Shown here: positions 1-64,000 of the stretch, piece by piece
Layout of the letters: each line of letters begins with the position of its first letter
Numbering within the stretch: the first letter of the stretch is position 1
From: Hyphomicrobiales bacterium
GTDB taxonomy: Bacteria > Pseudomonadota > Alphaproteobacteria > Rhizobiales > Rhizobiaceae
DNA: 64,000 nt
Direction: 5' to 3'
Assembly: GCA_900473915.1 (NCBI GenBank)
Contig: UCNG01000011.1
Span: 358,976 to 422,975 of the forward strand
Program-made: the position numbers and the translations under genes
The notes under the pieces: generated by a model
Seen by the model: the letters and a program-made list of their open reading frames with translations, nothing else
Told to the model about the DNA's origin: nothing
The model's database searches: none

Positions 1-796
1 GATGCAGTTTCAGGCGCGCCTTCACGATAATGCCGAGCGTGCCTTCCGAACCGATGAATATCTGCTGCAGATCGGGTCCGATGGCTGCGCGGGCATAGTT
101 TCCAACCGTCACCAGCGAACCATCCGCCAGCACGACTTCCATGCCATAGACCATATCCTCAATCTTGCCGTACCGCGTGGAAAGCTGACCTGCGCCGCGG
201 CAGGCGATCCAGCCGCCCACCGTGCTGATACCGAATGAGGACGGCCAGTGCCCCATGGTCATGCCAAAGTCGCGCTGGATCATCTCCTCGAAAATATCGC
301 CGAACATGCCAGCTTCAACTTCAACGATCTGGCTGTCTGCATCGAAGCTGACGAAACGGTTGAGGTTGCAGACATCGAGCACGATGCCGCCGCGCAACGG
401 CAGCGCCGCGCCCGTAACGTTGGAGCGCCCGGCAGAAACCGTAACCGGAACCTTTGCTTCGTGCGCAAGGCGCATGACGGCCTGAACCTGCTCCACCGTC
501 GAAACGCGAACGAATACGCCGTCAACCGTTGCAGGCTTTCCGCCCGTTTCCGCGACCATGGTGCGCGCCCACCAGTCGCGGGTGTTCACGACGACATCTT
601 CGCGCGCCGTCAGAACTTCGTCTGCAACGCCCCGCAGCTTTTCAACGAGAGCAGCGTCTACGGCAACGGCGTTCTGAGCCAGATCGGCCTCGGTCCCGAT
701 TTCCTTGATGCTGCCAGCATAGTGCGGCTGGGTCGGTGCGCCAACGACATAATTTCCACGATTGTAACCGCGCTTGATGGCTTCCTTGCTGATCAT
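1..796 (-). CDS. FAD-binding oxidase, AGPS/GlcD-like (3' end outside window)
   Basis: The 5' 265 codons of a minus-strand gene are visible; the rest lies beyond base 1. The protein looks like a PCMH/VAO-type FAD-linked oxidase close to alkyldihydroxyacetonephosphate synthase and glycolate oxidase GlcD. It shows an FAD-pyrophosphate loop (SAGRSNVTGA, residues 121-130), the block STVGGWIACRGAG (191-203) and GSEGTLGI (249-256). The ATG at 796 has an AGGAG site about 10 bases upstream and lies 2 bases after the stop of the GlpD-like gene, so the two are probably translationally coupled. It is the last visible gene of a kinase/dehydrogenase/transporter operon, so the substrate is probably a polyol- or glycerol-derived hydroxy compound (inference). 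The exact substrate cannot be read. Confidence 0.85.
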   Translation of the reverse strand, partial: MISKEAIKRGYNRGNYVVGAPTQPHYAGSIKEIGTEADLAQNAVAVDAALVEKLRGVADEVLTAREDVVVNTRDWWARTMVAETGGKPATVDGVFVRVSTVEQVQAVMRLAHEAKVPVTVSAGRSNVTGAALPLRGGIVLDVCNLNRFVSFDADSQIVEVEAGMFGDIFEEMIQRDFGMTMGHWPSSFGISTVGGWIACRGAGQLSTRYGKIEDMVYGMEVVLADGSLVTVGNYARAAIGPDLQQIFIGSEGTLGIIVKARLKLH

Positions 797-798
797 GT

Positions 799-2478
799 TC
801 AGTTCGCTCCTATGAGAATGGATTTTTCTTTTTCGGTCGCGGCCACATAAGCGGCGACCTGACGGTCGATTTCGGCCTGGGGGAGACCAAGCTCCTCGCC
901 CAGCAGGGCGCCGACTTTTGCGGCAGCGCGAGCGGAGGCATCGCGCGCCATCAGGCGAGCACGCATACGACGCGACAGCACGTCATCGATTGTCCGGGCA
1001 AGCTCATGCCGAGCGGCGTAGACGACTTCGCCGCCGGTATAGGGCAGTCCTTCCACCACCGGTTCGGCGAGCTCAGGACGAGCAGCCATCAGATCGCTGA
1101 CGAAACGCGCTTCCGTGCCATAGCGTTCGCCCAGATGCGCTTCCATGCCGCCGGAGGCCACGATTGCTTGCGCGTCATAACCGGCGGCACCCAGCAGAAA
1201 TGCTTTTTTCGTGGTACAGCGACGACGATCGCCGAGTACTTTTGCAGCAGCATCTACCGTCTGCTCGGCCATATGGCGTGACGTCGTCAGCTTGCCGCCT
1301 ACAATCGTGACAAGGCCATCGGGCGCAACATGCACGGAATGGTCGCGCTTGACATCCATGGTGCTGCCGCCCGACGAAGCGGCGACCAGCGGACGGCAAC
1401 CGGCAATGCTGCCAACGACATCATCCGGCGTCAGGTCGATATTGAGCGCGCTGCACGCGCCCTCGATCAGAAAATCAAGCTCGCGGCGCGTGCAATGCAC
1501 ATCATCCAGATCGCCCTGATAATCCTCGTCGGTCGTGCCGAGATAGGAGACATTGCCCCAGCGCGTGATGGTTGCGCGGCGACTGCGCCCAGGCACCGGC
1601 ACGGTCACCGTGCAGTCGTTGCGGATTTTTAGCCAGGGGATCGCCACGTGAACGCCCTTCGCAGGGCGCACATGCAACGGCTTTTCGCCATTCTTGCCAA
1701 GCCCCATCCAGTCGCGCAGCCATACGCCTGTCGCCATGATGACGGTCTTAGCGCGCACCCGGATTTCCCTGCCCTCGACGGTGTGAACGATAGCGCCATC
1801 CACCCGGCCCGAGCTGCGGGTAATCTCGGCTACCTTCGAATGGTTGAGGACCGTGCCCCCGTAAAAACCGGCAGAGCGGGCAAGCGCCAGCGTCAGGCGT
1901 GCGTCATCGACGCGGGCATCGAAATACATGAGGCCGCCGCGCAGATATTCGTCCTTGAAGGTCGGACAATGTGCAAGCACTTCGGCAGCGGTTAGCTTCT
2001 GGTGCAGAATACCTTCGCGCCAGCCGCCAGCCAGATCATAGGTCCAAAGCAAGCCCTCAAACGCCTTGGCGAAGCGCGCATCGAACACACCATCCCTTTC
2101 AAGAATGGGGAACAGGAAAGGCAGGCGCTGCACAAGATGGCTGGCATTGCGACGCAGGCGCTGCCGCTCCAGGAGGGAATGACGAACCAGGCCAAGATTG
2201 CCCTGCTCGATATAGCGCAAGCCGCCATGCACCATCTTGGAGGATTTCGATGATGTGCCCGATGCAAAATCATCCTTCTCAACCAGCGCAACACGAAAGC
2301 CGCGCAAACTGGCGTCAAAAGCGCAGTAAGCGCCTGTCACGCCGCCGCCAACGATCAGAATATCGTAGGTTTCAGTGGCAAGACGGTCTTCCTGTTCCGA
2401 ACGGTTCAGCCGCAGCGGCTCGGTGCGGATCATCCGGGCGCGATCCTTGTCCGCGCGCCGGGAGCGCAGATTCAGCAT
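799..2478 (-). CDS. GlpD-family FAD-dependent glycerol-3-phosphate dehydrogenase/oxidase
   Basis: 559 aa. An N-terminal Rossmann FAD motif (IVGGGVTGA, residues 42-50) and the GlpD signature SSKMVHGGLRYIEQ (79-92) place it in the glycerol-3-phosphate dehydrogenase family, which oxidises a polyol phosphate to a keto compound and passes electrons to quinone. GGKLTTSRHMAEQTV is the conserved C-terminal FAD contact region, followed by the alpha-helical DAO_C domain. The start has AGGAG 7 bases upstream and lies 12 bases after the kinase stop. Kinase plus GlpD-like dehydrogenase is the classic pair for phosphorylating and then oxidising a polyol. Erythritol-type EryB is also a GlpD relative, so the substrate need not be glycerol-3-phosphate. 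Confidence 0.88.
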   Translation of the reverse strand: MLNLRSRRADKDRARMIRTEPLRLNRSEQEDRLATETYDILIVGGGVTGAYCAFDASLRGFRVALVEKDDFASGTSSKSSKMVHGGLRYIEQGNLGLVRHSLLERQRLRRNASHLVQRLPFLFPILERDGVFDARFAKAFEGLLWTYDLAGGWREGILHQKLTAAEVLAHCPTFKDEYLRGGLMYFDARVDDARLTLALARSAGFYGGTVLNHSKVAEITRSSGRVDGAIVHTVEGREIRVRAKTVIMATGVWLRDWMGLGKNGEKPLHVRPAKGVHVAIPWLKIRNDCTVTVPVPGRSRRATITRWGNVSYLGTTDEDYQGDLDDVHCTRRELDFLIEGACSALNIDLTPDDVVGSIAGCRPLVAASSGGSTMDVKRDHSVHVAPDGLVTIVGGKLTTSRHMAEQTVDAAAKVLGDRRRCTTKKAFLLGAAGYDAQAIVASGGMEAHLGERYGTEARFVSDLMAARPELAEPVVEGLPYTGGEVVYAARHELARTIDDVLSRRMRARLMARDASARAAAKVGALLGEELGLPQAEIDRQVAAYVAATEKEKSILIGAN

Positions 2479-2490
2479 TTCAACTCCTGT

Positions 2491-4014
2491 TTATTCATAA
2501 TGACCGGATCGGATGCGTGCGACTTCCTCATTCGTGAGGGAGTGCCATCGCGCTCTGCGGCCCTGTCTTTCCGCTTCGCTGGTCTTGGGGATGAAAAGAT
2601 TGCCTTCGGGCAGCGTGGCGCGCGCTTCCGCAAGGTCGCCCCAGAGCAAGCCACCGCTGCCTGCCAGAAAGGCGGCGCCCCGCAGGCTGGCGCGGTCCTG
2701 ATCCGCCATGCGCCGCACAGGCACACCGCTGAGATCAGCCTGCAGCTGAAGCAGCGTATCGCTGGACGAAAGCCCGCCACCTGCCACCACCTCCCGTACA
2801 GGGACTCCCGCAACTTCTGCACTCGCCTCCGCACAGGAAACGACCGAATGGGCAATGCCCTCCAGAATGGCGTGAGCAAGATGCGCGCGGCTGTGCGCCA
2901 TCGAAAGCCCGGTAAGCGATGCCCGTCCATCTGGAACGATGTTCGGCTGACGCAATCCCGTCAGGGTTGGCATGAAGAAAAGACCATCGGAAGACGGCAC
3001 TGCCGCAGCCAGTTCACTGATCTCCTTGGCATTTTCGAACCAGCGCATTTCGTTGCAGAGCCAGTTGAGCGCCGATCCTGTGGTCGCGGCATAGGTCTCG
3101 ACCGCGAAATGCGAGATGTTTTCGCTCCGCCAGGCCGTCATGGTGAAAGTTGCTTCATAGAGGCCAGGATTTTTCGGCGTCTGCTTTCCGATCACAAGAT
3201 CAACGAAGCTACCCGTGCCATGCACGCACATGGCCTGCCCCGCATCGTGACAGCCAAGACCGACAAGACCGCCGAGCTGATCGCCGCAAGACGCCTTGAT
3301 CGGCACGCGGATACCGAGAATATCCTGGCGCGTATAACCGAAATCGTCAGCGTCCTGTTTCAGCTCGGGCAGCAACTCCAGCGGAAAATCCTGTGCCTCA
3401 ACCCAGTCAGTGAAATAACGGTTCTCACCGAGAATATAGGCGCCGGCAGAGGTCGCATTGGTGGGCGTGGTGACGGCTTTGCGTTCTTCTGACAGGTTCC
3501 ACAGCAGCCAAGTGTCGACGGTACCGAAGGCGAGCCTTTTCGCTTTCCACGCCTCGCGTACAGCGGGCGTTTCCTGCATATGGCGTGCCGCCCACAGATA
3601 GATCGCCCGTCCGCCAACGGGACGTCCTGCGAGCGGCACGAGTTTCGCGTCCCATATGGCCCCCAGTGGTTTCAGCTCTTCGGCATAGCGCGAATCCTGC
3701 CAGACCATGGCCGGAACCAGCGCCCGGCCCGTTTCCGTATCCCACAGAACACCGGTCGCGCGTTGCGTAGCGATGGCCATTGCAGCAATTTCCACGCCAG
3801 CATCACGCGCTGCAGCAATCGTTTTGCCGCACACTTCGATAGTCTTTTGCAACAGAACATCAGCGTCCTGCTCCACCACATTGTGACGCGGCGAAGAGAC
3901 GGCAAGCGTCGTGTAATTGACCGCGGAGACCGAGCCGTCGGCCGCGACAAGCGCGGCCCTGGTTCCGGACGTTCCTTCGTCAATGGCCAGAATGGCCTGT
4001 TTGCGTCCGTTCAC
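2491..4014 (-). CDS. FGGY-family carbohydrate kinase, GlpK-like
   Basis: 507 aa from a GTG start at 4014. A longer frame begins at 4101 but would overlap the upstream transporter gene by 73 bases. The GTG sits 6 bases after a strong GGAGG, which decides the start. The N-terminal ATPase phosphate-1 motif DEGTSGTR (residues 12-19), a central GDQLGGLVGLG segment and a C-terminal AGGGLSSSDTLL segment are typical of FGGY kinases. These phosphorylate a sugar alcohol or sugar at a terminal hydroxyl with ATP. The gap to the transporter stop is 14 bases and to the GlpD-like gene 12 bases. The glycerol-kinase-like architecture and neighbours suggest a polyol substrate, but specificity is inferred only. 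Confidence 0.88.
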   Translation of the reverse strand: MNGRKQAILAIDEGTSGTRAALVAADGSVSAVNYTTLAVSSPRHNVVEQDADVLLQKTIEVCGKTIAAARDAGVEIAAMAIATQRATGVLWDTETGRALVPAMVWQDSRYAEELKPLGAIWDAKLVPLAGRPVGGRAIYLWAARHMQETPAVREAWKAKRLAFGTVDTWLLWNLSEERKAVTTPTNATSAGAYILGENRYFTDWVEAQDFPLELLPELKQDADDFGYTRQDILGIRVPIKASCGDQLGGLVGLGCHDAGQAMCVHGTGSFVDLVIGKQTPKNPGLYEATFTMTAWRSENISHFAVETYAATTGSALNWLCNEMRWFENAKEISELAAAVPSSDGLFFMPTLTGLRQPNIVPDGRASLTGLSMAHSRAHLAHAILEGIAHSVVSCAEASAEVAGVPVREVVAGGGLSSSDTLLQLQADLSGVPVRRMADQDRASLRGAAFLAGSGGLLWGDLAEARATLPEGNLFIPKTSEAERQGRRARWHSLTNEEVARIRSGHYE

Positions 4015-4028
4015 ATTATCCTCCGTTG

Positions 4029-5444
4029 TTACCGGTCGCCTTCGAATTGCGGCGCATTCGGCTCGTCGTCCGGGCTGACCTTGGTACGGGTCGGGTCCCA
4101 TTGGATGACCGAGCAGATGATGCAGGCGATCAGCGGAACCGCCGACAGGATCAGGAATGTCGTGCCAAGACCGTAGGTCTCGCGGAAGATCGGGAAAACC
4201 AGCAGTCCGAGCGCCGCACCCATGGCACCGAGCGCACCAATGATGCCGTTGGCGCCTGCACGCAGTTCGCTGCGGAACGAGAGCGATGAAAGGCTCTTGC
4301 CATTTGCGCCGGGACCACCGGAATGAAACAGGATGAACAGCGACGGCACAATCACCGCGAGCCAGGTCGGCATTGTGTCATGGAACAGGCCCATGATGAC
4401 CAGCATGACAAAGACAGCACCAAAGCCGATGGCGGAAGCCTTGCGCAGGCCAAGCACGCGTCCGATGACCGGGGATGAGAAGCCACCGATAATGCCGAAC
4501 ACGTTAAACACCAGCGTGCCCATCATGGCATAGAGAAAATCCTTGCCGAACAATGCCGCACTGATGAGCGGCAGATACCAGCCCACAGCAAAATACTGGA
4601 TCGACTGCCCGATCTGGACGGTCGCGGCCAGAATGGTGCGCGGCAGATAGATGCCTCGGAAAATCAGGGCGACATTGGCAATACCACGACGGGCCTGATT
4701 GAGAACCGGCAAACGATCTTCCGGCAGAGCGGCAACGAAATCCCTATGATAGATGCGGGTCATCGCACGGGCGGCTTCTTCCAGCCTTTCCTTGCGGGCA
4801 AGCCAGATCGGGCTTTCAACCATGAACACCAACTGCAGCATCATGATTGCGAAGGCGAAGACACCGGTTGCCGCAACCGAATAGCGCCAGATCGAGTCAC
4901 CTACGTCCCAGCTGTAGAACAGCATGGCCAGGAGCACGTTTGTACAAACGGCTGTGTACCAGATGCCCTGCCAGGTGTTGAGACGGCTGCGCAGGCGTGC
5001 TGGCGTGAACTCGGCGAGCACAGCCATGGCGATGGCAAAGTCGATACCGTAGGCAGCACCCACGAAGAAACGCCCCATAAGGATGACTTCATAAGAATGG
5101 GCCGTCATCACCAGTACCGCGCCAATGAGCGCGACAAGCTTTGCGAAAACGAGCGGGCGCATCCGGCCCCAACGGTCGGCGATCCAGCCGCCAATCGGAT
5201 TGAACGCAATCGATACCCATGAGGCGAAGGATGTCATCAGCGCAACCTGCGCCGCATCCAGTCCCAGATCGCGTGTCATCGGCCCAAGCCCTGCGCTCAG
5301 CGCCGAATTGGCAAAGGCATCAAGGAACAGCCCGCCTAGGGCAAGCCACCAGATGATACCGGCGCGGCCTCGAATACCGTCATTCGCATCAATGTAGGAA
5401 ATAACATCCGGTACGCCCCTCAGGGCTATTTTGCTTCCGTGCAT
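4029..5444 (-). CDS. MFS transporter (metabolite:H+ symporter type)
   Basis: 471 aa inner-membrane protein with about 12 hydrophobic helices. The MFS loop 2-3 motif is seen as GGWIADRWGRMRP (residues 85-97), and a helix-4/5 segment with GRFFVGAAYG is followed by AEFTPARLR, typical of metabolite/sugar proton symporters. The ATG at 5444 has GGGAGG 9 bases upstream. It is the first gene of the minus-strand operon (transporter, kinase, GlpD-like, FAD oxidase), so it most likely imports the substrate of the kinase. A 26-base palindrome 64-89 bases upstream is a likely operator. The transported molecule cannot be told from sequence. Confidence 0.85.
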   Translation of the reverse strand: MHGSKIALRGVPDVISYIDANDGIRGRAGIIWWLALGGLFLDAFANSALSAGLGPMTRDLGLDAAQVALMTSFASWVSIAFNPIGGWIADRWGRMRPLVFAKLVALIGAVLVMTAHSYEVILMGRFFVGAAYGIDFAIAMAVLAEFTPARLRSRLNTWQGIWYTAVCTNVLLAMLFYSWDVGDSIWRYSVAATGVFAFAIMMLQLVFMVESPIWLARKERLEEAARAMTRIYHRDFVAALPEDRLPVLNQARRGIANVALIFRGIYLPRTILAATVQIGQSIQYFAVGWYLPLISAALFGKDFLYAMMGTLVFNVFGIIGGFSSPVIGRVLGLRKASAIGFGAVFVMLVIMGLFHDTMPTWLAVIVPSLFILFHSGGPGANGKSLSSLSFRSELRAGANGIIGALGAMGAALGLLVFPIFRETYGLGTTFLILSAVPLIACIICSVIQWDPTRTKVSPDDEPNAPQFEGDR

Positions 5445-5507
5445 TACGGCGTCCTCCCAACGTCGCTATGACATCTGCAAGAGGACTTATCCGGATTCCA
5501 GACGCAA

Positions 5508-5533
5508 TAAGACCATCCTTGCAGATGGTCTTA
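5508..5533. promoter_or_regulatory. Palindromic operator candidate upstream of the polyol-type operon
   Basis: A perfect 10-base inverted repeat, TAAGACCATC and GATGGTCTTA, separated by 6 bases. It lies 64-89 bases before the ATG of the MFS gene (start 5444). There is no T-run after it, so a regulator site fits better than a terminator. No regulator gene is adjacent on this side; it may lie beyond the left edge. Confidence 0.5.
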
Positions 5534-6553
5534 AATCTTCAGTCTGCATTTACGGTTATAACGCGTTTTCAAGAGGAGTCAATGCGCCGCTTTTATCGCT
5601 GACCACCATGCGTCAATAGCATTATCGACAATTCTCTCGGCTCTGAATTGTGTCGAAACGCTCAGGATCCAAATAGCTTAGTTCACAGAAAGAATGGCTT
5701 CTACCTCGCGCTGCCATCCTCATTACATGATTGCCAATCGGCAATCTTCGGCCTTTAATACCTGGAGTGGAGAGATATCCGGCCCTTCCTTACTCCCCAG
5801 TAGACGCTTCCTCGACTGTGATGACCTATTACAAAAAATAAAAACTGTACTTGCTTACAAAACGGAATTGTAATCGGATCGGCGCTTTTCAGGACTTTGT
5901 GAAATACAATCCAATCCCCGATGTCGGACGCAGAGCCGACATTCTGCGATCGGCAAAATAGGGTTTCTGCCATATGTTTTTCGATAGGCTTCAATTCAAC
6001 AACAATAGGAGCTCATTCCATCGAGCCATTGCAAAATAACGTATTAAACTTTTGCTGTATAAAAACTTGGGTGCAACGTCACGAGTACGGAGATTTCGCG
6101 ATAGCCTTCACTTTTGAGCCCGCGGATGCGTTTTTGTCCATCCCACGCGGACTGTCTTAATGACTGGATCGTTCGGCCGAGATTGACGCTAAGCATATAA
6201 TCGGCGTATTCGGCCCTCGGACGGCCCCGCTCGAAATGTTACGGCATTGCGATCTCGACGACCGCAATGCCTCCTTTCGAGAGATAGCCTGCGATCTGGG
6301 AGGCGGAGAAGTTGTTTCTTTTCCGGAAATTAAGCCGAGTTCGTCTGAACAATTGGTTGAATTCTTACCATATACTATGTATGGATCTGCTATTCGAAAG
6401 CCAAACCGGCTTTTCTGGAAAGGGAGCACGACGATGCAGGACATCATCCTTCGCCCCGTTGGGGTTTCAGCCTAGCTCAGTCCTTACTGACGGATGCTGA
6501 TTGAACTGTTGGTTACGCCAGCAGACGATATCCCATATCCAGAGTTTTATATC
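5534..6553. other. Gene-poor, AT-richer intergenic stretch
   Basis: About 1 kb between the palindrome and the rtcB start. It contains only short overlapping frames (60-96 codons) on both strands, with no ribosome-binding site, no recognisable domain and no consistent codon use. The base composition is visibly more AT-rich than the operons on the left. I could not identify a gene, RNA or intact mobile element. It may be an eroded insertion boundary of the rtcB-prfH island, and it should contain the promoter of that operon. Confidence 0.4.
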
Positions 6554-7771
6554 ATGGGCAATCATACTGAGAGCTTCGGCTCTTTCAGTGCTGGAGGAGC
6601 ATCTCCGGCAACTCTTCGTCGTTTTTATTCCGAGCAAAGCTGGATTGAAGGTGAAGCGCTTCGACAGCTTGAAGAAATGTCACGCCTTGATGGAGCAAAG
6701 GCGCTTGCTGCTTTTCCCGATTTGCATCCGGGAAAATACGGCGCAACGGGCGTTGCACTTCTTTCTCATCGCCTGCATCCGCTGTTGATCGGCAACGATA
6801 TCGGTTGCGGGATGGCTTTATTCGCACTCGATTTGCCATTGCGTAAGCTACGCATCGATAAGGCTGAACAGCGACTAAGAGAATTGGAATACCAACAAGT
6901 CGGCGATCCAGAGGCCGCGCTATCTGCTCACGGCCTTCCGCACGATCTCTTCCCCGAAGCCTTGGGAACTATTGGCGGTGGCAACCACTTTTGCGAATTG
7001 CAGGCCGTTGATCAGGTTTTCAGGTCGTCCTCGACACATTTGATCAACGATCAATGTCTGTATCTTCTCGTTCATTCGGGTTCTCGCGGCGTGGGAGCTG
7101 CGGTATTTGCAGAATTCCTCGCCACTAACGAAAAACCGAACGCTGGATTTGAGTTAGACGATCCCTTTGCAGCCCAGTGGATGGCGATGCATGATCAATG
7201 TGTCGCTTGGGCAGCGCTTAACCGCCGCTTCATCGCGGAACGCGCTGCACGAGCACTACGGGCGGATGCTATACTGGTGGCAGACGTGCCACATAATCTG
7301 GTGCGCGTTCGGTCGGAAGGGATTGTGCACCACAAAGGTGCGGCGGCGGTTGAGTGCGGCGATCTCGTTCCTATTGCCGGATCAAGAGCAAGCCTCAGTT
7401 ATATCGTGCGGGCTCGGGAAGAAGTGCATCAGTCTCTCGGCGCAGTTTCTCACGGAGCGGGGCGTAAATTTGATCGGGCCAGCATGCACGGACGTGTCGG
7501 CGCTTCACGTTCACACCGAGAGCAGTTGGCGCGCAACGGCTGGGGTGGACGGGCAATCTGCGATGACCGCTCACTCCTGATTGAAGAAGCGGCCTCCGCT
7601 TATAAAGACTGCAGCCAGGTCGTGATGGATCTGGAGGCGCATCGGTTGGTGGAATGCGTTGCCGCCATGCGTCCGCTCATTACTTACAAGAAAGCCGTCG
7701 ATCGACCGGGAAATTCTCGCGAAATGGCTGATAGGCGGAACAAAAAGGAGAAGCGTCATGAAAAGCGTTGA
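6554..7771 (+). CDS. rtcB: RNA ligase, RtcB2 type (PrfH-coupled)
   Basis: 405 aa from the ATG at 6554; an in-frame ATG at 6494 would add 20 unrelated residues, and PrfH-associated RtcB proteins characteristically begin MGN. RtcB joins 3'-phosphate (or 2',3'-cyclic phosphate) and 5'-OH RNA ends using GTP and Mn2+. The active site is complete: NDIGCGM (81-87, Cys85), GGGNHFCE (141-148), HSGSRG (174-179), VPHNLV (245-250) and SHGAGR (299-304), whose His300 is the expected guanylylated nucleophile. The stop overlaps the prfH start by 14 bases. Families in this arrangement are linked to repair of ribosomes whose 16S decoding-centre RNA was cut by toxins. The ribosome-binding site is weak, so the start is moderately certain. 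Confidence 0.88.
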   Translation: MGNHTESFGSFSAGGASPATLRRFYSEQSWIEGEALRQLEEMSRLDGAKALAAFPDLHPGKYGATGVALLSHRLHPLLIGNDIGCGMALFALDLPLRKLRIDKAEQRLRELEYQQVGDPEAALSAHGLPHDLFPEALGTIGGGNHFCELQAVDQVFRSSSTHLINDQCLYLLVHSGSRGVGAAVFAEFLATNEKPNAGFELDDPFAAQWMAMHDQCVAWAALNRRFIAERAARALRADAILVADVPHNLVRVRSEGIVHHKGAAAVECGDLVPIAGSRASLSYIVRAREEVHQSLGAVSHGAGRKFDRASMHGRVGASRSHREQLARNGWGGRAICDDRSLLIEEAASAYKDCSQVVMDLEAHRLVECVAAMRPLITYKKAVDRPGNSREMADRRNKKEKRHEKR

Positions 7772-8369
7772 TCTGCTTATATCTTCGGGGAGCGGGCCTG
7801 CGGAATGCCGTATTGCAGTCGGGCGTTTCATTGACATTCTTTCCAAAGAGGCATCCAATCGGGGTTGCCTGTTCGAAGTTACAGCCGAAATTGCCGCCGA
7901 TAAACATGGCCCCAAATCCGCCTTGGTAACTCTGGAGGGAGATACGTCTGACCAGATTGCGCAAGAATTTTGCGGAACAATAAGGTTGGTGTTCAAAAGC
8001 CCTGTTCGGCCACAACATAAGCGGCAGAACTGGTTTATATTGGTGAGCCGGATCACCAAGCCAACAATAGAAGAAATTGTCATTCAGCCAAATGACGTTC
8101 GCTTTGAAACTTTGCGTGCTGGCGGCCCAGGCGGTCAGCACCAGAACACAACCGACAGTGCTGTACGTGTTGTTCATATTCCAACGGGCATCCAGCTAAT
8201 CGCACGCAATGAGCGATCTCAGCATCGAAACAGGGCAACAGCGCTGGAGCGCCTTGGAATGGTCCTGAAGCATCTGCAGGAGGACCAGATAGAAGAGGCC
8301 AAGGCCGCACGTCATCTTGAAAACCGCAACATCGAACGCGGAAATGAGGTGAAGAGCTATCGTTTCTGA
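7758..8369 (+). CDS. prfH: Peptide chain release factor homolog PrfH
   Basis: 203 aa. The catalytic GGQ of class I release factors is present (GGPGGQHQN, residues 122-130), followed by the basic tail region (NERSQHRN, 151-158). The stop-codon-reading domain of RF1/RF2 is replaced by a shorter N-terminal domain, as in RF-H. The ATG at 7758 has AAGGAG 7 bases upstream and lies inside the end of rtcB (14-base overlap), so the two are translationally coupled. The established role for the family is releasing the nascent chain from ribosomes with a damaged decoding centre so that RtcB2 can re-ligate the cut 16S rRNA. A strong hairpin follows the stop. Base composition resembles rtcB and differs from flanking operons. 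Confidence 0.93.
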   Translation: MKSVDLLISSGSGPAECRIAVGRFIDILSKEASNRGCLFEVTAEIAADKHGPKSALVTLEGDTSDQIAQEFCGTIRLVFKSPVRPQHKRQNWFILVSRITKPTIEEIVIQPNDVRFETLRAGGPGGQHQNTTDSAVRVVHIPTGIQLIARNERSQHRNRATALERLGMVLKHLQEDQIEEAKAARHLENRNIERGNEVKSYRF

Positions 8370-8380
8370 TCGATGTAAAA

Positions 8381-8406
8381 GAATGGCCCGGAAATCCGGG
8401 CCATTC
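8381..8406. terminator. Hairpin after prfH, probable terminator
   Basis: GAATGGCCCGGA and TCCGGGCCATTC form a perfect 12-base stem around AA (effective loop about 4 bases), 11 bases after the prfH stop. No T-run follows, so termination may depend on stem strength alone. It also lies just past the end of the convergent pseudogene and could act on both strands. Confidence 0.6.
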
Positions 8407-8421
8407 CGTCTATTCGGGCTT

Positions 8422-8906
<485 letters not shown>

Positions 8907-9027
8907 ACATCGCTGGTTGGCTTTTCAGGCTCCCGCAATGGCCAGAACGATGCGGCGTCCGCCGAAGGGCGAGAGCCATCATTCGGACCACATTCGTGTT
9001 CATCTCTGACCGCTCCTGCCCACGTCA

Positions 9028-10122
9028 TCAGGGGTTGCTGCTAGGCCGAACGGCCAGGGCTGGCTCGACCAACCCGGCGACTTCGCGTACGAAGATACTG
9101 GGATCGCTATGCTCGGAGGCGAGATTGGTCAGCACAACGACCGTCAACCCGTCATCCACATAGCGCGAGAAGGAGGTTGTAAAGCCCTGCCACGCGCCGT
9201 CATGCTCGATCACGCGATGCCCATTGACAAAATGGATTTCCCAGCCGAAGCCATATCCTCCTCTCGGACATTGTCCCTGATGGGGGTAAGGCGTCCACAT
9301 CTTCTCCAGCGATTCCGCCGTTAGCAGAGTTTCGCCGTAAAGCGCCCGGTCCCAATGTTCGATGTCGCGGATAGTAAAATACATCGTGCCGTCTGCGGTC
9401 GCGTTGAAGGTTGGCGAGACCCATTGCTGGTTCTGGAGTTTGCCGTCAACGATTTCATAGCCGGACGACCGGTTGAGAACGATGTCGGTGTCCGAAACGA
9501 TCCGCGTCGATTTCATGCCCAACGGCGCGAAAATATTCTGTTTGAGAAATTCGCCGTAGGGCATCCCGGTAACGCGGTGAATGAGGACACCGAGCAGGAC
9601 AAAATTCGTATTTTCGTATGCCCACCCTTCACCCGCCTGAAAATCGATGGGCAGCCGTGTGATCGCCGCCACCAGCTCATTTTCGGAATAATCGCGACGG
9701 ATATCGAACGGACCGCCCGGTTTCTGCAATTCGGGCGTGTCATAGGATGAAAGCCCCGAAGTGTGCGACAGCAGATTGGCAATCTTGATTGGTTTCCAGT
9801 TCTCCGGCGCTTCGGGAAAATACTGCGCGATGCTGTCATCCAGCCCGATTTTTCCTTGCTCCACCAGCATCATGATAGCAGTAGCAGTAAAGGACTTGCC
9901 AACAGAACCCGATTGCAGAACGCTGTCCACCGTCATCGGCACATTCAGCTCGACATTTGCCAGACCATAACCCTTTGCCAGAATGATGGAGCCGTTCCTG
10001 TAAATCCCGAGCGCCAACCCCGGAATGCGCTGGCGCTTCATCTCTGCGGCTACATATCGATCGATGGTCTGGACTTTTTCAGCATCAAGGTGCGGCAGGT
10101 CACTGGTGGAAATGGATGCCAT
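9028..10122 (-). CDS. Serine hydrolase, class C beta-lactamase / D-aminopeptidase-like
   Basis: 364 aa from the ATG at 10122, which has AGGAG 7 bases upstream; an upstream ATG at 10203 lacks one. The three penicillin-recognising motifs are present: SVGK (SxxK, Ser73), YEN (169-171) and HDG (307-309, replacing KTG). HxG in place of KTG is common in class C-like esterases and D-amino-acid peptidases rather than true lactamases. No clear signal peptide precedes the domain with this start, so it may act in the cytoplasm. It is the last gene of a minus-strand peptide-uptake operon and lies 58 bases after the restored end of a D-amino-acid-dehydrogenase-like gene. That suggests hydrolysis of imported D-residue-containing peptides or amides (inference). 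Confidence 0.82.
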   Translation of the reverse strand: MASISTSDLPHLDAEKVQTIDRYVAAEMKRQRIPGLALGIYRNGSIILAKGYGLANVELNVPMTVDSVLQSGSVGKSFTATAIMMLVEQGKIGLDDSIAQYFPEAPENWKPIKIANLLSHTSGLSSYDTPELQKPGGPFDIRRDYSENELVAAITRLPIDFQAGEGWAYENTNFVLLGVLIHRVTGMPYGEFLKQNIFAPLGMKSTRIVSDTDIVLNRSSGYEIVDGKLQNQQWVSPTFNATADGTMYFTIRDIEHWDRALYGETLLTAESLEKMWTPYPHQGQCPRGGYGFGWEIHFVNGHRVIEHDGAWQGFTTSFSRYVDDGLTVVVLTNLASEHSDPSIFVREVAGLVEPALAVRPSSNP

Positions 10123-10239
10123 GATTACTCCTGAAACGAATGTCAACAACATTGGAACCCTCGCCTCGAATGGTCGGCGCCTATGAAAACCGGGATATCG
10201 CATAGGGGGCCGGATCGGTGAACGGCGCTTCCCCCGTCA

Positions 10240-11442
10240 TCAATTCGGCCAGCAGCCGACCCGTGACAGGCCCAAGGTCAAGCCGTGATGATTATGGCCG
10301 AAGCCGAACCACAAGCCCTTGTGCTTAGTGCCCGCGCCGATGACAGGGCGCATATCGGCAAGGCAGGGCCGCGCACCCATCCACGGCACGGGTTCGATGC
10401 GCTTATTGAGCGGAAAGGCGCGCCGTGCAAGCGGCTCCACGAGGTCCAACTGACTATAATTTGGACGGCTGTCGCGAGGCGCGAATTCGATTCCCGTTAA
10501 AAGCCGGACGCCCTGACGCATGGGAGACAACACAAAGCCGCCATCGGCATCGACAATGGGACGATTTAGGATAGCTTCGCCTTGCGCTGAAAAATGCACG
10601 TGATAACCACGTTTGACCGCGAACGGCATGCTGTATCCCAATTTCGCAGCCAGATCGATCGACCAGGGACCGAGCGCGATCACCGCCTCCCTGGCATGGA
10701 ATTCTTCTCTCTCGTTTTTCAGACGCCACACCTCGCCATCCCGCTCCAGTTTCGATACATCCGCCTGACAAAAGCGGCCGCCCTTTTGCAGAAACGAGGC
10801 CACATAGCTTTTCACGAGTGCTCCGGGATCGCGCACGGTGGCAGGGTCCAACCAATGAATACCACCGACCAGTTCTGAAGAAAGCTGTGGTTCCCGTTTC
10901 CGCAACGCGGCGCCATCAAGCAATTCGTAGCGCAGCCCATAGGGAACCAGCGCCTCGGTAGATGTTCTGGCCTTTTCAAATGCGGCTTCGTTGCGAAATG
11001 CCTCGATCCAGCCCGTCTTGCGCAATTCCAGCGATACGCCCGCTTCCTGCGCCAGCAGTTCATGCTCTGAGACCGAACGGCGAATGAGCGGCCACATGTC
11101 GGTCGTGGCCCTCGCCAATTGTTTGGGCGAGGATTCCCGCCAGAAGCGCCAGAGCCACGGCGCAATACGCGGCAGATATGACCAATCGAAACGCACGTCT
11201 GCCGAGCGGTTCAATCCGTAACGCAGCAAGGTCCCGAACTCGCGCGGCACCCCATAGGGCACCACGCTCGATCTTTCGATCAGCCCTGCATTGCCGTAGC
11301 TGGTCTCTTCTCCTGGTTCCCTGCGATCGACAAGCACGACGGACCTTCCGCGCTTTTGAAGATGAAGCGCGACGCAAACGCCGACTATGCCCGCCCCAAG
11401 CACCAGAACATCCGCCCGTGTCGCCGCAGCAGCGCCTGTCAT
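10240..11442 (-). CDS. DadA-like FAD-dependent D-amino acid dehydrogenase, frameshifted near C-terminus
   Basis: The start is the ATG at 11442 with GGAGA 9 bases upstream. It has an N-terminal FAD Rossmann motif GAGIVG (16-21) followed by a DAO-family oxidoreductase fold resembling DadA, which oxidises D-amino acids to 2-keto acids plus ammonia. The end is abnormal: after GHNHHGLTLG the frame gives an unrelated tail and stops at 10240. In the next frame the expected family ending continues (PVTGRLLAELMTGE and on to YAISRFS) to a TAG at 10181-10183. One missing C in a GGGCC run near 10268-10272 explains it. This is either a true frameshift or an assembly error. It lies 52 bases after the M81 gene. 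Confidence 0.8.
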   Translation of the reverse strand: MTGAAAATRADVLVLGAGIVGVCVALHLQKRGRSVVLVDRREPGEETSYGNAGLIERSSVVPYGVPREFGTLLRYGLNRSADVRFDWSYLPRIAPWLWRFWRESSPKQLARATTDMWPLIRRSVSEHELLAQEAGVSLELRKTGWIEAFRNEAAFEKARTSTEALVPYGLRYELLDGAALRKREPQLSSELVGGIHWLDPATVRDPGALVKSYVASFLQKGGRFCQADVSKLERDGEVWRLKNEREEFHAREAVIALGPWSIDLAAKLGYSMPFAVKRGYHVHFSAQGEAILNRPIVDADGGFVLSPMRQGVRLLTGIEFAPRDSRPNYSQLDLVEPLARRAFPLNKRIEPVPWMGARPCLADMRPVIGAGTKHKGLWFGFGHNHHGLTLGLSRVGCWPN

Positions 11443-11494
11443 GATTATATTCTCCACTTTCAAAGACTGCGGAAATCCCCGGCTGAATCGGTGC

Positions 11495-12976
11495 CTACAT
11501 CCGGTCGAGGGGATAAATGGGCCGGGGCACGTTCCGGTATGGAAGCTTCGCGTAATTCATCGTGCACAGTGCACCGCTATCGCAAACGATAACCTCTCCG
11601 GCAATCGGCTCGAAATCAGCGCGGAAATGCTGCATGGATTTGACCACGATCACGCGATGTGCGGTCGGCTCGATCCCGAACGCCCTGAACTGCTGCTGAT
11701 CCAGAAGTTGCGAGCGCTCACTCACGACCAATACGTTCACTCCACCGATTGCCACGACGGCGGTCGGCCCGAAGCTGAACTCAAGACCGCCCATCTGTGG
11801 GCCCGTCCCCATCAGCCTGCCGTCGCTCAGATGCATCAGCTTCGCGTTCACATCCAGCGGGGCGCCGCCAAAGCGAGGGTCCATCTTGCCGCCCAGCGAA
11901 AGGAATACCGTATCTCCAATTTCCGTCCGGGACAGACTATCTACCGCTTCCGGGTCGACCATGGGACCGAAACAGGCATCCTTAACGCCCGCTTCCAGCA
12001 AAGCAGCCAGAAGCGCCGTTGAATCACCGTAACCGCCTGCGCCGGGATTATCGGCATAGTCAGCGATGACGAGCGGGCGTGTTCCTGAATAATGCGTGGC
12101 GAGCCGGGCGGCATTTTCCGGCGTATGAAACCTGTTGAGGATGTTGGCGCGATTGTCCCACATACTGTCGGCGATCCGCTCGGCGAAAACCCTGTGCGGT
12201 GTTGCATCACCATCATAGGTCACCAGAACCGTCGGGCCCATTTCGGGAATGTCTGCACTGGCGAAAGCGCCATTGATGCTGACCGAGAGCGCTCCGGGTG
12301 TCTTTTCATGCGCCCTTGCCTCGGCGATCCATTCGACCATCGGGCCTATATCGGTGCGACCGGAATTGGCTTCCTCAAGCATGGGGCGGCGAACGAGAAG
12401 GGTTCGGGGGTTGACGGCGCCTGCCATGGCGCGCTGTAGAAGTTCGCCCGCATGATGCGCCGTCTCGCGTATGTCGACATGCGGGTAGGTTTTGAACGAG
12501 ATGAGAATATCCGCGTACTCGCACATTTTGGCGGTGACATTCGCGTGGGGATCCAGTGTTACGGCGACGGGAATGCGACGCCCCATTGCGTGACGCAACC
12601 GTTCCAGTAATTCGCCCTCCCCGTCCGGCGAAAATTCCGTCACCATCGCTCCATGAAGGCCAAGCAAAATGCCATCGAGACGGTTTCCCAGTTCACGCAC
12701 CTTGTCGATGATCCTGCCCGCAATCCGGTCGAACGCATCGCGCGTCACCGGCCCCGCCGGCTCCGCCTCGGCGCTGACCGTATGCACGACATCCCAGCCA
12801 TATAAGCGCCCCTTGTCGAGAAATCCGGCAAGCTCGGTATTCGCATCGCCACGAGCTGCAATCGCCGCCCGACCTTCAAGAATACCGACCGAAGCGAATG
12901 CTTCATAACCGGTTTTCACTCTGTTGAAGGTGTTTGTTTCATGGGCGAATTCAGCTGTCAGGACACAATAGCTCAT
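11495..12976 (-). CDS. M81/MlrC-family metallohydrolase
   Basis: 493 aa from the ATG at 12976; a longer frame from 13099 would run far into the upstream ATPase gene. The stop of that gene overlaps this start by 4 bases. The family hallmark HETNTF (12-17) and a DPHANV metal-site motif place it in the MlrC/microcystinase group (Pfam DUF1485 plus MlrC C-terminal domain), zinc-dependent hydrolases named for degrading cyclic-peptide toxin products. Many bacteria carry such genes next to Opp-type importers without any link to microcystin. Here it is co-transcribed with the importer and upstream of the DadA-like gene, so a peptide or amide amidase role is likely; the substrate is unknown. Confidence 0.85.
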   Translation of the reverse strand: MSYCVLTAEFAHETNTFNRVKTGYEAFASVGILEGRAAIAARGDANTELAGFLDKGRLYGWDVVHTVSAEAEPAGPVTRDAFDRIAGRIIDKVRELGNRLDGILLGLHGAMVTEFSPDGEGELLERLRHAMGRRIPVAVTLDPHANVTAKMCEYADILISFKTYPHVDIRETAHHAGELLQRAMAGAVNPRTLLVRRPMLEEANSGRTDIGPMVEWIAEARAHEKTPGALSVSINGAFASADIPEMGPTVLVTYDGDATPHRVFAERIADSMWDNRANILNRFHTPENAARLATHYSGTRPLVIADYADNPGAGGYGDSTALLAALLEAGVKDACFGPMVDPEAVDSLSRTEIGDTVFLSLGGKMDPRFGGAPLDVNAKLMHLSDGRLMGTGPQMGGLEFSFGPTAVVAIGGVNVLVVSERSQLLDQQQFRAFGIEPTAHRVIVVKSMQHFRADFEPIAGEVIVCDSGALCTMNYAKLPYRNVPRPIYPLDRM

Positions 12977-13935
12977 TGCGCTTCCTCTCTCTGGGCGTGA
13001 TGGCAGGCAACCTGATGGCCGACGGCGTACTGCTCCAGCGCCGGGTCGGCCTGATGACATATTCCGTTTGCCTGAGCGCAGCGTGCCGCGAAGGCACAAC
13101 TTGCGGGCAAGGCGTAGCCGCTGGGTGCTTCGCCAGCCAGTTTGGTAATCTCGCGCCGATTTTCCGGGTCCGGTTCGAAAACGCTGCTCATCAGCATTTG
13201 CGTATAGGGGTGCACTGGCACTCCCTGCTTCGGGAGCACCTCGACAATCCGGCCCGCATACATGACGATTGTCCTGTCGCAGAAATAGCGGACGAGGCTC
13301 AGATCATGGGAAATGAAAATATAGGTAAGGCCGAGTTCGCTGCGCAGCCGATCGAGCAGGCTTATAATCTGTGCCTGCACGGAGACATCCAGCGACGCAG
13401 TCGGCTCATCGAGCACGATCAGTGACGGGTTGAGCGCGAGTGCACGCGCGATACCGACACGCTGCTTCTGCCCTCCAGATAGCTGGTGGGGATAACGGCG
13501 CGCAAGAGAGGCATCAAGCCCCACCATGGTCAAAAGCTCCGCAATGCGCTTTTCCGTTCCGACCGCCTGCATCCCCTGGACCCTGAAGGGCTCCAGCAAT
13601 GCCTCGCGCGCGGTGAAGCGGGGGTCTATGGAGGAGTAAGGGTCCTGAAAGACCATCTGCATCTTCTGGCGCGAGCGCTGCATTTCCCTTTTGGAAAGCG
13701 AAGCAAGGTCACGACCTTCGAAGGCGACGCCACCCTCGCTCGGTTCCAGCAGCCGCAGGATCAATCGTGCCAGGGTCGACTTGCCGCAACCGGATTCTCC
13801 CACTACGCCGACGACTTCCCCACGGGCGACATCGAAACTCACGTCCCGCACGGCAGAGAAGATTTCCGGCTTGCGCCACAGGCGTTTCGTCACGAAGCGA
13901 CGGCTCAGATTGCTGACAGTGAGAATTCCGGTCAT
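12973..13935 (-). CDS. Oligopeptide ABC importer ATPase, OppF type
   Basis: 320 aa. Walker A GESGCGKST (46-54), ABC signature LSGGQKQR and Walker B LIVLDEPTASLD are intact. The C-terminal oligopeptide-transport extension has cysteines (CAFAARC, ANGIC) typical of the Fe-S-binding tail of Opp/Dpp ATPases. The ATG at 13935 overlaps the OppD-type stop by 4 bases, and its own stop overlaps the M81 start by 4 bases. It pairs with the OppD-type subunit to energise the importer on the cytoplasmic face. Confidence 0.9.
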   Translation of the reverse strand: MTGILTVSNLSRRFVTKRLWRKPEIFSAVRDVSFDVARGEVVGVVGESGCGKSTLARLILRLLEPSEGGVAFEGRDLASLSKREMQRSRQKMQMVFQDPYSSIDPRFTAREALLEPFRVQGMQAVGTEKRIAELLTMVGLDASLARRYPHQLSGGQKQRVGIARALALNPSLIVLDEPTASLDVSVQAQIISLLDRLRSELGLTYIFISHDLSLVRYFCDRTIVMYAGRIVEVLPKQGVPVHPYTQMLMSSVFEPDPENRREITKLAGEAPSGYALPASCAFAARCAQANGICHQADPALEQYAVGHQVACHHAQREEAQ

Positions 13936-14885
13936 ATCGATTCCACCAGATGGCACGCGACGCCAGCATGATTTCCGCATTGCCGGAACTCCGGAACACT
14001 TTCACCACAAACGGGCTGCGCCCTTGCGCAGCGGGGATGAAAATTGCACCCTGGCGGCAGCGCCGCCATGCTGGGCACCATGCTGGGAATTCCCACGAGG
14101 CTGCCTCTCTGCATGTCGCTGCGCGGAATGCAGCGAATAAGCGCCTCCGTATAGGGATGGCGGGCTGCTGCGAAAATGGATCGGACCGGCGCGCGCTCCA
14201 CGATACGACCGCAATACATGACCGCGACATGGTCGCAGGTTTGCGCGACCACGCCCATGTCATGGGTGATAAGGATCATCGCCAAGCCGCGCTGCCTGAC
14301 CAGCTCCACAAGAATGCGGATGATCTGCGCCTGAACCGTCGCATCGAGCGCCGTCGTTGGCTCGTCGGCGATCAGCAGGTCGGGCTCACCCGCCAGAGCC
14401 ATGGCGATAACGATCCGCTGCTTCATCCCTCCGGACAGTTGGTGAGGATAAAGCCGATGCACCCTTTGGGGATCGGGAATGCGCACATCCTTCATAAGCT
14501 CCAGTGCCTTTGCGAAAGCCGCCTTGCCATCGAGCCCGAGATGAAGGCGGGCAGCCTGCTCTATCTGCCTGCCGACAGGAACCATAGGGTCGAGCGATGT
14601 CATCGGATTTTGCGTGATCAGACTTATGCGGCCGCCACGCAGCCGACGCATCCCCTCTTCCGGCAAGCCGGTTATATCGCTTCCATCGAAGATAATCCGG
14701 CCCCCTGCAAAGCGGCCCCCGACATAGCCGAGCAGGCCCATGATTGCAGTGGCGGTAAGTGACTTGCCCGATCCCGATTCCCCGACCACGCCTAGGATTT
14801 CGCCACGGTCAACGCTGATTGTAACGTCGCGCACCGGTATGAAGGCCCCGAATGCTATCTGCAGTTTCTCAATGGAAAGCAGCAT
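13932..14885 (-). CDS. Oligopeptide ABC importer ATPase, OppD type
   Basis: 317 aa from the ATG at 14885, just after a GAAGGG site and 2 bases beyond the permease stop. A longer frame from 15002 lies inside the permease gene and is not credible. Walker A GESGSGKS (35-42), signature LSGGMKQR, Walker [13 protein letters not shown] and the cysteine-bearing C-terminal extension (CNFHPRC) are present. It is one of two nucleotide-binding subunits of the peptide importer encoded here. Confidence 0.9.
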
Positions 14886-14887
14886 AT

Positions 14888-15742
14888 TCACCCTTCCCTC
14901 GCCCTGGTGCGGAAATCCAGCGCTCCAATGATCGCGTCGCCGACGACGTTGAGCGCGATGACCGTCAAGGCTACAGCGCAGCCGGGTATGATGATCACCC
15001 ATGGAGCCACAAAGAGCTGCGCAGTTCCCGAACTCATCATCGCTCCCCAGCTCGGTGTCGGCGGCTGGGCGCCAAGGCCGAAAAAGCCAAGCGTCGCCTC
15101 GAGAATGATGGCGTCACCCGTGGCGAGCATGGCCGCGACGAGGACTGGCGCCAGCACATTCGGCAAGAGATGCCGGAACAGGATATGGAAGCTTCCCGCC
15201 CCCAGATTGACCGCCGCCTCCACATAAGCCTCTTTCTTGATCTGCATGACCTGTGTGCGGGTCAGCCGCGCAAACTGTGCAAGATAGGCGATGGCAACCG
15301 CGATGATCACGCCATGCAGCCCCGCGCCGACCACGGCGACAAGCATGAGAGCGATGAGTATTTCCGGAAAGGACCAGGTGAGATCGATAACCGTCATCAG
15401 CGAGCGGTCGATGAAACCGCCGAAATAACCGCAGACGGCACCCAGCACCAGGCCGAGCAGAACGGAGAAACCAACCGCCGTGACACTTACGGACAAGGAA
15501 GTCTGCGCCCCGACAATTATGCGGGACAGGACGTCTCGACCGAACTCGTCCGTGCCGAATGGATGGGCGAGTGAGGGAGCCTCATTCATTATCGAGATGT
15601 TCTGCGCATCATAGGCATAGGGAGCAACGAACGGAGCGAAAATCGCCGCAAACACTAGGAGGACGATGAAGCTTGCGGCCAGAGCCACGGGCATCGAAAT
15701 GGAAAGCCGCCACCGCGACGGCAAGGTGACCGTATCGGTCAT
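14888..15742 (-). CDS. Oligopeptide ABC importer permease, OppC type
   Basis: 284 aa. An N-terminal membrane anchor is followed by the OppC N-terminal domain segment HPFGTDEFGRDVLSRI (61-76 region) and a BPD_transp_1 permease core with the EAA loop (EAAVNLGAGSFHILFRHLLPN region). Five or six transmembrane helices are expected. The start overlaps the OppB-type stop by 4 bases (ATGA). It forms the membrane channel with the OppB-type subunit. Confidence 0.9.
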   Translation of the reverse strand: MTDTVTLPSRWRLSISMPVALAASFIVLLVFAAIFAPFVAPYAYDAQNISIMNEAPSLAHPFGTDEFGRDVLSRIIVGAQTSLSVSVTAVGFSVLLGLVLGAVCGYFGGFIDRSLMTVIDLTWSFPEILIALMLVAVVGAGLHGVIIAVAIAYLAQFARLTRTQVMQIKKEAYVEAAVNLGAGSFHILFRHLLPNVLAPVLVAAMLATGDAIILEATLGFFGLGAQPPTPSWGAMMSSGTAQLFVAPWVIIIPGCAVALTVIALNVVGDAIIGALDFRTRAREG

Positions 15743-16665
15743 TTTGAAACCTCACGCTGCCTTGGGTCCATGGCCGCCTGGGCGATGTCTCCCATAAGAG
15801 TACCGAGGATGACCGCCATGGCGAGCATCAGCAGGCATCCCTGAACAAGCGGATAATCGCGCTGATTCAATGCCCGGATCAGCAATGATCCCAGACCCGG
15901 GCGGGCGAAAACCACTTCCACAGTGATTGCTCCGCCCAGAATCCAGCCGATCCGCAGGCCAAGAATGGAAATGACAGGCACAAGGGCATGACGCAGCACA
16001 TGGCGCAGGCGGATCGCATGCTCCGAAACGCCTTTTGCGCGCAGCAGCATGACGAAATCCTGTCGGGCAATCTCGATCATCGCGACCTTGGTCACGCGCG
16101 CCACCAGCGCCACGCCGCCAAGGCCCGTGGCAATGACGGGCAGGATCAGCGAGTTCCACCCGCGGGCACCCGAAACCGGAACCCAGCCCAGCCATACTGC
16201 GAATACCAGAATCAACAAAAGTCCCAGCCAGAAGCCCGGAATGGTCGAGCCGAGCAGAATGCCGGTGGTGATGCCGCTATCGATACGCGTTCCGTAATAT
16301 CTTGCCGCCACCACACCGGCGCCGATGCCAGCGATGGTTGAAAAAAGAAACGCCGCGCCGCCAAGAAGCAGGCTATCCGGGAGGTTCTGCGCGATGAGTG
16401 CCGCGACAGGCCGCGACTGGATGATCGAGGTACCGAAATCCAGCTTCAGGACATTCCCCATCCAGATGACATACTGCTCGAACAGGCTCTTATCGAGACC
16501 GTATCGGGCTGTCATCTGCTCACGCAGCGCCGGGGATGACCCGGCGCGCAGGAGGTTGTCGACCGGATTTCCCGGGACCAGATGGATCAGCAGAAAAACT
16601 ATGACGGAGACGACGAAAAAGACCGGCATAACGCCGAGAAGCCGCCGCAATATGAATGCCGTCAT
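15739..16665 (-). CDS. Oligopeptide ABC importer permease, OppB type
   Basis: 308 aa. It begins with FILRRLLGVMPVFFVVS, the standard OppB/DppB N-terminus, followed by HLVPGNPVDN and a permease core with a typical EAA region and six hydrophobic helices. It starts only 3 bases after the stop of the binding-protein gene upstream, and its stop overlaps the next permease start. Confidence 0.9.
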   Translation of the reverse strand: MTAFILRRLLGVMPVFFVVSVIVFLLIHLVPGNPVDNLLRAGSSPALREQMTARYGLDKSLFEQYVIWMGNVLKLDFGTSIIQSRPVAALIAQNLPDSLLLGGAAFLFSTIAGIGAGVVAARYYGTRIDSGITTGILLGSTIPGFWLGLLLILVFAVWLGWVPVSGARGWNSLILPVIATGLGGVALVARVTKVAMIEIARQDFVMLLRAKGVSEHAIRLRHVLRHALVPVISILGLRIGWILGGAITVEVVFARPGLGSLLIRALNQRDYPLVQGCLLMLAMAVILGTLMGDIAQAAMDPRQREVSK

Positions 16666-16668
16666 GGC

Positions 16669-18252
16669 CTACTGCCACTTCGCGTCGAGAAGCGTCATGC
16701 TCCCGATAGCGACCTCACGAATGTTCGGTGGCAGAACCAGCCTGCGATTGATGGCGTTTATTTTCTCGAATTCGTGCAGGGGAACAAATACGAAACTCTG
16801 CAACAGGTTTTCGTGATATTTCGTATATTTGGCGACCCGCTCATTCCAGTTAAGGGCGCCGCTTTCAGCATCTTCGCGCAGTTTTTCGGACTGGGGATCA
16901 TCCCAGCGCGTGCTGTTGGGATGCGGAATGTTCTGCGCACTGAAGAACCAGCCAAGGATGTCGGCATTGTCCCAATCGTAATGGCTGACGACCAGTTGAT
17001 GCTCGCCTCGCCGCAAGGCGTCCCGCAGGCTTGCGCTGTCGTATAGAGTGATGTCCACCACAAACCCCACAGCGCGCAGCTGGGCCTGAATGATTTCGGC
17101 CATGCGCTTGTAGGCCGTTTCGGAAGACGACCATAGTTGTATCTTCAGCGGCGTTCCGTCCTTGCTGCGAACACCATCCGCCCCCGGCTTCCATCCCGCC
17201 TGATCCAGCAGCTGCGTTGCTTTCGCAACATCCTTTTGGATCAGAAGCGCCGGATTCACCTTCGATTCCTCCAGCGAAGAAGCGAGAAACTGATGCGCCG
17301 CCGCGCCCGAACCGCCGAATATCGCCTTGAGAATGGGCTCCTGATCGACCGCAAGCGCCACCGCCTGCCGGATGACCGGATCGGAGAACGGCGCTGTACT
17401 CGTATTGAACTGCAAATAGGAAACGCCGGTCGCTGGCATATTACGCAATTCGATATCGCCGTTCGCTTTCAACTGGGGAACGAATTCCGTTGGAACGCCG
17501 AGCAATATATCTGCGCCGCCCGTATTCAGTTCCAGAAACGCCGTCGAGGAATCCTGTATTTCACGCAGCACCAATTTCTGGATCGCAGGCGCTCCCTTAT
17601 TCTGCGAAAGCTCGCTTCCCCAGGCATAATCCTCGTTGGCGACAAGGATCGTCTCCTGTCCGACAACGAAGCTTTCCAGCCTGTAGGCTCCAGTGCCAAC
17701 CGCTGTCATAACGCCGAAATTCTCTCCCGCTGCGTCATAGGCCTTGGGAGATGGAATACCCATGAAATAGGAGGCCAGGTTATAGAGCAAATTCGGATCG
17801 GGCCGCTTCATCTCGAAACGCACGCTATGCTCATCCAACACGACGACCCGTTCGATTGCACCAGCCACATGCTCGTTCGCAGTGCCTTTGAACCGGGGTA
17901 TCCACCAGGCGATTACATCGGCATTGAAAGGTTCGCCGTCATGGAAGCGGACGTTCTTCTTCAGCTGGAATGTCCAGTTGAGACCGTCATCGCTCTCCTG
18001 CCAGGACTGTGCCAGATGCGGATGAAATGTGTGCTCATTGGACATAGCAACGAGCCGGTCATAGATCAGATCAGCGGCGACGCTCAAAAGCGTGGCGCGA
18101 ATCGGATCAAGATGCGGCGCACCGGTTTCATCGCTCGAGAGGATGATCGTGGCTTCCGAAGGCGCTGCCTGTGCGGGCAGAAGTGCGGAAAACGAGACCG
18201 CCGTTGCCAGCACAAGGGCTGACGATGACAGCAGAAATACGCGACGGTTCAT
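16669..18252 (-). CDS. Peptide ABC importer periplasmic binding protein, OppA/DppA type (SBP family 5)
   Basis: 527 aa. A Sec signal peptide is visible (basic MNRR, hydrophobic run, AQAA cleavage region near residue 29). The mature part is a family 5 extracellular solute-binding protein (GLNWTFQLKKNVRFHDG and NADVIAWW are typical). It delivers peptides or related solutes to the permease pair encoded immediately downstream. It is the first gene of the minus-strand operon through the serine hydrolase. The promoter region is shared with a divergent RpiR-family regulator, whose probable operator lies between the two. Confidence 0.9.
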   Translation of the reverse strand: MNRRVFLLSSSALVLATAVSFSALLPAQAAPSEATIILSSDETGAPHLDPIRATLLSVAADLIYDRLVAMSNEHTFHPHLAQSWQESDDGLNWTFQLKKNVRFHDGEPFNADVIAWWIPRFKGTANEHVAGAIERVVVLDEHSVRFEMKRPDPNLLYNLASYFMGIPSPKAYDAAGENFGVMTAVGTGAYRLESFVVGQETILVANEDYAWGSELSQNKGAPAIQKLVLREIQDSSTAFLELNTGGADILLGVPTEFVPQLKANGDIELRNMPATGVSYLQFNTSTAPFSDPVIRQAVALAVDQEPILKAIFGGSGAAAHQFLASSLEESKVNPALLIQKDVAKATQLLDQAGWKPGADGVRSKDGTPLKIQLWSSSETAYKRMAEIIQAQLRAVGFVVDITLYDSASLRDALRRGEHQLVVSHYDWDNADILGWFFSAQNIPHPNSTRWDDPQSEKLREDAESGALNWNERVAKYTKYHENLLQSFVFVPLHEFEKINAINRRLVLPPNIREVAIGSMTLLDAKWQ

Positions 18253-18338
18253 AACTCCTCCACTGACCGTTCATATGTTCCGGATTGCGCGTCTTGTTTG
18301 GCGATGCCTTGACGCGTCATATTAGGGCTGAGGGTATT

Positions 18339-18384
18339 TTGGTATATTTCTATCGTCAATACATTTATGACAGAAAAATACCAA
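18339..18384. promoter_or_regulatory. Inverted-repeat operator candidate between opp-type operon and RpiR gene
   Basis: TTGGTATATTTCT (18339-18351) and AGAAAAATACCAA (18372-18384) are inverted repeats matching at 12 of 13 positions, with 20 bases between them. Arm centres are about 33 bases (three helix turns) apart, which suits a dimeric or tetrameric regulator. It sits in the divergent intergenic region, 21 bases before the RpiR gene start, so auto-control and control of the importer operon are both likely. Confidence 0.55.
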
Positions 18385-18405
18385 TACTGAAAAAAGGGAG
18401 AGTCA

Positions 18406-19260
18406 ATGTCCGAATCTATCCGTGAGCGTCTCAAGGCCAGCCTGGAAGCTGGCACCGCCGCCGACAGCTTGATAGCGAACTACATGCTTATCAATCTGAA
18501 CACGCTCCCCTTCGAGAACGCGGCGACGCTTGCGGAAAAAATCGGGGTCGGCGAAGTCACGATCGGACGGTTTTGTCGCAAGCTCGGATACCGGCATTTC
18601 AAGGACTTGAAGAAGGATTTGGGTGAATCCATCGGAGACCAGCCATGGCTGGTGGGCGACCGTCTCAAGGAGTTCACCGAACAGAGCAATCAGGGCGATG
18701 CTTCCGCAAAGATACTTGAAAAGGAAATCGCTGCCCTGGTTCATATTCACGAATTTACCCGCAAGCCCGAATGGACCCGCGCTGCCAGTCGCCTCGCGAG
18801 CGCCAACAGGATATTCGTCGTCGGGTTTCAGACCGAGCGCGGTCTGGCGCAATATTTCGCAAACCAATTGCAATATCTACGGGACGGCGTTTTCCTCGTC
18901 GACACATCCAGTGGTAATTTTCAGGAAATATTTCTGGCGGACCACGCCGATTCCGCGCTCGTCATGTTCGAGGCGAGAAAATATTCCAACCTTGCCATGC
19001 TGCTTGCCCAGAAGGCAAAGGAACTGAGTATTCCGATCACGCTTTTTACCGATCCTTACTGCCACTGGTGCAGAGGCGTTGCTAGCGAAACGTTCAATGT
19101 ACCGACTGAACTGGGGACCTTCTGGGACTCGACCGCAATGATGGGTGTTCTGGGCAATCTGCTGTTGAACGAGGTGGTCAACCAGATCGGACCTTCGGTG
19201 GAGGAGCGGATGAACAGTATATCGGCTCTCTATAATCACTTTACCGGCCACGTGAAATGA
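18406..19260 (+). CDS. RpiR/MurR-family transcriptional regulator (HTH plus SIS domain)
   Basis: 284 aa. The N-terminal RpiR helix-turn-helix covers about residues 1-80 (LAEKIGVGEVTIGRFCRKLG is the recognition region). A SIS domain follows (about 120-250, with IFVVGFQTERGLAQYF), the fold that binds phosphosugars or related ligands. An AAAGGGAGAG site precedes the ATG at 18406. It is divergent from the peptide importer operon and has an inverted repeat just upstream, so it most likely controls that operon in response to a metabolite of the imported compound. An SIS regulator beside a peptide importer hints at a muropeptide or amino-sugar link, but that is only inference. Confidence 0.88.
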   Translation: MSESIRERLKASLEAGTAADSLIANYMLINLNTLPFENAATLAEKIGVGEVTIGRFCRKLGYRHFKDLKKDLGESIGDQPWLVGDRLKEFTEQSNQGDASAKILEKEIAALVHIHEFTRKPEWTRAASRLASANRIFVVGFQTERGLAQYFANQLQYLRDGVFLVDTSSGNFQEIFLADHADSALVMFEARKYSNLAMLLAQKAKELSIPITLFTDPYCHWCRGVASETFNVPTELGTFWDSTAMMGVLGNLLLNEVVNQIGPSVEERMNSISALYNHFTGHVK

Positions 19261-19284
19261 ACGGCCTCCTTCCATGCCCTTGGC

Positions 19285-19572
19285 CTGCACCCATGAGGTG
19301 ATCCGTTTGGAATGTTAGTGCAAACGCCGGGATGTCGGCGGTCAACGCCGCTTCATCGTCCGGGATCTTGGCGATCTTGCGCTGTGGAACAATGCTGACC
19401 GAGACCCGGCAGGCCCGTCTCTCGGACATACCCGGTTCCTCGGTGACGTGATCCACGCAAGCGCGGCGACGAACGGGACTCAGAAGTTTCCCTTGGCACC
19501 CTCAGCCATCTTGCTCAGGGAAGGTCTGAAACGGCGCGCCGCTGCCAACGCCTTCGTGGAGAATTGACTGTA
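19285..19572 (-). mobile_element. Relic of an IS3-family insertion sequence (orfA end, orfB start)
   Basis: On the minus strand the end of an orfA-like frame (KMAEG...GNF then TGA) is followed by an orfB-like start, PVRRRACVDHV then MSERRACRV, typical of IS3-family integrase transposases. A one-base deletion follows: the next frame reads LGQHCSTAQ, matching the usual LGQHRSTQ, while the open frame continues as DDEAALTADI and then loses similarity near 19320. No DDE core or terminal repeats remain, so it cannot move. It marks the edge of the 19.5-22 kb accessory patch. Confidence 0.6.
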
Positions 19573-19575
19573 TCC

Positions 19576-20379
19576 CTATGCGAGGAATTCCGTCAGGCAG
19601 AACCGAACTTGCCGGGCACATTCCACTGGGGCCATATGGGTTTGGCATTTCAGAACCCACAGTTGGGCATTTTGAATGCCGCTTCTGGCGGATTCCATCG
19701 TACCGTCCCCGAAAAACTGATCCCGCTCGCCACCGATTATCAGCGTTCTTGCTGTGATTGAGGCCAAATCGGCTGGCCGCGCCTCTGTTATCAGTTGAAG
19801 GTATCGGACAATGACTTGGCCTGAATTCATTTTCTCAGCAAGTTTTTTGCGGTCGATCCAAAACTTCATCTTCAGGAGAAGATTCAGCAACGGATTGCGG
19901 AATATCGTGGTAAAGTCGTCTACCAGCTGGTGGTATTCTTCTCGTGCGGCGAACTGTTCCTGCCGACGGATGCGCCTCTCGCCTTCTTTGCTGAATTTGT
20001 GAGCGCTCGCCACCAGAACAAGGTTCTTGATCCATCCTGCGTGTCTGGCGGCAAGCCGCGTCGCCAGCAACCCGCCATAGGATATTCCCATAAGGGTAGA
20101 GGCCTGGGGGTTTATTGAACGGATTGCCAGTTCAATATCCGCAACGATCGTCTCGATGGTTGCATCCGGATGGGGTTGCTGATCGTAACCGATCAGAATG
20201 AAGCCCCGCTTCGCCGGAAGCATGCGCGCAACTCGTGTTGCATCCCGCTGCATTCTTTCAAAGCTGTGCTTGCGCACAAATCCCTGTCCGCCATTGATGA
20301 CGATCACAGGGTCAGTTTGATCTTCCGTGCGAAGATAGGGAATTTTGCCAAGCAGAAAGCCGGTTTGAAAATTGGTCAT
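19576..20379 (-). CDS. Alpha/beta hydrolase
   Basis: 267 aa, TGAGGA site before the ATG at 20379. The nucleophile elbow is GISYGG (98-103, Ser100). A plausible acid is in GGERDQFF and the histidine in CQTHMAP near the C-terminus, completing a catalytic triad. The N-terminal strand VIVINGGQGF carries the oxyanion-hole region. There is no signal peptide. It lies between an IS relic and a DUF2087 gene in an AT-richer patch; the substrate cannot be predicted. Confidence 0.78.
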   Translation of the reverse strand: MTNFQTGFLLGKIPYLRTEDQTDPVIVINGGQGFVRKHSFERMQRDATRVARMLPAKRGFILIGYDQQPHPDATIETIVADIELAIRSINPQASTLMGISYGGLLATRLAARHAGWIKNLVLVASAHKFSKEGERRIRRQEQFAAREEYHQLVDDFTTIFRNPLLNLLLKMKFWIDRKKLAEKMNSGQVIVRYLQLITEARPADLASITARTLIIGGERDQFFGDGTMESARSGIQNAQLWVLKCQTHMAPVECARQVRFCLTEFLA

Positions 20380-20429
20380 GATGTTTCCTCAGCAGCGATA
20401 GCTGCTTTCGTCAGGCGATGGATGTCGGC

Positions 20430-20960
20430 TTATTTTAAAGCGACGAGGCGCACGGCAGCCTGCGCTTCGGCAGGCATCGGCTGTTCGATGCGGCGATAGA
20501 CACGACCGTCGCGGGTCCGCGAAACCAATCCCGTATCGCATAGTTCGCGCCGCAGCAGAGCATGATCGCCAAAGCTGTGCCATGATTTCAACTGCGCGTT
20601 TACTTCACCCTCTGTCAGATCGGTTCGGGCGGGTATTCGTGACCACAAGATCCATAGTACCAGTATCTGATCCGACCGCTTGCTGGGGAAACGTGTGAGA
20701 ACCTTCTGCTTGTCAAAGCAGCGAGCTACGCGCTCGACATGCGTCTGATTAATGACAGGCTGCCGATCTTCCGTGATCTTTTCCGATTTTTCGACGCCGG
20801 CCCGCAAATGCTGGAAATTTTTATAACCGGCACCTTTGGCGAGGATATTCAGAACCTCGACATGAGAGAGCGGTTTATCCCGCTCGGCCAACGCACTGCG
20901 TAAACTGCGAGCCAAACTGGAAATGTCGTTGACATGAAATGGTATCAATTCCCTAGGCAT
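20430..20960 (-). CDS. DUF2087 domain protein
   Basis: 176 aa. The C-terminal half resembles DUF2087 (LTRFPSKRSDQILVLWIL, then a helical segment with SFGDHALLRREL and a final DGRVYRR strand), a small winged-helix-like domain often attached to regulators. The N-terminal part (SSLARSLRSALAERDKPLSHVEVLNIL, then GYKNFQHL) resembles the small helical module of glyoxalase-superfamily-related proteins. The role is not established, though DNA binding is plausible. It lies upstream of the alpha/beta hydrolase on the same strand with a 50-base gap. Confidence 0.68.
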   Translation of the reverse strand: MPRELIPFHVNDISSLARSLRSALAERDKPLSHVEVLNILAKGAGYKNFQHLRAGVEKSEKITEDRQPVINQTHVERVARCFDKQKVLTRFPSKRSDQILVLWILWSRIPARTDLTEGEVNAQLKSWHSFGDHALLRRELCDTGLVSRTRDGRVYRRIEQPMPAEAQAAVRLVALK

Positions 20961-21398
20961 GATCCCTGATCCTCAAGGCGTGCCGTTCAATAGAAAATCG
21001 GTGATCGCCATTCCGACGCGGCACGAGGAAGGTGTATGCGTCAAGGAAACAAATAATGCAGGTTTAGCTTGCCCGAGGGCGGCGATGCCTAGGTGAACTG
21101 CTGACCGGTCAGCCGTATAGCAGCAATGCGAACCGCGAGCAAGAGCGGATACAGTCCGTCCGGCCATCACCTCATGAATGGCTTGCGTCAGGTGCGTCGG
21201 CCGCCTGCAGGACATTCACCCCAGAGAACGATTGGGAACGTATGGACAGGAAGCTCTGCCGCAAGGCAAGCGCCTCTTGACCTTCGTCAGAATTTGGTTT
21301 CAACTAAAATCTGGGTACAATAGCCCACGTCGTTGGCGGACGATTTCGAAACCGCGCTGACTTATTGTCGGCTTTCTCTCAAAATCTAGGGAAGTGTT
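20961..21398. other. Intergenic stretch without a convincing gene
   Basis: About 440 bases between the divergent DUF2087 and GNAT genes. An 80-codon minus-strand frame (20973-21215) has no ribosome-binding site or recognisable family and is probably not a gene. The promoters of both neighbours should be here. I see no clear operator or repeat. Confidence 0.35.
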
Positions 21399-21890
21399 AT
21401 GAGTGAGATAGTCGTCTCGCGGGATGCCGAGATTTCGTTTCGGCGTATCTCCGCTTTGACCGTCACCGATGTTTGCGCTCTCAGCGAAACTTTGTCGGAC
21501 GCCGAACGCAATGTGGTCGCAGACAATGGTACGTCCATCGCTGAAGCGCATTTTTCAGAGAACGCGTGGTTCCGCGCCATCTATGCCGATGAGACTCTGA
21601 TCGGCTTCATCATGCTGCACATTGGAGCTGATCATGACGACGGTATCGACTGCCCCGGCGTCTTTCTATGGCGGTTTATGATCGCCGGCCCCTATCAGAG
21701 GATGGGGTTCGGAAAGAAGGCAATCAGCTTGCTGGTCCGAGACCTGAAAGTAAGAGGGTTCAAGGAACTCTATACGAGCTACGGCTTGGGAGAAGGCAGT
21801 CCGGAAGAGTTCTATAAGCGTCTTGGTTTCACTCCGACTGGAGACACCTATGACGACGAGCTTGAAGCGGTTCTGAATTTCAGCCACTGA
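21399..21890 (+). CDS. GNAT-family N-acetyltransferase
   Basis: 163 aa. The acetyl-CoA pyrophosphate loop is GPYQRMGFGKKAI (about 99-111), matching Q/RxxGxG/A of motif A. It is preceded by the beta-strand ETLIGFIMLHIG and followed by AISLLVRDLK and the closing EEFYKRLGFTPTG. Such enzymes acetylate amines of small molecules, antibiotics or proteins. A GGGAAG site lies 5 bases before the ATG. It is a single gene followed by a hairpin, in an accessory patch; the substrate is unknown. Confidence 0.85.
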   Translation: MSEIVVSRDAEISFRRISALTVTDVCALSETLSDAERNVVADNGTSIAEAHFSENAWFRAIYADETLIGFIMLHIGADHDDGIDCPGVFLWRFMIAGPYQRMGFGKKAISLLVRDLKVRGFKELYTSYGLGEGSPEEFYKRLGFTPTGDTYDDELEAVLNFSH

Positions 21891-21915
21891 GACTCAATCC
21901 ACTGACGAACCTTGG

Positions 21916-21933
21916 AGGCCGGGCTCCCGGCCT
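21916..21933 (+). terminator. Rho-independent-like terminator after the GNAT gene
   Basis: AGGCCGGG and CCCGGCCT form an 8-base GC-rich stem (CT at the centre, effective loop 4), 26 bases after the stop, followed by a moderately T-rich stretch (TATCGTTCTGTTT). Confidence 0.55.
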
Positions 21934-22240
21934 TATCGTTCTGTTTCCCATCTACGTCTTTTACGACAAGGAGGATAGTTCTCGCGAACTGCAATTTGAC
22001 GGCGCTTGGCGCGAGCGTTTCTGAATTGCACCATCCAAAGGCACCCAAGAGAAAGGCGCAAGTAGTCCAAATTGACCGAACGGTCGCCTTTTCTTGCTTT
22101 GCGCCATTCTCCAAATAATTAAACCAGCACCAGCTTCATCCTAACAAGAAGCCGCCTGTCCCCCCCCTGAAATCGACAGTCACAGGACACCCAAAAGCAG
22201 TGCCGTGTCTAGCTGTTTGGTCCTAGGATGTATTGATGGA
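21934..22240. other. Intergenic stretch, no gene seen
   Basis: About 300 bases between the GNAT terminator and the end of the convergent AraC-family gene. Short frames on both strands show no family features or ribosome-binding site. Nothing further recognised. Confidence 0.35.
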
Positions 22241-23197
22241 TTATCGTGCGCGGCGCACGGTTTCGGATGGAAGATGGCCAAAGCGCTGGCGATAATCGGC
22301 CGAGAACAGGCCCATATGGTTGAAAGCCCAGGCCATGGCGATACGCGTAATATCACCGGGCCCGGCATATCCACGGGTAAGTTCCGCATGCACCTTGTCC
22401 AGCCGCATGTTCTTGAAAACGCCGAGCGGCGTGTTGCCACGGATACTGCGGAAGGTGCGATGCAAGGTGCGGGCGCTGGTGCCTGTTGCGTCGACCAGCT
22501 CCTGCAAGGTCAGTTGCTTGTCGAGATTGTCGAGCATGAATTTTTCGGCACGCTGGATATAGCTTGGAACCACGCTCGCCAGCGGTCTTGCGTAGAGCTG
22601 CGTATCGAGCGCCGCCGCAAGTGACGCCATCAGACTGTCTTCCAGCCGCTCCGACAAACCACCATGGAAAAATGCTTCCTTGTCCTTCTCGATCTCGTTC
22701 ATGACGAAATGCGCCAGATGATAGAAGGCATGCCCCACTGGCGTGTCGAAGGACACGACCCGCTTTTTATGGGTAAACTGCTCGATGAACTCCTTGCCGC
22801 CCAGAATGTCGATCTGGGCATCGTTAAGGCTGAAGATCAACATACGCGTGGACGGGTGAAATTCAAGGTCGATGGCCGAATGCGCATCGACCAGCTGGGC
22901 ATTCATGCCCGACTGATACAAAAGCTCGTCGCCGCGCCGGTCACGTGAGACGAAGATACCCTGCAACGGAACCTGCAACAAGGTCATATCGTTATGCGCG
23001 TCCACCTCGATGCGTGCATGACCGCCGATGCGGATCGCCGTCAGGCCGAAGGGACGCATGCGCCCGTGTGCGACTTCCGTGCGGTAGGTCCGGCTGGATT
23101 TCTTCGAGATGCGGCAAGGCCGGAGCAGCCCGGACATAGTATCCTGGAACGAATCAATGGACGGCGAAAGCCGGTGCATATAGCTCGTAGTCAGCAT
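22241..23197 (-). CDS. AraC-family transcriptional regulator
   Basis: 318 aa from the ATG at 23197, with GGGGAA 9 bases upstream (a GTG directly before it is an alternative). An AraC_binding_2-type sensor domain fills about residues 20-190. A C-terminal AraC double helix-turn-helix follows (LTLQELVDATGTSARTLHRTFRSIRG and the second helix through DITRIAMAWAFNHMGLFSADYRQRFG). FeaR/XylS-like regulators of this architecture usually activate aromatic or amine catabolism. It is divergent from the flavin monooxygenase, cupin and importer genes, so it is probably their activator. A MarR-type palindrome lies about 37 bases upstream of its start. Confidence 0.87.
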   Translation of the reverse strand: MLTTSYMHRLSPSIDSFQDTMSGLLRPCRISKKSSRTYRTEVAHGRMRPFGLTAIRIGGHARIEVDAHNDMTLLQVPLQGIFVSRDRRGDELLYQSGMNAQLVDAHSAIDLEFHPSTRMLIFSLNDAQIDILGGKEFIEQFTHKKRVVSFDTPVGHAFYHLAHFVMNEIEKDKEAFFHGGLSERLEDSLMASLAAALDTQLYARPLASVVPSYIQRAEKFMLDNLDKQLTLQELVDATGTSARTLHRTFRSIRGNTPLGVFKNMRLDKVHAELTRGYAGPGDITRIAMAWAFNHMGLFSADYRQRFGHLPSETVRRAR

Positions 23198-23233
23198 CAC
23201 GATATTCCCCGTATCTCATTTAGAGAGCATTTT

Positions 23234-23249
23234 ATTTTAAGATTAAAGT
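23234..23249. promoter_or_regulatory. Operator candidate, ATTTTAA-N2-TTAAAGT
   Basis: A 16-base near-palindrome (6 of 7 arm positions) in the divergent AraC/monooxygenase region. It matches 13 of 16 bases with the perfect palindrome ATTTTAA-N2-TTAAAAT at the promoter of the aminobenzoyl-CoA operon (38578-38593), suggesting one shared regulator. Confidence 0.4.
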
Positions 23250-23411
23250 ATCACGCTGCGCCCAGAGCGCAAGCATCGCGAATATTTTGCCAGAAAGCGT
23301 GTTTCTGGCGGTTTCCTGTCAGGCATGGCGTTTTGGTGATAGACAGCGTCGTTCCCGCTTTTATCGTTAGGCCTAGGCGCCAGAGAGCAGCCAGAAAAAA
23401 GGGAACCGCGA

Positions 23412-24680
23412 ATGAAAGCGATTATCGTTGGAGGAGGCATTGGCGGCCTCACCATGGCACTGATGCTGCATGCACGGGGCATTGACTGCCGGATTTTCGA
23501 AGCAGCGCCGGAAGTCCGCGAATTGGGCGTTGGCATCAATGTTCTTCCGCACGCCATACGCGAACTGGCCGAAATCGGCCTGCTCCCCGCGCTCGACGCC
23601 ACCGGCATCCGCACCCGTGAGCTGATTTACGCCACACGGCAGGGTCAGGAAATCTGGCGCGAACCGCGCGGCATGGATGCGGGCTATGACGTCCCGCAAT
23701 TTTCTATCCATCGCGGATATTTGCAGAAACTGCTTTATGACGCGGTGATCCAGCGGCTTGGACCAGACGCCATCGTCACGGACCAGCGCTGCGTCGGCTA
23801 TGCACAGAACGAAGGTTCGGCGACCATTCACTTTGCCGAAGGGTCGAAAATTGCATCTGCAACTGCAGATGTCATCATCGGCGCGGATGGCATCCATTCC
23901 GTCATCCGGCAGCAGATGTTCCCGAACGAAGCCGGTCTCAAATGGAATGGCGTCATGATGTGGCGCGGCGCTGTTGAAAGCGACCCGTTCCTTGACGGTC
24001 GCACCATGATCGTCGCTGGCGGCTTTACCTATAAGCTGGTGCTTTATCCGATAGCCAGGGGCACCACGCCCGGCAAAATTCTCAACAACTGGGTTGTGAC
24101 CTATCGTCCCGGCACCGACGGATCACCTGCCCCGAAGCGCGAGGACTGGAGCCGTCGCGGCACGCATGAAGAGCTGATGCCCCATGTCGAAAAATTCGGC
24201 ATCAATGTCGTGGACCTCGCCGCTCTGGTGCGGGCAACCGATACATTCTTCGAATATCCGATGTGCGACCGCGATCCCGCCCGTTGGTGGACGGATGGCC
24301 GCGTGGCGCTGATCGGCGACGCCGCCCATCCGATGTATCCGGTGGGGTCGAATGGCGCGAGCCAGGCGATCATCGACGCGCGCACGCTGGCTGATCATCT
24401 TGCCACCGCTGAGCATGGCCGCGCAGCACTTGCCGCCTATCAGTCCATCCGCCTGCCCGCGACGGCGGAAATCGTCAGGCTTAACCGGCTGGGTGGCCCG
24501 GAAGGCGTCATTGATGAGGTCGAACGTCGCGCACCGTCCGGCGTTGCCGATCTGGACGGCATCATCAGCTTTGCCGAGCGCGAAGCAATCGTTCGCGGCT
24601 ATGCCGCGAAGGCTGGCTTTTCAACACTGCAGGTCAACCGGAAAGTGACCCCGCTTCTGCCTGAAAATTTGCATCTTTAA
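23412..24680 (+). CDS. FAD-dependent aromatic monooxygenase (flavin-dependent oxidoreductase)
   Basis: 422 aa. It shows three hallmarks of single-component class A flavoprotein hydroxylases: an N-terminal dinucleotide motif IVGGGIGGL (5-13), the DG motif in VIIGADGIHS, and the second FAD motif VALIGDAAHPMYPVGSNG. These use NAD(P)H and O2 to hydroxylate aromatic acids (salicylate hydroxylase / PhzS-like group). A GGGAAC site precedes the ATG. It starts the plus-strand set monooxygenase, cupin, LivKHMGF, aryl-CoA ligase. Its substrate is probably an aromatic acid handled by this island, but it is distinct from the fused CoA-ester monooxygenase at 38.6 kb. Confidence 0.87.
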   Translation: MKAIIVGGGIGGLTMALMLHARGIDCRIFEAAPEVRELGVGINVLPHAIRELAEIGLLPALDATGIRTRELIYATRQGQEIWREPRGMDAGYDVPQFSIHRGYLQKLLYDAVIQRLGPDAIVTDQRCVGYAQNEGSATIHFAEGSKIASATADVIIGADGIHSVIRQQMFPNEAGLKWNGVMMWRGAVESDPFLDGRTMIVAGGFTYKLVLYPIARGTTPGKILNNWVVTYRPGTDGSPAPKREDWSRRGTHEELMPHVEKFGINVVDLAALVRATDTFFEYPMCDRDPARWWTDGRVALIGDAAHPMYPVGSNGASQAIIDARTLADHLATAEHGRAALAAYQSIRLPATAEIVRLNRLGGPEGVIDEVERRAPSGVADLDGIISFAEREAIVRGYAAKAGFSTLQVNRKVTPLLPENLHL

Positions 24681-24700
24681 TATTGTGAAGGGAAATTAGA

Positions 24701-25147
24701 GTGACTGATCTTCCAGCTGGCGTGACCAAATCCGGCTCCTCCGTGGACGGTGTTGTCTGGCATATCCTGGGCCAGACCTATGTGCCCAAGCATGTCTGCG
24801 AAAGCTCCATGTCGTGGCACGCAACCTTTCCTCCCGGCACCTTCGTACCGCCGCATATCCACACCACGCAGGAAGAATTCATCTATGTGCTGGAAGGACG
24901 CTTCGACCTGCTTCTCGACGGCAAGGAAGCCGTTGCAGAGGCTGGCGATCTCGTCTGCCTGCCGCGCAACGTGTCACATGGCATTTTCAACAAGACCGAA
25001 CAGCCGGTGAAGTGCGTTTTCTGGGTTTCGCCCACCGCAAAACTCTGGGACCTGTTCGTTCGCATCAACAATGTCGGCAATCCCGCTGAAATAGTTCGCG
25101 TTGCGCCGACACATGAGGTTGAATTTTTGCCCGCGCCAGAAGAATAA
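24701..25147 (+). CDS. Cupin-domain protein
   Basis: 148 aa from a GTG start with AAGGGA upstream. A single cupin_2 barrel contains motif 1 PPHIHTTQEEFIYVLEGRF (about 51-69, metal ligands His/His/Glu) and motif 2 GDLVCLPRNVSHGIFN with its histidine. Small cupins of this kind act as dioxygenases, isomerases or ligand-binding proteins. It lies 20 bases after the flavin monooxygenase, so it probably acts on the product of that enzyme. The reaction is unknown. Confidence 0.8.
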   Translation: MTDLPAGVTKSGSSVDGVVWHILGQTYVPKHVCESSMSWHATFPPGTFVPPHIHTTQEEFIYVLEGRFDLLLDGKEAVAEAGDLVCLPRNVSHGIFNKTEQPVKCVFWVSPTAKLWDLFVRINNVGNPAEIVRVAPTHEVEFLPAPEE

Positions 25148-25262
25148 TGCATCCGCCCGGCAGGCGTATGGGAGTACATCTGCAGGGTAATAAGCATTTC
25201 CAGCATCGGACAATGCGAAAGAATAAGAAAACAAAGCAAAAATCTGCAATCGAGGTGGAACT

Positions 25263-26432
25263 ATGACAATTTCGACGAAAGCGGCTTTCGCGCTGCTCGC
25301 CGCAACCATGCTAACCGGAACCGCGCAGGCCGAGGACGGCAAGATCAAGATCGGTTTGATCTATACGCTCAGCGGACCGTCCGCCCTTTTGGGCGAACAA
25401 TCCCGCGACGGCTTCCTGCTTGCCATGGAGAAGCTGGGCAACAAGCTCGGCGGCCTCGATGCGGAAATCATCATTCAGGACGATGAACAGAAGCCGGATA
25501 TCGGCGTCAACAAGGTCCAGCAGATGATCCAGCGCGACAAGGTGGATTTCGTGGTCGGGCCGATTTTCTCCAACGTCCTCAACGCTATCGTCAAGCCTGC
25601 GACCGATTCCGGCGCGTTTCTCATCTCGACCAATGCAGGCACATCCAATCTGGCTGGCAAGGATTGCAACGCCAATCTGTTCGTCACCTCCTATCAGAAC
25701 GACCAGATGCATGAGGTTTCCGGCAAATATGCCGAAAAACAGAACTACAAGCGCGTTTTCCTGATCGCCCCGAACTATCAGGCGGGCAAGGACGCGCTGG
25801 CCGGTTTCAAGCATTCCTACAAGAACGAAGTCGCGCAGGAAATCTATGTACCGCTCGGCCAGCTGGATTATTCGGCGGAACTGGCGCAGATCGCCGCTGA
25901 ACAGCCGGACGCAGTCTATGCTTTCCTGCCCGGCGGCATGGGTGTGAATTTCGTCAAGCAATATCGTCAGGCTGGTCTTGAAGGCACGCCGTTCCTCTCC
26001 GCATTCACCGTGGATGAAACGACCCTGCCCGCGCAGCAGGATGCAGCCGTCGGCTTCTTCGCCGGTTCGAACTGGGCGCCTGATCTCGATTCACCTGCCG
26101 CCAAGGAATTCGCGACCGCCTATGAGGCGAAGTTCAAGCGCGTACCGGCAACATATGCCGTGCAGGCCTATGACGCCGCCATGCTGATCGATGCGGCCGT
26201 CAAGCAGGTCAAGGGCAATATCGCCGACAAGGACGCGTTGCGCGCTGCCATGAAAGACGCGAAATTCACCTCGCCGCGTGGTGAATTCAGCATCGGCGAC
26301 AATCACTTCCCGGTCCAGAATTTCTATTTGACCAAAGTCGTCAAGCGTGACGACGGCCAGTTCGCCACGTCCTATGTTGAAACGATTTTCAACGACTACA
26401 AGGACAATTACGCAACTGAATGCAAGATGTAA
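25263..26432 (+). CDS. Branched-chain/aromatic-acid type ABC importer binding protein (LivK family)
   Basis: 389 aa. A Sec signal peptide ends near AQA (about residue 23). The mature protein is a Peripla_BP_6 type (IKIGLIYTLSGPSALLGEQ, DFVVGPIFSN, LISTNAGTSNLAGKDC). Members next to aromatic CoA-ligase genes often bind aromatic acids such as benzoates rather than leucine. It is followed by a large hairpin and then the permease and ATPase genes. An AGGTGG site precedes the ATG. Confidence 0.88.
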   Translation: MTISTKAAFALLAATMLTGTAQAEDGKIKIGLIYTLSGPSALLGEQSRDGFLLAMEKLGNKLGGLDAEIIIQDDEQKPDIGVNKVQQMIQRDKVDFVVGPIFSNVLNAIVKPATDSGAFLISTNAGTSNLAGKDCNANLFVTSYQNDQMHEVSGKYAEKQNYKRVFLIAPNYQAGKDALAGFKHSYKNEVAQEIYVPLGQLDYSAELAQIAAEQPDAVYAFLPGGMGVNFVKQYRQAGLEGTPFLSAFTVDETTLPAQQDAAVGFFAGSNWAPDLDSPAAKEFATAYEAKFKRVPATYAVQAYDAAMLIDAAVKQVKGNIADKDALRAAMKDAKFTSPRGEFSIGDNHFPVQNFYLTKVVKRDDGQFATSYVETIFNDYKDNYATECKM

Positions 26433-26483
26433 CCCGGTGGAAGAAGGGTGCTCCGATGAGCCCAGTCTTCTCAATTTCCAAGT

Positions 26484-26528
26484 CTGAAACAGGTCACGCC
26501 AGCCGATCTGGCGTGACGCCGGTTTCAG
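26484..26528 (+). terminator. Large stem-loop between binding-protein and permease genes
   Basis: GTCACGCCAG and CTGGCGTGAC pair as a 10-base inner stem around CCGAT. CTGAAAC and GTTTCAG form a 7-base outer stem separated by a small internal loop. There is no T-run. Such hairpins between an SBP gene and its permease genes commonly stabilise the upstream mRNA or partly terminate, giving excess binding protein. Confidence 0.55.
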
Positions 26529-26552
26529 TACAACGAGTTCCGGACGTCCCCC

Positions 26553-27479
26553 ATGCTCAATCTTTTTCTGCTGCAATCCCTTAACGGGATTCAGTTCGGC
26601 ATTTTGCTCTTTCTCGTCGCCGCCGGGCTGACGCTGATCTTCGGCGTCATGGACCTGATCAATCTGGCGCATGGCGTGCTTTATATGGTCGGCGCTTATC
26701 TGACCGCGAGTTTCACTGCCATGACCGGCAGCTTCTTCTATGGCATCATGATTGCGCTTCCCGTCACGCTGATCATCGGCATCGTGCTGGAAGTGCTGGT
26801 CTTTCGACGATTATATGAACGAAGCCATCTCGATCAGGTTCTGGCGACCTTCGGGCTGATCCTGATCGTGAATGAACTGGTGAAGATCATCTGGGGTGCC
26901 GCACCGCTCAGCGTGCCGATGCCGGAATCGCTCTCCGGTTCCATCCAGCTTTTCGGAAACCTGCGCTATCCCGTCTATCGCCTGCTGATCATCGCGGCGG
27001 GGCTTCTGACGGCGGCAGGTCTCTATGTCCTCGTCAATCACACGCGCATCGGCATGCTGCTGCGCGCCGGAGCAACCAATGGCGACATGGTGTCGGCCCT
27101 TGGCATCAATATCCGCCGCCTGTTCATGGTCGTGTTCGGCTTGGGCGCGATGCTTGCAGGCTTTGCCGGTGGCATGGTCTCGCCCATCCTCTCGGTTGAT
27201 CCCGGCATGGGCGATTCCATCCTGATCCTCACCTTCGTCGTCATCGTGATCGGCGGCGTCGGTTCCGTTCGTGGCGCTTTTGTTGCGGCCATTGCCGTTG
27301 GCCTCGTCGATACGCTGGGCCGCACCTTCGGGCCGATTCTGCTGCGCAATCTGCTCGACCCCGCCGCAGCCTCGCAAATGGGCCGCACGCTGGTGCCGAT
27401 GCTCACCTATATTCTGATGGCAGCCGTGCTCTATTTCCGCCCGACAGGCCTCTTCCCGGTACAGGGAGGAACGCGATGA
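26553..27479 (+). CDS. Branched-chain type ABC importer permease, LivH family
   Basis: 308 aa membrane protein with about eight hydrophobic helices, opening FLLQSLNGIQFGILLFLVAAGLTLIFGVMDLINLAHG, the standard LivH N-terminus (quoted in parts: GLTLIFGVMDLINLAHG). The region GVGSVRGAFVAAIAVGLVDT is conserved in the family. Its stop overlaps the LivM-type start by 4 bases (ATGA). It forms half of the channel for the island's importer. Confidence 0.9.
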   Translation: MLNLFLLQSLNGIQFGILLFLVAAGLTLIFGVMDLINLAHGVLYMVGAYLTASFTAMTGSFFYGIMIALPVTLIIGIVLEVLVFRRLYERSHLDQVLATFGLILIVNELVKIIWGAAPLSVPMPESLSGSIQLFGNLRYPVYRLLIIAAGLLTAAGLYVLVNHTRIGMLLRAGATNGDMVSALGINIRRLFMVVFGLGAMLAGFAGGMVSPILSVDPGMGDSILILTFVVIVIGGVGSVRGAFVAAIAVGLVDTLGRTFGPILLRNLLDPAAASQMGRTLVPMLTYILMAAVLYFRPTGLFPVQGGTR

Positions 27480-28489
27480 GCGAGATTACCCATAACAGCA
27501 CGCGCGATACCGCCATGCCGGAAAAGGCAAAGGGCCGAACCTCGCCTTTGCTGGATGCAGGCCCATGGCTGGTTTTCGCCGCCTTTGCAATCGTACCTCT
27601 TCTTGCCTCCGTTCTCGGCGACAGCTTCCTTCTGGTGATCGTGACCCGTATCATGATCTTTGCGCTGGCAGCACTTTCGCTCAACTTCATCATGGGTTAC
27701 GGCGCGCTCGTTTCCTTTGGTCATGCCGCCTATATCGGGATCGGCTCTTATGCCGTCGGCATCCTGTCCAGCTATGGTATCAACGATCTGCTCTTGCAGC
27801 TGGTCGCGGCCATCATTGCCGCAGCGCTCTTCGCGCTTGTCACCGGCTATATTTCGCTGAGAACCAGCGGCGTCTATTTCATCATGATCACGCTGGCCTT
27901 CGGACAAATGGCCTTCTTCTTCATGGTTTCTCTGTCGGCCTTTGGCGGCGACGACGGGATGACGCTGCCGACCCGTTCCACGCTGTTCGGCAATACGCTG
28001 CTTTCCAGCAATCTGGTGCTGTTCTATTTTGTGCTGGCGCTGCTGGTCGGTGCGTTTCTCACCTTCCGCATGCTGGTACATTCACGGTTCGGTCGCGTGC
28101 TGCGTGGCACGCGGGACAATCCGGTGCGCATGCGCGCCATCGGCTTCTCGCCCTTCTCGTTTCAGCTCACCGCCTATGTGATTGCCGGTGTGGCGGCGGC
28201 GATTGCCGGTGTGCTGCTCGCCAACCAGATCCAGTTCGTTTCGCCTGCTTTCATGAGCTGGCAGCGTTCCGGCGAGCTGATCGTCATGGTGGTGCTGGGC
28301 GGCATGGGCACGCTGATCGGCCCGGTCCTCGGCGCAACCGCCTTCATCGTGCTGGAAGAAGTGCTGGCGCATTTCTCCGAGCATTGGAAACTCGGTCTCG
28401 GCCTTTTCCTCGTCCTCGTCGTGCTTTTCAGCCGCGACGGTATTGGCGGGCTGATCCGCAAGCTGCGTGGAGGTTCCGATGTCGGATGA
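27476..28489 (+). CDS. Branched-chain type ABC importer permease, LivM family
   Basis: 337 aa, with a polar 30-residue N-terminus then about nine hydrophobic helices. The family block NFIMGYGALVSFGHAAYIGIG and a late segment GGMGTLIGPVLGATAF are visible. It overlaps the LivH-type stop by 4 bases and the LivG-type start by 11 bases, so the whole set is one transcript. Confidence 0.9.
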   Translation: MSEITHNSTRDTAMPEKAKGRTSPLLDAGPWLVFAAFAIVPLLASVLGDSFLLVIVTRIMIFALAALSLNFIMGYGALVSFGHAAYIGIGSYAVGILSSYGINDLLLQLVAAIIAAALFALVTGYISLRTSGVYFIMITLAFGQMAFFFMVSLSAFGGDDGMTLPTRSTLFGNTLLSSNLVLFYFVLALLVGAFLTFRMLVHSRFGRVLRGTRDNPVRMRAIGFSPFSFQLTAYVIAGVAAAIAGVLLANQIQFVSPAFMSWQRSGELIVMVVLGGMGTLIGPVLGATAFIVLEEVLAHFSEHWKLGLGLFLVLVVLFSRDGIGGLIRKLRGGSDVG

Positions 28490-29234
28490 ACTGCTTCAGG
28501 TCCATGACCTGCACAAGAGCTTCGGCGCGCTCAAGGTGACAGACGGCGTCAATCTCACCGTCAAACGCGGCGAAATTCACGCGCTGATCGGCCCGAATGG
28601 CGCTGGCAAGACGACGCTGATCCATCAGCTTTCGGGCAACCTGAAAAGTGACCGTGGCTCGGTCGTGTTTGATGGTCGTGACATTTCCGGTCTAGCCATG
28701 CCCGCGCGTGTTCACTTGGGCCTTGCGCGCTCCTTTCAGATCACCTCGGTTCTGGAAGGTTTCAGCGTGCTGGAGAACGTTGCGCTGGCCGTTCAGGCGC
28801 GATCAGGCTCAAGCTTCCGCTTCTTTCAGGCGGCGAGCAAGGAGGCCGAAATCAACGAGCAAGCCATGGCGGCACTTGCCCGCGTGCGGCTTGACGACCG
28901 CGCTCATCGCCGGGCCGGAGCGCTGTCGCATGGCGAAAAACGCCAGCTAGAGATTGCCATCGCGCTCGCCACGCAGGCGCAGATGCTGTTGCTGGACGAG
29001 CCTCTGGCGGGCACCAGCCACGAGGAATCCGTGGTGCTGGTCGAATTGATGCGCTCACTGCGCCAGACCCACACGCTGGTTCTGATCGAGCACGACATGG
29101 ACGCCGTTTTCTCGCTAGCCGATCAGGTGAGCGTGCTTGTCTACGGACGCGTCATTGCATCCGGAACGCCCGCCGCCGTGCGCTCCGACCCGGACGTGCG
29201 CGCCGCCTATCTCGGTGAAGAGGAGGCCGCATGA
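28479..29234 (+). CDS. Branched-chain type ABC importer ATPase, LivG family
   Basis: 251 aa from the ATG at 28479, which has GGAGG 5 bases upstream; an earlier in-frame ATG at 28467 is less well placed. Walker A GPNGAGKTT, signature LSHGEKRQLEIA (a LivG-type variant of LSGG) and Walker B MLLLDEPLAG are intact. It overlaps LivM by 11 bases and its stop overlaps LivF by 4. Confidence 0.9.
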   Translation: MSDELLQVHDLHKSFGALKVTDGVNLTVKRGEIHALIGPNGAGKTTLIHQLSGNLKSDRGSVVFDGRDISGLAMPARVHLGLARSFQITSVLEGFSVLENVALAVQARSGSSFRFFQAASKEAEINEQAMAALARVRLDDRAHRRAGALSHGEKRQLEIAIALATQAQMLLLDEPLAGTSHEESVVLVELMRSLRQTHTLVLIEHDMDAVFSLADQVSVLVYGRVIASGTPAAVRSDPDVRAAYLGEEEAA

Positions 29235-29932
29235 TGCTGAAAGTCGAAGGACTCCAGAACGCCTATGGCCAGTCCCGCATTCTCTTTGGCATCGATTTTG
29301 AAGTCGGTGCGGGAGAGGTCGTTACCATTCTCGGCAGAAACGGCATGGGCAAGACGACAACTATCAAATCGATCTTTGGCTTGCTACCGCCCAAGGACGG
29401 CAAGGTTTTCGTCAATGGTCATGACGTCACCGGCAAGCCGCCCCATGCGATTGCCCGCGAGGGGCTGGGGCTGGTGCCCGAAGGACGGCAGATATTCCCG
29501 ACGCTCAGTGTCGAGGAAAACCTCTTGGCCACGCGACGCTCAGATGCGCGCTCGTCCAAATGGACACTGGAGAGCATCTACCGGATGTTCCCGCGCCTGA
29601 AAGAAAGGCGGCGCAATATGGGCAATCAGCTTTCCGGCGGCGAGCAGCAGATGTTGGCAGTTGGTCGCGCCCTGATGACCAATCCGAAAATGGTTGTGCT
29701 GGACGAGGCGACGGAAGGATTGTCACCGCTCATGCGCGAGGAAATCTGGTCCTGCCTGCGCAACATCAAGAATGAGGGCGAAGCGATCCTTGTCATCGAC
29801 AAGAATGTCGATGCGCTGGCGCGCTTCGCAGACCGTCACGTGGTCATCGAGAAAGGCCGTGTGGTGTGGAGCGGCGACAACGCCGCGCTTTTGAACACCC
29901 CGGAAGTCAAGGAACGTTACCTGCACGTTTGA
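29231..29932 (+). CDS. Branched-chain type ABC importer ATPase, LivF family
   Basis: 233 aa. Walker A GRNGMGKTT (about 36-44), the LivF-specific LVPEGRQIFPTLSVEENL, signature LSGGEQQML and Walker B MVVLDEATEGLSP are all present. It is the last gene of the importer block, 128 bases before the aryl-CoA ligase gene. Confidence 0.9.
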   Translation: MMLKVEGLQNAYGQSRILFGIDFEVGAGEVVTILGRNGMGKTTTIKSIFGLLPPKDGKVFVNGHDVTGKPPHAIAREGLGLVPEGRQIFPTLSVEENLLATRRSDARSSKWTLESIYRMFPRLKERRRNMGNQLSGGEQQMLAVGRALMTNPKMVVLDEATEGLSPLMREEIWSCLRNIKNEGEAILVIDKNVDALARFADRHVVIEKGRVVWSGDNAALLNTPEVKERYLHV

Positions 29933-30060
29933 CCAAGAGCACATCGCCCTCCGAGAAGATGGGCAGAAAAACAAATAGTTAGGACGGTTCCAACGGTTCA
30001 GCTTTCACTGAATCGATTGGACAGTCGAACGCAAATGACTGGCTTTGACAGGAGACGAGC

Positions 30061-31689
30061 ATGCATCCCAGCGCTCATGTGGACACATTCGTACTGGATA
30101 ATCTGCCGGCTGCGGAACTTCTGCCGGATATCATCAACCTCGAAGAGCTCGGTTACCCGGAACAGCTGAACGCGACCAGCGAACTGGTGGATGCACATCT
30201 GGCGAACGGCAAGGGCGACCGCATCGCCTTGCAGGCGCCGGGCGTGCGCTGGACCTATCGCGATCTTGCCGCCATGATCAACAAGATCGCCAATGTGCTG
30301 ACCGACAAGCTTGGCATGAAACCGGGCAATCGCGTGATGATACGCTCAGGCAACAACCCGACCAAGATTGCGCTTTATATGGCGATCATCAAGGCGGGCG
30401 GCGTTGTAGTCGCGACCATGCCGCTCTTGCGCGCCAAGGAGCTGGTTCAAATCATCGACAAGGCCGAAATCAGTATTGCCTTTTGCGATCACGCACTGAT
30501 CGGCGAAATGCAGAATGCGATGGCGCAAACCAGCTTCGTCAAAACACTGGTGACCTGGGACGGCAATGCAGGCGGGGAGCTTGGCGCATTGCTGACCGAC
30601 GCCTTCAGCGAGTTCGAGGCGGTGGCGACACGCGGGGATGATCCGTGCCTGCTCGGCTTCACATCCGGCACCACTGGCCTGCCGAAGGCCACGATTCATT
30701 TCCACCGCGACCTGCTGATTGTCTGCGACTGCTATGCGCATCACATTTTGGATGCGACGGAAGACGATATCTTCATCGGCTCGCCGCCGCTCGCTTTTAC
30801 ATTCGGACTTGGCGGGCTGGTCCTGTTTCCATTCCGGATTGGGGCTTCCACAGTGCTGCCCGCAAAGACCACGCCGCATGATCTGGCGCTAGCCATTGGC
30901 GAATACAAGCCAACCGTCTGTTTCACCGCGCCGACGGCTTATCGCGCGATGCTTTCGAAGATCGAACAATACGATCTTTCCTCGCTGCGCAAATGTGTTT
31001 CAGCCGGTGAGGCCCTGCCACTTCCCACTTTTGAAGCGTGGAAACGCGCAACTGGGCTGTCGCTCTCAGACGGCATCGGTGCAACGGAAATGCTGCATAT
31101 CTTCATCTCCGCACCGGAAAAAGATATCCGCCCCGGCGCGACCGGCAAACCCATCCCTGGCTATGAAGCGCGTGTGATCGACGACAATGGGCAAGAATGC
31201 CCGCCTGGCACGCCTGGACGCCTTGCCGTTCGCGGACCGCTGGGCTGCAAATATCTGGCCGACCCGCGCCAGACAAAATATGTCGAGAACGGCTGGAACA
31301 TCACCGGCGACACCTATGTCATGGATGAGGACGGCTATTTCTGGTATCAGGCGCGCAATGACGACATGATCGTTTCTGCCGGATACAACATTGCCGGGCC
31401 GGAGGTCGAAGCCAGCCTACTCGCGCATCCGGCTGTGGCGGAATGCGGCGTGGTGGCGGCACCCGATGACGAACGGGGCTGCATCGTGAAAGCTTATGTG
31501 GTGCTGAACGAGGGCTATAATGGCGATGCGAGCTTGCAGGAAGCACTGCAAAGCCACGTCAAAAGCGAACTCGCGCCTTATAAATATCCACGCGTGATAT
31601 GCTGGGTTTCCAGCCTGCCCAAGACGGAATCCGGAAAATTGCAGCGATCCGCCCTGCGCGCGCAGGCGGCAAGCGAAGCCCGCGCCTGA
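30061..31689 (+). CDS. Aryl-CoA ligase, 2-aminobenzoate/benzoate-CoA ligase type
   Basis: 542 aa. It carries the AMP-binding P-loop TSGTTGLPK (about 201-209), the motif SDGIGATEMLHIF, the hinge motif (YQARNDDMIVSAGYNI) and the C-terminal catalytic Lys region LPKTESGKLQRSAL. It converts an aromatic acid, ATP and CoA into the aryl-CoA thioester. The nearest families by appearance are benzoate- and 2-aminobenzoate-CoA ligases. The 2-aminobenzoyl-CoA-type monooxygenase at 38.6 kb makes anthranilate the favoured substrate (inference). An AGGAGACGAGC site precedes the ATG. Confidence 0.86.
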   Translation: MHPSAHVDTFVLDNLPAAELLPDIINLEELGYPEQLNATSELVDAHLANGKGDRIALQAPGVRWTYRDLAAMINKIANVLTDKLGMKPGNRVMIRSGNNPTKIALYMAIIKAGGVVVATMPLLRAKELVQIIDKAEISIAFCDHALIGEMQNAMAQTSFVKTLVTWDGNAGGELGALLTDAFSEFEAVATRGDDPCLLGFTSGTTGLPKATIHFHRDLLIVCDCYAHHILDATEDDIFIGSPPLAFTFGLGGLVLFPFRIGASTVLPAKTTPHDLALAIGEYKPTVCFTAPTAYRAMLSKIEQYDLSSLRKCVSAGEALPLPTFEAWKRATGLSLSDGIGATEMLHIFISAPEKDIRPGATGKPIPGYEARVIDDNGQECPPGTPGRLAVRGPLGCKYLADPRQTKYVENGWNITGDTYVMDEDGYFWYQARNDDMIVSAGYNIAGPEVEASLLAHPAVAECGVVAAPDDERGCIVKAYVVLNEGYNGDASLQEALQSHVKSELAPYKYPRVICWVSSLPKTESGKLQRSALRAQAASEARA

Positions 31690-31723
31690 CGCGGCTTCAC
31701 GCATGGATATGCAGGAGAATTCA

Positions 31724-32539
31724 GTGCTTCACGACTTCGATACCGCCTATGACAATATGAGCGCCATCAACGATTCCGCCAGCTATCCGCCGCGCTGGAC
31801 GGAACTGTCCTCCGGCTTTCGGGAAAAGATGCGCGATCAGGGCCGTCTGATCCCAGACATTGCCTATGGCACCGGCGCGCGTAACCATTACGATCTCTTT
31901 CTGCCGGAAGGTTCGGCCAAAGGCACACTCGTTTATGTCCATGGCGGCTATTGGAAAGGACTGGATAAAAGCTTCTGGTCGCATCTGGCGCAAGGAGCGC
32001 TTGCGCGCGACTATCGCGTGGCCATGCCAAGCTATACACTCTGCCCCCACACGCGGATTTCCGGCATCACGCGGGAAATCGGCAGCTTCATTGACCATCT
32101 GGCGGAGGAAGTGGACGGCGACATTGCCTTGACCGGCCATTCAGCCGGGGGGCATCTGGTCAGCCGCATGGCTTGCCAAAACGCGCCCATTACTGCCGCA
32201 ACGGCAAAACGGATCAGGCGTGTTCTTTCCATCAGTGGACTGCATGATCTGCGCCCGCTCCTCAAAACCACGATGAACGATATTTTCCAGATGGATACGG
32301 CGGAAGCGGTCGCGGAAAGTGCAGCACTACAGCGCCCGCGCGCCGATATCGCCGTGCATTGCTGTGTCGGCGGCGACGAGCTCATGGAATTCCGGCGGCA
32401 AAATACGCTGCTGGCAAATATCTGGTACGGATTGGGGATCGAAACCAGCGCCTGGGAAATTGACGGCGCGCATCATTGCAACGTGATCGATACGCTGTGC
32501 GATCCCGAAGGCCGTGCCATTCAATTTCTCTGCCCCTGA
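31724..32539 (+). CDS. Alpha/beta hydrolase, arylformamidase (kynurenine formamidase)-like
   Basis: 271 aa from a GTG at 31724 that has AGGAG 6 bases upstream; the ATG at 31703 has no site. The oxyanion motif HGGYW (73-77) and nucleophile elbow GHSAGG (138-143, Ser140) are those of the esterase/lipase group that includes animal-type arylformamidase AFMID. The late ETSAWEIDGAHHCNVID supplies the histidine. AFMID-like enzymes cut N-formylkynurenine to kynurenine and formate. In this operon it could also act as an aryl-CoA thioesterase or amidase; the kynurenine link is contextual. Confidence 0.78.
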   Translation: MLHDFDTAYDNMSAINDSASYPPRWTELSSGFREKMRDQGRLIPDIAYGTGARNHYDLFLPEGSAKGTLVYVHGGYWKGLDKSFWSHLAQGALARDYRVAMPSYTLCPHTRISGITREIGSFIDHLAEEVDGDIALTGHSAGGHLVSRMACQNAPITAATAKRIRRVLSISGLHDLRPLLKTTMNDIFQMDTAEAVAESAALQRPRADIAVHCCVGGDELMEFRRQNTLLANIWYGLGIETSAWEIDGAHHCNVIDTLCDPEGRAIQFLCP

Positions 32540-32744
32540 CACCAACCTGCGATCAGGCGACCAGACCGGCGGTGTTTTCAGAAATCTGGACGGGAGGGTC
32601 GGTGCGATTGTCGCTTCAGGCTCGCTTTTCACTGGCATCTTTGCGCAACCGATATTAACACCGATGAGAGCGCCTTGTTGCGCCTGATGCTGAAACGCGT
32701 CGGGCATATGGCTATCGCAACCATGATCAATGACGAGGGAATTC

Positions 32745-33251
32745 ATGGAGGAACGCTTCTCAGGTACGGTTCTGGCTTCCGAGCATCAGGAGGAGAACCC
32801 CGCGCGTTCGCTGGGCGAAATCGGCTTGAACAGTTTTGCGCCCTACCTGATGAACCGCCTGATGGCGCGCTATAACGCCAACCTTGCCGAAGCGCTGAAG
32901 GACCGTCAGATCACGACCGTCAAATTGCGCACGCTAGCCGTCTTGAGTGTCACCCCTTCGGCCACGATCAATGAGCTTGCGGTCTTTACCGTGACCGAAC
33001 AATCAACGATGAGCCGCACGCTCGATTCCCTTGAAGAACAGGGTTACATCCGCCGTCAGGCGCGCGCTGAAGACATGCGCATCCGCGATATTTCGCTGAC
33101 CGAGGAAGGTCGCAACATCTTCAACGAAGCCTGGCCGGTCATGTATGATCTGCTGCTGCAATTATTTGAAGGCATCGATGAAGACGAACATCGTGCCTTT
33201 GTCGGCACTTTGCAGAAAATGCTGCGCAATATCCGTAAAAACGACCTTTGA
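32745..33251 (+). CDS. MarR-family transcriptional regulator
   Basis: 168 aa from the ATG at 32745 (GAGGG site 6 bases upstream; the ATG at 32730 has none). The winged helix covers about residues 55-130: INELAVFTVTEQSTMSRTLDSLEEQGYIRR, here cited as the MarR recognition region, with wing RAEDMRIRDISLTEEG. MarR regulators of aromatic pathways are usually relieved by an aryl-CoA or the acid. It lies downstream of the ligase and hydrolase and is the best candidate to bind the palindromes at 38578-38593 and 23234-23249. Confidence 0.85.
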   Translation: MEERFSGTVLASEHQEENPARSLGEIGLNSFAPYLMNRLMARYNANLAEALKDRQITTVKLRTLAVLSVTPSATINELAVFTVTEQSTMSRTLDSLEEQGYIRRQARAEDMRIRDISLTEEGRNIFNEAWPVMYDLLLQLFEGIDEDEHRAFVGTLQKMLRNIRKNDL

Positions 33252-33267
33252 TCTTATGTTGGATAAG

Positions 33268-33300
33268 AGGCCGGTCCGCCATGGGCGGATCGGCCTTTTT
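33268..33300 (+). terminator. Rho-independent terminator after the MarR gene
   Basis: AGGCCGGTCCGCC and GGCGGATCGGCCT form a 13-base stem with one G-U pair and a 3-base loop (ATG), followed directly by a T-run. It lies between the convergent MarR and MFS genes. Confidence 0.85.
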
Positions 33301-33305
33301 GTGGC

Positions 33306-34613
33306 TCAATCCGTCGAGCTAGACGGGATCAGCGCGGTTGCCACAGCTGCGAGAGCGGCGACAATAGCAAAGATGTAGAAGTTCCACTGCGGACCGACAT
33401 TGAGGCTTGCGATCAGTCCGCCCAGGAGCGGGCCAGAGAGAGCGCCGATGCGGGAGAAGCTCAGCGCCCAGCCGGTTCCGGCGGAGCGGATCGAGGAATC
33501 GAGCCGCTGGGCCAGAAAGCCTGTCAAAACCAGCGATGCCGACACCGTGCCAAAACCAGCAATTGCGACAAAAACATAGTTCATCAGCAGCGAACCCTTG
33601 AAGGCAAGCGCCACAATGCCAAGCGCACCCAGCGCATAGGAACAGGTAACCGTACGGCGCACGCCGAAGCGATCCGCCCATGTACCCAATACAATACCCC
33701 CGATTGCCGAGCTAAGGCTGAATACGGCAAGGAATAGCAGGCTGTTGCCGAGATCATAACCGTTCTTGCGCATGATCTGCGGCAGCCATTGCGCGAGGCC
33801 ATAGACCAAAAGCAGGCCCATGAAGAGCGCACTCCAGAAACAGGCCGTTTCAAATGCCTTTTTCGGGGAGAAGATTTCGCTGAAAACCGTGCGCCAGCCA
33901 ACCTTGCTATGCTTGCGGACAATCGCCGCCGGAACGCCGACGCCCATGCGCGCCGCCGTCTTGCGCGCCGCATCATGCTTGCCGCGCTGGACCAGCGATT
34001 CCACGCTTTCAGGCAGGAATGCTAGGAAGACCGGGATGAACAGCAGTGGGATCGCGCCGATCAGCACGATGGTGCGCCAGCCATGCGCTTCAAGAAAACC
34101 GCGACCGCACAAAGCTGCGGCAAGCAATCCCATCGAATAGCCCGAATACATGAGACCGTAATTGAAGCTCTTCTTCTTGATAGGGGAATATTCAACCGTT
34201 AGCGCCGCCGCGACAGGAATGATCCCACCAAGACCGATGCCGGAAATAAAACGGCTCAATCCGAAGATGAACGGGGACGGCGCCATGGCGCTGACGATCA
34301 TGCACAGCGAAAACAAAGTGATACAGGCGATGAAGAGCGGCTTGCGTCCATGGAGTTCGCTCAGCGTGCCCGCAAGAATACCGCCGATCAGCATGCCGAT
34401 CACAGTATAGCTGCCGATGGCGCCAAGCTCTATCGGTGTCAGTTGCCAGACCGGATCGACAGACAAGGCGGGCAGAATGGCCCCAATGACACCGACGTCA
34501 TAGCCTTCCGCAAAAATCGCAAGCCAGCACAGGCCAACGACGAGCAGGCTTTTACCTGCCGATATTTCCTTCCCGGCAACAGCCGGCGCATCTATGCTCT
34601 GGACTTGAGACAT
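33306..34613 (-). CDS. MFS transporter, aromatic acid:H+ symporter (AAHS) type
   Basis: 435 aa from the second ATG (34613), which is properly spaced from AAGGGGA; the first ATG (34619) abuts that site. It has twelve hydrophobic helices and AAHS-like features resembling BenK/PcaK: an N-terminal GYDVGVIGAILPAL with the conserved acidic residue in helix 1, the loop motif LSELHGRKPLF, and GTWADRFGVRR in the second half. It probably imports the aromatic acid used by the island. It lies 44 bases after the second oxidoreductase subunit, as the third gene of that minus-strand operon. Confidence 0.85.
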   Translation of the reverse strand: MSQVQSIDAPAVAGKEISAGKSLLVVGLCWLAIFAEGYDVGVIGAILPALSVDPVWQLTPIELGAIGSYTVIGMLIGGILAGTLSELHGRKPLFIACITLFSLCMIVSAMAPSPFIFGLSRFISGIGLGGIIPVAAALTVEYSPIKKKSFNYGLMYSGYSMGLLAAALCGRGFLEAHGWRTIVLIGAIPLLFIPVFLAFLPESVESLVQRGKHDAARKTAARMGVGVPAAIVRKHSKVGWRTVFSEIFSPKKAFETACFWSALFMGLLLVYGLAQWLPQIMRKNGYDLGNSLLFLAVFSLSSAIGGIVLGTWADRFGVRRTVTCSYALGALGIVALAFKGSLLMNYVFVAIAGFGTVSASLVLTGFLAQRLDSSIRSAGTGWALSFSRIGALSGPLLGGLIASLNVGPQWNFYIFAIVAALAAVATALIPSSSTD

Positions 34614-34657
34614 AGTCATTCCCCTTTTATTTTGAATTGGCGAGGCGCGCGTTTTGA

Positions 34658-36208
34658 TCAGAGCGTCGCGATTGTTTTCAGAGCGCCATCGAGCGCGATG
34701 CCCTCCTCATCAAGCAGGGCTGCTTGCCGCAAGCGCCGCAACCAGGCCGCGCCGTCTTCCCGCTCGGACAGAAGAGGAAGAGCAGACAGGACGCGATCGA
34801 ATTTCGACAGGCCGCGTGAATGCGTATCGGAATAGCCCTTGACCAGACGACGGCAGCCGAGAACCTCAACCGCTAGATCATAATTCTTGGGCAATGCGGC
34901 CAAAGCCTTTGCCAGCCAGGCTTCGCGGTGTTCGACTTCACGCTGATGGCGCAGGCTACCGCGCCGGAAACGACGCAGGCCAGACACAACATAAAGCCCT
35001 GTGAACCAGAACAGCGTTCCCGTGTTTACCCGGCGCCCCTTGCTGACGCGCTTGTCGAGCCATGCAAAGAGTTTCGGGCGATTTTCAATCCATGCGCCGA
35101 TGCCTTTCGGCAAGGTGCCGCACACCTCTTCCATACGCGGATGCATATATTCGGTCGTATAGGCGATCTGGTCCTTCTTGAGGCCGATTTCCTTGCGCAC
35201 CCGCTCGAACCGCGAGCCACGCACCTTGATATCGGCCACCCGGACTACATCGTCATAGGCCATAGCGACAGCGACATATTTTGCCGCATGCTCGGTGAAG
35301 GCAAAGCCAAGCGCCGCACCGCCATTATCGCGATCGGCCTTGAGCAAGGCGGCGCAGCGGGTCAGATATTCATTCGCATATGCCGGATCCTGAAACTCGG
35401 TCAGTTTCTTGATGCCCGCAAAAAGCATCGGATGGCATTCAACCGGAAACTCGCTACGAATGCGCTTGATAAGCGCGTCTAGTGCTGGGTGATCGGCCCG
35501 TTCGGGCAGAGGGTCGAGCCGCTTTGCGGGCGTTGCCGCCAGCTTGTCATTCGCGCCGCCAAGCGCGCGCTGATAGGCAGCTTCAAAAGCTTTGAGACTG
35601 GCTTCAATGCCTTTGCCGCCAGACTTGATCGTCGTTTCAAAGGCGGCTTTGTCGAAGGGCAAAGCGCCGGAAGCCGCAAGCGCGCCGAACAAGGCTGATG
35701 ACACCACGCTGCCGCTTTTGGTTGCCAGCGCTTCCATGTCGAAAGCGATGGTCTTGCGCGCGGCAAAGGCTGTCGCATCTTCGACGACCACGGGATTGCC
35801 GGTGCCGTCGCCCGGTTTTTCCTTTTCACCCACCGCGAAAGAGCGATGAGTGGAGGTGATGAGTAAGGTCTTGTCCGGCGTCACGAGGCCACGCAGCACC
35901 GAGCGCCCCGCTTCCATTAATTCCGCTGCGATGACGATATCGACATCGCCGGGCGTGGGCATCAGCGACAGGATCGGATGCGCACCTTTGCGGGCCCGCA
36001 ACAGCTCAAGATAATAGATCGTCGCGCCGGTTCTCTGCGCCACGCCGGGCACGGATGTGGTTTGCGCGACCCAGCCATTGGTTTCCGCCAGCGCCACAAC
36101 CCAGTCGGCCAGAACGCCGCCGCCCTGACCGCCCATGGCGAGGATGGCAATCGACAGTGGTTTATCCTGCGAAAGAAGAACGGACGGCGATACATTCAGT
36201 GTGGCCAT
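34658..36208 (-). CDS. Indolepyruvate ferredoxin oxidoreductase-like subunit beta (long form)
   Basis: 516 aa from the ATG at 36208, with GAGGAAC upstream and 10 bases after the alpha-subunit stop; a longer frame from 36331 lies inside that gene. The N-terminal 200 residues form the 2-oxoacid:acceptor oxidoreductase gamma-type domain (LAMGGQGGGVLADW, SVPGVAQRTGATIYYLELL). A long C-terminal extension (DUF6537-like) is typical of the fused beta subunits of aerobic proteobacteria. With the partner it would oxidatively decarboxylate an aryl pyruvate to an aryl-acetyl-CoA. In this context it could process indolepyruvate or another aromatic 2-oxo acid. Confidence 0.82.
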   Translation of the reverse strand: MATLNVSPSVLLSQDKPLSIAILAMGGQGGGVLADWVVALAETNGWVAQTTSVPGVAQRTGATIYYLELLRARKGAHPILSLMPTPGDVDIVIAAELMEAGRSVLRGLVTPDKTLLITSTHRSFAVGEKEKPGDGTGNPVVVEDATAFAARKTIAFDMEALATKSGSVVSSALFGALAASGALPFDKAAFETTIKSGGKGIEASLKAFEAAYQRALGGANDKLAATPAKRLDPLPERADHPALDALIKRIRSEFPVECHPMLFAGIKKLTEFQDPAYANEYLTRCAALLKADRDNGGAALGFAFTEHAAKYVAVAMAYDDVVRVADIKVRGSRFERVRKEIGLKKDQIAYTTEYMHPRMEEVCGTLPKGIGAWIENRPKLFAWLDKRVSKGRRVNTGTLFWFTGLYVVSGLRRFRRGSLRHQREVEHREAWLAKALAALPKNYDLAVEVLGCRRLVKGYSDTHSRGLSKFDRVLSALPLLSEREDGAAWLRRLRQAALLDEEGIALDGALKTIATL

Positions 36209-36218
36209 GGCCTGTTCC

Positions 36219-38372
36219 TCAATCCGCAAAGACGATGCGCGACGCGCGGCGGCGCTTTTGCAGCCAGCCAATGACAGCGGAGCGCAGGCGATGCATGAAC
36301 TTGTCCCATCCCGTCGGGTTGTGGATGACATCGGCGCGATAGAAGGACGGACACAGAACCGCCGCTTCCGAAACCTCGCCGCAATTGCCGCAACCGACGC
36401 AGGAATTGTCGATAGCCGCGACCGGATCGTCCTTCAGCGGATCGTCGGTGTGCTTCACCGAAAGCGACGGGCAACCCGACAGGCGGATGCAGGCGTGATC
36501 GCCGGTGCACACATCCTCATCGACGCCGAAACGCTGCTTGACCATACGCTTGCCGTCCTTGACGGCCTTGGCGAATTGCGGCTTCACGCGGCGCTGCTTG
36601 TTGAGCATGCATTCCGACGACGCCACGATGATCTTTGGGCCTTTTTCTTCCGTCGTCAGCGCTTCCTTCAAAGTGTCGCGCATCTTTGCAACATCATAGG
36701 TATGGTCGATCTGGCGAACCCAGCCCGCACCAATTCCCTTGACCGCATCGACGATGGAATTGTTGGTCTTGCGGCGCGGATTGATCGCTCTGGAAGACAT
36801 GATGTCCTGACCACCCGTCGCCGACGAATAGTAATTGTCGACCACGAGGATGACGCCATCCTGCTTGTTGAAGACCGCGTTGCCGACCGAAGTGGCAAGG
36901 CCGTTGTGCCAGAAACCGCCATCGCCCATCACCGAAATGGAGCGCTTGCCCGCAGGCACGTTGAAAGCGGAAGCCGAGGCCGGACCGAGGCCATAGCCCA
37001 TCGTGGTGCCGCCGATATTGAACGGCGGCAGAATGGAAAAGAGGTGACAGCCGATATCGGCAGACACGTGATGCTCGCCAAGCTCCTTTTCCACCAGCTT
37101 CATGGCGGCGAAGATCGGTCGCTCTGGACAGCCGGTGCAGAAACCGGCAGGGCGCGGCGGCACCACTTCTGCCAGCGCCTTGACACGTTCATCGGCCAGA
37201 ACCGGCGACGGATCGGGCAGCGGCGGACGGTTGCCGAGCAATTGGGGCGCATGTGCATCGAAGAATGCCGTCAGGCCCTTCAAAAGCACGGGCGTTGTGT
37301 ATTCGCCGCCCAACGGCAGCACATCCTTGCCGGACAGTTTTGTCTGGATATCGCGGCGGCGCAGCAGCGTATGCAACGCCTGCTCGATATATTCAGGCGC
37401 GCCCTCCTCCAGCATCACCACGGCTTTTTTGCCGGCAACGAAGTCGATGACCTCGTCGTCTATCATCGGATAGGCGACATTCATCACATAGAGTGGAACG
37501 CGGCTTTCGCCGTAAACATCGGCCAGCCCCATTTGCTGCAGGGCACGCATGGCGCTGTTGTAAAGCCCGCCTTGCAGGATGATGCCGACATCGCCCTCTT
37601 TCGGGCCGAAATATTCATTGAGACGATTGGCTTTGACAAACTCGACCGCTGCAGGCCAGCGCTTTTCGAGCTTTTCCTTCTCGTGCAGGAAAGATGCCGG
37701 CGGCAGAACGATGCGATTGACGTCGCGCCTCGGATTTTCCAGCGCTTCGGCCAACGTGTGGGCGGGTCTCTTATTATCTTTCGCCACAAACTGACCATGC
37801 ACATGGCAGCTGCGAATGCCCACCTGCAACATGACCGGCGTGTTGGAGGCTTCCGACAGTTCAAAGCCTTTTTCAACGGCTTCCACAATCGAAGGCAGGT
37901 TGGGCCGCGGGGTCAAGAGCCACATTTGCGATTTCATCGCATAGGCGTGGCTTCGCTCCTGCATGATGGAGGAGCCTTCGCCGTAATCTTCGCCGATAAT
38001 GACCAGCGCGCCGCCGGTCACACCGCCAGAGGCAAGGTTGGACAGGGCATCGGACGCCACATTAGTGCCAGCCGTCGATTTCCAGGTGACCGCGCCGCGC
38101 ACCGGATACATCACCGAGGCGGAAAGCATGGCCGCTGCTGCAGCTTCCGATGCGGACGATTCGAAATGGACGCCCAGATCCTCCATCACATCCTTCGCAT
38201 CAGCGAGAACGTCCATGAGATGCGAAATCGGCGAGCCCTGATAGCCGCCGACATAGGACACGCCTGACTGCAACAGCGCTTTGGTAATGGCGAGAATGCC
38301 TTCGCCGCTGAAAATATCGCCTTCGCCGAGCTTCAGATCCTCGACCTCGCGGGCGAATGACCGCTCCGCCAT
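36219..38372 (-). CDS. Indolepyruvate ferredoxin oxidoreductase-like subunit alpha with C-terminal ferredoxin
   Basis: 717 aa. The N-terminal pyrimidine-binding domain has GGYQGSPISHLMDVL. The central thiamine-diphosphate domain has CTGCPERPIFAAM, then GDGGFWHNG and a DNYYSSATGGQ segment typical of IorA. The C-terminal 4Fe-4S region has DEDVCTGDHACIRLSGCP and CVGCGNCGEV (about 640-690). The reaction for the family is an aryl pyruvate plus CoA giving aryl-acetyl-CoA, CO2 and reduced ferredoxin. An AAGGGGAACT site precedes the ATG. It starts the minus-strand operon (alpha, beta, AAHS transporter), divergent from the aminobenzoyl-CoA operon. Confidence 0.84.
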   Translation of the reverse strand: MAERSFAREVEDLKLGEGDIFSGEGILAITKALLQSGVSYVGGYQGSPISHLMDVLADAKDVMEDLGVHFESSASEAAAAAMLSASVMYPVRGAVTWKSTAGTNVASDALSNLASGGVTGGALVIIGEDYGEGSSIMQERSHAYAMKSQMWLLTPRPNLPSIVEAVEKGFELSEASNTPVMLQVGIRSCHVHGQFVAKDNKRPAHTLAEALENPRRDVNRIVLPPASFLHEKEKLEKRWPAAVEFVKANRLNEYFGPKEGDVGIILQGGLYNSAMRALQQMGLADVYGESRVPLYVMNVAYPMIDDEVIDFVAGKKAVVMLEEGAPEYIEQALHTLLRRRDIQTKLSGKDVLPLGGEYTTPVLLKGLTAFFDAHAPQLLGNRPPLPDPSPVLADERVKALAEVVPPRPAGFCTGCPERPIFAAMKLVEKELGEHHVSADIGCHLFSILPPFNIGGTTMGYGLGPASASAFNVPAGKRSISVMGDGGFWHNGLATSVGNAVFNKQDGVILVVDNYYSSATGGQDIMSSRAINPRRKTNNSIVDAVKGIGAGWVRQIDHTYDVAKMRDTLKEALTTEEKGPKIIVASSECMLNKQRRVKPQFAKAVKDGKRMVKQRFGVDEDVCTGDHACIRLSGCPSLSVKHTDDPLKDDPVAAIDNSCVGCGNCGEVSEAAVLCPSFYRADVIHNPTGWDKFMHRLRSAVIGWLQKRRRASRIVFAD

Positions 38373-38552
38373 GATAGTTCCCCTTTTCCGTTTGCCGGAA
38401 TATCAATTCATTTGCATCAGCATATTTTCCAATTCCAAAACATGTCAATAGTGGTTTTCAGACTAATGATAATTATTGCATTTGCATATTTTTCCGCATC
38501 ACCAAACTCCTCGCCCTCGAAGCCATTTGAAAAATGGTAGCGTTTTTTTCGC

Positions 38553-38580
38553 TTGACGCATCGAAGTTGCCAATTATATT
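38553..38580 (+). promoter_or_regulatory. Sigma-70-type promoter of the aminobenzoyl-CoA operon
   Basis: TTGACG (38553-38558), a 16-base spacer and TATATT (38575-38580), 58 bases before the ATG at 38639. The -10 element overlaps the palindrome that follows, so repressor binding should block it. Confidence 0.55.
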
Positions 38581-38593
38581 TTAAACTTAAAAT
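38578..38593. promoter_or_regulatory. Perfect palindromic operator ATTTTAA-N2-TTAAAAT
   Basis: Perfect 7-base arms with a 2-base spacer, overlapping the -10 of the promoter for the 38.6-47.4 kb operon. Size and AT-rich symmetry fit a MarR-family dimer. A close copy lies at 23234-23249. Confidence 0.6.
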
Positions 38594-38638
38594 AATTAAC
38601 CGGCGCCGTTTGGCAGCATATCGGGAAGGGAACTCAAC

Positions 38639-40963
38639 ATGCGTATCGTGTGTATTGGAGGAGGTCCGGCCGGCCTTTATTTCGGCCTTCTGATGAAGAA
38701 GCTTCATCCAGAGCATGACATCACGGTCGTGGAGCGAAACCGCCCCTATGACACATTCGGCTGGGGCGTGGTGTTTTCCGACGCGACGATGGAATCGATG
38801 AAGGTCTGGGACCCGGAAAGTGCGGCTGAAATTCAGGACGCCTTCAATCACTGGGACGATATCGAGGTGCTATTCAAAGGCACGCGCCAGCGCACCAGCG
38901 GCCATGGCTTCGTCGGCATCGGACGCAAACGCCTGCTCAACATTCTTCAAGCGCGCTGCGAAGCGCTGGGCGTGAAGCTTCAGTTTGAAACTGAGGTGGA
39001 AAGCGATCTCGATTTCCCCGACGCCGATCTTATCATTGCGTCGGATGGACTGAATTCCCGCATCCGCAATCGCTATGAGGAAGTTTTTGAACCCGATCTG
39101 ATCGTTCGCCCCAATCGCTATATCTGGCTCGGCACGGAAAAGCTGTTCGACGCCTTTACCTTCGATTTCCGCAAAACCGATCACGGCTGGTTCCAGGCGC
39201 ATATCTACAAGTTCGACGATAAGACCTCGACCTTCATCATCGAAACCACAGAGGAAGCCTATCTGGCGCATGGTCTGGACAAGATGGACCAGACCGCCTC
39301 CATCGATTTCTGCGAAAAGCTTTTTGCGGAAACGCTGGAAGGCGCGCCGCTGATGACCAATGCGCGCCATTTGCGCGGCTCTGCCTGGCTGAACTTCAAC
39401 CGTCTGATTTGCGGGAAATGGAGCCACTTCAACGGCAACTCCCATGTCGTCTTGATGGGTGACGCAGCCCATACCGCGCATTTCGCCATCGGCTCGGGCA
39501 CCAAACTCGCCATCGACGACGCCATCGAACTTGCCAACCAGTTCCAGAAGCTCGGTCACGGCAAGGAGGGCATTCCTGAAGTCCTGCATGCCTATGAGGA
39601 AATCCGCCGGGTCGATGTCGCTCGTATCCAGAACGCTGCGCGCAACGCCATGGAATGGTTCGAGGTCGTAGGCCAACGCTATGCGGACACGCTGGAGCCG
39701 GAACAGTTCATGTATTCCATGCTCACGCGTTCGCAGCGCATCAGCCACGAAAACCTGCGCCTGCGCGACAAGAACTGGCTCGAAGGTTATGAGCGCTGGT
39801 TCGCTCGCAAGCAGGGGCTGAACGTGACAGAAGATGAACGTTGCCTGCCGCCGATGTTCACGCCCTATACGCTGCGCGGCGTGACACTACCGAACCGCAT
39901 CGTCGTGTCGCCAATGGCCATGTATTCCGCAACTGATGGCCTGATCGACGATTTCCATATGGTACATCTCGGCAGCCGCGCCATGGGCGGCGCAGGACTG
40001 GTCTTTGCCGAAATGACCTGCGTGTCCCCCGATGCGCGGATTACCCCCGGCTGTCTTGGCATCTGGAACGATACGCAGGCCGAAGGCTGGAATCGCGTTG
40101 TGGATTTTATTCACAGCAACAGCAATGCCAAGGTTGGCATGCAGATCGGCCATGCCGGACGTAAAGGCGCAACCAAGCTTGCGTGGGAAGGGATCGACCA
40201 GCCTCTCGAAGAGGGGTCATGGCCGCTTCTGTCTGCTTCCGCCCTACCCTATCTCAAGCACAGCCAGACGCCGAAGGCGATGGACCGCGCCGACATGGAC
40301 CGGGTCAAAGCCGACTTTGTCGCCGCCACCAAACGCGCCGCAGAAGCGGGCGTCGATTGGCTGGAGCTGCATTGTGCACACGGCTATCTTCTGTCGAGCT
40401 TCCTCTCGCCGCTCACCAACCGGCGCGAGGATGAATATGGCGGAAGTTATGAAAACCGCGCGCGCTATCCGCTGGAAGTCTTCCACGCAATCCGCGAAGT
40501 CTGGCCGCAGGACAAACCGATCTCGGTTCGTCTTTCCTGTCACGACTGGTTTGAAGGCGGGAACACGCCGGAAGATGCGGCGATCTTTGCCGAGATGTTC
40601 AAGGCTGCTGGCGCCGATCTGATCGACTGTTCGTCGGGTCAGGTCTGGAAGGAAGAAAAGCCGGTCTATGGCCGTCTGTTCCAGACCCCATTCTCCGACA
40701 AGATCCGCAACGAAATCCACATTCCGACCATTGCCGTCGGCGCGATTTCGGAAGCCGATCATGCCAATTCGATCATCGCGGCTGGGCGCGCCGATCTCTG
40801 CGCCGTGGCCCGACCGCATCTTGCCGATCCGTCTTGGACGCTGCATGAGGCCGCGAAAATCGGCATCAACTCCATCGCATGGCCGAAGCAATATCGCTCC
40901 GCCAAATATCAATATGAAGCCAATCTCGCCCGCGCCGCAGCTACGCCGCAAGGCGCGAAATAG
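38639..40963 (+). CDS. Fused FAD monooxygenase / old-yellow-enzyme oxidoreductase (2-aminobenzoyl-CoA or salicylyl-CoA type)
   Basis: 774 aa, two enzymes in one chain. Residues 1-380 are a flavin monooxygenase (CIGGGPAGL at 5-13; second FAD motif [16 protein letters not shown] near 272-287). From about 402 there is an NADH:flavin oxidoreductase TIM barrel ([46 protein letters not shown]). This architecture is that of 2-aminobenzoyl-CoA monooxygenase/reductase and bifunctional salicylyl-CoA 5-hydroxylase. These hydroxylate and partly reduce the ring of an aryl-CoA in the cytoplasm without a ring-cleaving dioxygenase. A GGGAAGGGAAC site precedes the ATG. It is first in an operon of beta-oxidation-type genes, which favours the aminobenzoyl-CoA reading. 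Confidence 0.9.
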
Positions 40964-40990
40964 AGCCGGCGAGAGAACGGGGAGATTGCG

Positions 40991-41791
40991 ATGAACGATG
41001 CCGCTGTTGGGCTTGCCCTTTCCGGCAAGCATGCGTTGATCACCGGCGCCGGTAGCGGCATCGGCGCCGCTATCGCGGTCGGTCTTGCGCGCGCCGGGGC
41101 GAATGTGACCCTGGCGGGTCGCCGCCGCGAACCGCTGGAAGCAACTGCCGCCCTTCTGGACTGGCAACGGTGCTTCATTACCGATGGTTTCGATGTGACA
41201 AACCGCGAAGCCATTGCAACCGGGCTGGACAGCGCGCGCGCCGCATTCGGGCCGGTCAGCATTCTTATCAACAATGCCGGGGAAGCACCGAGTGCACCTT
41301 TCGAGAAAACCAGCCTCGACATGTGGAGCCGCGTTCTCGATGTCGATCTGACCGGCGTTTTCAATGTGACGCAGGCGACCCTTGATGACATCAAGGCGGG
41401 CGGCAAAGGCGGGCGCATCATCAATATTGCCTCCACGGCGGGCCTCAGCGGCTATGCTTATGTCTCGGCCTATTGCGCTGCAAAACACGGCGTCGTGGGC
41501 CTGACCCGCGCGCTGGCGCTGGAACTCGCCCGCAAGGGCGTGACCGTCAATGCCGTCTGCCCAGGTTTCACCGATACGCCGATCATTTCCCGCTCGATTG
41601 CGGCCATTGTCGCCAAGACCGGACGGTCGGAGGAAGATGTTCTGGCAGAATTCGTCAAAGCGAACCCACAGGGACGCCTGATACAGCCCGAGGAAGTAGC
41701 TGAAACCGTGCTGTGGCTCACATCGCCCGGCGCGCAATCGATAACTGGACAGGCGATTGCAATCGCCGGTGGGGAGGTAATGGCAGGATGA
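40991..41791 (+). CDS. SDR-family oxidoreductase (3-hydroxyacyl-CoA dehydrogenase-like)
   Basis: 266 aa short-chain dehydrogenase. Cofactor motif TGAGSGIG (18-25), NNAG (about 96-99), catalytic Ser in IASTAG and YCAAK (Tyr/Lys near 158-162) are all intact. It ends with the usual C-terminal [15 protein letters not shown]. It likely oxidises a hydroxyacyl-CoA intermediate with NAD+ after ring reduction. A GGGGAGATTGCG site precedes the ATG; the gap from the fused monooxygenase is 27 bases, and its stop overlaps the next start (ATGA). Confidence 0.88.
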
Positions 41792-42639
41792 ACGACGGCA
41801 CGATTTCGATGGCGAGCAATCTGAAGCCTTTCAAGGACTATCAGGCCACGCATTTTCTATGGCAAACAAGCGAAGACGGTCGCGTTGCCACGCTGACCCT
41901 GAACCGCCCGGACCGGAAAAACCCGCTGACGTTTGAAAGCTATGCCGAACTGCGCGATCTGTTTCGCAATCTCGTCTATGCCTCCGACGTGCGCACCATC
42001 GTGTTGACCGGCGCTGGTGGCAATTTCTCGTCGGGCGGCGATGTGTTCGAAATCATCGAACCGCTGACCCATATGACGATGCCCGATCTTCTGGCTTTCA
42101 CGCGCATGACCGGCGATGTGGTCAAGGCCATGCGCAAATGTCCCCAGCAAATCGTTGCCGCCATTGACGGCATTTGCGCCGGAGCTGGTGCGATTCTGGC
42201 CATGGCATCGGATTTGCGCATCGCGACACCGGAAGCAAAGACAGCCTTCCTCTTCACCCGCGTCGGCCTTGCTGGCGCCGATATGGGCGCATGCGGCATT
42301 CTCCCGCGACTGATCGGTCAGGGCCGGGCATCGGAACTGCTTTATACCGGACGCTTCATGAGCGCTGACGAAGGCGAACGCTGGGGCTTCTTCAACGCGC
42401 TGCACCCCCAGGGCGACCTGCTTGGCAAGGCCGAGGCGCTGGCGCGCAATATCGCCGACGGTCCATGGTTCGCGCATGGCATGACCAAAACCATGCTCAA
42501 TCAGGAATGGGCAATGGGCATTGAAGAACTGGTGGAATCGGAAGCGCAAGCGCAGGCGATCTGCATGGCGACGCAGGATTTTCGCCGTGCCTTCGAGGCT
42601 TTCGCCGCCAAGCAGAAGCCCGTTTTCGAGGGGAACTGA
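41788..42639 (+). CDS. Enoyl-CoA hydratase/isomerase family protein
   Basis: 283 aa from the ATG at 41788, overlapping the SDR stop by 4 bases; the longer frame from 41713 lies inside the SDR gene. Crotonase fold: [17 protein letters not shown] (oxyanion-hole strand) and the central [22 protein letters not shown], then [22 protein letters not shown]. Such enzymes hydrate or hydrolyse an alicyclic enoyl-CoA, so here it probably acts on the cyclohexene-carboxyl-CoA made upstream, possibly in ring opening (inference). Confidence 0.88.
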
Positions 42640-43817
42640 TGATGGAAAGTTCCGCAGCACTGCCGCTGACGCGGGAGCACCTCGACTGGCCGTTTTTTGA
42701 CAAAGCTCATGCCGATTGGGCCGCAAAACTGGATGCCTTTGCTCAAGGCCCGGTACTGGCCGATGTTGATCACAGCGACACGGACAATGCCTGCCGCGCT
42801 TTGGTGAAGGCACTCGGCAAAGCCGGGCTGCTGGAAGCAGCCGTCAGCCTGACGGGCGGCGAAGGGATCGATTCCCGCAAGCTTTGCATTGCTCGCGAGA
42901 CACTGGCCTATCACGATGGTCTGGCCGATTTCGCCTTTGCCATGCAGGGCCTAGGCACCGGCGCGATCAGCCTCACCGCATCATACGAACTCAAGCAGGC
43001 TGTGCTGCCGAAAGTGGCAAGCGGCGAATGGATTTCAGCCTTTGCCCTGTCGGAAAAACTTGCGGGATCTGACGTGGCGGCGATGAGTTGCGCTGCCAGA
43101 GCCGATGGCGACCACTATGTGCTCGACGGCGAAAAAACCTGGATTTCCAATGGCGGCATCGCTGATGTTTACACCGTCTTTGCCCGCACAGGCGAAGCGC
43201 CCGGAACACGGGGCATCTCGGCCTTTGTCGTTTTCGCCACTGATCCCGGCTTTTCCATCGCGGAGCGCATCGACGTGATCGCGCCGCATCCGCTGGCGAC
43301 AATCCGCTTCGACAATTGCCGCATCCCGGCCTCTCGCCGCCTCGGCGCGCCAGGCGAGGGCTTTAAGATCGCCATGCGCACGCTTGATATTTTCCGCGCA
43401 TCGGTTGCGGCGGCGGCACTTGGCTTTGCGCGCTGTGCAGCCAGCGAGGCGCTGTTGCATGCGCGATCGCGTCCGATGTTCGGCGGCGCATTGGCCGACT
43501 TGCAGCTGACCCAAGCCACGCTTGGCGACATGGCGACCGATATCGACGCTGCAGCGCTTCTGACCTATCGCGCCGCATGGCGCCGCGACGTTCAGAAGCT
43601 GAACACAACCAAGGAGGCCGCGATGGCCAAGATGGTTGCGACGGAAAACGCCCAGCAAACCATCGACAAGGCCGTGCAGATGTTTGGCGGTCGCGGCGTG
43701 AAAAGCGGCGAAATCGTCGAGCGGCTTTATCGCGAGATACGCGCACTTCGCATCTATGAGGGCGCAACGGAAGTGCAGAAACTCATTATCGCGCGCGAAC
43801 TGCTGAAGGCGAATTAA
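42639..43817 (+). CDS. Acyl-CoA dehydrogenase
   Basis: 392 aa. Typical ACAD blocks: [15 protein letters not shown] (FAD/substrate region), [20 protein letters not shown], and the C-terminal [20 protein letters not shown] and [17 protein letters not shown], where the Glu of YEGATEVQ (about 371-378) is the usual catalytic-base region. It introduces a double bond into an acyl-CoA and passes electrons to ETF. The ATG overlaps the hydratase stop; AGGGG lies 6 bases upstream. It is part of the same operon, so a cyclic or ring-opened acyl-CoA is the likely substrate. Confidence 0.88.
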
Positions 43818-43853
43818 AGCCCGCCTCCCGCGCGCATTTTCTGGAGACACAAC

Positions 43854-44249
43854 ATGCTTAAGACACTTCAGCCGCAAGGCTGGGCCCGCCCCATCGGATA
43901 TGCCAATGGCGTTGAAGCGCGTGGACGCACCGTCTATATCGGCGGCCAGATCGGCTGGAACGAACAGCAACAGTTCGAGACCGACGATTTCGTCGAGCAG
44001 ACCGAGCAGACACTGAAAAACATCGTCGCCATTCTGGCGGAAGCTGGCGGCAGGCCGGAGCACATCGCCTCCATGACCTGGTATTTCACCGACAAGGCTG
44101 AATATACCGCCAATCTGAAAGGCATCGGCCGCGCTTATCGCGATGTGATCGGCAAGCACTTCCCCGCCATGGCGGCGGTGCAGGTGGTCGCGCTGGTCGA
44201 AGATCGGGCCAAGATCGAAATACAGGCTTTTGCCGTTATACCGGACTGA
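43854..44249 (+). CDS. RidA/YjgF/UK114-family enamine/imine deaminase-like protein
   Basis: 131 aa Rid family. It has the trimer-forming fold with ANGVEARGRTVYIGGQIGW, FVEQTEQTLKNIVAIL, the segment RPEHIASMTWYFTD, and the late PAMAAVQVVALVEDRAKIEIQAFAV. The usual substrate-carboxylate arginine is not obvious at the canonical position, so it may be a non-RidA Rid subgroup. Rid proteins hydrolyse enamines and imines to ketones plus ammonia. The monooxygenase/reductase product of aminobenzoyl-CoA is an enamine, which gives this gene a natural role. A TGGAGA site precedes the ATG. Confidence 0.85.
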   Translation: MLKTLQPQGWARPIGYANGVEARGRTVYIGGQIGWNEQQQFETDDFVEQTEQTLKNIVAILAEAGGRPEHIASMTWYFTDKAEYTANLKGIGRAYRDVIGKHFPAMAAVQVVALVEDRAKIEIQAFAVIPD

Positions 44250-44256
44250 GACCGCC

Positions 44257-46236
44257 ATGGCCGATAGACGCGAATTCTCCTCCGTTGTGACCGGCACCGT
44301 TGTCGATGGCATTCTTGTCGTCACGATCGACAACCCGCCGGTCAATGCCACCTCCGCCGAGGTACGCAAAGGTTTTGCCGCAGCCATTCGCCATGCTTCC
44401 GCAGAAGCGGCGATCCGCGCCACCGTGCTGAGCGGCGCAGGCAAGATCTTCATCGGCGGGGCCGACATTCGCGAATTCGGCAAGCCGCCGGTCGAACCGA
44501 CATTGCCGGATGTCATAGCGATCATCGAAAGCGCCGGCAAACCCGTAGTGGCAGCGATTAACGGCCCTGCTTTGGGCGGCGGACTTGAGGTTGCACTTGC
44601 CGCTCACGCGCGGATCGCATCGGCCTGCGCCACTTTTGCCTTGCCCGAAGTCAAGCTTGGGATCGTGCCCGGCGCTGGCGGCACACAGCACCTGCCCCGA
44701 TTGATCGGGCCGCTGGCAGCGCTCGACATGATCGCCACCGGACGCCAGATCGCCCCGGACGAAGCGCAGCAATTGGGCCTCATTGACCAGATATCGGGCG
44801 GCGAGCTTGTGGCCGACGCCATCGCGCTTGCCAATGCGCTGGTCGGCAAGCCCTTGCGCCCGACCGGCGATCTGCCAGTTACCGCACCCGATGCTGCCGC
44901 CTTTGAGCAGGCCAAGGCGAAAATACTGAAGAAGGCACGCGGCGCGACCGCCCCCGGCGAAGCCGCGCGGCTGGTGCAGCTATCCATAACGACCGCGATT
45001 GCCGACGGTCTGGCCGAAGAACGCGCAACATTCCTCCGCCTGCGCGACAGCGAAGAGGCGGCCGCCTTGCGGCACCTTTTCTTTGCCGAACGCGCCGCTG
45101 GTAAAGTGGAAGGCATGGAGGCGAAGCCTCTGGCGCTTTCCACCGTCGGCATTGCCGGCACCGGCCTCATGGGGTCAGGTATTGCCGTTGCCTGCCTTGC
45201 TGCTGGCTACAAGGTCATCGGCTATGAAACGACCGCGGAAGCCGCCGCCAAGGGCCATGCGCGGATCAGCGATATGATCCAGAAAGCTGCCGATACCGGT
45301 AGGCTTTCCGCTGAGGCCGCTGACGCGCAACGCGCGAAGCTCTCCGTCAGCGCCGACATGGCCGCACTGGCCGATGCCGATCTCGTCATCGAAGCCGTCT
45401 TTGATGATTTCACCGTCAAGGCCTCGCTGTTCCGCGAGCTTGACGCGTTGCTGCCTCCGGCAACCATTCTGGCGACCAATACGAGCTATCTCAACCCGGA
45501 CGAACTGGCCGCTGTCACAAACCGCGCCGACCGGGTGCTGGGCCTGCATTTCTTCTCGCCAGCCAATATCATGCGGCTCCTGGAAGTGGTGCGCTGTGCG
45601 GAAACATCCGACGAGACGCTTGCAACCGGCATCGCCTTCGCCCGCAAGATCAAGAAGCTCCCCATCGTCACCGGTGTTTGCGAAGGCTTCATCGGCAACC
45701 GGATGTTTTCGGCCTATCGCACCGAAGCAGAGAAAATGCTGGCCGAAGGCGCCTATCCCGAAGATATCGATCGCGCCATGGAAGCTTATGGCTTTCCGAT
45801 GGGGCTCTTCGCTGTTTACGACATGGCTGGCCTGGAAATTGCCTGGGCGCGGCGTAAGAGAGCGGCGGCAAGCCGCGATCCGAACCTTCCCTATTTCGAC
45901 GTTGCCGACCAATTATGCGAAGCCGGACGTTTTGGCCGCAAGGCCGGTCTCGGCTGGTATCGCTATGCGGATGGTGTTCGCACAAACGATCCGGAAGTCC
46001 ACGCATTGATCGATGATTACCGCGCACGCAATGCCATTGTCGCACGCGGTTTCAGCGATGAAACGATCATGCAGCGCCTGCTCGCCGCCATGGCGCTTGA
46101 AGGGCAATCGTTGTTGGAAGAAAGCATTGCGCGCCATTCCGACGACATCGATCTCGTTTTGGTCAACGGCTACGGCTTCCCCTCGATCAAGGGCGGCCCC
46201 ATGTTCGCGACACGCCAGACTGGAGAAACCCGATGA
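44257..46236 (+). CDS. FadB-like enoyl-CoA hydratase / 3-hydroxyacyl-CoA dehydrogenase fusion
   Basis: 659 aa from the ATG at 44257; the frame opens at 44230 inside ridA. Residues 1-190 are a crotonase (SGAGKIFIGGADIREFG, AINGPALGGGLEVALAAHARIA, GIVPGAGGTQHLPRLIG). A linker follows, then the NAD-binding dehydrogenase from about 297 (GIAGTGLMGSGIAVACLAAG), GLHFFSPANIMRLLEVV and the C-terminal 3HCDH domains. It hydrates an enoyl-CoA and oxidises the hydroxyacyl-CoA. It completes the beta-oxidation of the ring-opened acid before the thiolase, whose start overlaps its stop by 4 bases. Confidence 0.9.
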   Translation: MADRREFSSVVTGTVVDGILVVTIDNPPVNATSAEVRKGFAAAIRHASAEAAIRATVLSGAGKIFIGGADIREFGKPPVEPTLPDVIAIIESAGKPVVAAINGPALGGGLEVALAAHARIASACATFALPEVKLGIVPGAGGTQHLPRLIGPLAALDMIATGRQIAPDEAQQLGLIDQISGGELVADAIALANALVGKPLRPTGDLPVTAPDAAAFEQAKAKILKKARGATAPGEAARLVQLSITTAIADGLAEERATFLRLRDSEEAAALRHLFFAERAAGKVEGMEAKPLALSTVGIAGTGLMGSGIAVACLAAGYKVIGYETTAEAAAKGHARISDMIQKAADTGRLSAEAADAQRAKLSVSADMAALADADLVIEAVFDDFTVKASLFRELDALLPPATILATNTSYLNPDELAAVTNRADRVLGLHFFSPANIMRLLEVVRCAETSDETLATGIAFARKIKKLPIVTGVCEGFIGNRMFSAYRTEAEKMLAEGAYPEDIDRAMEAYGFPMGLFAVYDMAGLEIAWARRKRAAASRDPNLPYFDVADQLCEAGRFGRKAGLGWYRYADGVRTNDPEVHALIDDYRARNAIVARGFSDETIMQRLLAAMALEGQSLLEESIARHSDDIDLVLVNGYGFPSIKGGPMFATRQTGETR

Positions 46237-47438
46237 CAGAAGCTTTCATCTGCGATTACATCCGCACACCAATAGGGCGTTTTGGCGGAGCGTTGTCCAG
46301 CGTCCGCGCGGATGATCTTGCCGCTACACCGCTCAGAGCACTCGTCGAGCGTAATCCGGCACTCGATTGCGAGGCGATTGAGGACGTGATTTTCGGATGC
46401 GCCAATCAGGCAGGGGAAGATAACCGGAATGTTGCGCGCATGGCAGCATTGCTTGCGGGCTTTCCCGTTGCTGTTACAGGGACGACAATCAACAGACTTT
46501 GCGGTTCCGGAATGGATGCAGTGCTTGCCGCCGCACGAGCCATCCGTGCAGGCGAAGCAGAACTTATGATTGCTGGTGGGGTGGAGAGCATGAGCCGCGC
46601 ACCCTTCGTTTTACCCAAGGCAGACAGCCCCTTCTCGCGTCGCGCGGAAATCCACGATACGACAATTGGCTGGCGCTTCGTCAATCCGGTAATGAAAGCT
46701 CAATACGGCATCGACTCCATGCCGGAGACCGGGGATCACGTGGCTGTCGATTACGCGGTCACACGCGCCGATCAGGATGAATTCGCCTTGCGAAGCCAGA
46801 AGAAGGCTGCAGCAGCACAAGGCAACGGCCGACTGGCGCAAGAAATTACGCCTGTTTCCATTCCTCAGCGCAAGGGCGATCCCGTGATTATCGGCGCTGA
46901 CGAACATCCGCGTGAAACTACCCTTGATGCATTGGCCAAACTGAAACCAATCAACCGGCTGGAAGGTGCCACGGTTACGGCTGGCAATGCATCCGGCGTC
47001 AACGATGGAGCAGCGGCGCTCATCATCGCTTCGGAAGCCGCTGCCCGCAAATTCGGCCTTTCACCTGTCGCTCGCGTTCTGGGCGGCGCGACGGCCGGCG
47101 TTCTTCCACGCATCATGGGTATTGGTCCAGCGCCGGCCAGTCAGAAATTGATGACACGGCTGGGAATGAGACAGGAGCAATTCGATATAATCGAATTGAA
47201 TGAAGCCTTTGCCAGCCAGGGATTGGCCACGTTGCGCCTTCTTGGAATTGCCGACGACGATACCCGCGTCAATCCGAATGGTGGTGCCATCGCTCTCGGA
47301 CATCCGCTCGGCATGTCTGGAGCGCGCATCACTGGCACCGCAGCGCTGGAACTGAAACTTGGTGGCGGTCGCCTTGCCCTTGCCACGATGTGCATCGGAG
47401 TGGGGCAAGGTATCGCCATCGCACTCGAAAGGGTTTAG
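46233..47438 (+). CDS. Acyl-CoA thiolase, 3-oxoadipyl-CoA thiolase (PcaF)-like
   Basis: 401 aa. Active Cys90 in NRLCGSGMDA (87-96), GGVESMSRAPFV, the NEAFA motif, the catalytic His in ALGHPLGMSG and the second Cys in TMCIGVGQG are present. Several stretches (EAFICDYIRTPIGRFGG, CANQAGEDNRNVARMA, TTIGWRFVNP) look like PcaF/PaaJ 3-oxoadipyl-CoA thiolases, which yield succinyl-CoA and acetyl-CoA. That would be the final step of the pathway, linking the island to the TCA cycle. It is the last gene of the plus-strand operon. Its codon use looks slightly less GC-biased than its neighbours. Confidence 0.9.
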   Translation: MTEAFICDYIRTPIGRFGGALSSVRADDLAATPLRALVERNPALDCEAIEDVIFGCANQAGEDNRNVARMAALLAGFPVAVTGTTINRLCGSGMDAVLAAARAIRAGEAELMIAGGVESMSRAPFVLPKADSPFSRRAEIHDTTIGWRFVNPVMKAQYGIDSMPETGDHVAVDYAVTRADQDEFALRSQKKAAAAQGNGRLAQEITPVSIPQRKGDPVIIGADEHPRETTLDALAKLKPINRLEGATVTAGNASGVNDGAAALIIASEAAARKFGLSPVARVLGGATAGVLPRIMGIGPAPASQKLMTRLGMRQEQFDIIELNEAFASQGLATLRLLGIADDDTRVNPNGGAIALGHPLGMSGARITGTAALELKLGGGRLALATMCIGVGQGIAIALERV

Positions 47439-47516
47439 CGCTTATGACAACGATCTGGCGTTTGGCACATCCACGGCTTCGCCCACGCCATTTTGCAAGA
47501 TTGAGCACATCTGCGC

Positions 47517-48200
47517 CTAGCAGAGTTTCTGCAAGAGCTTTTGCGTAGCTTCTATATCCTTGATCATCAGGCTACCCGCCCTCTTTGCGTCGCCAGCGCG
47601 AACGGCGTCCAGCATTTCGTAATGATAGGCTGAATAAGGATGGACAATGCCATCATCAACCTGTTGACGAACATGATTGGAAAGAAGACGCATATAGGGT
47701 CCAAGTCGCAGCCACAGCGTTTCAATCATCTGAGGTAACGTTTCCGATCCCGACAGTTCATAGATCGTGAAATGAAATTCGTGGTTCTTGCGCAGCATGT
47801 CATAGATCTTGCCTTCATGACCGAGAGCCTCATGCTCTCGCGCCAGCGTCAGACAGCGGTCAATGTCGGCTGCTCCCATCCGTGGCGTTGCAAGTTCAGT
47901 GGCAAGCCCTTCAAGAGCGACGCGAACTCGAGAAATGTCGTCCAGCCTTTCACGCGAAATATCGGGGACGCGTGCCGATCCGTTGCGGGCAATTTCCAGT
48001 CCGTTTTCCGCTGCCAGCCGTCGCAGCGCCTCGCGTACCGGCATATGGCTTGTACCGAACTCCGCGGCAAGCGAAGCTATCGTCACTGCCTGCGATGGCT
48101 CGAATGATCCCCACATCAAAGCCTGGCGAAGCTGTTCGTAGACACCGTCCTGTACAGTTACGCGTGAGGATACTTTCAACAGACGGGTTTCACCGATCAT
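47517..48200 (-). CDS. GntR-family (FCD domain) transcriptional regulator
   Basis: 227 aa from the ATG at 48200. The winged helix covers residues 15-80 (VYEQLRQALMWGSF, IASLAAEFGTSHMPVREALRRLAAENGL). The all-helical FCD ligand domain follows (HEFHFTIYELSG carries a metal-binding His region, and HYEMLDAVRAGDAKRA). FCD GntR proteins sense carboxylic acids. It ends the minus-strand block of PLP enzymes and importer, and is a candidate binder of the ATTTGATCAAAT-like sites in front of those genes. Confidence 0.86.
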   Translation of the reverse strand: MIGETRLLKVSSRVTVQDGVYEQLRQALMWGSFEPSQAVTIASLAAEFGTSHMPVREALRRLAAENGLEIARNGSARVPDISRERLDDISRVRVALEGLATELATPRMGAADIDRCLTLAREHEALGHEGKIYDMLRKNHEFHFTIYELSGSETLPQMIETLWLRLGPYMRLLSNHVRQQVDDGIVHPYSAYHYEMLDAVRAGDAKRAGSLMIKDIEATQKLLQKLC

Positions 48201-48328
48201 TTGCTTCAAATCCCTTGTCTCCGTGTTCTTTAGCTATAGCATTTTAACGGCCGATAGGATCACCGGGTGCCGCATAAATACGGTGAAAACAACGGGTTCG
48301 AGTAGAAATCGGCATTTAACTGCAATGC

Positions 48329-49447
48329 TTAACCAATCGCCAGCCTCTCCAGTGCGTCGCACAATGCTTCTGTTTCCGCACGGGAGGTCACCGACCCTGG
48401 TGAAAACCGCAGAATGCGACTGCGACAATCACAATAGAAATTTTCTTCCTTCAATGCGGCCGCGATCGCCGCCGCCTTTTCAACAGAAGTCGCCTGCACC
48501 ATTACACTGCCGCCCCGCTCTTCAGTCTTTTCTGGAGAGACCAGTGTCAGTGCTGGGTTGGCAGCTATCCGTTCCGCAATTATGCAGGTCAACAGTTCAT
48601 TGTGCCGGGCCAGTGCATCGACACCCATCGCGGAAACAAAATCAAGACCGGGTTGTGAGGCGATAGCCGCCAGAACGGCAGGCGTGCCATGGTCAAAGCG
48701 CCGCGCATCCTCGGCATAGGCAAACGTATCGAGATTCCAGGAAAACGGATTGGGTTGACTAAACCAGCCGCGCAGTTCCGGCTTGCATGTGGCCAATAAT
48801 TCCGGACGGACGTAGATCGCCCCTGCTCCCGAACTTCCGCACAACCATTTGAGAGACGACCCCACCACCACGTCTATCTCACCGACGGAAAAGGGACGAA
48901 TACCAACACCCTGAGTGATGTCCGCCACGATGATCGTGCCGTGTTGCTTGCCGTATTTGCAGATCAGGTCCATGTCTGCACGCTTCGACGTCGTGGATGA
49001 CACCCACGTTACCAACGCAACCGCAACGTCGCTGCTCCAGGCGTCGATGAAGTCTTCATCACGTACAAAACTCTCGCCCGGTCTCATGGGCACCGTTTCA
49101 AGCGTGAATCCGAACCGAGTCTGCAACCCGGCCAGTAGAAAATGCAGACTGGGGAAACAATCGGCAGCCGTTAAAATCCGGCGGCCGCGCAATAATTCAT
49201 CCGGCAAAGCACCGATCAGGCTGTAAAGGGCCAGCGTCACATTCTCCGCAGTGGTCATGGATCCAGCGGGAGCGCCAATCAGGCTTTCCCAACTTCGGAT
49301 AAAATGGCCCCGCTCCTCCAGCATTGCCGGCCACTGAGCGTCATTTTCCGCCGACCATATATCCGAGTAACGATTGAGTGCCGTTCTCACTTTTTCCGCT
49401 TTACCCTGAAAGGTGCCGATCGAGTGATAGAGAAAATAGCCGCTCAT
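48329..49447 (-). CDS. PLP-dependent class V aminotransferase-fold enzyme, kynureninase-like
   Basis: 372 aa. The class V fold is seen in the N-terminal STTAENVTLALYS-type cofactor region (here MTTAENVTLALYSLIG), the PLP-Asp block IIVADITQGVGIRPF, and the Schiff-base lysine in VVGSSLKWLCGSSG (Lys near 200). It ends with ALKEENFYCDCRSRILRFSPG, like kynureninase/cysteine-desulfurase relatives. Kynureninase would cut kynurenine to anthranilate plus alanine, fitting the neighbouring anthraniloyl-CoA pathway. A length of 372 is somewhat short for kynureninase and specificity is not certain. It follows the permease gene by 54 bases. Confidence 0.75.
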   Translation of the reverse strand: MSGYFLYHSIGTFQGKAEKVRTALNRYSDIWSAENDAQWPAMLEERGHFIRSWESLIGAPAGSMTTAENVTLALYSLIGALPDELLRGRRILTAADCFPSLHFLLAGLQTRFGFTLETVPMRPGESFVRDEDFIDAWSSDVAVALVTWVSSTTSKRADMDLICKYGKQHGTIIVADITQGVGIRPFSVGEIDVVVGSSLKWLCGSSGAGAIYVRPELLATCKPELRGWFSQPNPFSWNLDTFAYAEDARRFDHGTPAVLAAIASQPGLDFVSAMGVDALARHNELLTCIIAERIAANPALTLVSPEKTEERGGSVMVQATSVEKAAAIAAALKEENFYCDCRSRILRFSPGSVTSRAETEALCDALERLAIG

Positions 49448-49501
49448 GTTCTGTCTGCCATATTGCTGTTGCCGATGCCACCGGGGAAAGCGGCAAGCGA
49501 T

Positions 49502-50176
49502 CTATCGGACTTTCTCTTTTTTGAAGCGTGTCTCAAGGAGCGCCACAAGGCGCACCAGCGGCAGCAAAAGGATGAGATAAATCAGTGCCGCGCCAATCAA
49601 TGGTGTCGGATTGGCATAAAGCGCCTGTGCGTCCTGCGCTTCCTTCAAAAGCTCGGGTAGAGCTACAGTAGACGCCAATGCAGTGTCCTTGAACATGGAA
49701 ACACAATTGCTGGTAGTCGGCGGAATGATGATACGGATTGCCTGTGGCAAAACCACTTTCCAAAGAGTAACCGGGAATGAAATTCCAAGAGCCGAAGCGG
49801 CTTCAAACTGACCACGCGGTACACTTTCAATGCCGGATCGGAACACTTCCGCCGAATATGCGGCCATGACCATGGAAAAAGACAAGATGGCGGAAGTCCA
49901 GGCTGAAAAACGTATGCCGATGAATGGAAGCGCATAATAGATGAGGATCAGCACCACCAAAACCGGCATGGCGCGGAATACATCAATATAGGCGATGGCG
50001 AGATAACGAAGTATCTTCGGCCCGTATATGCGCACGATACTGATCAGCAAGCCTGATAGAACACCAAAGAAAATGCTGGCGATACCGATAAGAAACGTAT
50101 TGAGCAGGCCGCGTCCAAGCGCTGGCAGACTCGAAGCGAGAACATCGGCATTCAGGAAGGTTTCGACGAATGTCAT
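49502..50176 (-). CDS. Polar amino acid ABC importer permease (HisM/GlnP family)
   Basis: 224 aa from the ATG at 50176, with AAGGAC 8 bases upstream; the longer frame from 50251 lacks one. HisMQ-type permease: LLNTFLIGIASIFFGVLSGLL, the conserved DVFRAMPVLVVLILIYYALP and AAYSAEVFRSGIESVPRGQFEAA, then the EAA-loop region and FKDTALASTVALPELL. It follows its binding-protein gene by 114 bases. No ATPase gene is adjacent, and a single permease implies a homodimer working with an ATPase encoded elsewhere. Confidence 0.87.
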   Translation of the reverse strand: MTFVETFLNADVLASSLPALGRGLLNTFLIGIASIFFGVLSGLLISIVRIYGPKILRYLAIAYIDVFRAMPVLVVLILIYYALPFIGIRFSAWTSAILSFSMVMAAYSAEVFRSGIESVPRGQFEAASALGISFPVTLWKVVLPQAIRIIIPPTTSNCVSMFKDTALASTVALPELLKEAQDAQALYANPTPLIGAALIYLILLLPLVRLVALLETRFKKEKVR

Positions 50177-50290
50177 ATTGGCGTCCTTCGCAGGCAATCC
50201 CGGGAGCGCACGACCGGTCAGTTGAAGCAGTAACGGTTGAAGATGGGCCAATCCTGCAAATGTGGCCCATCTGCCATCAACGTCAAAAGA

Positions 50291-51088
50291 CTACGACTTC
50301 GGGATCGGTACGACGGTTACTGTCGAAGAACTGGCTGCTGGGTCTGTACCAAACCACTTTTTGTGAATAGCCGCAGTGGTACCGTCCTGCTTCATCGCGG
50401 TAATCGCATCGTTGAGCTTGCCAAGCAACGGATGGTCCTTCGCCATCATCAGACCATATTGTTCGCCGGTCTGAATTCGGTCTTTCACGGCAAAACCCTT
50501 CATCTTGAGAAAGAGATGCTCCATGCCGGGTATGTCAGAGATGACAGCGTCGATACGGCCTGCACCGAGATCGAGAAACAGATCCTGTTGCGAGTTGTAG
50601 CCCTTGATATCGGCGAAACCTCTGGTCTCCTTGTTTTCCTTGACCCATTTTTCGCCGGTAGAGCCAGAAAGTGCGCCAACCGTCTTGCCTTTCAGATCAC
50701 CTAGTCCTGTGACAGCACTATCGGCCTTGGTGGCAACCCCAATGTCTGAATCGTAATAAGGCTGGGTGAAGGACTGCGATTTCAGGCGCTCGGGCGTGAT
50801 CGTGATAGACGAAACGGCCACGTCGATACGGCGAGAAGTAGTCGCGGCAAACAATGCCTGAAACCCGTAATCAGCTATTTCCGGCTCCAGACCGACCCGC
50901 TTTGCTGCCTCCGTAGCGATATCAACTTCGAACCCTTCGAACGTCCCATCGGCGTTTTTCAATTCAAAAGGAGGATTACTGGGATATGCACCGATACTAA
51001 GCGTGTCGGCAGCCAGAGATGCGGTTGTCATGGCAAAGGCGCTCACAAGGCCTGCCATAGCCAGAAATGTACGGCGACAGATCATCAT
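50291..51088 (-). CDS. Amino-acid/opine-type ABC importer binding protein (SBP family 3)
   Basis: 265 aa. The Sec signal peptide ends about ASLAA (residues 23-27). The mature part is SBP_bac_3: LSIGAYPSNPPFELKNADG, FEGFEVDIATEAAKRVG, AVSSITITPERLKSQSFTQPYY and a C-terminal MKQDGTTAAIHKKWFG. The Phe/Glu-rich pocket positions are typical of polar or aromatic amino acid binders; kynurenine or tryptophan-like ligands are possible by context. An ATTTGATCACAT site lies 73 bases upstream, and GAGGGAAC precedes the ATG. Confidence 0.87.
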   Translation of the reverse strand: MMICRRTFLAMAGLVSAFAMTTASLAADTLSIGAYPSNPPFELKNADGTFEGFEVDIATEAAKRVGLEPEIADYGFQALFAATTSRRIDVAVSSITITPERLKSQSFTQPYYDSDIGVATKADSAVTGLGDLKGKTVGALSGSTGEKWVKENKETRGFADIKGYNSQQDLFLDLGAGRIDAVISDIPGMEHLFLKMKGFAVKDRIQTGEQYGLMMAKDHPLLGKLNDAITAMKQDGTTAAIHKKWFGTDPAASSSTVTVVPIPKS

Positions 51089-51160
51089 ATTGTTGTTCCC
51101 TCTATGGGTCGTTTCTTTTCGGTAGAAGTCCAGGTTCTACTCATGTCGACCTATTTGATT

Positions 51161-51172
51161 ATTTGATCACAT
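51161..51172 (-). promoter_or_regulatory. Operator candidate ATTTGATCACAT before the importer genes
   Basis: Differs by one base from the perfect palindrome ATTTGATCAAAT at 52602-52613. It overlaps the -10 region of a plausible minus-strand promoter (TTGAAA, 17 bases, TCAAAT), 73 bases before the binding-protein start. A half-site ATTTGATT precedes it (51153-51160). Confidence 0.45.
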
Positions 51173-51244
51173 TGAATTTTAAGTTTCAACTAAAAACGCG
51201 TCGGCTTGAACTATCCTGCTGTAGCAAAGATGCTTTCCAACGGC

Positions 51245-52414
51245 TCAAATGGAACCAAAAAAACGCTGTAGGCGATCCATGGCTTCATTGACACGTGCAA
51301 CCGATTGCGAACCGAAACAGACCCGCAGATGTCCTTCGCCGCCCGCTCCGTAAAAACTTCCCGCTTCCACCACCACGCCTGTCTCGGTCATGATGCGTTC
51401 AGCCATATCCTGGGACTTAAGACCCAACGCAGCGATTTTGGGAAATGCGTAAATCGTGCCTTCTGGCCAGTCGCATGTGACACCTGACATCTGGTTTAAC
51501 CGCGATACGACAATGTCGCGCTTCACTTTGTCTTCCGTCACCAGTTCGGCCAATATCTCCTCCGGACCGGATACGGCGGCCAGTGCCCCCGCCTGAATGA
51601 ATGTGTTCACGTGAGTGACGTCGTTGGTCGTGATCTTCAAAATGCCTTCGATCATATGCGAAGGGGCTGCGAGATAGCCAAGGCGCCAGCCATCCATGGC
51701 GAAACTCTTGGTAAAGGCGAACATTGAAATCGTTCGCTCCTTCATGCCGGGCAACGAAGCAATCGAAACATGACGTGCGTCATCGAACAGTATCTCTTCG
51801 TAAACCTCGTCTGAAACCACCACCAGATCGTGACGGCGGGCAATGTCCGCCAGGACTTCAAGTTCCTCACGACTATAGACTCGTCCCGTCGGGTTACACG
51901 GATTGATCAGCACAATCACCTTCGTGCGGGCTGTAATCTTCGGTTCGATCAATTCCGCCTTGATTGAAAACCGATCGCTGGCATCCAGCGGCGCCAGAAT
52001 GGGTTTGGCTCCAGCGAGTTCTATCTTGCCGATATGCTGAGGATAATAAGGTTCCAACAGGATTGCCTCATCTCCCGGATCAAGCAGCGCCATGAAAGCG
52101 GCAAAGGACCCGTGGGTCAGCCCATTGGTGACAACGATATCGGAGGCTGAAACATCCATATCATTCTTTTCCCGCAGACGGACCGCCAAGGCTTCCCGCA
52201 ATTTAGGAATTCCCTGAAAATGCGAATAGTGAACATCGCCTGACATCAATGCGTCGACCGTCGCTTGTTTGATATGCCTTGGCGTATCCGAATGGGGGCT
52301 GCCAAGCTCCATGTGAATGAGGTCACCGGCATTCGCGCCAAGCGCTGCCGCCCGAGCATACATACCAAAGGATTTGCGGGAGCTTTCGGTAATACGTTTG
52401 GCTAGGCGGGCCAT
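51245..52414 (-). CDS. PLP-dependent class I aminotransferase
   Basis: 389 aa from the ATG at 52414 with AGGAG upstream; the open frame to 52603 has no support for an earlier start. Fold type I features: VTNGLTHGSFAAFMALLDPGDEAILLEPYYP, shown here by GDEAILLEPYYP; the NPCNPTGRVYSREEL motif; PLP-Asp/Tyr in VVVSDEVYEEILFD; and the Schiff-base Lys in FTKSFAMDGWRLGYL (near 235). The carboxylate-binding Arg is in HLRVCFG. It probably transaminates an aromatic amino acid such as tryptophan or kynurenine (context). It heads the minus-strand set with the importer and kynureninase-like genes. Confidence 0.86.
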   Translation of the reverse strand: MARLAKRITESSRKSFGMYARAAALGANAGDLIHMELGSPHSDTPRHIKQATVDALMSGDVHYSHFQGIPKLREALAVRLREKNDMDVSASDIVVTNGLTHGSFAAFMALLDPGDEAILLEPYYPQHIGKIELAGAKPILAPLDASDRFSIKAELIEPKITARTKVIVLINPCNPTGRVYSREELEVLADIARRHDLVVVSDEVYEEILFDDARHVSIASLPGMKERTISMFAFTKSFAMDGWRLGYLAAPSHMIEGILKITTNDVTHVNTFIQAGALAAVSGPEEILAELVTEDKVKRDIVVSRLNQMSGVTCDWPEGTIYAFPKIAALGLKSQDMAERIMTETGVVVEAGSFYGAGGEGHLRVCFGSQSVARVNEAMDRLQRFFGSI

Positions 52415-52766
52415 GAATCTATCTCTCCTGTTGTTGTCGGCATTGGCCCGCCCTGAGACGACGGCCAAAGCGACGTTGCCGTGAAATGATCGGCAGGCGG
52501 ACCAATGCCAGCACCGCCGTTCCGCTGCTGGCACTTGTTTTGAGCGGTGCGCAGAAACGCCGCTCCAACCGAAACGATCCCCGCACACCAATCTAACGAT
52601 CATTTGATCAAATAAGCAAGAAGAATATGTCCTGAAGCCTTTGCTCTCATAGAAACATGATTTATCTTCTATCTCTTTGTTATTATTTGTTTTTTATTCA
52701 ATAATCAACGCGACGGCAGAAGAAGATAGAGCAATGCGGTTTATATGGAACAGGCAGAAGAGGATA
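52415..52766. other. Regulatory intergenic region before the aminotransferase gene
   Basis: About 350 bases between the aminotransferase and the MarR gene, both on the minus strand. It holds a promoter candidate and a perfect 12-base palindrome, annotated separately. No gene is visible; the frame extending the aminotransferase upstream has no start signal. Confidence 0.5.
52591..52619 (-). promoter_or_regulatory. Promoter with palindrome ATTTGATCAAAT in the spacer
   Basis: On the minus strand TTGCTT (52614-52619), a 17-base spacer and TTAGAT (52591-52596). The spacer carries the perfect palindrome ATTTGATCAAAT (52602-52613). It is 177 bases before the aminotransferase ATG. A near-identical site stands before the binding-protein gene, so one regulator probably controls both. 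Confidence 0.5.
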
Positions 52767-53258
52767 CTATTCTTCATTATCATCGATAAGGTGATTACCG
52801 ACCGATTCCTTGAGATGTTTCATATCTCTCAGCAGCGAAGCGATCGTTTCGCGGTCGAGCTCAGCCATAAGGTCCCTTAGCCAGCTCTCATGGACCCGCG
52901 CCATTTTGGCGAATACCGCTTGTCCGATTTCGGTCAACTGCGCGACAGTAACACGTCTGTCGGCTCCGGGTGTCTCACGGCGCACCAGTCCATCGGATTC
53001 CAGCCGTTCAATCAGGCCGGTTATGTTGCCATTTGTCACCATGGTCCGGCGCGACAGCTCCCCCAGCCTCAATCCGTCCGGCTCCCGGTAAAGCTGGGCA
53101 AGAATATCGAATTGTGGCAGTGTCACGCCAAATTCATTGCGCAGACGGCGGCGAATTTCCTGTGAAACCAGTCTCGTTGTTGCCAGCATACGAAGCCAGA
53201 GGCGCAATTCCTGCTTCTCGCCCTCATCAACTTCAGTGACTATAAATTCAAGATCCAT
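52767..53258 (-). CDS. MarR-family transcriptional regulator
   Basis: 163 aa. Typical MarR winged helix: LPQFDILAQLYREPDGLRLGELSRR, quoted here as LGELSRRTMVTNGNITGLIERLESDG, recorded in parts (LGELSRRTMVTNGNITGLI), and wing PGADRRVTVAQLTEIG. It lies between the divergent cyclase-family gene and the aminotransferase block, so it likely controls one or both. No strong Shine-Dalgarno is seen before the ATG at 53258 (a CGGGTA stretch only). Confidence 0.85.
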   Translation of the reverse strand: MDLEFIVTEVDEGEKQELRLWLRMLATTRLVSQEIRRRLRNEFGVTLPQFDILAQLYREPDGLRLGELSRRTMVTNGNITGLIERLESDGLVRRETPGADRRVTVAQLTEIGQAVFAKMARVHESWLRDLMAELDRETIASLLRDMKHLKESVGNHLIDDNEE

Positions 53259-53731
53259 TACCCGCCCGGTGATATTATTGCGCTGCAGTCACGAGAATTG
53301 CGCCAGCCAGCCGATATTTCAAGCCTAAATAAACCTGAGTGCCTCACCCCGCGCCTTTTATTGGTCCGCTGGTCGGGACGCAATCCTCCTGAAAAGCAAT
53401 CGAACTGTGAGGATACAATATGCAAGCCTTGGACACGCACGCGAAGTTTCCACCGGCGACCGCTATTATACTTGAATGCATATAATGACACCCACCTCCG
53501 CCAGGGATTTATTGTCAGCCGGACTGTCCCCCCTCTTACAAAAAGTCCAGATAATTGCCTTTCAGACCCTTACTCCTCCGTTCCACGGGATGTTCCAAGA
53601 AGATTTTCACAAAGGGATACTTGCAAGAGCATATTCTCTGCCATAGGCTTCGAGCGAACGTCCGAAAGAGACCGGTTCATCAACGACCGCACAATAATGC
53701 CGGCGCCGACTCAGGACGAAATGGGGATTTC
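53259..53731. other. Divergent intergenic region, MarR / cyclase-family gene
   Basis: About 470 bases with only short frames. A TATAAT hexamer occurs at 53481-53486 without a good -35. It should contain the promoters of both neighbours. No convincing gene or clear palindrome seen. Confidence 0.35.
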
Positions 53732-54520
53732 ATGAACGATATATCTGCTCTGTCCAGCCTTGCATCTGGGCTACTGTCTGGTGCCGTCAAGGTCGTTGAT
53801 ATCACGGCCCCACTTGGCCCGGATACGCCTGTCCTTTACCTCCCCCCCCAGTTCGGCAAGAACACGCCGAATGTTAAAGTTCACACTATAAGCAAATACG
53901 ATCAAAACGGGCCGTTTTGGGCCTGGAACTGGATAGAGCTTGGCGAGCATACCGGCACCCACTTCGATGCTCCCTGTCACTGGATTACCGGCAAAGATCA
54001 CGCCGACAACACCACCGATACGATCCCGCCGCAGAACTTCGTTGCTCCCGTAAACGTAATTGACCGTTCCGCACAGGCTGCCGCCGACGCCGATTATCTT
54101 CTAACGGAGGAGAGCATCAAGGAATGGGAAGCCGAGCACGGAGAAATTGAAGCCGGATCATGGGTTTTGATGCGCACCGACTGGTACAAGCGCAATGGTT
54201 CGACTGATACATTTCTGAATGCCGATGAAAACGGCCCGCATTCTCCAGGACCAACGGCCGAAGCAATCGAGTATCTGCTTTCCAAAGGCATTGTTGGCTG
54301 GGGTCAGGAAACGATCGGTACAGATGCGGGATCGGCGGGAAATATGACCCCACCGTTTCCAGCACACAATCTTATGCACAAGGCAAACCGATACGGTCTG
54401 GCAAGCCTGAGCAATCTTGACCAACTACCGGCCAAGGGCGCGATCCTGATCGCAGCCCCTTTGAAGTTCGTAAAAGGCACTGGCTCGCCAGTCCGTGCGC
54501 TCGCACTTGTTGCTGGATAA
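53732..54520 (+). CDS. Cyclase-family metal-dependent hydrolase, isatin hydrolase-like
   Basis: 262 aa from the ATG at 53732, with GGGGA 6 bases upstream; the open frame extends to 53555 without a start signal. The metal motif HTGTHFDAPCHW is the signature of the cyclase/kynurenine-formamidase superfamily (Mn2+/Zn2+ amidohydrolases). The segments NTTDTIPP, GQETIGTDAG, SNLDQLP and GTGSPVRALALV resemble bacterial isatin hydrolases, which open isatin to isatinate on the indole-acetate to anthranilate route. Kynurenine formamidase KynB is the main alternative but is usually shorter, near 210 aa. Either activity would feed the anthraniloyl-CoA operon. Confidence 0.8.
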   Translation: MNDISALSSLASGLLSGAVKVVDITAPLGPDTPVLYLPPQFGKNTPNVKVHTISKYDQNGPFWAWNWIELGEHTGTHFDAPCHWITGKDHADNTTDTIPPQNFVAPVNVIDRSAQAAADADYLLTEESIKEWEAEHGEIEAGSWVLMRTDWYKRNGSTDTFLNADENGPHSPGPTAEAIEYLLSKGIVGWGQETIGTDAGSAGNMTPPFPAHNLMHKANRYGLASLSNLDQLPAKGAILIAAPLKFVKGTGSPVRALALVAG

Positions 54521-54826
54521 AAAACCCTTTGCACGGCGCCACAGCCCGCTATCAACAACCCAGTTGCCGTTATAGCGGGCATTCGCCTGATTCTTGCCAA
54601 GTACTCTGTCTCCGTCAATAGAGGCGACCCCGCTAACGGTCTGGAGGTCTGACAACTTATCCACACGTTTGGCCCCTGCAATAGCAAATAGCTGGAAATA
54701 TATCGGCCTGCTTGAAAGTTTGGCAGCAATTTGGCGGCCAGCAGGCCGCTCGCAGGTAGGAGATAATCCCTGGGATGGGCTTGACGAACCAGGACACGAT
54801 ACCCAAAAGCCTACCGCAGAATTACA
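54521..54826. other. Intergenic stretch before the LysR gene
   Basis: About 300 bases between the cyclase-family and LysR genes on the same strand. Frames on the minus strand here are shadows of the LysR gene. No terminator or operator was recognised. Confidence 0.35.
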
Positions 54827-55738
54827 ATGGGAGAGGTCAACTTGGCAGTCGGTCGACAATCCATGCCGCCGCTCAATGCGCTGGTTGTTTTCGACAGCGC
54901 CGCCCGGCTCGGAAGCTTCTCGCGCGCGGGGCTGGAGCTCGGCCTCACCCAGAGCGCCGTCAGTCGGCAAATAGGCAAGCTGGAAGCCTTCATTGGCTCA
55001 AAGCTGTTCAATCGGTTGCCGGTCGGCGTACAGTTGACCGCTATCGGCGAGAGCTATGCCTCTGAGGTGAGTCGGCTTCTGGGCGATCTGAGCGCGGTCA
55101 CAGACAGTCTCAGGGCATGGATCGGACCTCGACAGATTACAATCGCCTGCTCGCGCGGTATTGCCGACCAGTGGTTTCTGTCACGAATAGGCAGATTAAA
55201 GACGGAGATTCCCGGTATCGAGATCCGGTTACGCGTCACGGATGACGTTGCCCATCTGCGGCTGGACGAATTTGATCTCGCACTGTTCTACCGCAAGGAG
55301 CGCCCCATTGGCGTCAATCTGACCGTCCTCGGTCGGGAGGAAGTCGTACCGGTATCGGCTCCGGGCGCGCTCAACATCATGGAGCAGGAAGCGCCGCTCC
55401 TGCTCGCGATCGAAGACACGATGCGCGAATGGCAGGGCTGGCCGGAATGGTGGCATGATGCCAGACTGTCGCCGCCACCGGGCGCACTGGAATGGCGGCT
55501 CGGCGATTACGGGCTATGCGTTGCCGCCGCAACACAGGGCATTGGCATTACACTCGGCTGGACATGGCTTATCAAGGAACAGCTTGCAAGCGGAATACTG
55601 GTTCCGGTGCACAGTCATATGATGCGGTCGGACGCCTATTTCTACCTGATGCGGCCAGCCGACCGCCATCAGCGTAAAATTGTGAGGGAAGTGTCCGACT
55701 GGCTTATCGCCAGCAATGGACCAGATCCGATCACGTAA
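54827..55738 (+). CDS. LysR-family transcriptional regulator (GcvA-like)
   Basis: About 303 aa. The N-terminal LysR helix-turn-helix reads MPPLNALVVFDSAARLGSFSRAG then LGLTQSAVSRQIGKLE, and the substrate-binding domain (about 90-300) contains ITIACSRGIADQWFLSRIG. The start is uncertain: the ATG at 54827 has no ribosome-binding site, while a TTG at 54842 has GAGAGG 5 bases upstream and an ATG at 54863 starts at the domain. It is co-directional and downstream of the isatin-hydrolase-like gene; control of that gene is plausible but unproven. Confidence 0.86.
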   Translation: MGEVNLAVGRQSMPPLNALVVFDSAARLGSFSRAGLELGLTQSAVSRQIGKLEAFIGSKLFNRLPVGVQLTAIGESYASEVSRLLGDLSAVTDSLRAWIGPRQITIACSRGIADQWFLSRIGRLKTEIPGIEIRLRVTDDVAHLRLDEFDLALFYRKERPIGVNLTVLGREEVVPVSAPGALNIMEQEAPLLLAIEDTMREWQGWPEWWHDARLSPPPGALEWRLGDYGLCVAAATQGIGITLGWTWLIKEQLASGILVPVHSHMMRSDAYFYLMRPADRHQRKIVREVSDWLIASNGPDPIT

Positions 55739-55748
55739 AGATGATCGG
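55727..55748 (+). terminator. Hairpin at the LysR gene end
   Basis: CCGATCA and TGATCGG pair across 8 bases, overlapping the stop codon of the LysR gene, with a weak CTTT after it. It lies between convergent genes. Confidence 0.35.
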
Positions 55749-55762
55749 CTTTGCGGCAGGCG

Positions 55763-56029
55763 TTATTCTTGCGGAAGAGCCGCGCGGCGACGTGAAACCA
55801 TTCGGAAGCGGATATATCCGATCACGGTGATGATGAGCCATGCCACCTGCGAAATGAAGGAACCAAGGTTGAAGTTCCACGCCAGCGAATAGATCAGCGC
55901 GACTCCGCCCAGGACATTCAGCAACGGAATGACCGGATCGTCGACTGTAAAAATACGCAATTGAATCAGGGCGTAACCCAAAAGGTAGAAGAACGCGCCC
56001 ACCAGGCCGACAACATCCGGCAAACCCAT
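55763..56029 (-). CDS. Small membrane protein, CBU_0592-like
   Basis: 88 aa from the ATG at 56029, which has GGAG 6 bases upstream; a longer frame to 56047 starts at an ATG without a site. It has three hydrophobic segments (VVGLVGAFFYLLGYALIQL, PLLNVLGGVALIYSLAW and SFISQVAWLIITVIGYI) and a short basic tail. The pattern and length fit the uncharacterised CBU_0592-type integral membrane family. The function is unknown. It stands alone between the LysR gene and the dipeptide-type importer. Confidence 0.68.
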   Translation of the reverse strand: MGLPDVVGLVGAFFYLLGYALIQLRIFTVDDPVIPLLNVLGGVALIYSLAWNFNLGSFISQVAWLIITVIGYIRFRMVSRRRAALPQE

Positions 56030-56275
56030 TTTGATCTCCAGGATCATCCAAATCTGAAAAAGCAGCGATCACGTTCCTGAAAGAAAAGCGCCCTGCCGTC
56101 ACTGTTGGACGCTCCTTTATTCCTGTTCGCGCAAATGCCAAGACACCCATTTCGCATGGGGGTATGCGTAAAAGTCATGCCCATAATCCGGCCTCCGACC
56201 CTTGAAAATAAGGGCTCCAGTAAGCTACCCCACCCGCAAAACCTATAAGCCATGACTTAAACACAGGGGTACAGA

Positions 56276-57853
56276 ATGCCTGAGCAAAAAAGCCAGTTTC
56301 AATTGACGCGCCGCTCTTTCATGGCGGGCGCAGCCGGTATCGGTCTGATTGGTCTCAGCGGCATGAGCGGTCTGATCACCTCGCCCGCTGCCGCGGCAGG
56401 CGACGGCGCGCCCAAAAAAGGCGGAGTGCTTAAGCTCGGCATCGGCGGCGGTTCCACCACCGACAATTTCGACCCGCGTCTTTTGAAAGATTGGGTGCCG
56501 GTCAATCAGGCTTACATGCTGATGAACGGCCTTGTGGAAATCGACGCCAACAACCAGGCTGTGCCCGAGCTGTTCGAAAGTTGGGAACCCTCAGATGACG
56601 CCAAGGAATGGACCTTCAAGGTTCGCCAGGGCGTGACCTTCCACAACGGCAAGACGCTCGACGCTGATGACATCATCTACTCGATCAATTTGCATCGCGG
56701 AGAAACCACCTCTGGTGCCCGTTCGCTCGCATCGGAATTCACCGACGTCGCCAAGGTTGATGCTGGCACCGTCAAAATCACGCTCACGAGCGGCAATGCC
56801 GATTTGCCTTACATCCTGTCCGACTATCACTTCCTCGTGGTTCCGAAGGACTGGACGGATTTCAACAAGCCGGTCGGCACAGGGCCGTTCGTCTTCGAAC
56901 GTTTCCAGCCAGGTGTGCGCTCGCGATTCACGCGCAATGAGAGCTACTGGAAGCCGAACACGGGCTGGGTCGATGCGGTTGAGGTTATCGTCATCAACGA
57001 TGTTTCTGCTCGCACCAACGCAATGATGTCCGGTCAGGTTCATGCGATCAACCAGCTTGATTTCAAGACCGTCGATCTGCTGAAGCGCAACCCGAATCTC
57101 AACATCGTCCAGTCTTCCGGCGGCCAGCATTTCTCCTTCCTGATGGATTGCACGCAGGCGCCGTTTACTGACAACAATGTCCGTCTCGCCGTAAAGCACG
57201 CCATCGACCGCGAACAATTGCTCACGACCGCGCTTCGCGGATATGGGCGCGTCGGCAATGACAACCCGATCCCAAGTTCCGACCCGTTCTTCGACGCCGC
57301 GCTGCCGCAGCGTGCTTACGATCCGGAAAAGGCGAAGTTCTATTTGAAGCAGGCTGGTATGGATTCGCTAAAGATCCAGCTTTCGGCCTCGGACGCGGCT
57401 TTCACGGGTGCCGTCGATGCAGCAGCGATTTTCCGCACTGCCGCCGCCAAGTCGGGGATCGAAATCGACATCAAGCGCGAACCGGCGGACGGTTACTGGG
57501 ATAATGTCTGGATGAAGGCTCCGTTCTGCATGTCTTATCGCGGCGGTCGCCCGACTGCTGATCAGGCTCTTTCGGTCGCTTATGCCTCCAATGCCTCACA
57601 GAACGATACGCATTGGAAAAGCGCCGATTTCGACGCCAAGCTGCTTGAAGCCCGCGCGATGCTCGATCAGGCCAAACGCAAGGAAATTTATGCCGAATTG
57701 CAAGCCATGATCAGCAATGACGGTGGCGCGCTCATTCCGATGTTCGGTGATTATCTCGACGCCACCTCCAAGAAGCTCAAGGGCGTGACCACGCATCCGA
57801 TGTTCAATCTGATGGGTGCGCGCCTTGCCGAAAAAGTCTGGCTGGAAGCATAA
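56276..57853 (+). CDS. Dipeptide-type ABC importer binding protein (SBP family 5) with Tat-like signal
   Basis: 525 aa. The N-terminus has a twin-arginine motif (LTRRSFMAG, 10-18), a hydrophobic run and an AAAAG cleavage region near 41, suggesting export in folded form by the Tat system. The mature protein is a family 5 solute-binding protein (GVLKLGIGGG, ESWEPSDDAKEWTFKVRQG, VTFHNGKTLDADDI). It is the first gene of the importer operon with DppB, DppC, fused ATPase and S15 hydrolase. Likely ligands are peptides or peptide-like amides. Confidence 0.89.
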   Translation: MPEQKSQFQLTRRSFMAGAAGIGLIGLSGMSGLITSPAAAAGDGAPKKGGVLKLGIGGGSTTDNFDPRLLKDWVPVNQAYMLMNGLVEIDANNQAVPELFESWEPSDDAKEWTFKVRQGVTFHNGKTLDADDIIYSINLHRGETTSGARSLASEFTDVAKVDAGTVKITLTSGNADLPYILSDYHFLVVPKDWTDFNKPVGTGPFVFERFQPGVRSRFTRNESYWKPNTGWVDAVEVIVINDVSARTNAMMSGQVHAINQLDFKTVDLLKRNPNLNIVQSSGGQHFSFLMDCTQAPFTDNNVRLAVKHAIDREQLLTTALRGYGRVGNDNPIPSSDPFFDAALPQRAYDPEKAKFYLKQAGMDSLKIQLSASDAAFTGAVDAAAIFRTAAAKSGIEIDIKREPADGYWDNVWMKAPFCMSYRGGRPTADQALSVAYASNASQNDTHWKSADFDAKLLEARAMLDQAKRKEIYAELQAMISNDGGALIPMFGDYLDATSKKLKGVTTHPMFNLMGARLAEKVWLEA

Positions 57854-58801
57854 ATGTTTGTTCTAATTCTCAAGCGTGTGGGGCTCGGACTCCTCACGCT
57901 GTTCCTCGTGTCGGCGTTGATTTTCGCCGGCACGCAGATACTTCCCGGCGATGTGGCGTCAGCCATTCTCGGCCAGAATGCCACGCCCGAAGCGCTTGCC
58001 ATACTGCGCGAAAGTCTCGGCCTCAATCAACCGCTCCTTTCGCGCTATTTTTCCTGGCTCGCAGGTTTCGTAACCGGCGATCTTGGCATGTCGTTGGCCA
58101 ACCAGCAGCCCGTAGCGGATCTTTTATGGCCGCGCTTCTGGAATACGATGGCGCTCGCTGCCTTTGCAGCGGTTATCAGTGTTCCGATAGCAATCCTTCT
58201 GGGGCTTGTGACAGCAGTCAAACGCGGCGGCATTTTCGACCGCGCTATCAATATCGTGGCGCTGGCCTTCGTTTCGCTGCCCGAATATTTCCTCGGCCTT
58301 CTGCTGATCCTGTTCCTGTCCATCCGTTTCAACCTGCTGCCGAGCCTTGCCGACACTTATGAAGGCATGACGTTCCTTGAATGGATTCAGGCCACTGCCC
58401 TGCCCGCACTGACGCTGGTTCTGGTCACTGTTGCGCAGATGATGCGCATGACACGTACCGCCGTGTTGTCGGTTATGGATCAGGCTTACGTCGAAACTGC
58501 ATATCTCAAGGGGCTTCGCACGAAGCGTGTTGTAACCAAGCACGCATTGCCCAATGCGGCGGCGCCCATCGTAAACGTGGTGGCGTTCAACATCGCTTAC
58601 CTCATCACTGGCGTAGTGCTCGTGGAAGCCGTCTTCAACTATAACGGCCTCGGACGTTTTATGGTCGATGCGGTATCCAAGCGTGATCTCCCGCTCGTGC
58701 AGGCTGCGGCCCTCGTCTTCGGCGCAGCCTATGTCATTCTCAACATCATCGCCGATGTCGCTGCCATCGCGCTCAATCCGCGTTTGAGGCACCCCCGATA
58801 A
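57854..58801 (+). CDS. Dipeptide-type ABC importer permease, DppB family
   Basis: 315 aa, begins immediately after the binding-protein stop (no gap). N-terminal FVLILKRVGLGLLTLFLVS, ILPGDVASAILG and a permease core with six hydrophobic helices and an EAA-like loop (ETAYLKGLRTKRVV). It forms the channel with the DppC-type subunit. The AAGCATAA bases before the ATG give a weak site, so translation probably depends on coupling. Confidence 0.88.
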   Translation: MFVLILKRVGLGLLTLFLVSALIFAGTQILPGDVASAILGQNATPEALAILRESLGLNQPLLSRYFSWLAGFVTGDLGMSLANQQPVADLLWPRFWNTMALAAFAAVISVPIAILLGLVTAVKRGGIFDRAINIVALAFVSLPEYFLGLLLILFLSIRFNLLPSLADTYEGMTFLEWIQATALPALTLVLVTVAQMMRMTRTAVLSVMDQAYVETAYLKGLRTKRVVTKHALPNAAAPIVNVVAFNIAYLITGVVLVEAVFNYNGLGRFMVDAVSKRDLPLVQAAALVFGAAYVILNIIADVAAIALNPRLRHPR

Positions 58802-58805
58802 AGCC

Positions 58806-59624
58806 ATGAAGAAATCCATCCCCCTCACCGCATGGCTTGGCCTCGCCATCGTTGCCATCACCCTCCTTCTTTTCCTGTTCGGGCCATTGATCGCCCCTTA
58901 TGGGCAGGAGGAAATCGTCGGCGCGCCGTTCGATCCACCCTCGGCACAGTTCTGGTTCGGCCTCGATCAGAACGGACGCGACATGCTTTCGCGCCTGCTG
59001 TTCGGCGCGCAAATGTCCATCGGCGTTTCACTGGCCGCTTCCCTCCTGTCGTTCAGCATCGGCGTACCGCTTGGCTTCCTCGCCGCCATTTTCGGCGGCT
59101 GGGTAGATACTGTCCTGTCGCGCATCGTCGATACCGTCATGTGCATTCCCGTGCTCATTTCGGCTCTCGTCATCCTTCAGGCGCTCGGCTCCTCGCTGCC
59201 AGTGCTGATCGTCACCATCGCGCTGCTCGATTCCACCCGCGTGTTCCGTCTGGCGCGCATCGTGGCGCAGGGCGTCAATGTGCTGGAATATGCCGAAACC
59301 GCGCGCCTTCGCGGCGAAGGTCTAGGCTGGCTGATCTGGCGTGAGATCCTGCCGAATACGCTGCCGCCGCTGATCGCGGAGTTCGGCCTGCGTTTCTGCT
59401 TCACCTTCCTGTTTGTTGCGGGTCTGTCGTTTCTCGGCCTTGGCATCCAGCCGCCATTTGCGGACTGGGGCGGCATGGTGAAAGACAACCAGCAGGCAAT
59501 CCTCTACGGGCTTTACGCACCGCTGTTCCCGGCGGCGGCAATCGCCATTCTGACCGTTGGCGTCAACCTCGTCGTTGACTGGCTTCTGGCCGGACGCACC
59601 ACCACGCAGGGAGCTGATCGATGA
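58806..59624 (+). CDS. Dipeptide-type ABC importer permease, DppC family
   Basis: 272 aa, 4 bases after DppB. It has an N-terminal anchor, then FWFGLDQNGRDMLSRLLFGAQ, the DppC periplasmic-loop signature, and the permease core with GEGLGWLIWREILPNTLPPL as the EAA loop. The stop overlaps the ATPase start by 4 bases. Confidence 0.88.
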   Translation: MKKSIPLTAWLGLAIVAITLLLFLFGPLIAPYGQEEIVGAPFDPPSAQFWFGLDQNGRDMLSRLLFGAQMSIGVSLAASLLSFSIGVPLGFLAAIFGGWVDTVLSRIVDTVMCIPVLISALVILQALGSSLPVLIVTIALLDSTRVFRLARIVAQGVNVLEYAETARLRGEGLGWLIWREILPNTLPPLIAEFGLRFCFTFLFVAGLSFLGLGIQPPFADWGGMVKDNQQAILYGLYAPLFPAAAIAILTVGVNLVVDWLLAGRTTTQGADR

Positions 59625-61228
59625 GCAAGGATGTCGTTCTTTCCATCTCCGACCTCGTCGTCAAGGCACCCAATGGCGCAACGCTTGTCGATCATGTCGA
59701 TGTGACGCTGAAGCGTGGTGAAGTGCTAGGTCTCATTGGTGAATCCGGCGCAGGCAAGTCCACCATCGGTCTCGCCGCAATGGGCTATGGCCGTGGCGGT
59801 TGTAAAATCGCTGAAGGCACCGTCGTCGTCGACGATATTTCGCTGATGGACGGCACCCGCGAAACGCGTGAAAAAGCACGCGGTGCACGCATCGCCTACG
59901 TGGCGCAAAGTGCGGCAGCGTCGTTCAACCCGGCGCATCGCATTGGCGATCAGATCATGGAAGGCCCGCTTTATCACGGCCTCATGACCAAAGCCGAGGC
60001 CAAGGCATGGATGCTGGAACTGCTGCATACATTGCAGCTGCCGGACGCAGACACCTTTGGCGACCGCTATCCGCATCAGGTTTCCGGTGGCCAGTTGCAG
60101 CGCGCCATGGTCGCCATGGCCATGTCGTGCCGCCCGGATATTCTGGTGCTGGATGAGCCAACCACCGCCCTTGACGTGACCACCCAGATCGAAGTGCTGG
60201 CACTCCTGCGCAGCCTGATCCAGCGTTACAACACTGCTGCTCTTTACATCACGCACGACCTTGCAGTGGTGGCGCAAATCGCCGACCGCATCATGGTTCT
60301 GCGCCATGGCAAGATGGTCGAGCTTGGTTCGGCTGAAGAAATTCTCGAAGCGCCGAAGCAGGACTATACCCAGCGTCTGGTTTCCGAACGTGAAGCCAGC
60401 ATTTCGGGCGAACAGGCCGAGCACAAGACCGGCGAAACCCTGCTCGAAGTAAAGAACACAACCGCTTATTACGGCAAGAAACTCGTTTTGACCGATGTGA
60501 ACTGCCACATTCGACGCGGCGAAACGCTCGCCGTCGTCGGGGAATCCGGTTCTGGAAAGTCGACGCTTGCACGCGTAATTGCAGGCTTGCCGCCCCATTC
60601 AAGCGGTATTATCTCGCTTGCCGGGCAGCGGCTGGAAGCCAGTTACAAAAAACGTAGCCGCGAGGAACTGCGCCGCATTCAGCTCGTTTATCAGCTTCCC
60701 GACGTAGCACTGAATCCGCGCCAGACCGTGGGTGAAATCATCGGCCGTCCGATGAAATTCTATTTCGGCATGAATGAAGATCAGCGCGAGATCGAGGTCA
60801 AGCGCCTGCTGGAACTCATCGGCCTGCCAGCCGATTTCGCGGGTCGCCTTCCCGGCGCGCTCTCTGGCGGCCAGAAGCAGCGTGTGTGCATTGCGCGTGC
60901 GTTGGCGGCAAAGCCCGACCTCATCATCTGTGACGAAGTCACCTCCGCGCTCGATCCGCTCGTCGCGGAAGAAATTTTGAAGCTTCTGCGCAAGCTGCAG
61001 GACGAATTGCAGGTGTCCTATCTCTTCATCACCCACGATCTTGGCGTCGTACGTCGGCTCGCCGACCGCACCATGGTGATGCAGAAGGGCAAGGTGGTCG
61101 AAACCGGCACCACGAAGGCAATCTTCGAGCCGCCTTATGAGCCCTATACGCAGCAGCTCATCACATCCGTTCCGGAGCTGCGCCGCGACTGGCTGGACGA
61201 CATCCTCAAGGCACGCTCCGCCGTCTAG
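59621..61228 (+). CDS. Fused double ATPase of dipeptide-type ABC importer (DppD-DppF)
   Basis: 535 aa with two complete ABC domains in tandem. Domain 1 has Walker A GESGAGKST (40-48), signature VSGGQLQRAM and Walker [12 protein letters not shown]. Domain 2 has Walker [10 protein letters not shown] (near 307-315), signature LSGGQKQRVCIARAL and Walker B LIICDEVTSALD. Separate DppD and DppF polypeptides are more usual, and here one chain replaces both. The ATG overlaps the DppC stop by 4 bases. It energises peptide uptake on the cytoplasmic side. Confidence 0.9.
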   Translation: MSKDVVLSISDLVVKAPNGATLVDHVDVTLKRGEVLGLIGESGAGKSTIGLAAMGYGRGGCKIAEGTVVVDDISLMDGTRETREKARGARIAYVAQSAAASFNPAHRIGDQIMEGPLYHGLMTKAEAKAWMLELLHTLQLPDADTFGDRYPHQVSGGQLQRAMVAMAMSCRPDILVLDEPTTALDVTTQIEVLALLRSLIQRYNTAALYITHDLAVVAQIADRIMVLRHGKMVELGSAEEILEAPKQDYTQRLVSEREASISGEQAEHKTGETLLEVKNTTAYYGKKLVLTDVNCHIRRGETLAVVGESGSGKSTLARVIAGLPPHSSGIISLAGQRLEASYKKRSREELRRIQLVYQLPDVALNPRQTVGEIIGRPMKFYFGMNEDQREIEVKRLLELIGLPADFAGRLPGALSGGQKQRVCIARALAAKPDLIICDEVTSALDPLVAEEILKLLRKLQDELQVSYLFITHDLGVVRRLADRTMVMQKGKVVETGTTKAIFEPPYEPYTQQLITSVPELRRDWLDDILKARSAV

Positions 61229-61296
61229 CGCCAGTCGATCTATCGATGCGGCGCCAATGCCGCATCGAAATTCTTATTTTAAAAGTGGAACCGATC

Positions 61297-63303
61297 ATGA
61301 CCGTAAACGTCACCGAGCATTTGTGGATAACCTTGAAGGATGGCACCCGTCTCGGCGCGCGCCTATGGCTGCCTGAAGGCGCCGAGGAAAATCCCGTTCC
61401 CGCCGTGCTCGAATATATTCCATACCGCAAGCGCGATGGCACGCGTGGCCGCGACGAGCCGATGCATGGTTATTTTGCTGAAAACGGCTATGCCGCCATC
61501 CGTGTTGATATGCGTGGCACGGGCGAATCCGATGGCCATATGGCGGATGAATATATCCAACAGGAACAGGACGACGCGCTGGAAGTCATCGCCTGGATTG
61601 CAGCACAACCATGGTGCAGCGGCAATGTCGGCATGATGGGCAAGAGCTGGGGCGGTTTCAACGGCCTTCAGGTCGCCGCCTGCCGCCCGCCAGCATTGAA
61701 GGCGATCATCACCGCCTATTCGACCGATGACCGTTACCGTGACGACATCCACTACATGGGCGGCCTGCTGCTCAACGACAATTTGTGGTGGGGCACGATC
61801 ATGCTCGCCTATCAATCGCGCCCGCTTGACCCGGCGATCGTGGGTGCTGGTTGGCGTGATGCGTGGATTGAACGTCTGGAGCGTCTGCCGTTTTTCCCGG
61901 CGCTCTGGCTTGAACACCAGCATTACGACGAATACTGGAAGCACGGCTCGATCTGCGAAGACTGGTCCGCGATCCAATGCCCGGTTCTGGTCATTGGCGC
62001 ATGGGCAGACAGCTACACCAATGCTGTTCCGCGCCTGCTCGAAAATCTGCAAGTTCCCGCGCGCGGCATTATCGGCCCTTGGGGCCATGTCTATCCGCAG
62101 GACGGCCTCCCGGGCCCGGCAATCGGTTTCCTTCAGGAAGCAGTGCGCTGGTGGGATCAGTGGCTCAAGGGCGAAGAGACCGGCATCATGGACGAGCCGA
62201 AGCTTCGCGCCTATGTCTGCGACACTATCGAACCGACCGGCTCGCGCGACTTCACCAATGGCCGCTGGGTTGGCGAGAAGAACTGGCCATCAACCGAAAT
62301 CGCTCACAAGCCTTTCGCGCTTGGTGCTGACTTCACGCTGGGCCAGGCCGATGCAGCCAAGGGCGTGCTCTCTATCTCCTCGCCAAATAGCCACGGCAAA
62401 GCTGGCGGAGAATGGATGGCAACGGGCTGCCCAGGCGAGCACCCGACCGATCAACGCCTTGACGATGGGGGTTCGCTCAACTTCGATACGGCTGTCCTGA
62501 CCGAAGATCTCGACATTCTGGGCGCACCAGTTGCACGTCTGACATTCACCGTCGATCAGCCGGTTGCACAGATTTCGCTGCGTCTGAGCGATATTCTGCC
62601 GGATGGCCCCATCACCCGCGTCAGCCATCAGGTCTTCAACCTCAACCACATCAATGGCCATGACAAGCCGGAAATGCTGGTTTCGGATAAGGCTTACGAA
62701 ATCACAATCAAACTGAACGACAGCGGCTATAGCTTCAAGAAGGGCCATCGCATCCGTCTTTCGGTTGCCACCGGCTACTGGCCGATGGTCTGGCCATCGC
62801 CAAAGCGCGTCACTCTGACACTGGACACCGCTTCGTCCGTACTCGACCTGCCGGTTCGCCCAGTGTCTGCCGACGACGCAAAAATTGCGTTCCAGAAGCC
62901 AGCACACGGCCCTGCAACGCCAATCACCCAGCTCGATCCGGGCAGTGTGCGCCGCTGGACTGAACAAGATCACGTCACCGGCGAAACGCTTTATGTGACG
63001 GAAGGCATCGGTGGTCTGTTCGGCGAAGGCGTTCTGCGTTTTGACGATATCGGCACGCAGTTGAGTCACAGCCTCAAGCGTGAACTGCGTATCAACGACA
63101 ATGATCCGTTGTCGGCATCCTATGTGCTGACGCAGGCCTATCAGATGGGGCGCGAAGGCTGGATGATCGATATCGACAGCACCACCAAGATGCATTCGGA
63201 CGCCGAAAACTTCTATATTTCCGGTGTTCTGAGGGCAAAGGAAAATGGTGAAATCGTCACAACACGCGAATGGAACCAGACCATTCCACGCGATCATATA
63301 TAA
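61297..63303 (+). CDS. CocE/NonD-family hydrolase (S15 X-Pro dipeptidyl-peptidase fold)
   Basis: 668 aa from the ATG at 61297 (GTGGAA upstream; the frame opens at 61246 without a site). The alpha/beta-hydrolase domain has Ser117 in MGKSWGGFNG, an Asp in IGAWADSYTN and the His in GPWGHVYP, completing the triad. A C-terminal jelly-roll (PepX_C: DILGAPVARLTFTVDQPVAQISLRL region, then FKKGHRIRLSVATGYWPM) is typical of cocaine-esterase/X-Pro peptidase enzymes. There is no signal peptide. It lies 68 bases after the importer ATPase, so it probably cleaves an ester, amide or Xaa-Pro peptide after import. Confidence 0.86.
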   Translation: MTVNVTEHLWITLKDGTRLGARLWLPEGAEENPVPAVLEYIPYRKRDGTRGRDEPMHGYFAENGYAAIRVDMRGTGESDGHMADEYIQQEQDDALEVIAWIAAQPWCSGNVGMMGKSWGGFNGLQVAACRPPALKAIITAYSTDDRYRDDIHYMGGLLLNDNLWWGTIMLAYQSRPLDPAIVGAGWRDAWIERLERLPFFPALWLEHQHYDEYWKHGSICEDWSAIQCPVLVIGAWADSYTNAVPRLLENLQVPARGIIGPWGHVYPQDGLPGPAIGFLQEAVRWWDQWLKGEETGIMDEPKLRAYVCDTIEPTGSRDFTNGRWVGEKNWPSTEIAHKPFALGADFTLGQADAAKGVLSISSPNSHGKAGGEWMATGCPGEHPTDQRLDDGGSLNFDTAVLTEDLDILGAPVARLTFTVDQPVAQISLRLSDILPDGPITRVSHQVFNLNHINGHDKPEMLVSDKAYEITIKLNDSGYSFKKGHRIRLSVATGYWPMVWPSPKRVTLTLDTASSVLDLPVRPVSADDAKIAFQKPAHGPATPITQLDPGSVRRWTEQDHVTGETLYVTEGIGGLFGEGVLRFDDIGTQLSHSLKRELRINDNDPLSASYVLTQAYQMGREGWMIDIDSTTKMHSDAENFYISGVLRAKENGEIVTTREWNQTIPRDHI

Positions 63304-63754
63304 ATAGTCACGCATGCGTCGATCCGTTTTACCGGATTGACGCTACCGAACAGCCGTAGCTGATATTCAGACGAAACACATGGCAAAACCGGATTTTGCC
63401 ATGTGTCACGATAAGTGTCGCCCATACGACAGAGCCGTCCTATTGTCGCTCCCGGCCTTCGTCGGGTTGTTTGCGTCTTCCTGCAGACTTTTCATGATTG
63501 GTTGACCACCGGAATTTTATATTCTTCAGTCTGCGCGATGGTCGCAGCATTTCGTTTCCTTCTAAATAAATATTAAAAACTAACTGGTTGGTAATAACGG
63601 CCAAAAACGTTTGGGATTCTTTCCTGAATGCGTTAGCGTTTCCTCAGTTCCGTGGGAGGACGGCATGAATGTAGCGGGGAAGTAATCTGCAAGAACTTCC
63701 CGCTTAGTTGTCGTGTTTGCACCATGGCAAGATTTATTGGAGTGAGGAGGCAAT
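63304..63754. other. Intergenic region, importer operon end to TAXI gene
   Basis: About 450 bases. It contains a strong hairpin (63376-63406), then an AT-rich segment around 63550-63600 likely to include the promoter of the TAXI gene. No gene seen; the 95-codon minus-strand frame at 63580-63867 is antisense to the TAXI gene. Confidence 0.4.
63376..63406 (+). terminator. Hairpin, probable terminator of the dipeptide-type operon
   Basis: ACACATGGCAAAA and TTTTGCCATGTGT form a perfect 13-base stem with the 5-base loop CCGGA, 72 bases after the hydrolase stop. No T-run follows, so it may instead stabilise the message 3' end. Confidence 0.5.
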
Positions 63755-64000
63755 ATGCAGATCTTTAATCGGAAAACGGCAGTTTCGCTGGCGACCGCGT
63801 TGGGCCTTGTCTTGGGCGCTGCCCAAGCAAAGGCCGAGGAATTTGTAAATATTCTGACGGGCGGCACCAGCGGCGTCTATTATCCGCTCGGCGTTGCCAT
63901 GGAGAAAATTTATTCGGGTATTCCAGACGTACGTCCGTCGGTTCAGGCGACGAAGGCATCCATTGAAAATATCAATCTCATCAATAGCGGGCGCGGCGAA
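63755..64000 (+). CDS. TAXI-family TRAP transporter solute-binding protein (3' end outside window)
   Basis: The first 82 codons are visible. A Sec signal peptide (MQIFNRKTAVSLATALG then AAQAKAE, cleavage near 27) is followed by NILTGGTSGVYYPLGVAMEKIY and VQATKASIENINLINSGRGE-type sequence (shown in part as VQATKASIENINLI). This is the hallmark start of TAXI receptors for TRAP transporters, which take up C4-dicarboxylates, glutamate or other acids. GGAGG lies 5 bases before the ATG at 63755. The membrane subunit is presumably to the right. Confidence 0.88.
   Translation, partial: MQIFNRKTAVSLATALGLVLGAAQAKAEEFVNILTGGTSGVYYPLGVAMEKIYSGIPDVRPSVQATKASIENINLINSGRGE

What the first reader, a model, noticed from the sequence alone, without database searches (positions are those of the whole stretch)
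6554..8369. rtcB2-prfH ribosome-repair operon in a Brucella/Ochrobactrum-type genome
The RNA ligase has all catalytic motifs and overlaps prfH by 14 bases, so the two are made together. Knowledge of the RtcB2-PrfH pair links it to rescue of ribosomes whose 16S rRNA is cut in the decoding centre by colicin-E3-like toxins. The pair looks more AT-rich than its neighbours and is flanked by gene-poor DNA and an RtcB-family relic, which suggests an acquired defence island against ribosome-targeting toxins or contact-dependent nucleases.
Basis: partly seen in the sequence, partly recalled or inferred. Interest (0 to 1): 0.75.

Follow-up and report, generated by a model that had tools for sequence, protein, structure and literature searches.

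The report
Ribosome-repair operon with ribosome-sensing leader
A known two-gene bacterial kit for mending cut ribosomes sits here behind a conserved mini-gene and folded RNA that probably switch it on when ribosomes get stuck; the pair itself is ordinary, but the shared switch, known before only in Pseudomonas, appears to be widespread.

Summary
rtcB2 (6554-7771) and prfH (7758-8369) overlap by 14 bases, pass the curated RtcB2 and PrfH cut-offs, and the ligase groups apart from other RtcB families. The protein pair is a known ribosome-repair module.

The new part is upstream: a 13-codon uORF (6434-6475) inside a folded leader whose outer stem (6413-6419 with 6538-6544) covers the rtcB2 ribosome-binding region. 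A 13-15-codon uORF precedes rtcB2 in 80 of 81 loci (the 80 best relatives plus the window), against 9 of 435 other genes, and in 29 of 29 Pseudomonadaceae loci. The fold covaries and has no Rfam match. One Pseudomonadaceae leader has the Q3 and F4 codons reported for PA5471.1, the armZ leader peptide, a mode of control that a 2025 review calls apparently unique to MexXY. It looks instead like a widespread feature of rtcB2-prfH operons.

The mechanism is inferred: folding supports it weakly across relatives and hardly in the window. "Accessory" is supported (2 of 35 genus genomes); "defence island" is not.

The parts
6413..6419 (+). P1 5' strand (UUCUGGA), just upstream of the uORF Shine-Dalgarno
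   Evidence: Pairs with 6538-6544 (6 of the 7 pairs are in the model); 5 of 6 modelled pairs show changes on both sides in 46 aligned elements; found again by RNAalifold in the Roseibium group; own duplex -10.04 against -7.11 kcal/mol for swapped partners over 80 loci
6420..6427 (+). Shine-Dalgarno of the uORF (AAGGGAGC)
   Evidence: Sequence; conserved in relatives
6433..6445 (+). Pa hairpin holding the uORF start codon (GAUG/CAUC)
   Evidence: little variation, so weak covariation
6434..6475 (+). uORF / leader peptide MQDIILRPVGVSA, 13 codons + stop
   Evidence: uORF in 80 of 81 loci against 9 of 435 control genes
6454..6464 (+). P2 hairpin CCCC-GUU-GGGG inside the uORF
   Evidence: mostly invariant pairs, one of them often unpaired
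6467..6500 (+). P3 outer helix (6467-6471 with 6496-6500) and inner helix (6478-6481 with 6486-6489); the uORF stop lies between the two 5' strands
   Evidence: All 9 pairs (5 + 4) show changes on both sides in A2
6506..6524 (+). P4 hairpin (CUGUUGG/CCAGCAG)
   Evidence: All 7 pairs show changes on both sides in A2, 84.7% of cells paired
6538..6544 (+). P1 3' strand (UCCAGAG), 9 nt before the rtcB2 start, overlapping (by eye) its only Shine-Dalgarno-like bases
6554..7771 (+). rtcB2, RNA ligase RtcB family, 405 aa
   Evidence: TIGR03073 over cut-off; tree; active-site motifs aligned
7758..8369 (+). prfH, peptide chain release factor H, 203 aa, GGQ motif, no domain 1
   Evidence: TIGR03072 over cut-off; best solved match 7sa4 PrfH
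8425..8763 (-). relic: C-terminal piece (113 aa) of another RtcB-family gene, convergent with prfH
   Evidence: 94-98% identical to the convergent gene of B. cytisi, which the RtcB2 model also touches weakly (22.8 bits)

Best explanation
This is a complete RtcB2-PrfH ribosome-repair operon under a leader-peptide switch. PrfH frees peptidyl-tRNA and helps split 70S ribosomes whose 16S rRNA is cut at the decoding centre, and RtcB2 reseals the 30S (published for E. coli; inferred here). Working ribosomes translate the 13-codon uORF quickly, and between passages the leader folds, with P1 masking the rtcB2 ribosome-binding region. A ribosome that can start but not elongate (cut, or drug-bound) stays on the uORF start, covers the P1 5' strand and keeps P1 open, so rtcB2 is translated, and prfH with it through the 14-base overlap. 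Shown: the genes, the overlap, the conserved uORF, the covarying fold (P1, P3, P4; Pa and P2 mostly invariant), and kinship of the ligase with a Pseudomonadaceae locus whose leader has the reported features of the armZ leader peptide. Inferred: that the switch acts on translation here, and that its signal is damaged or stalled ribosomes.
For: Gene identity. prfH on the same strand in 80 of 80 relatives, within 80 nt of the rtcB2 stop in 78; I attribute the other two (L064, L079) to a mis-framed start set by my script. uORF 80/81 against 9/435 control genes and 35/1620 shuffles. Model R1 matched 46 of 81 sources (1.67 Mb), once each, every match ending at an rtcB2 start, and 2 of 151 family genomes, both just upstream of rtcB2. 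Covariation: 24 of 30 pairs with double changes, 0/500 shuffles, on an alignment fitted to the structure; an unfitted group: 11 of 28 pairs, 94.2% paired, 0/500. P1 own -10.04, swapped -7.11 kcal/mol. No terminator-like site in 6420-6553. Pseudomonas precedent: stalling on leader PA5471.1 raises armZ (passages of PMC13041342 and PMC12057347); the L129 leader has Q3 and F4 as reported and its ligase scores 612.9 bits with TIGR03073.
Against: Predicted opening of the rtcB2 start by a ribosome on the uORF start is small: mean unpaired 0.41 to 0.50, higher in 58 of 80; window 0.60 to 0.62; a ribosome at codon 4 gives 0.38 and at the stop 0.43. With the P1 5' strand shuffled the free value is 0.50 already, which fits P1 masking but shows how small the effect is. 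In the first alignment of 18 near relatives, pairs with double changes (199/500) and pair types (411/500) did not exceed shuffles. R1 missed 35 of 81 sources. The Shine-Dalgarno:uORF pairing I suspected is not supported in alphaproteobacteria (z -0.13), and P1 is not supported in gammaproteobacteria (z -0.5). The leader is not universal: none seen in L084 and L085 (both alphaproteobacteria), L086 (start only approximate), L099, L101, L122, L123, L124 or L158, and an ambiguous 12-codon ORF in L125. The 80 relatives are the best-scoring 80 of 582, many of them close kin. No expression data were examined.
Confidence: 0.6

Rival explanations
1. Autoregulation: the leader fold is bound by RtcB2 or PrfH (or is itself a substrate), so the proteins repress their own synthesis when no cut ribosomes occupy them; the uORF is secondary.
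For: The multi-helix fold was matched only before rtcB2 in the sequences searched.
Against: The uORF is held in frame at 13-15 codons in 80 of 81 loci and has a Pseudomonas precedent. I saw no decoding-site mimic by eye; no test was made.
Confidence: 0.15
2. Transcription attenuation as proposed for armZ in P. aeruginosa: the uORF decides between a terminator and an antiterminator.
For: Proposed for PA5471.1 (PMC12057347 and PMC13041342 passages). Pseudomonadaceae leaders carry longer T runs (20 of 29 with 5 or more).
Against: No terminator-like site in the window leader; T runs of 5 or more in only 10 of 81 of the alphaproteobacterial set.
Confidence: 0.15
3. The leader is a constitutive translation enhancer or coupling device: the fold brings the uORF stop near the rtcB2 start so that terminating ribosomes restart there.
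For: The uORF stop lies mostly about 75-92 nt before the rtcB2 start in the set, with P3 and P4 folded in between.
Against: P1 would cover the site where the ribosome must bind; the Pseudomonas leader is reported to hold expression down (deletion raises ArmZ).
Confidence: 0.1

Closest known systems
RtcB2-PrfH operon of E. coli ATCC25922 (PMC9223846: abstract, introduction, discussion and passages read)
   Same: Same two protein families, same order and tight coupling; an E. coli plasmid copy (L081) also carries a 15-codon uORF. The ATCC25922 locus itself was not fetched
   Different: RtcB2 only 38-39% identical to E. coli copies; the E. coli leader differs in sequence, and P1 is not supported statistically in gammaproteobacteria
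armZ (PA5471)-prfH (PA5470) of Pseudomonas aeruginosa with leader peptide PA5471.1 (PMC12057347 and PMC13041342 passages)
   Same: RtcB-like ligase beside prfH, preceded by a short leader ORF (13 codons in L129; the published length is recalled, not seen); published as induced by ribosome stalling
   Different: ArmZ is published as an anti-repressor of MexZ; control proposed as transcription attenuation. The window-type leader has a different fold and no terminator-like site
RtcB-RtcA RNA repair operon regulated by RtcR (PMC7790460: search listing only)
   Same: RtcB-type ligase; regulated by RNA damage
   Different: Other RtcB-family proteins separate with 99/96 support; here the control is a cis leader, and no rtcR was looked for

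Membership tests
RtcB2 (TIGR03073) | Score over the curated cut-off | tested here: met
   298.9 against 271.8 bits
RtcB2 (TIGR03073) | Groups apart from other RtcB families | tested here: met
   24 RtcB2 rows against 20 others split at 99/96; one outgroup row has a very long branch and three had a stop sign dropped
RtcB2, stricter equivalog NF007153 | Score over the curated cut-off | tested here: not met
   371.1 against 407 bits; this equivalog is not claimed
RtcB RNA ligases | Active-site motifs (GCG, GNHF, HSGSRG, HN, HGAGR) | tested here: met
   Aligned with 2epg; all but HN also with 4dwr/1uc2; roles of the residues recalled
RtcB RNA ligases | Ligase activity on cut 16S rRNA | not testable with these tools
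   Needs biochemistry
PrfH (TIGR03072) | Score over the curated cut-off | tested here: met
   196.1 against 166.65 bits
PrfH (TIGR03072) | GGQ motif kept, N-terminal domain 1 absent | tested here: met
   203 aa, aligns only from about residue 112 of RF2; GGQ
Leader-peptide control of the armZ/PA5471.1 type | Short leader ORF with its own Shine-Dalgarno upstream of the RtcB2 gene | tested here: met
   6434-6475; 80 of 81 of the set
Leader-peptide control of the armZ/PA5471.1 type | Intrinsic terminator between leader ORF and gene | tested here: not met
   No site in 6420-6553 by a simple pattern scan
Leader-peptide control of the armZ/PA5471.1 type | Induction by stalled ribosomes | not testable with these tools
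   Needs reporter assays
Anti-phage defence island | Known defence genes near by | tested here: not met
   0 PADLOC matches for 4 proteins; 6 neighbours catabolic, transport or hydrolase-like; the rest of the window was not tested

The most novel reading that the evidence does not exclude
The leader-peptide switch thought unique to Pseudomonas MexXY control is the ancestral sensor of the RtcB2-PrfH ribosome-repair operon across Alpha- and Gammaproteobacteria. In alphaproteobacteria it is an undescribed structured RNA in which a damaged ribosome, parked on a 13-15-codon uORF, directly unmasks translation of the enzymes that will repair it: a closed damage-sensing loop read by the damaged object itself.
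Probability: 0.45. Interest if true: 0.8.

Novelty: new variant of a known kind. Interest (0 to 1): 0.6.

Why it matters
How cells know that their ribosomes have been cut is, to my knowledge, an open question, and the repair operon has been studied mostly for what it does, not for how it is switched on. A conserved uORF plus fold, with uORFs shared from Rhizobium to Pseudomonas, suggests that the sensor is the ribosome itself, gives a simple reporter to test it, and recasts armZ control of a clinically important efflux pump as an inherited ribosome-repair switch.

Tried and rejected
Defence island: no PADLOC match for 4 proteins, catabolic neighbours. Known RNA family: no Rfam match in window 5400-9100 even at E up to 5. 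Universal Shine-Dalgarno:anti-Shine-Dalgarno switch inside the uORF: noted by eye; not supported in alphaproteobacteria (z -0.13; Rhodobacterales, n=5, alone z -2.89), supported in the gamma set of 37 (z -2.09, mostly near-identical Pseudomonadaceae sequences). P1 in gammaproteobacteria: noted by eye in E. coli, not supported as a group (z -0.5). Hairpin just inside the rtcB2 coding region: striking by eye, only 3 consensus pairs. Recent transfer by plasmid: no near plasmid match.

Exceptions: L064 lacks a 12-16 codon uORF (21 codons instead) and is counted as the one miss of 81. Eight further loci without a leader (L084, L085, L086, L099, L101, L122, L123, L124) and L158 are listed under evidence against; they are not part of the 81 or the 29. 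L100 begins at a contig end and could not be judged. L125, with an ambiguous 12-codon ORF, was included in the gamma set. L047 was missed by the first pattern and found after GGGG was added to it; the controls were run with the wider pattern.

Paper searches in which I saw no description of a leader upstream of rtcB2-prfH outside Pseudomonas: (open-licence papers only; mostly listings seen).

Full report
OBSERVATION. rtcB2 runs from ATG 6554 to 7771 and prfH from ATG 7758 to 8369, overlapping by 14 bases. RtcB2 scores 298.9 bits with TIGR03073 (cut-off 271.8) and PrfH 196.1 with TIGR03072 (cut-off 166.65); the stricter NF007153 is missed at 371.1 against 407. The RtcB motifs align with solved RtcB proteins, and PrfH's best solved match is a chain named peptide chain release factor H, 7sa4. 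In a tree of 44 proteins the 24 RtcB2 rows split from 20 other RtcB-family rows with 99/96 support, and the window is sister to Brucella cytisi (one outgroup row, the B. cytisi convergent gene, has a very long branch, and three outgroup rows had a stop sign dropped).

CONTEXT. No whole genome is held for the window. DNA identity with B. cytisi covers 6348-8707 only (85%), not the flanks within the 10 kb held. Of 35 genomes in the B. cytisi genus, rtcB2 is in 2. Ten of 35 hold the left-flank transporter; alignment with the window ends at 5.56-5.60 kb in nine and 5.9 kb in one. The right flank (9030-11400) gave only short pieces in 28 of 35 genomes (at most 425 bases, 64-89% identity). So the module is accessory and lies at the edge of DNA not shared with these genomes. 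It is not in a recognisable defence island: PADLOC gave no match for 4 proteins, and the six neighbours tested look like a glycerol-3-phosphate dehydrogenase type oxidoreductase, a sugar kinase, a transporter, a beta-lactamase-fold protein, an oxidoreductase and an M81 metallopeptidase. The relic at 8425-8763 corresponds to an RtcB-family gene lying convergent to rtcB2-prfH in B. cytisi.

THE LEADER. DNA similarity to relatives continues upstream of rtcB2. That stretch holds a 13-codon uORF, MQDIILRPVGVSA, at 6434-6475 behind AAGGGAGC. With fixed rules (ATG, Shine-Dalgarno-like bases, 12-16 codons, stop 55-140 nt before the gene) a uORF is found in 80 of 81 loci, against 9 of 435 other long ORFs in the same loci and 35 of 1620 shuffled leaders; the narrower 13-15 codon rule also gave 80. 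The 81 are the window and the best 80 of 582 relatives, nearly all titled as alphaproteobacteria (L035 is titled Bacillus subtilis and is probably mislabelled); many are close kin, so they are not 81 independent cases. The one miss, L064, has a 21-codon version. Peptide sequence drifts between groups while length stays at 13-15 codons.

THE FOLD. Single-sequence folds and alignments suggested one plan: P1 (6413-6419 with 6538-6544) enclosing Pa at the uORF start, P2 inside the uORF, P3 with an inner helix around the uORF stop, and P4. On the first alignment of 18 near relatives, the number of pairs with double changes (8; 199/500 shuffles as high) and of pair types (411/500) did not exceed shuffles, though percentage paired, cells with double changes and the covariation score did (0/500). 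A model built from these matched 46 of 81 sources, once each, every match ending at an rtcB2 start; 35 sources were not matched. In the alignment of the 46, 24 of 30 pairs show changes on both sides, 92.3% of cells pair, 0/500 shuffles; that alignment was fitted to the structure. As a check, 18 Roseibium-group leaders were aligned by sequence only, and RNAalifold found P1, Pa, P2, a hairpin where the inner P3 helix lies, and P4: of the 28 pairs that I kept out of its 34 (two small local hairpins dropped), 11 show double changes, 94.2% of cells pair, 0/500 (one search is void). P1 strands pair better with their own partner (-10.04) than with other loci's (-7.11 kcal/mol). Rfam has no match in the window stretch. 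In 151 genomes of one family the model matched twice, both just upstream of rtcB2 (with strict filters); rtcB2 was in 6 of 151. Of the four not matched, three have the uORF and one (L158) does not.

BEYOND THIS SET. rtcB2 was over cut-off in 11 of 398 genomes drawn from the phylum, 6 of 369 from the class of G227, and 29 of 298 Pseudomonadaceae-family genomes (the family is inferred from a PrrF match). All 29 of the last have a 13-codon uORF. E. coli, Klebsiella, Proteus and Methylosinus loci of the plasmid collection have uORFs of 15, 13, 15 and 14 codons, and L093, L094, L097, L098 have 14, 14, 13 and 12-14. No leader was seen in L084 and L085 (Skermanella, Novosphingobium), L086 (Nonomuraea, start approximate), L099, L101, L122, L123, L124; L125 has an ambiguous 12-codon ORF; L100 is cut by a contig end. 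In the gamma set of 37 the uORF's Shine-Dalgarno pairs with its own codons better than with shuffles (z -2.09), but most rows are near-copies.

LINK TO ARMZ. In P. aeruginosa, armZ (PA5471, RtcB-like) beside prfH (PA5470) is controlled by the leader peptide PA5471.1; stalled ribosomes raise armZ, by proposed transcription attenuation (passages of PMC12057347 and PMC13041342). The second paper places glutamine at codon 3 and phenylalanine at codon 4. I infer that L129 is P. aeruginosa or a close relative. [quoted passage not shown] the data here say that a leader ORF of this kind belongs to rtcB2-prfH operons widely. Baranov 2006 (PMC1586002, passages) noted the coupling of the two genes; 'leader' and 'secondary structure' do not occur in its text.

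MECHANISM. I propose translation control: P1 masks the rtcB2 start, and a ribosome held at the uORF start keeps P1 open. Constrained folding moves the right way but little: mean unpaired 0.41 free, 0.50 with a ribosome at the uORF start (higher in 58 of 80), 0.38 at codon 4 (higher in 30), 0.43 at the stop (higher in 47); with the P1 5' strand shuffled 0.50 free and 0.52 with a ribosome; the window moves only from 0.60 to 0.62. No terminator-like site lies in the window leader, and T runs are shorter than in Pseudomonadaceae. The repair chemistry is taken from PMC9223846, whose abstract reports that loss of rtcB2 and prfH sensitised E. coli to colicin E3 and that high-copy rtcB2 alone, or both genes, brought resistance back.

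VERDICT. Protein pair: known, a new member. Leader: a new variant of leader-peptide control, well supported as a conserved element, mechanism unproven.

Noticed in passing
L082 (Klebsiella pneumoniae IncC plasmid), 1453-3164: rtcB2-prfH with its uORF sits on a conjugative plasmid just before a sul1 resistance gene; described only.
   Followed up: no
   Followed up: no
window 6573-6612 and alignment A4: Hairpins just inside the rtcB2 coding region look conserved by eye (GAGAGC..GCTCT), but alignment gave only 3 consensus pairs.
   Followed up: partly
L035: A record titled Bacillus subtilis carries an RtcB2 66% identical to the window's and a leader like that of Pseudochrobactrum; probably a mislabelled or contaminated assembly.
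   Followed up: no
   Followed up: no
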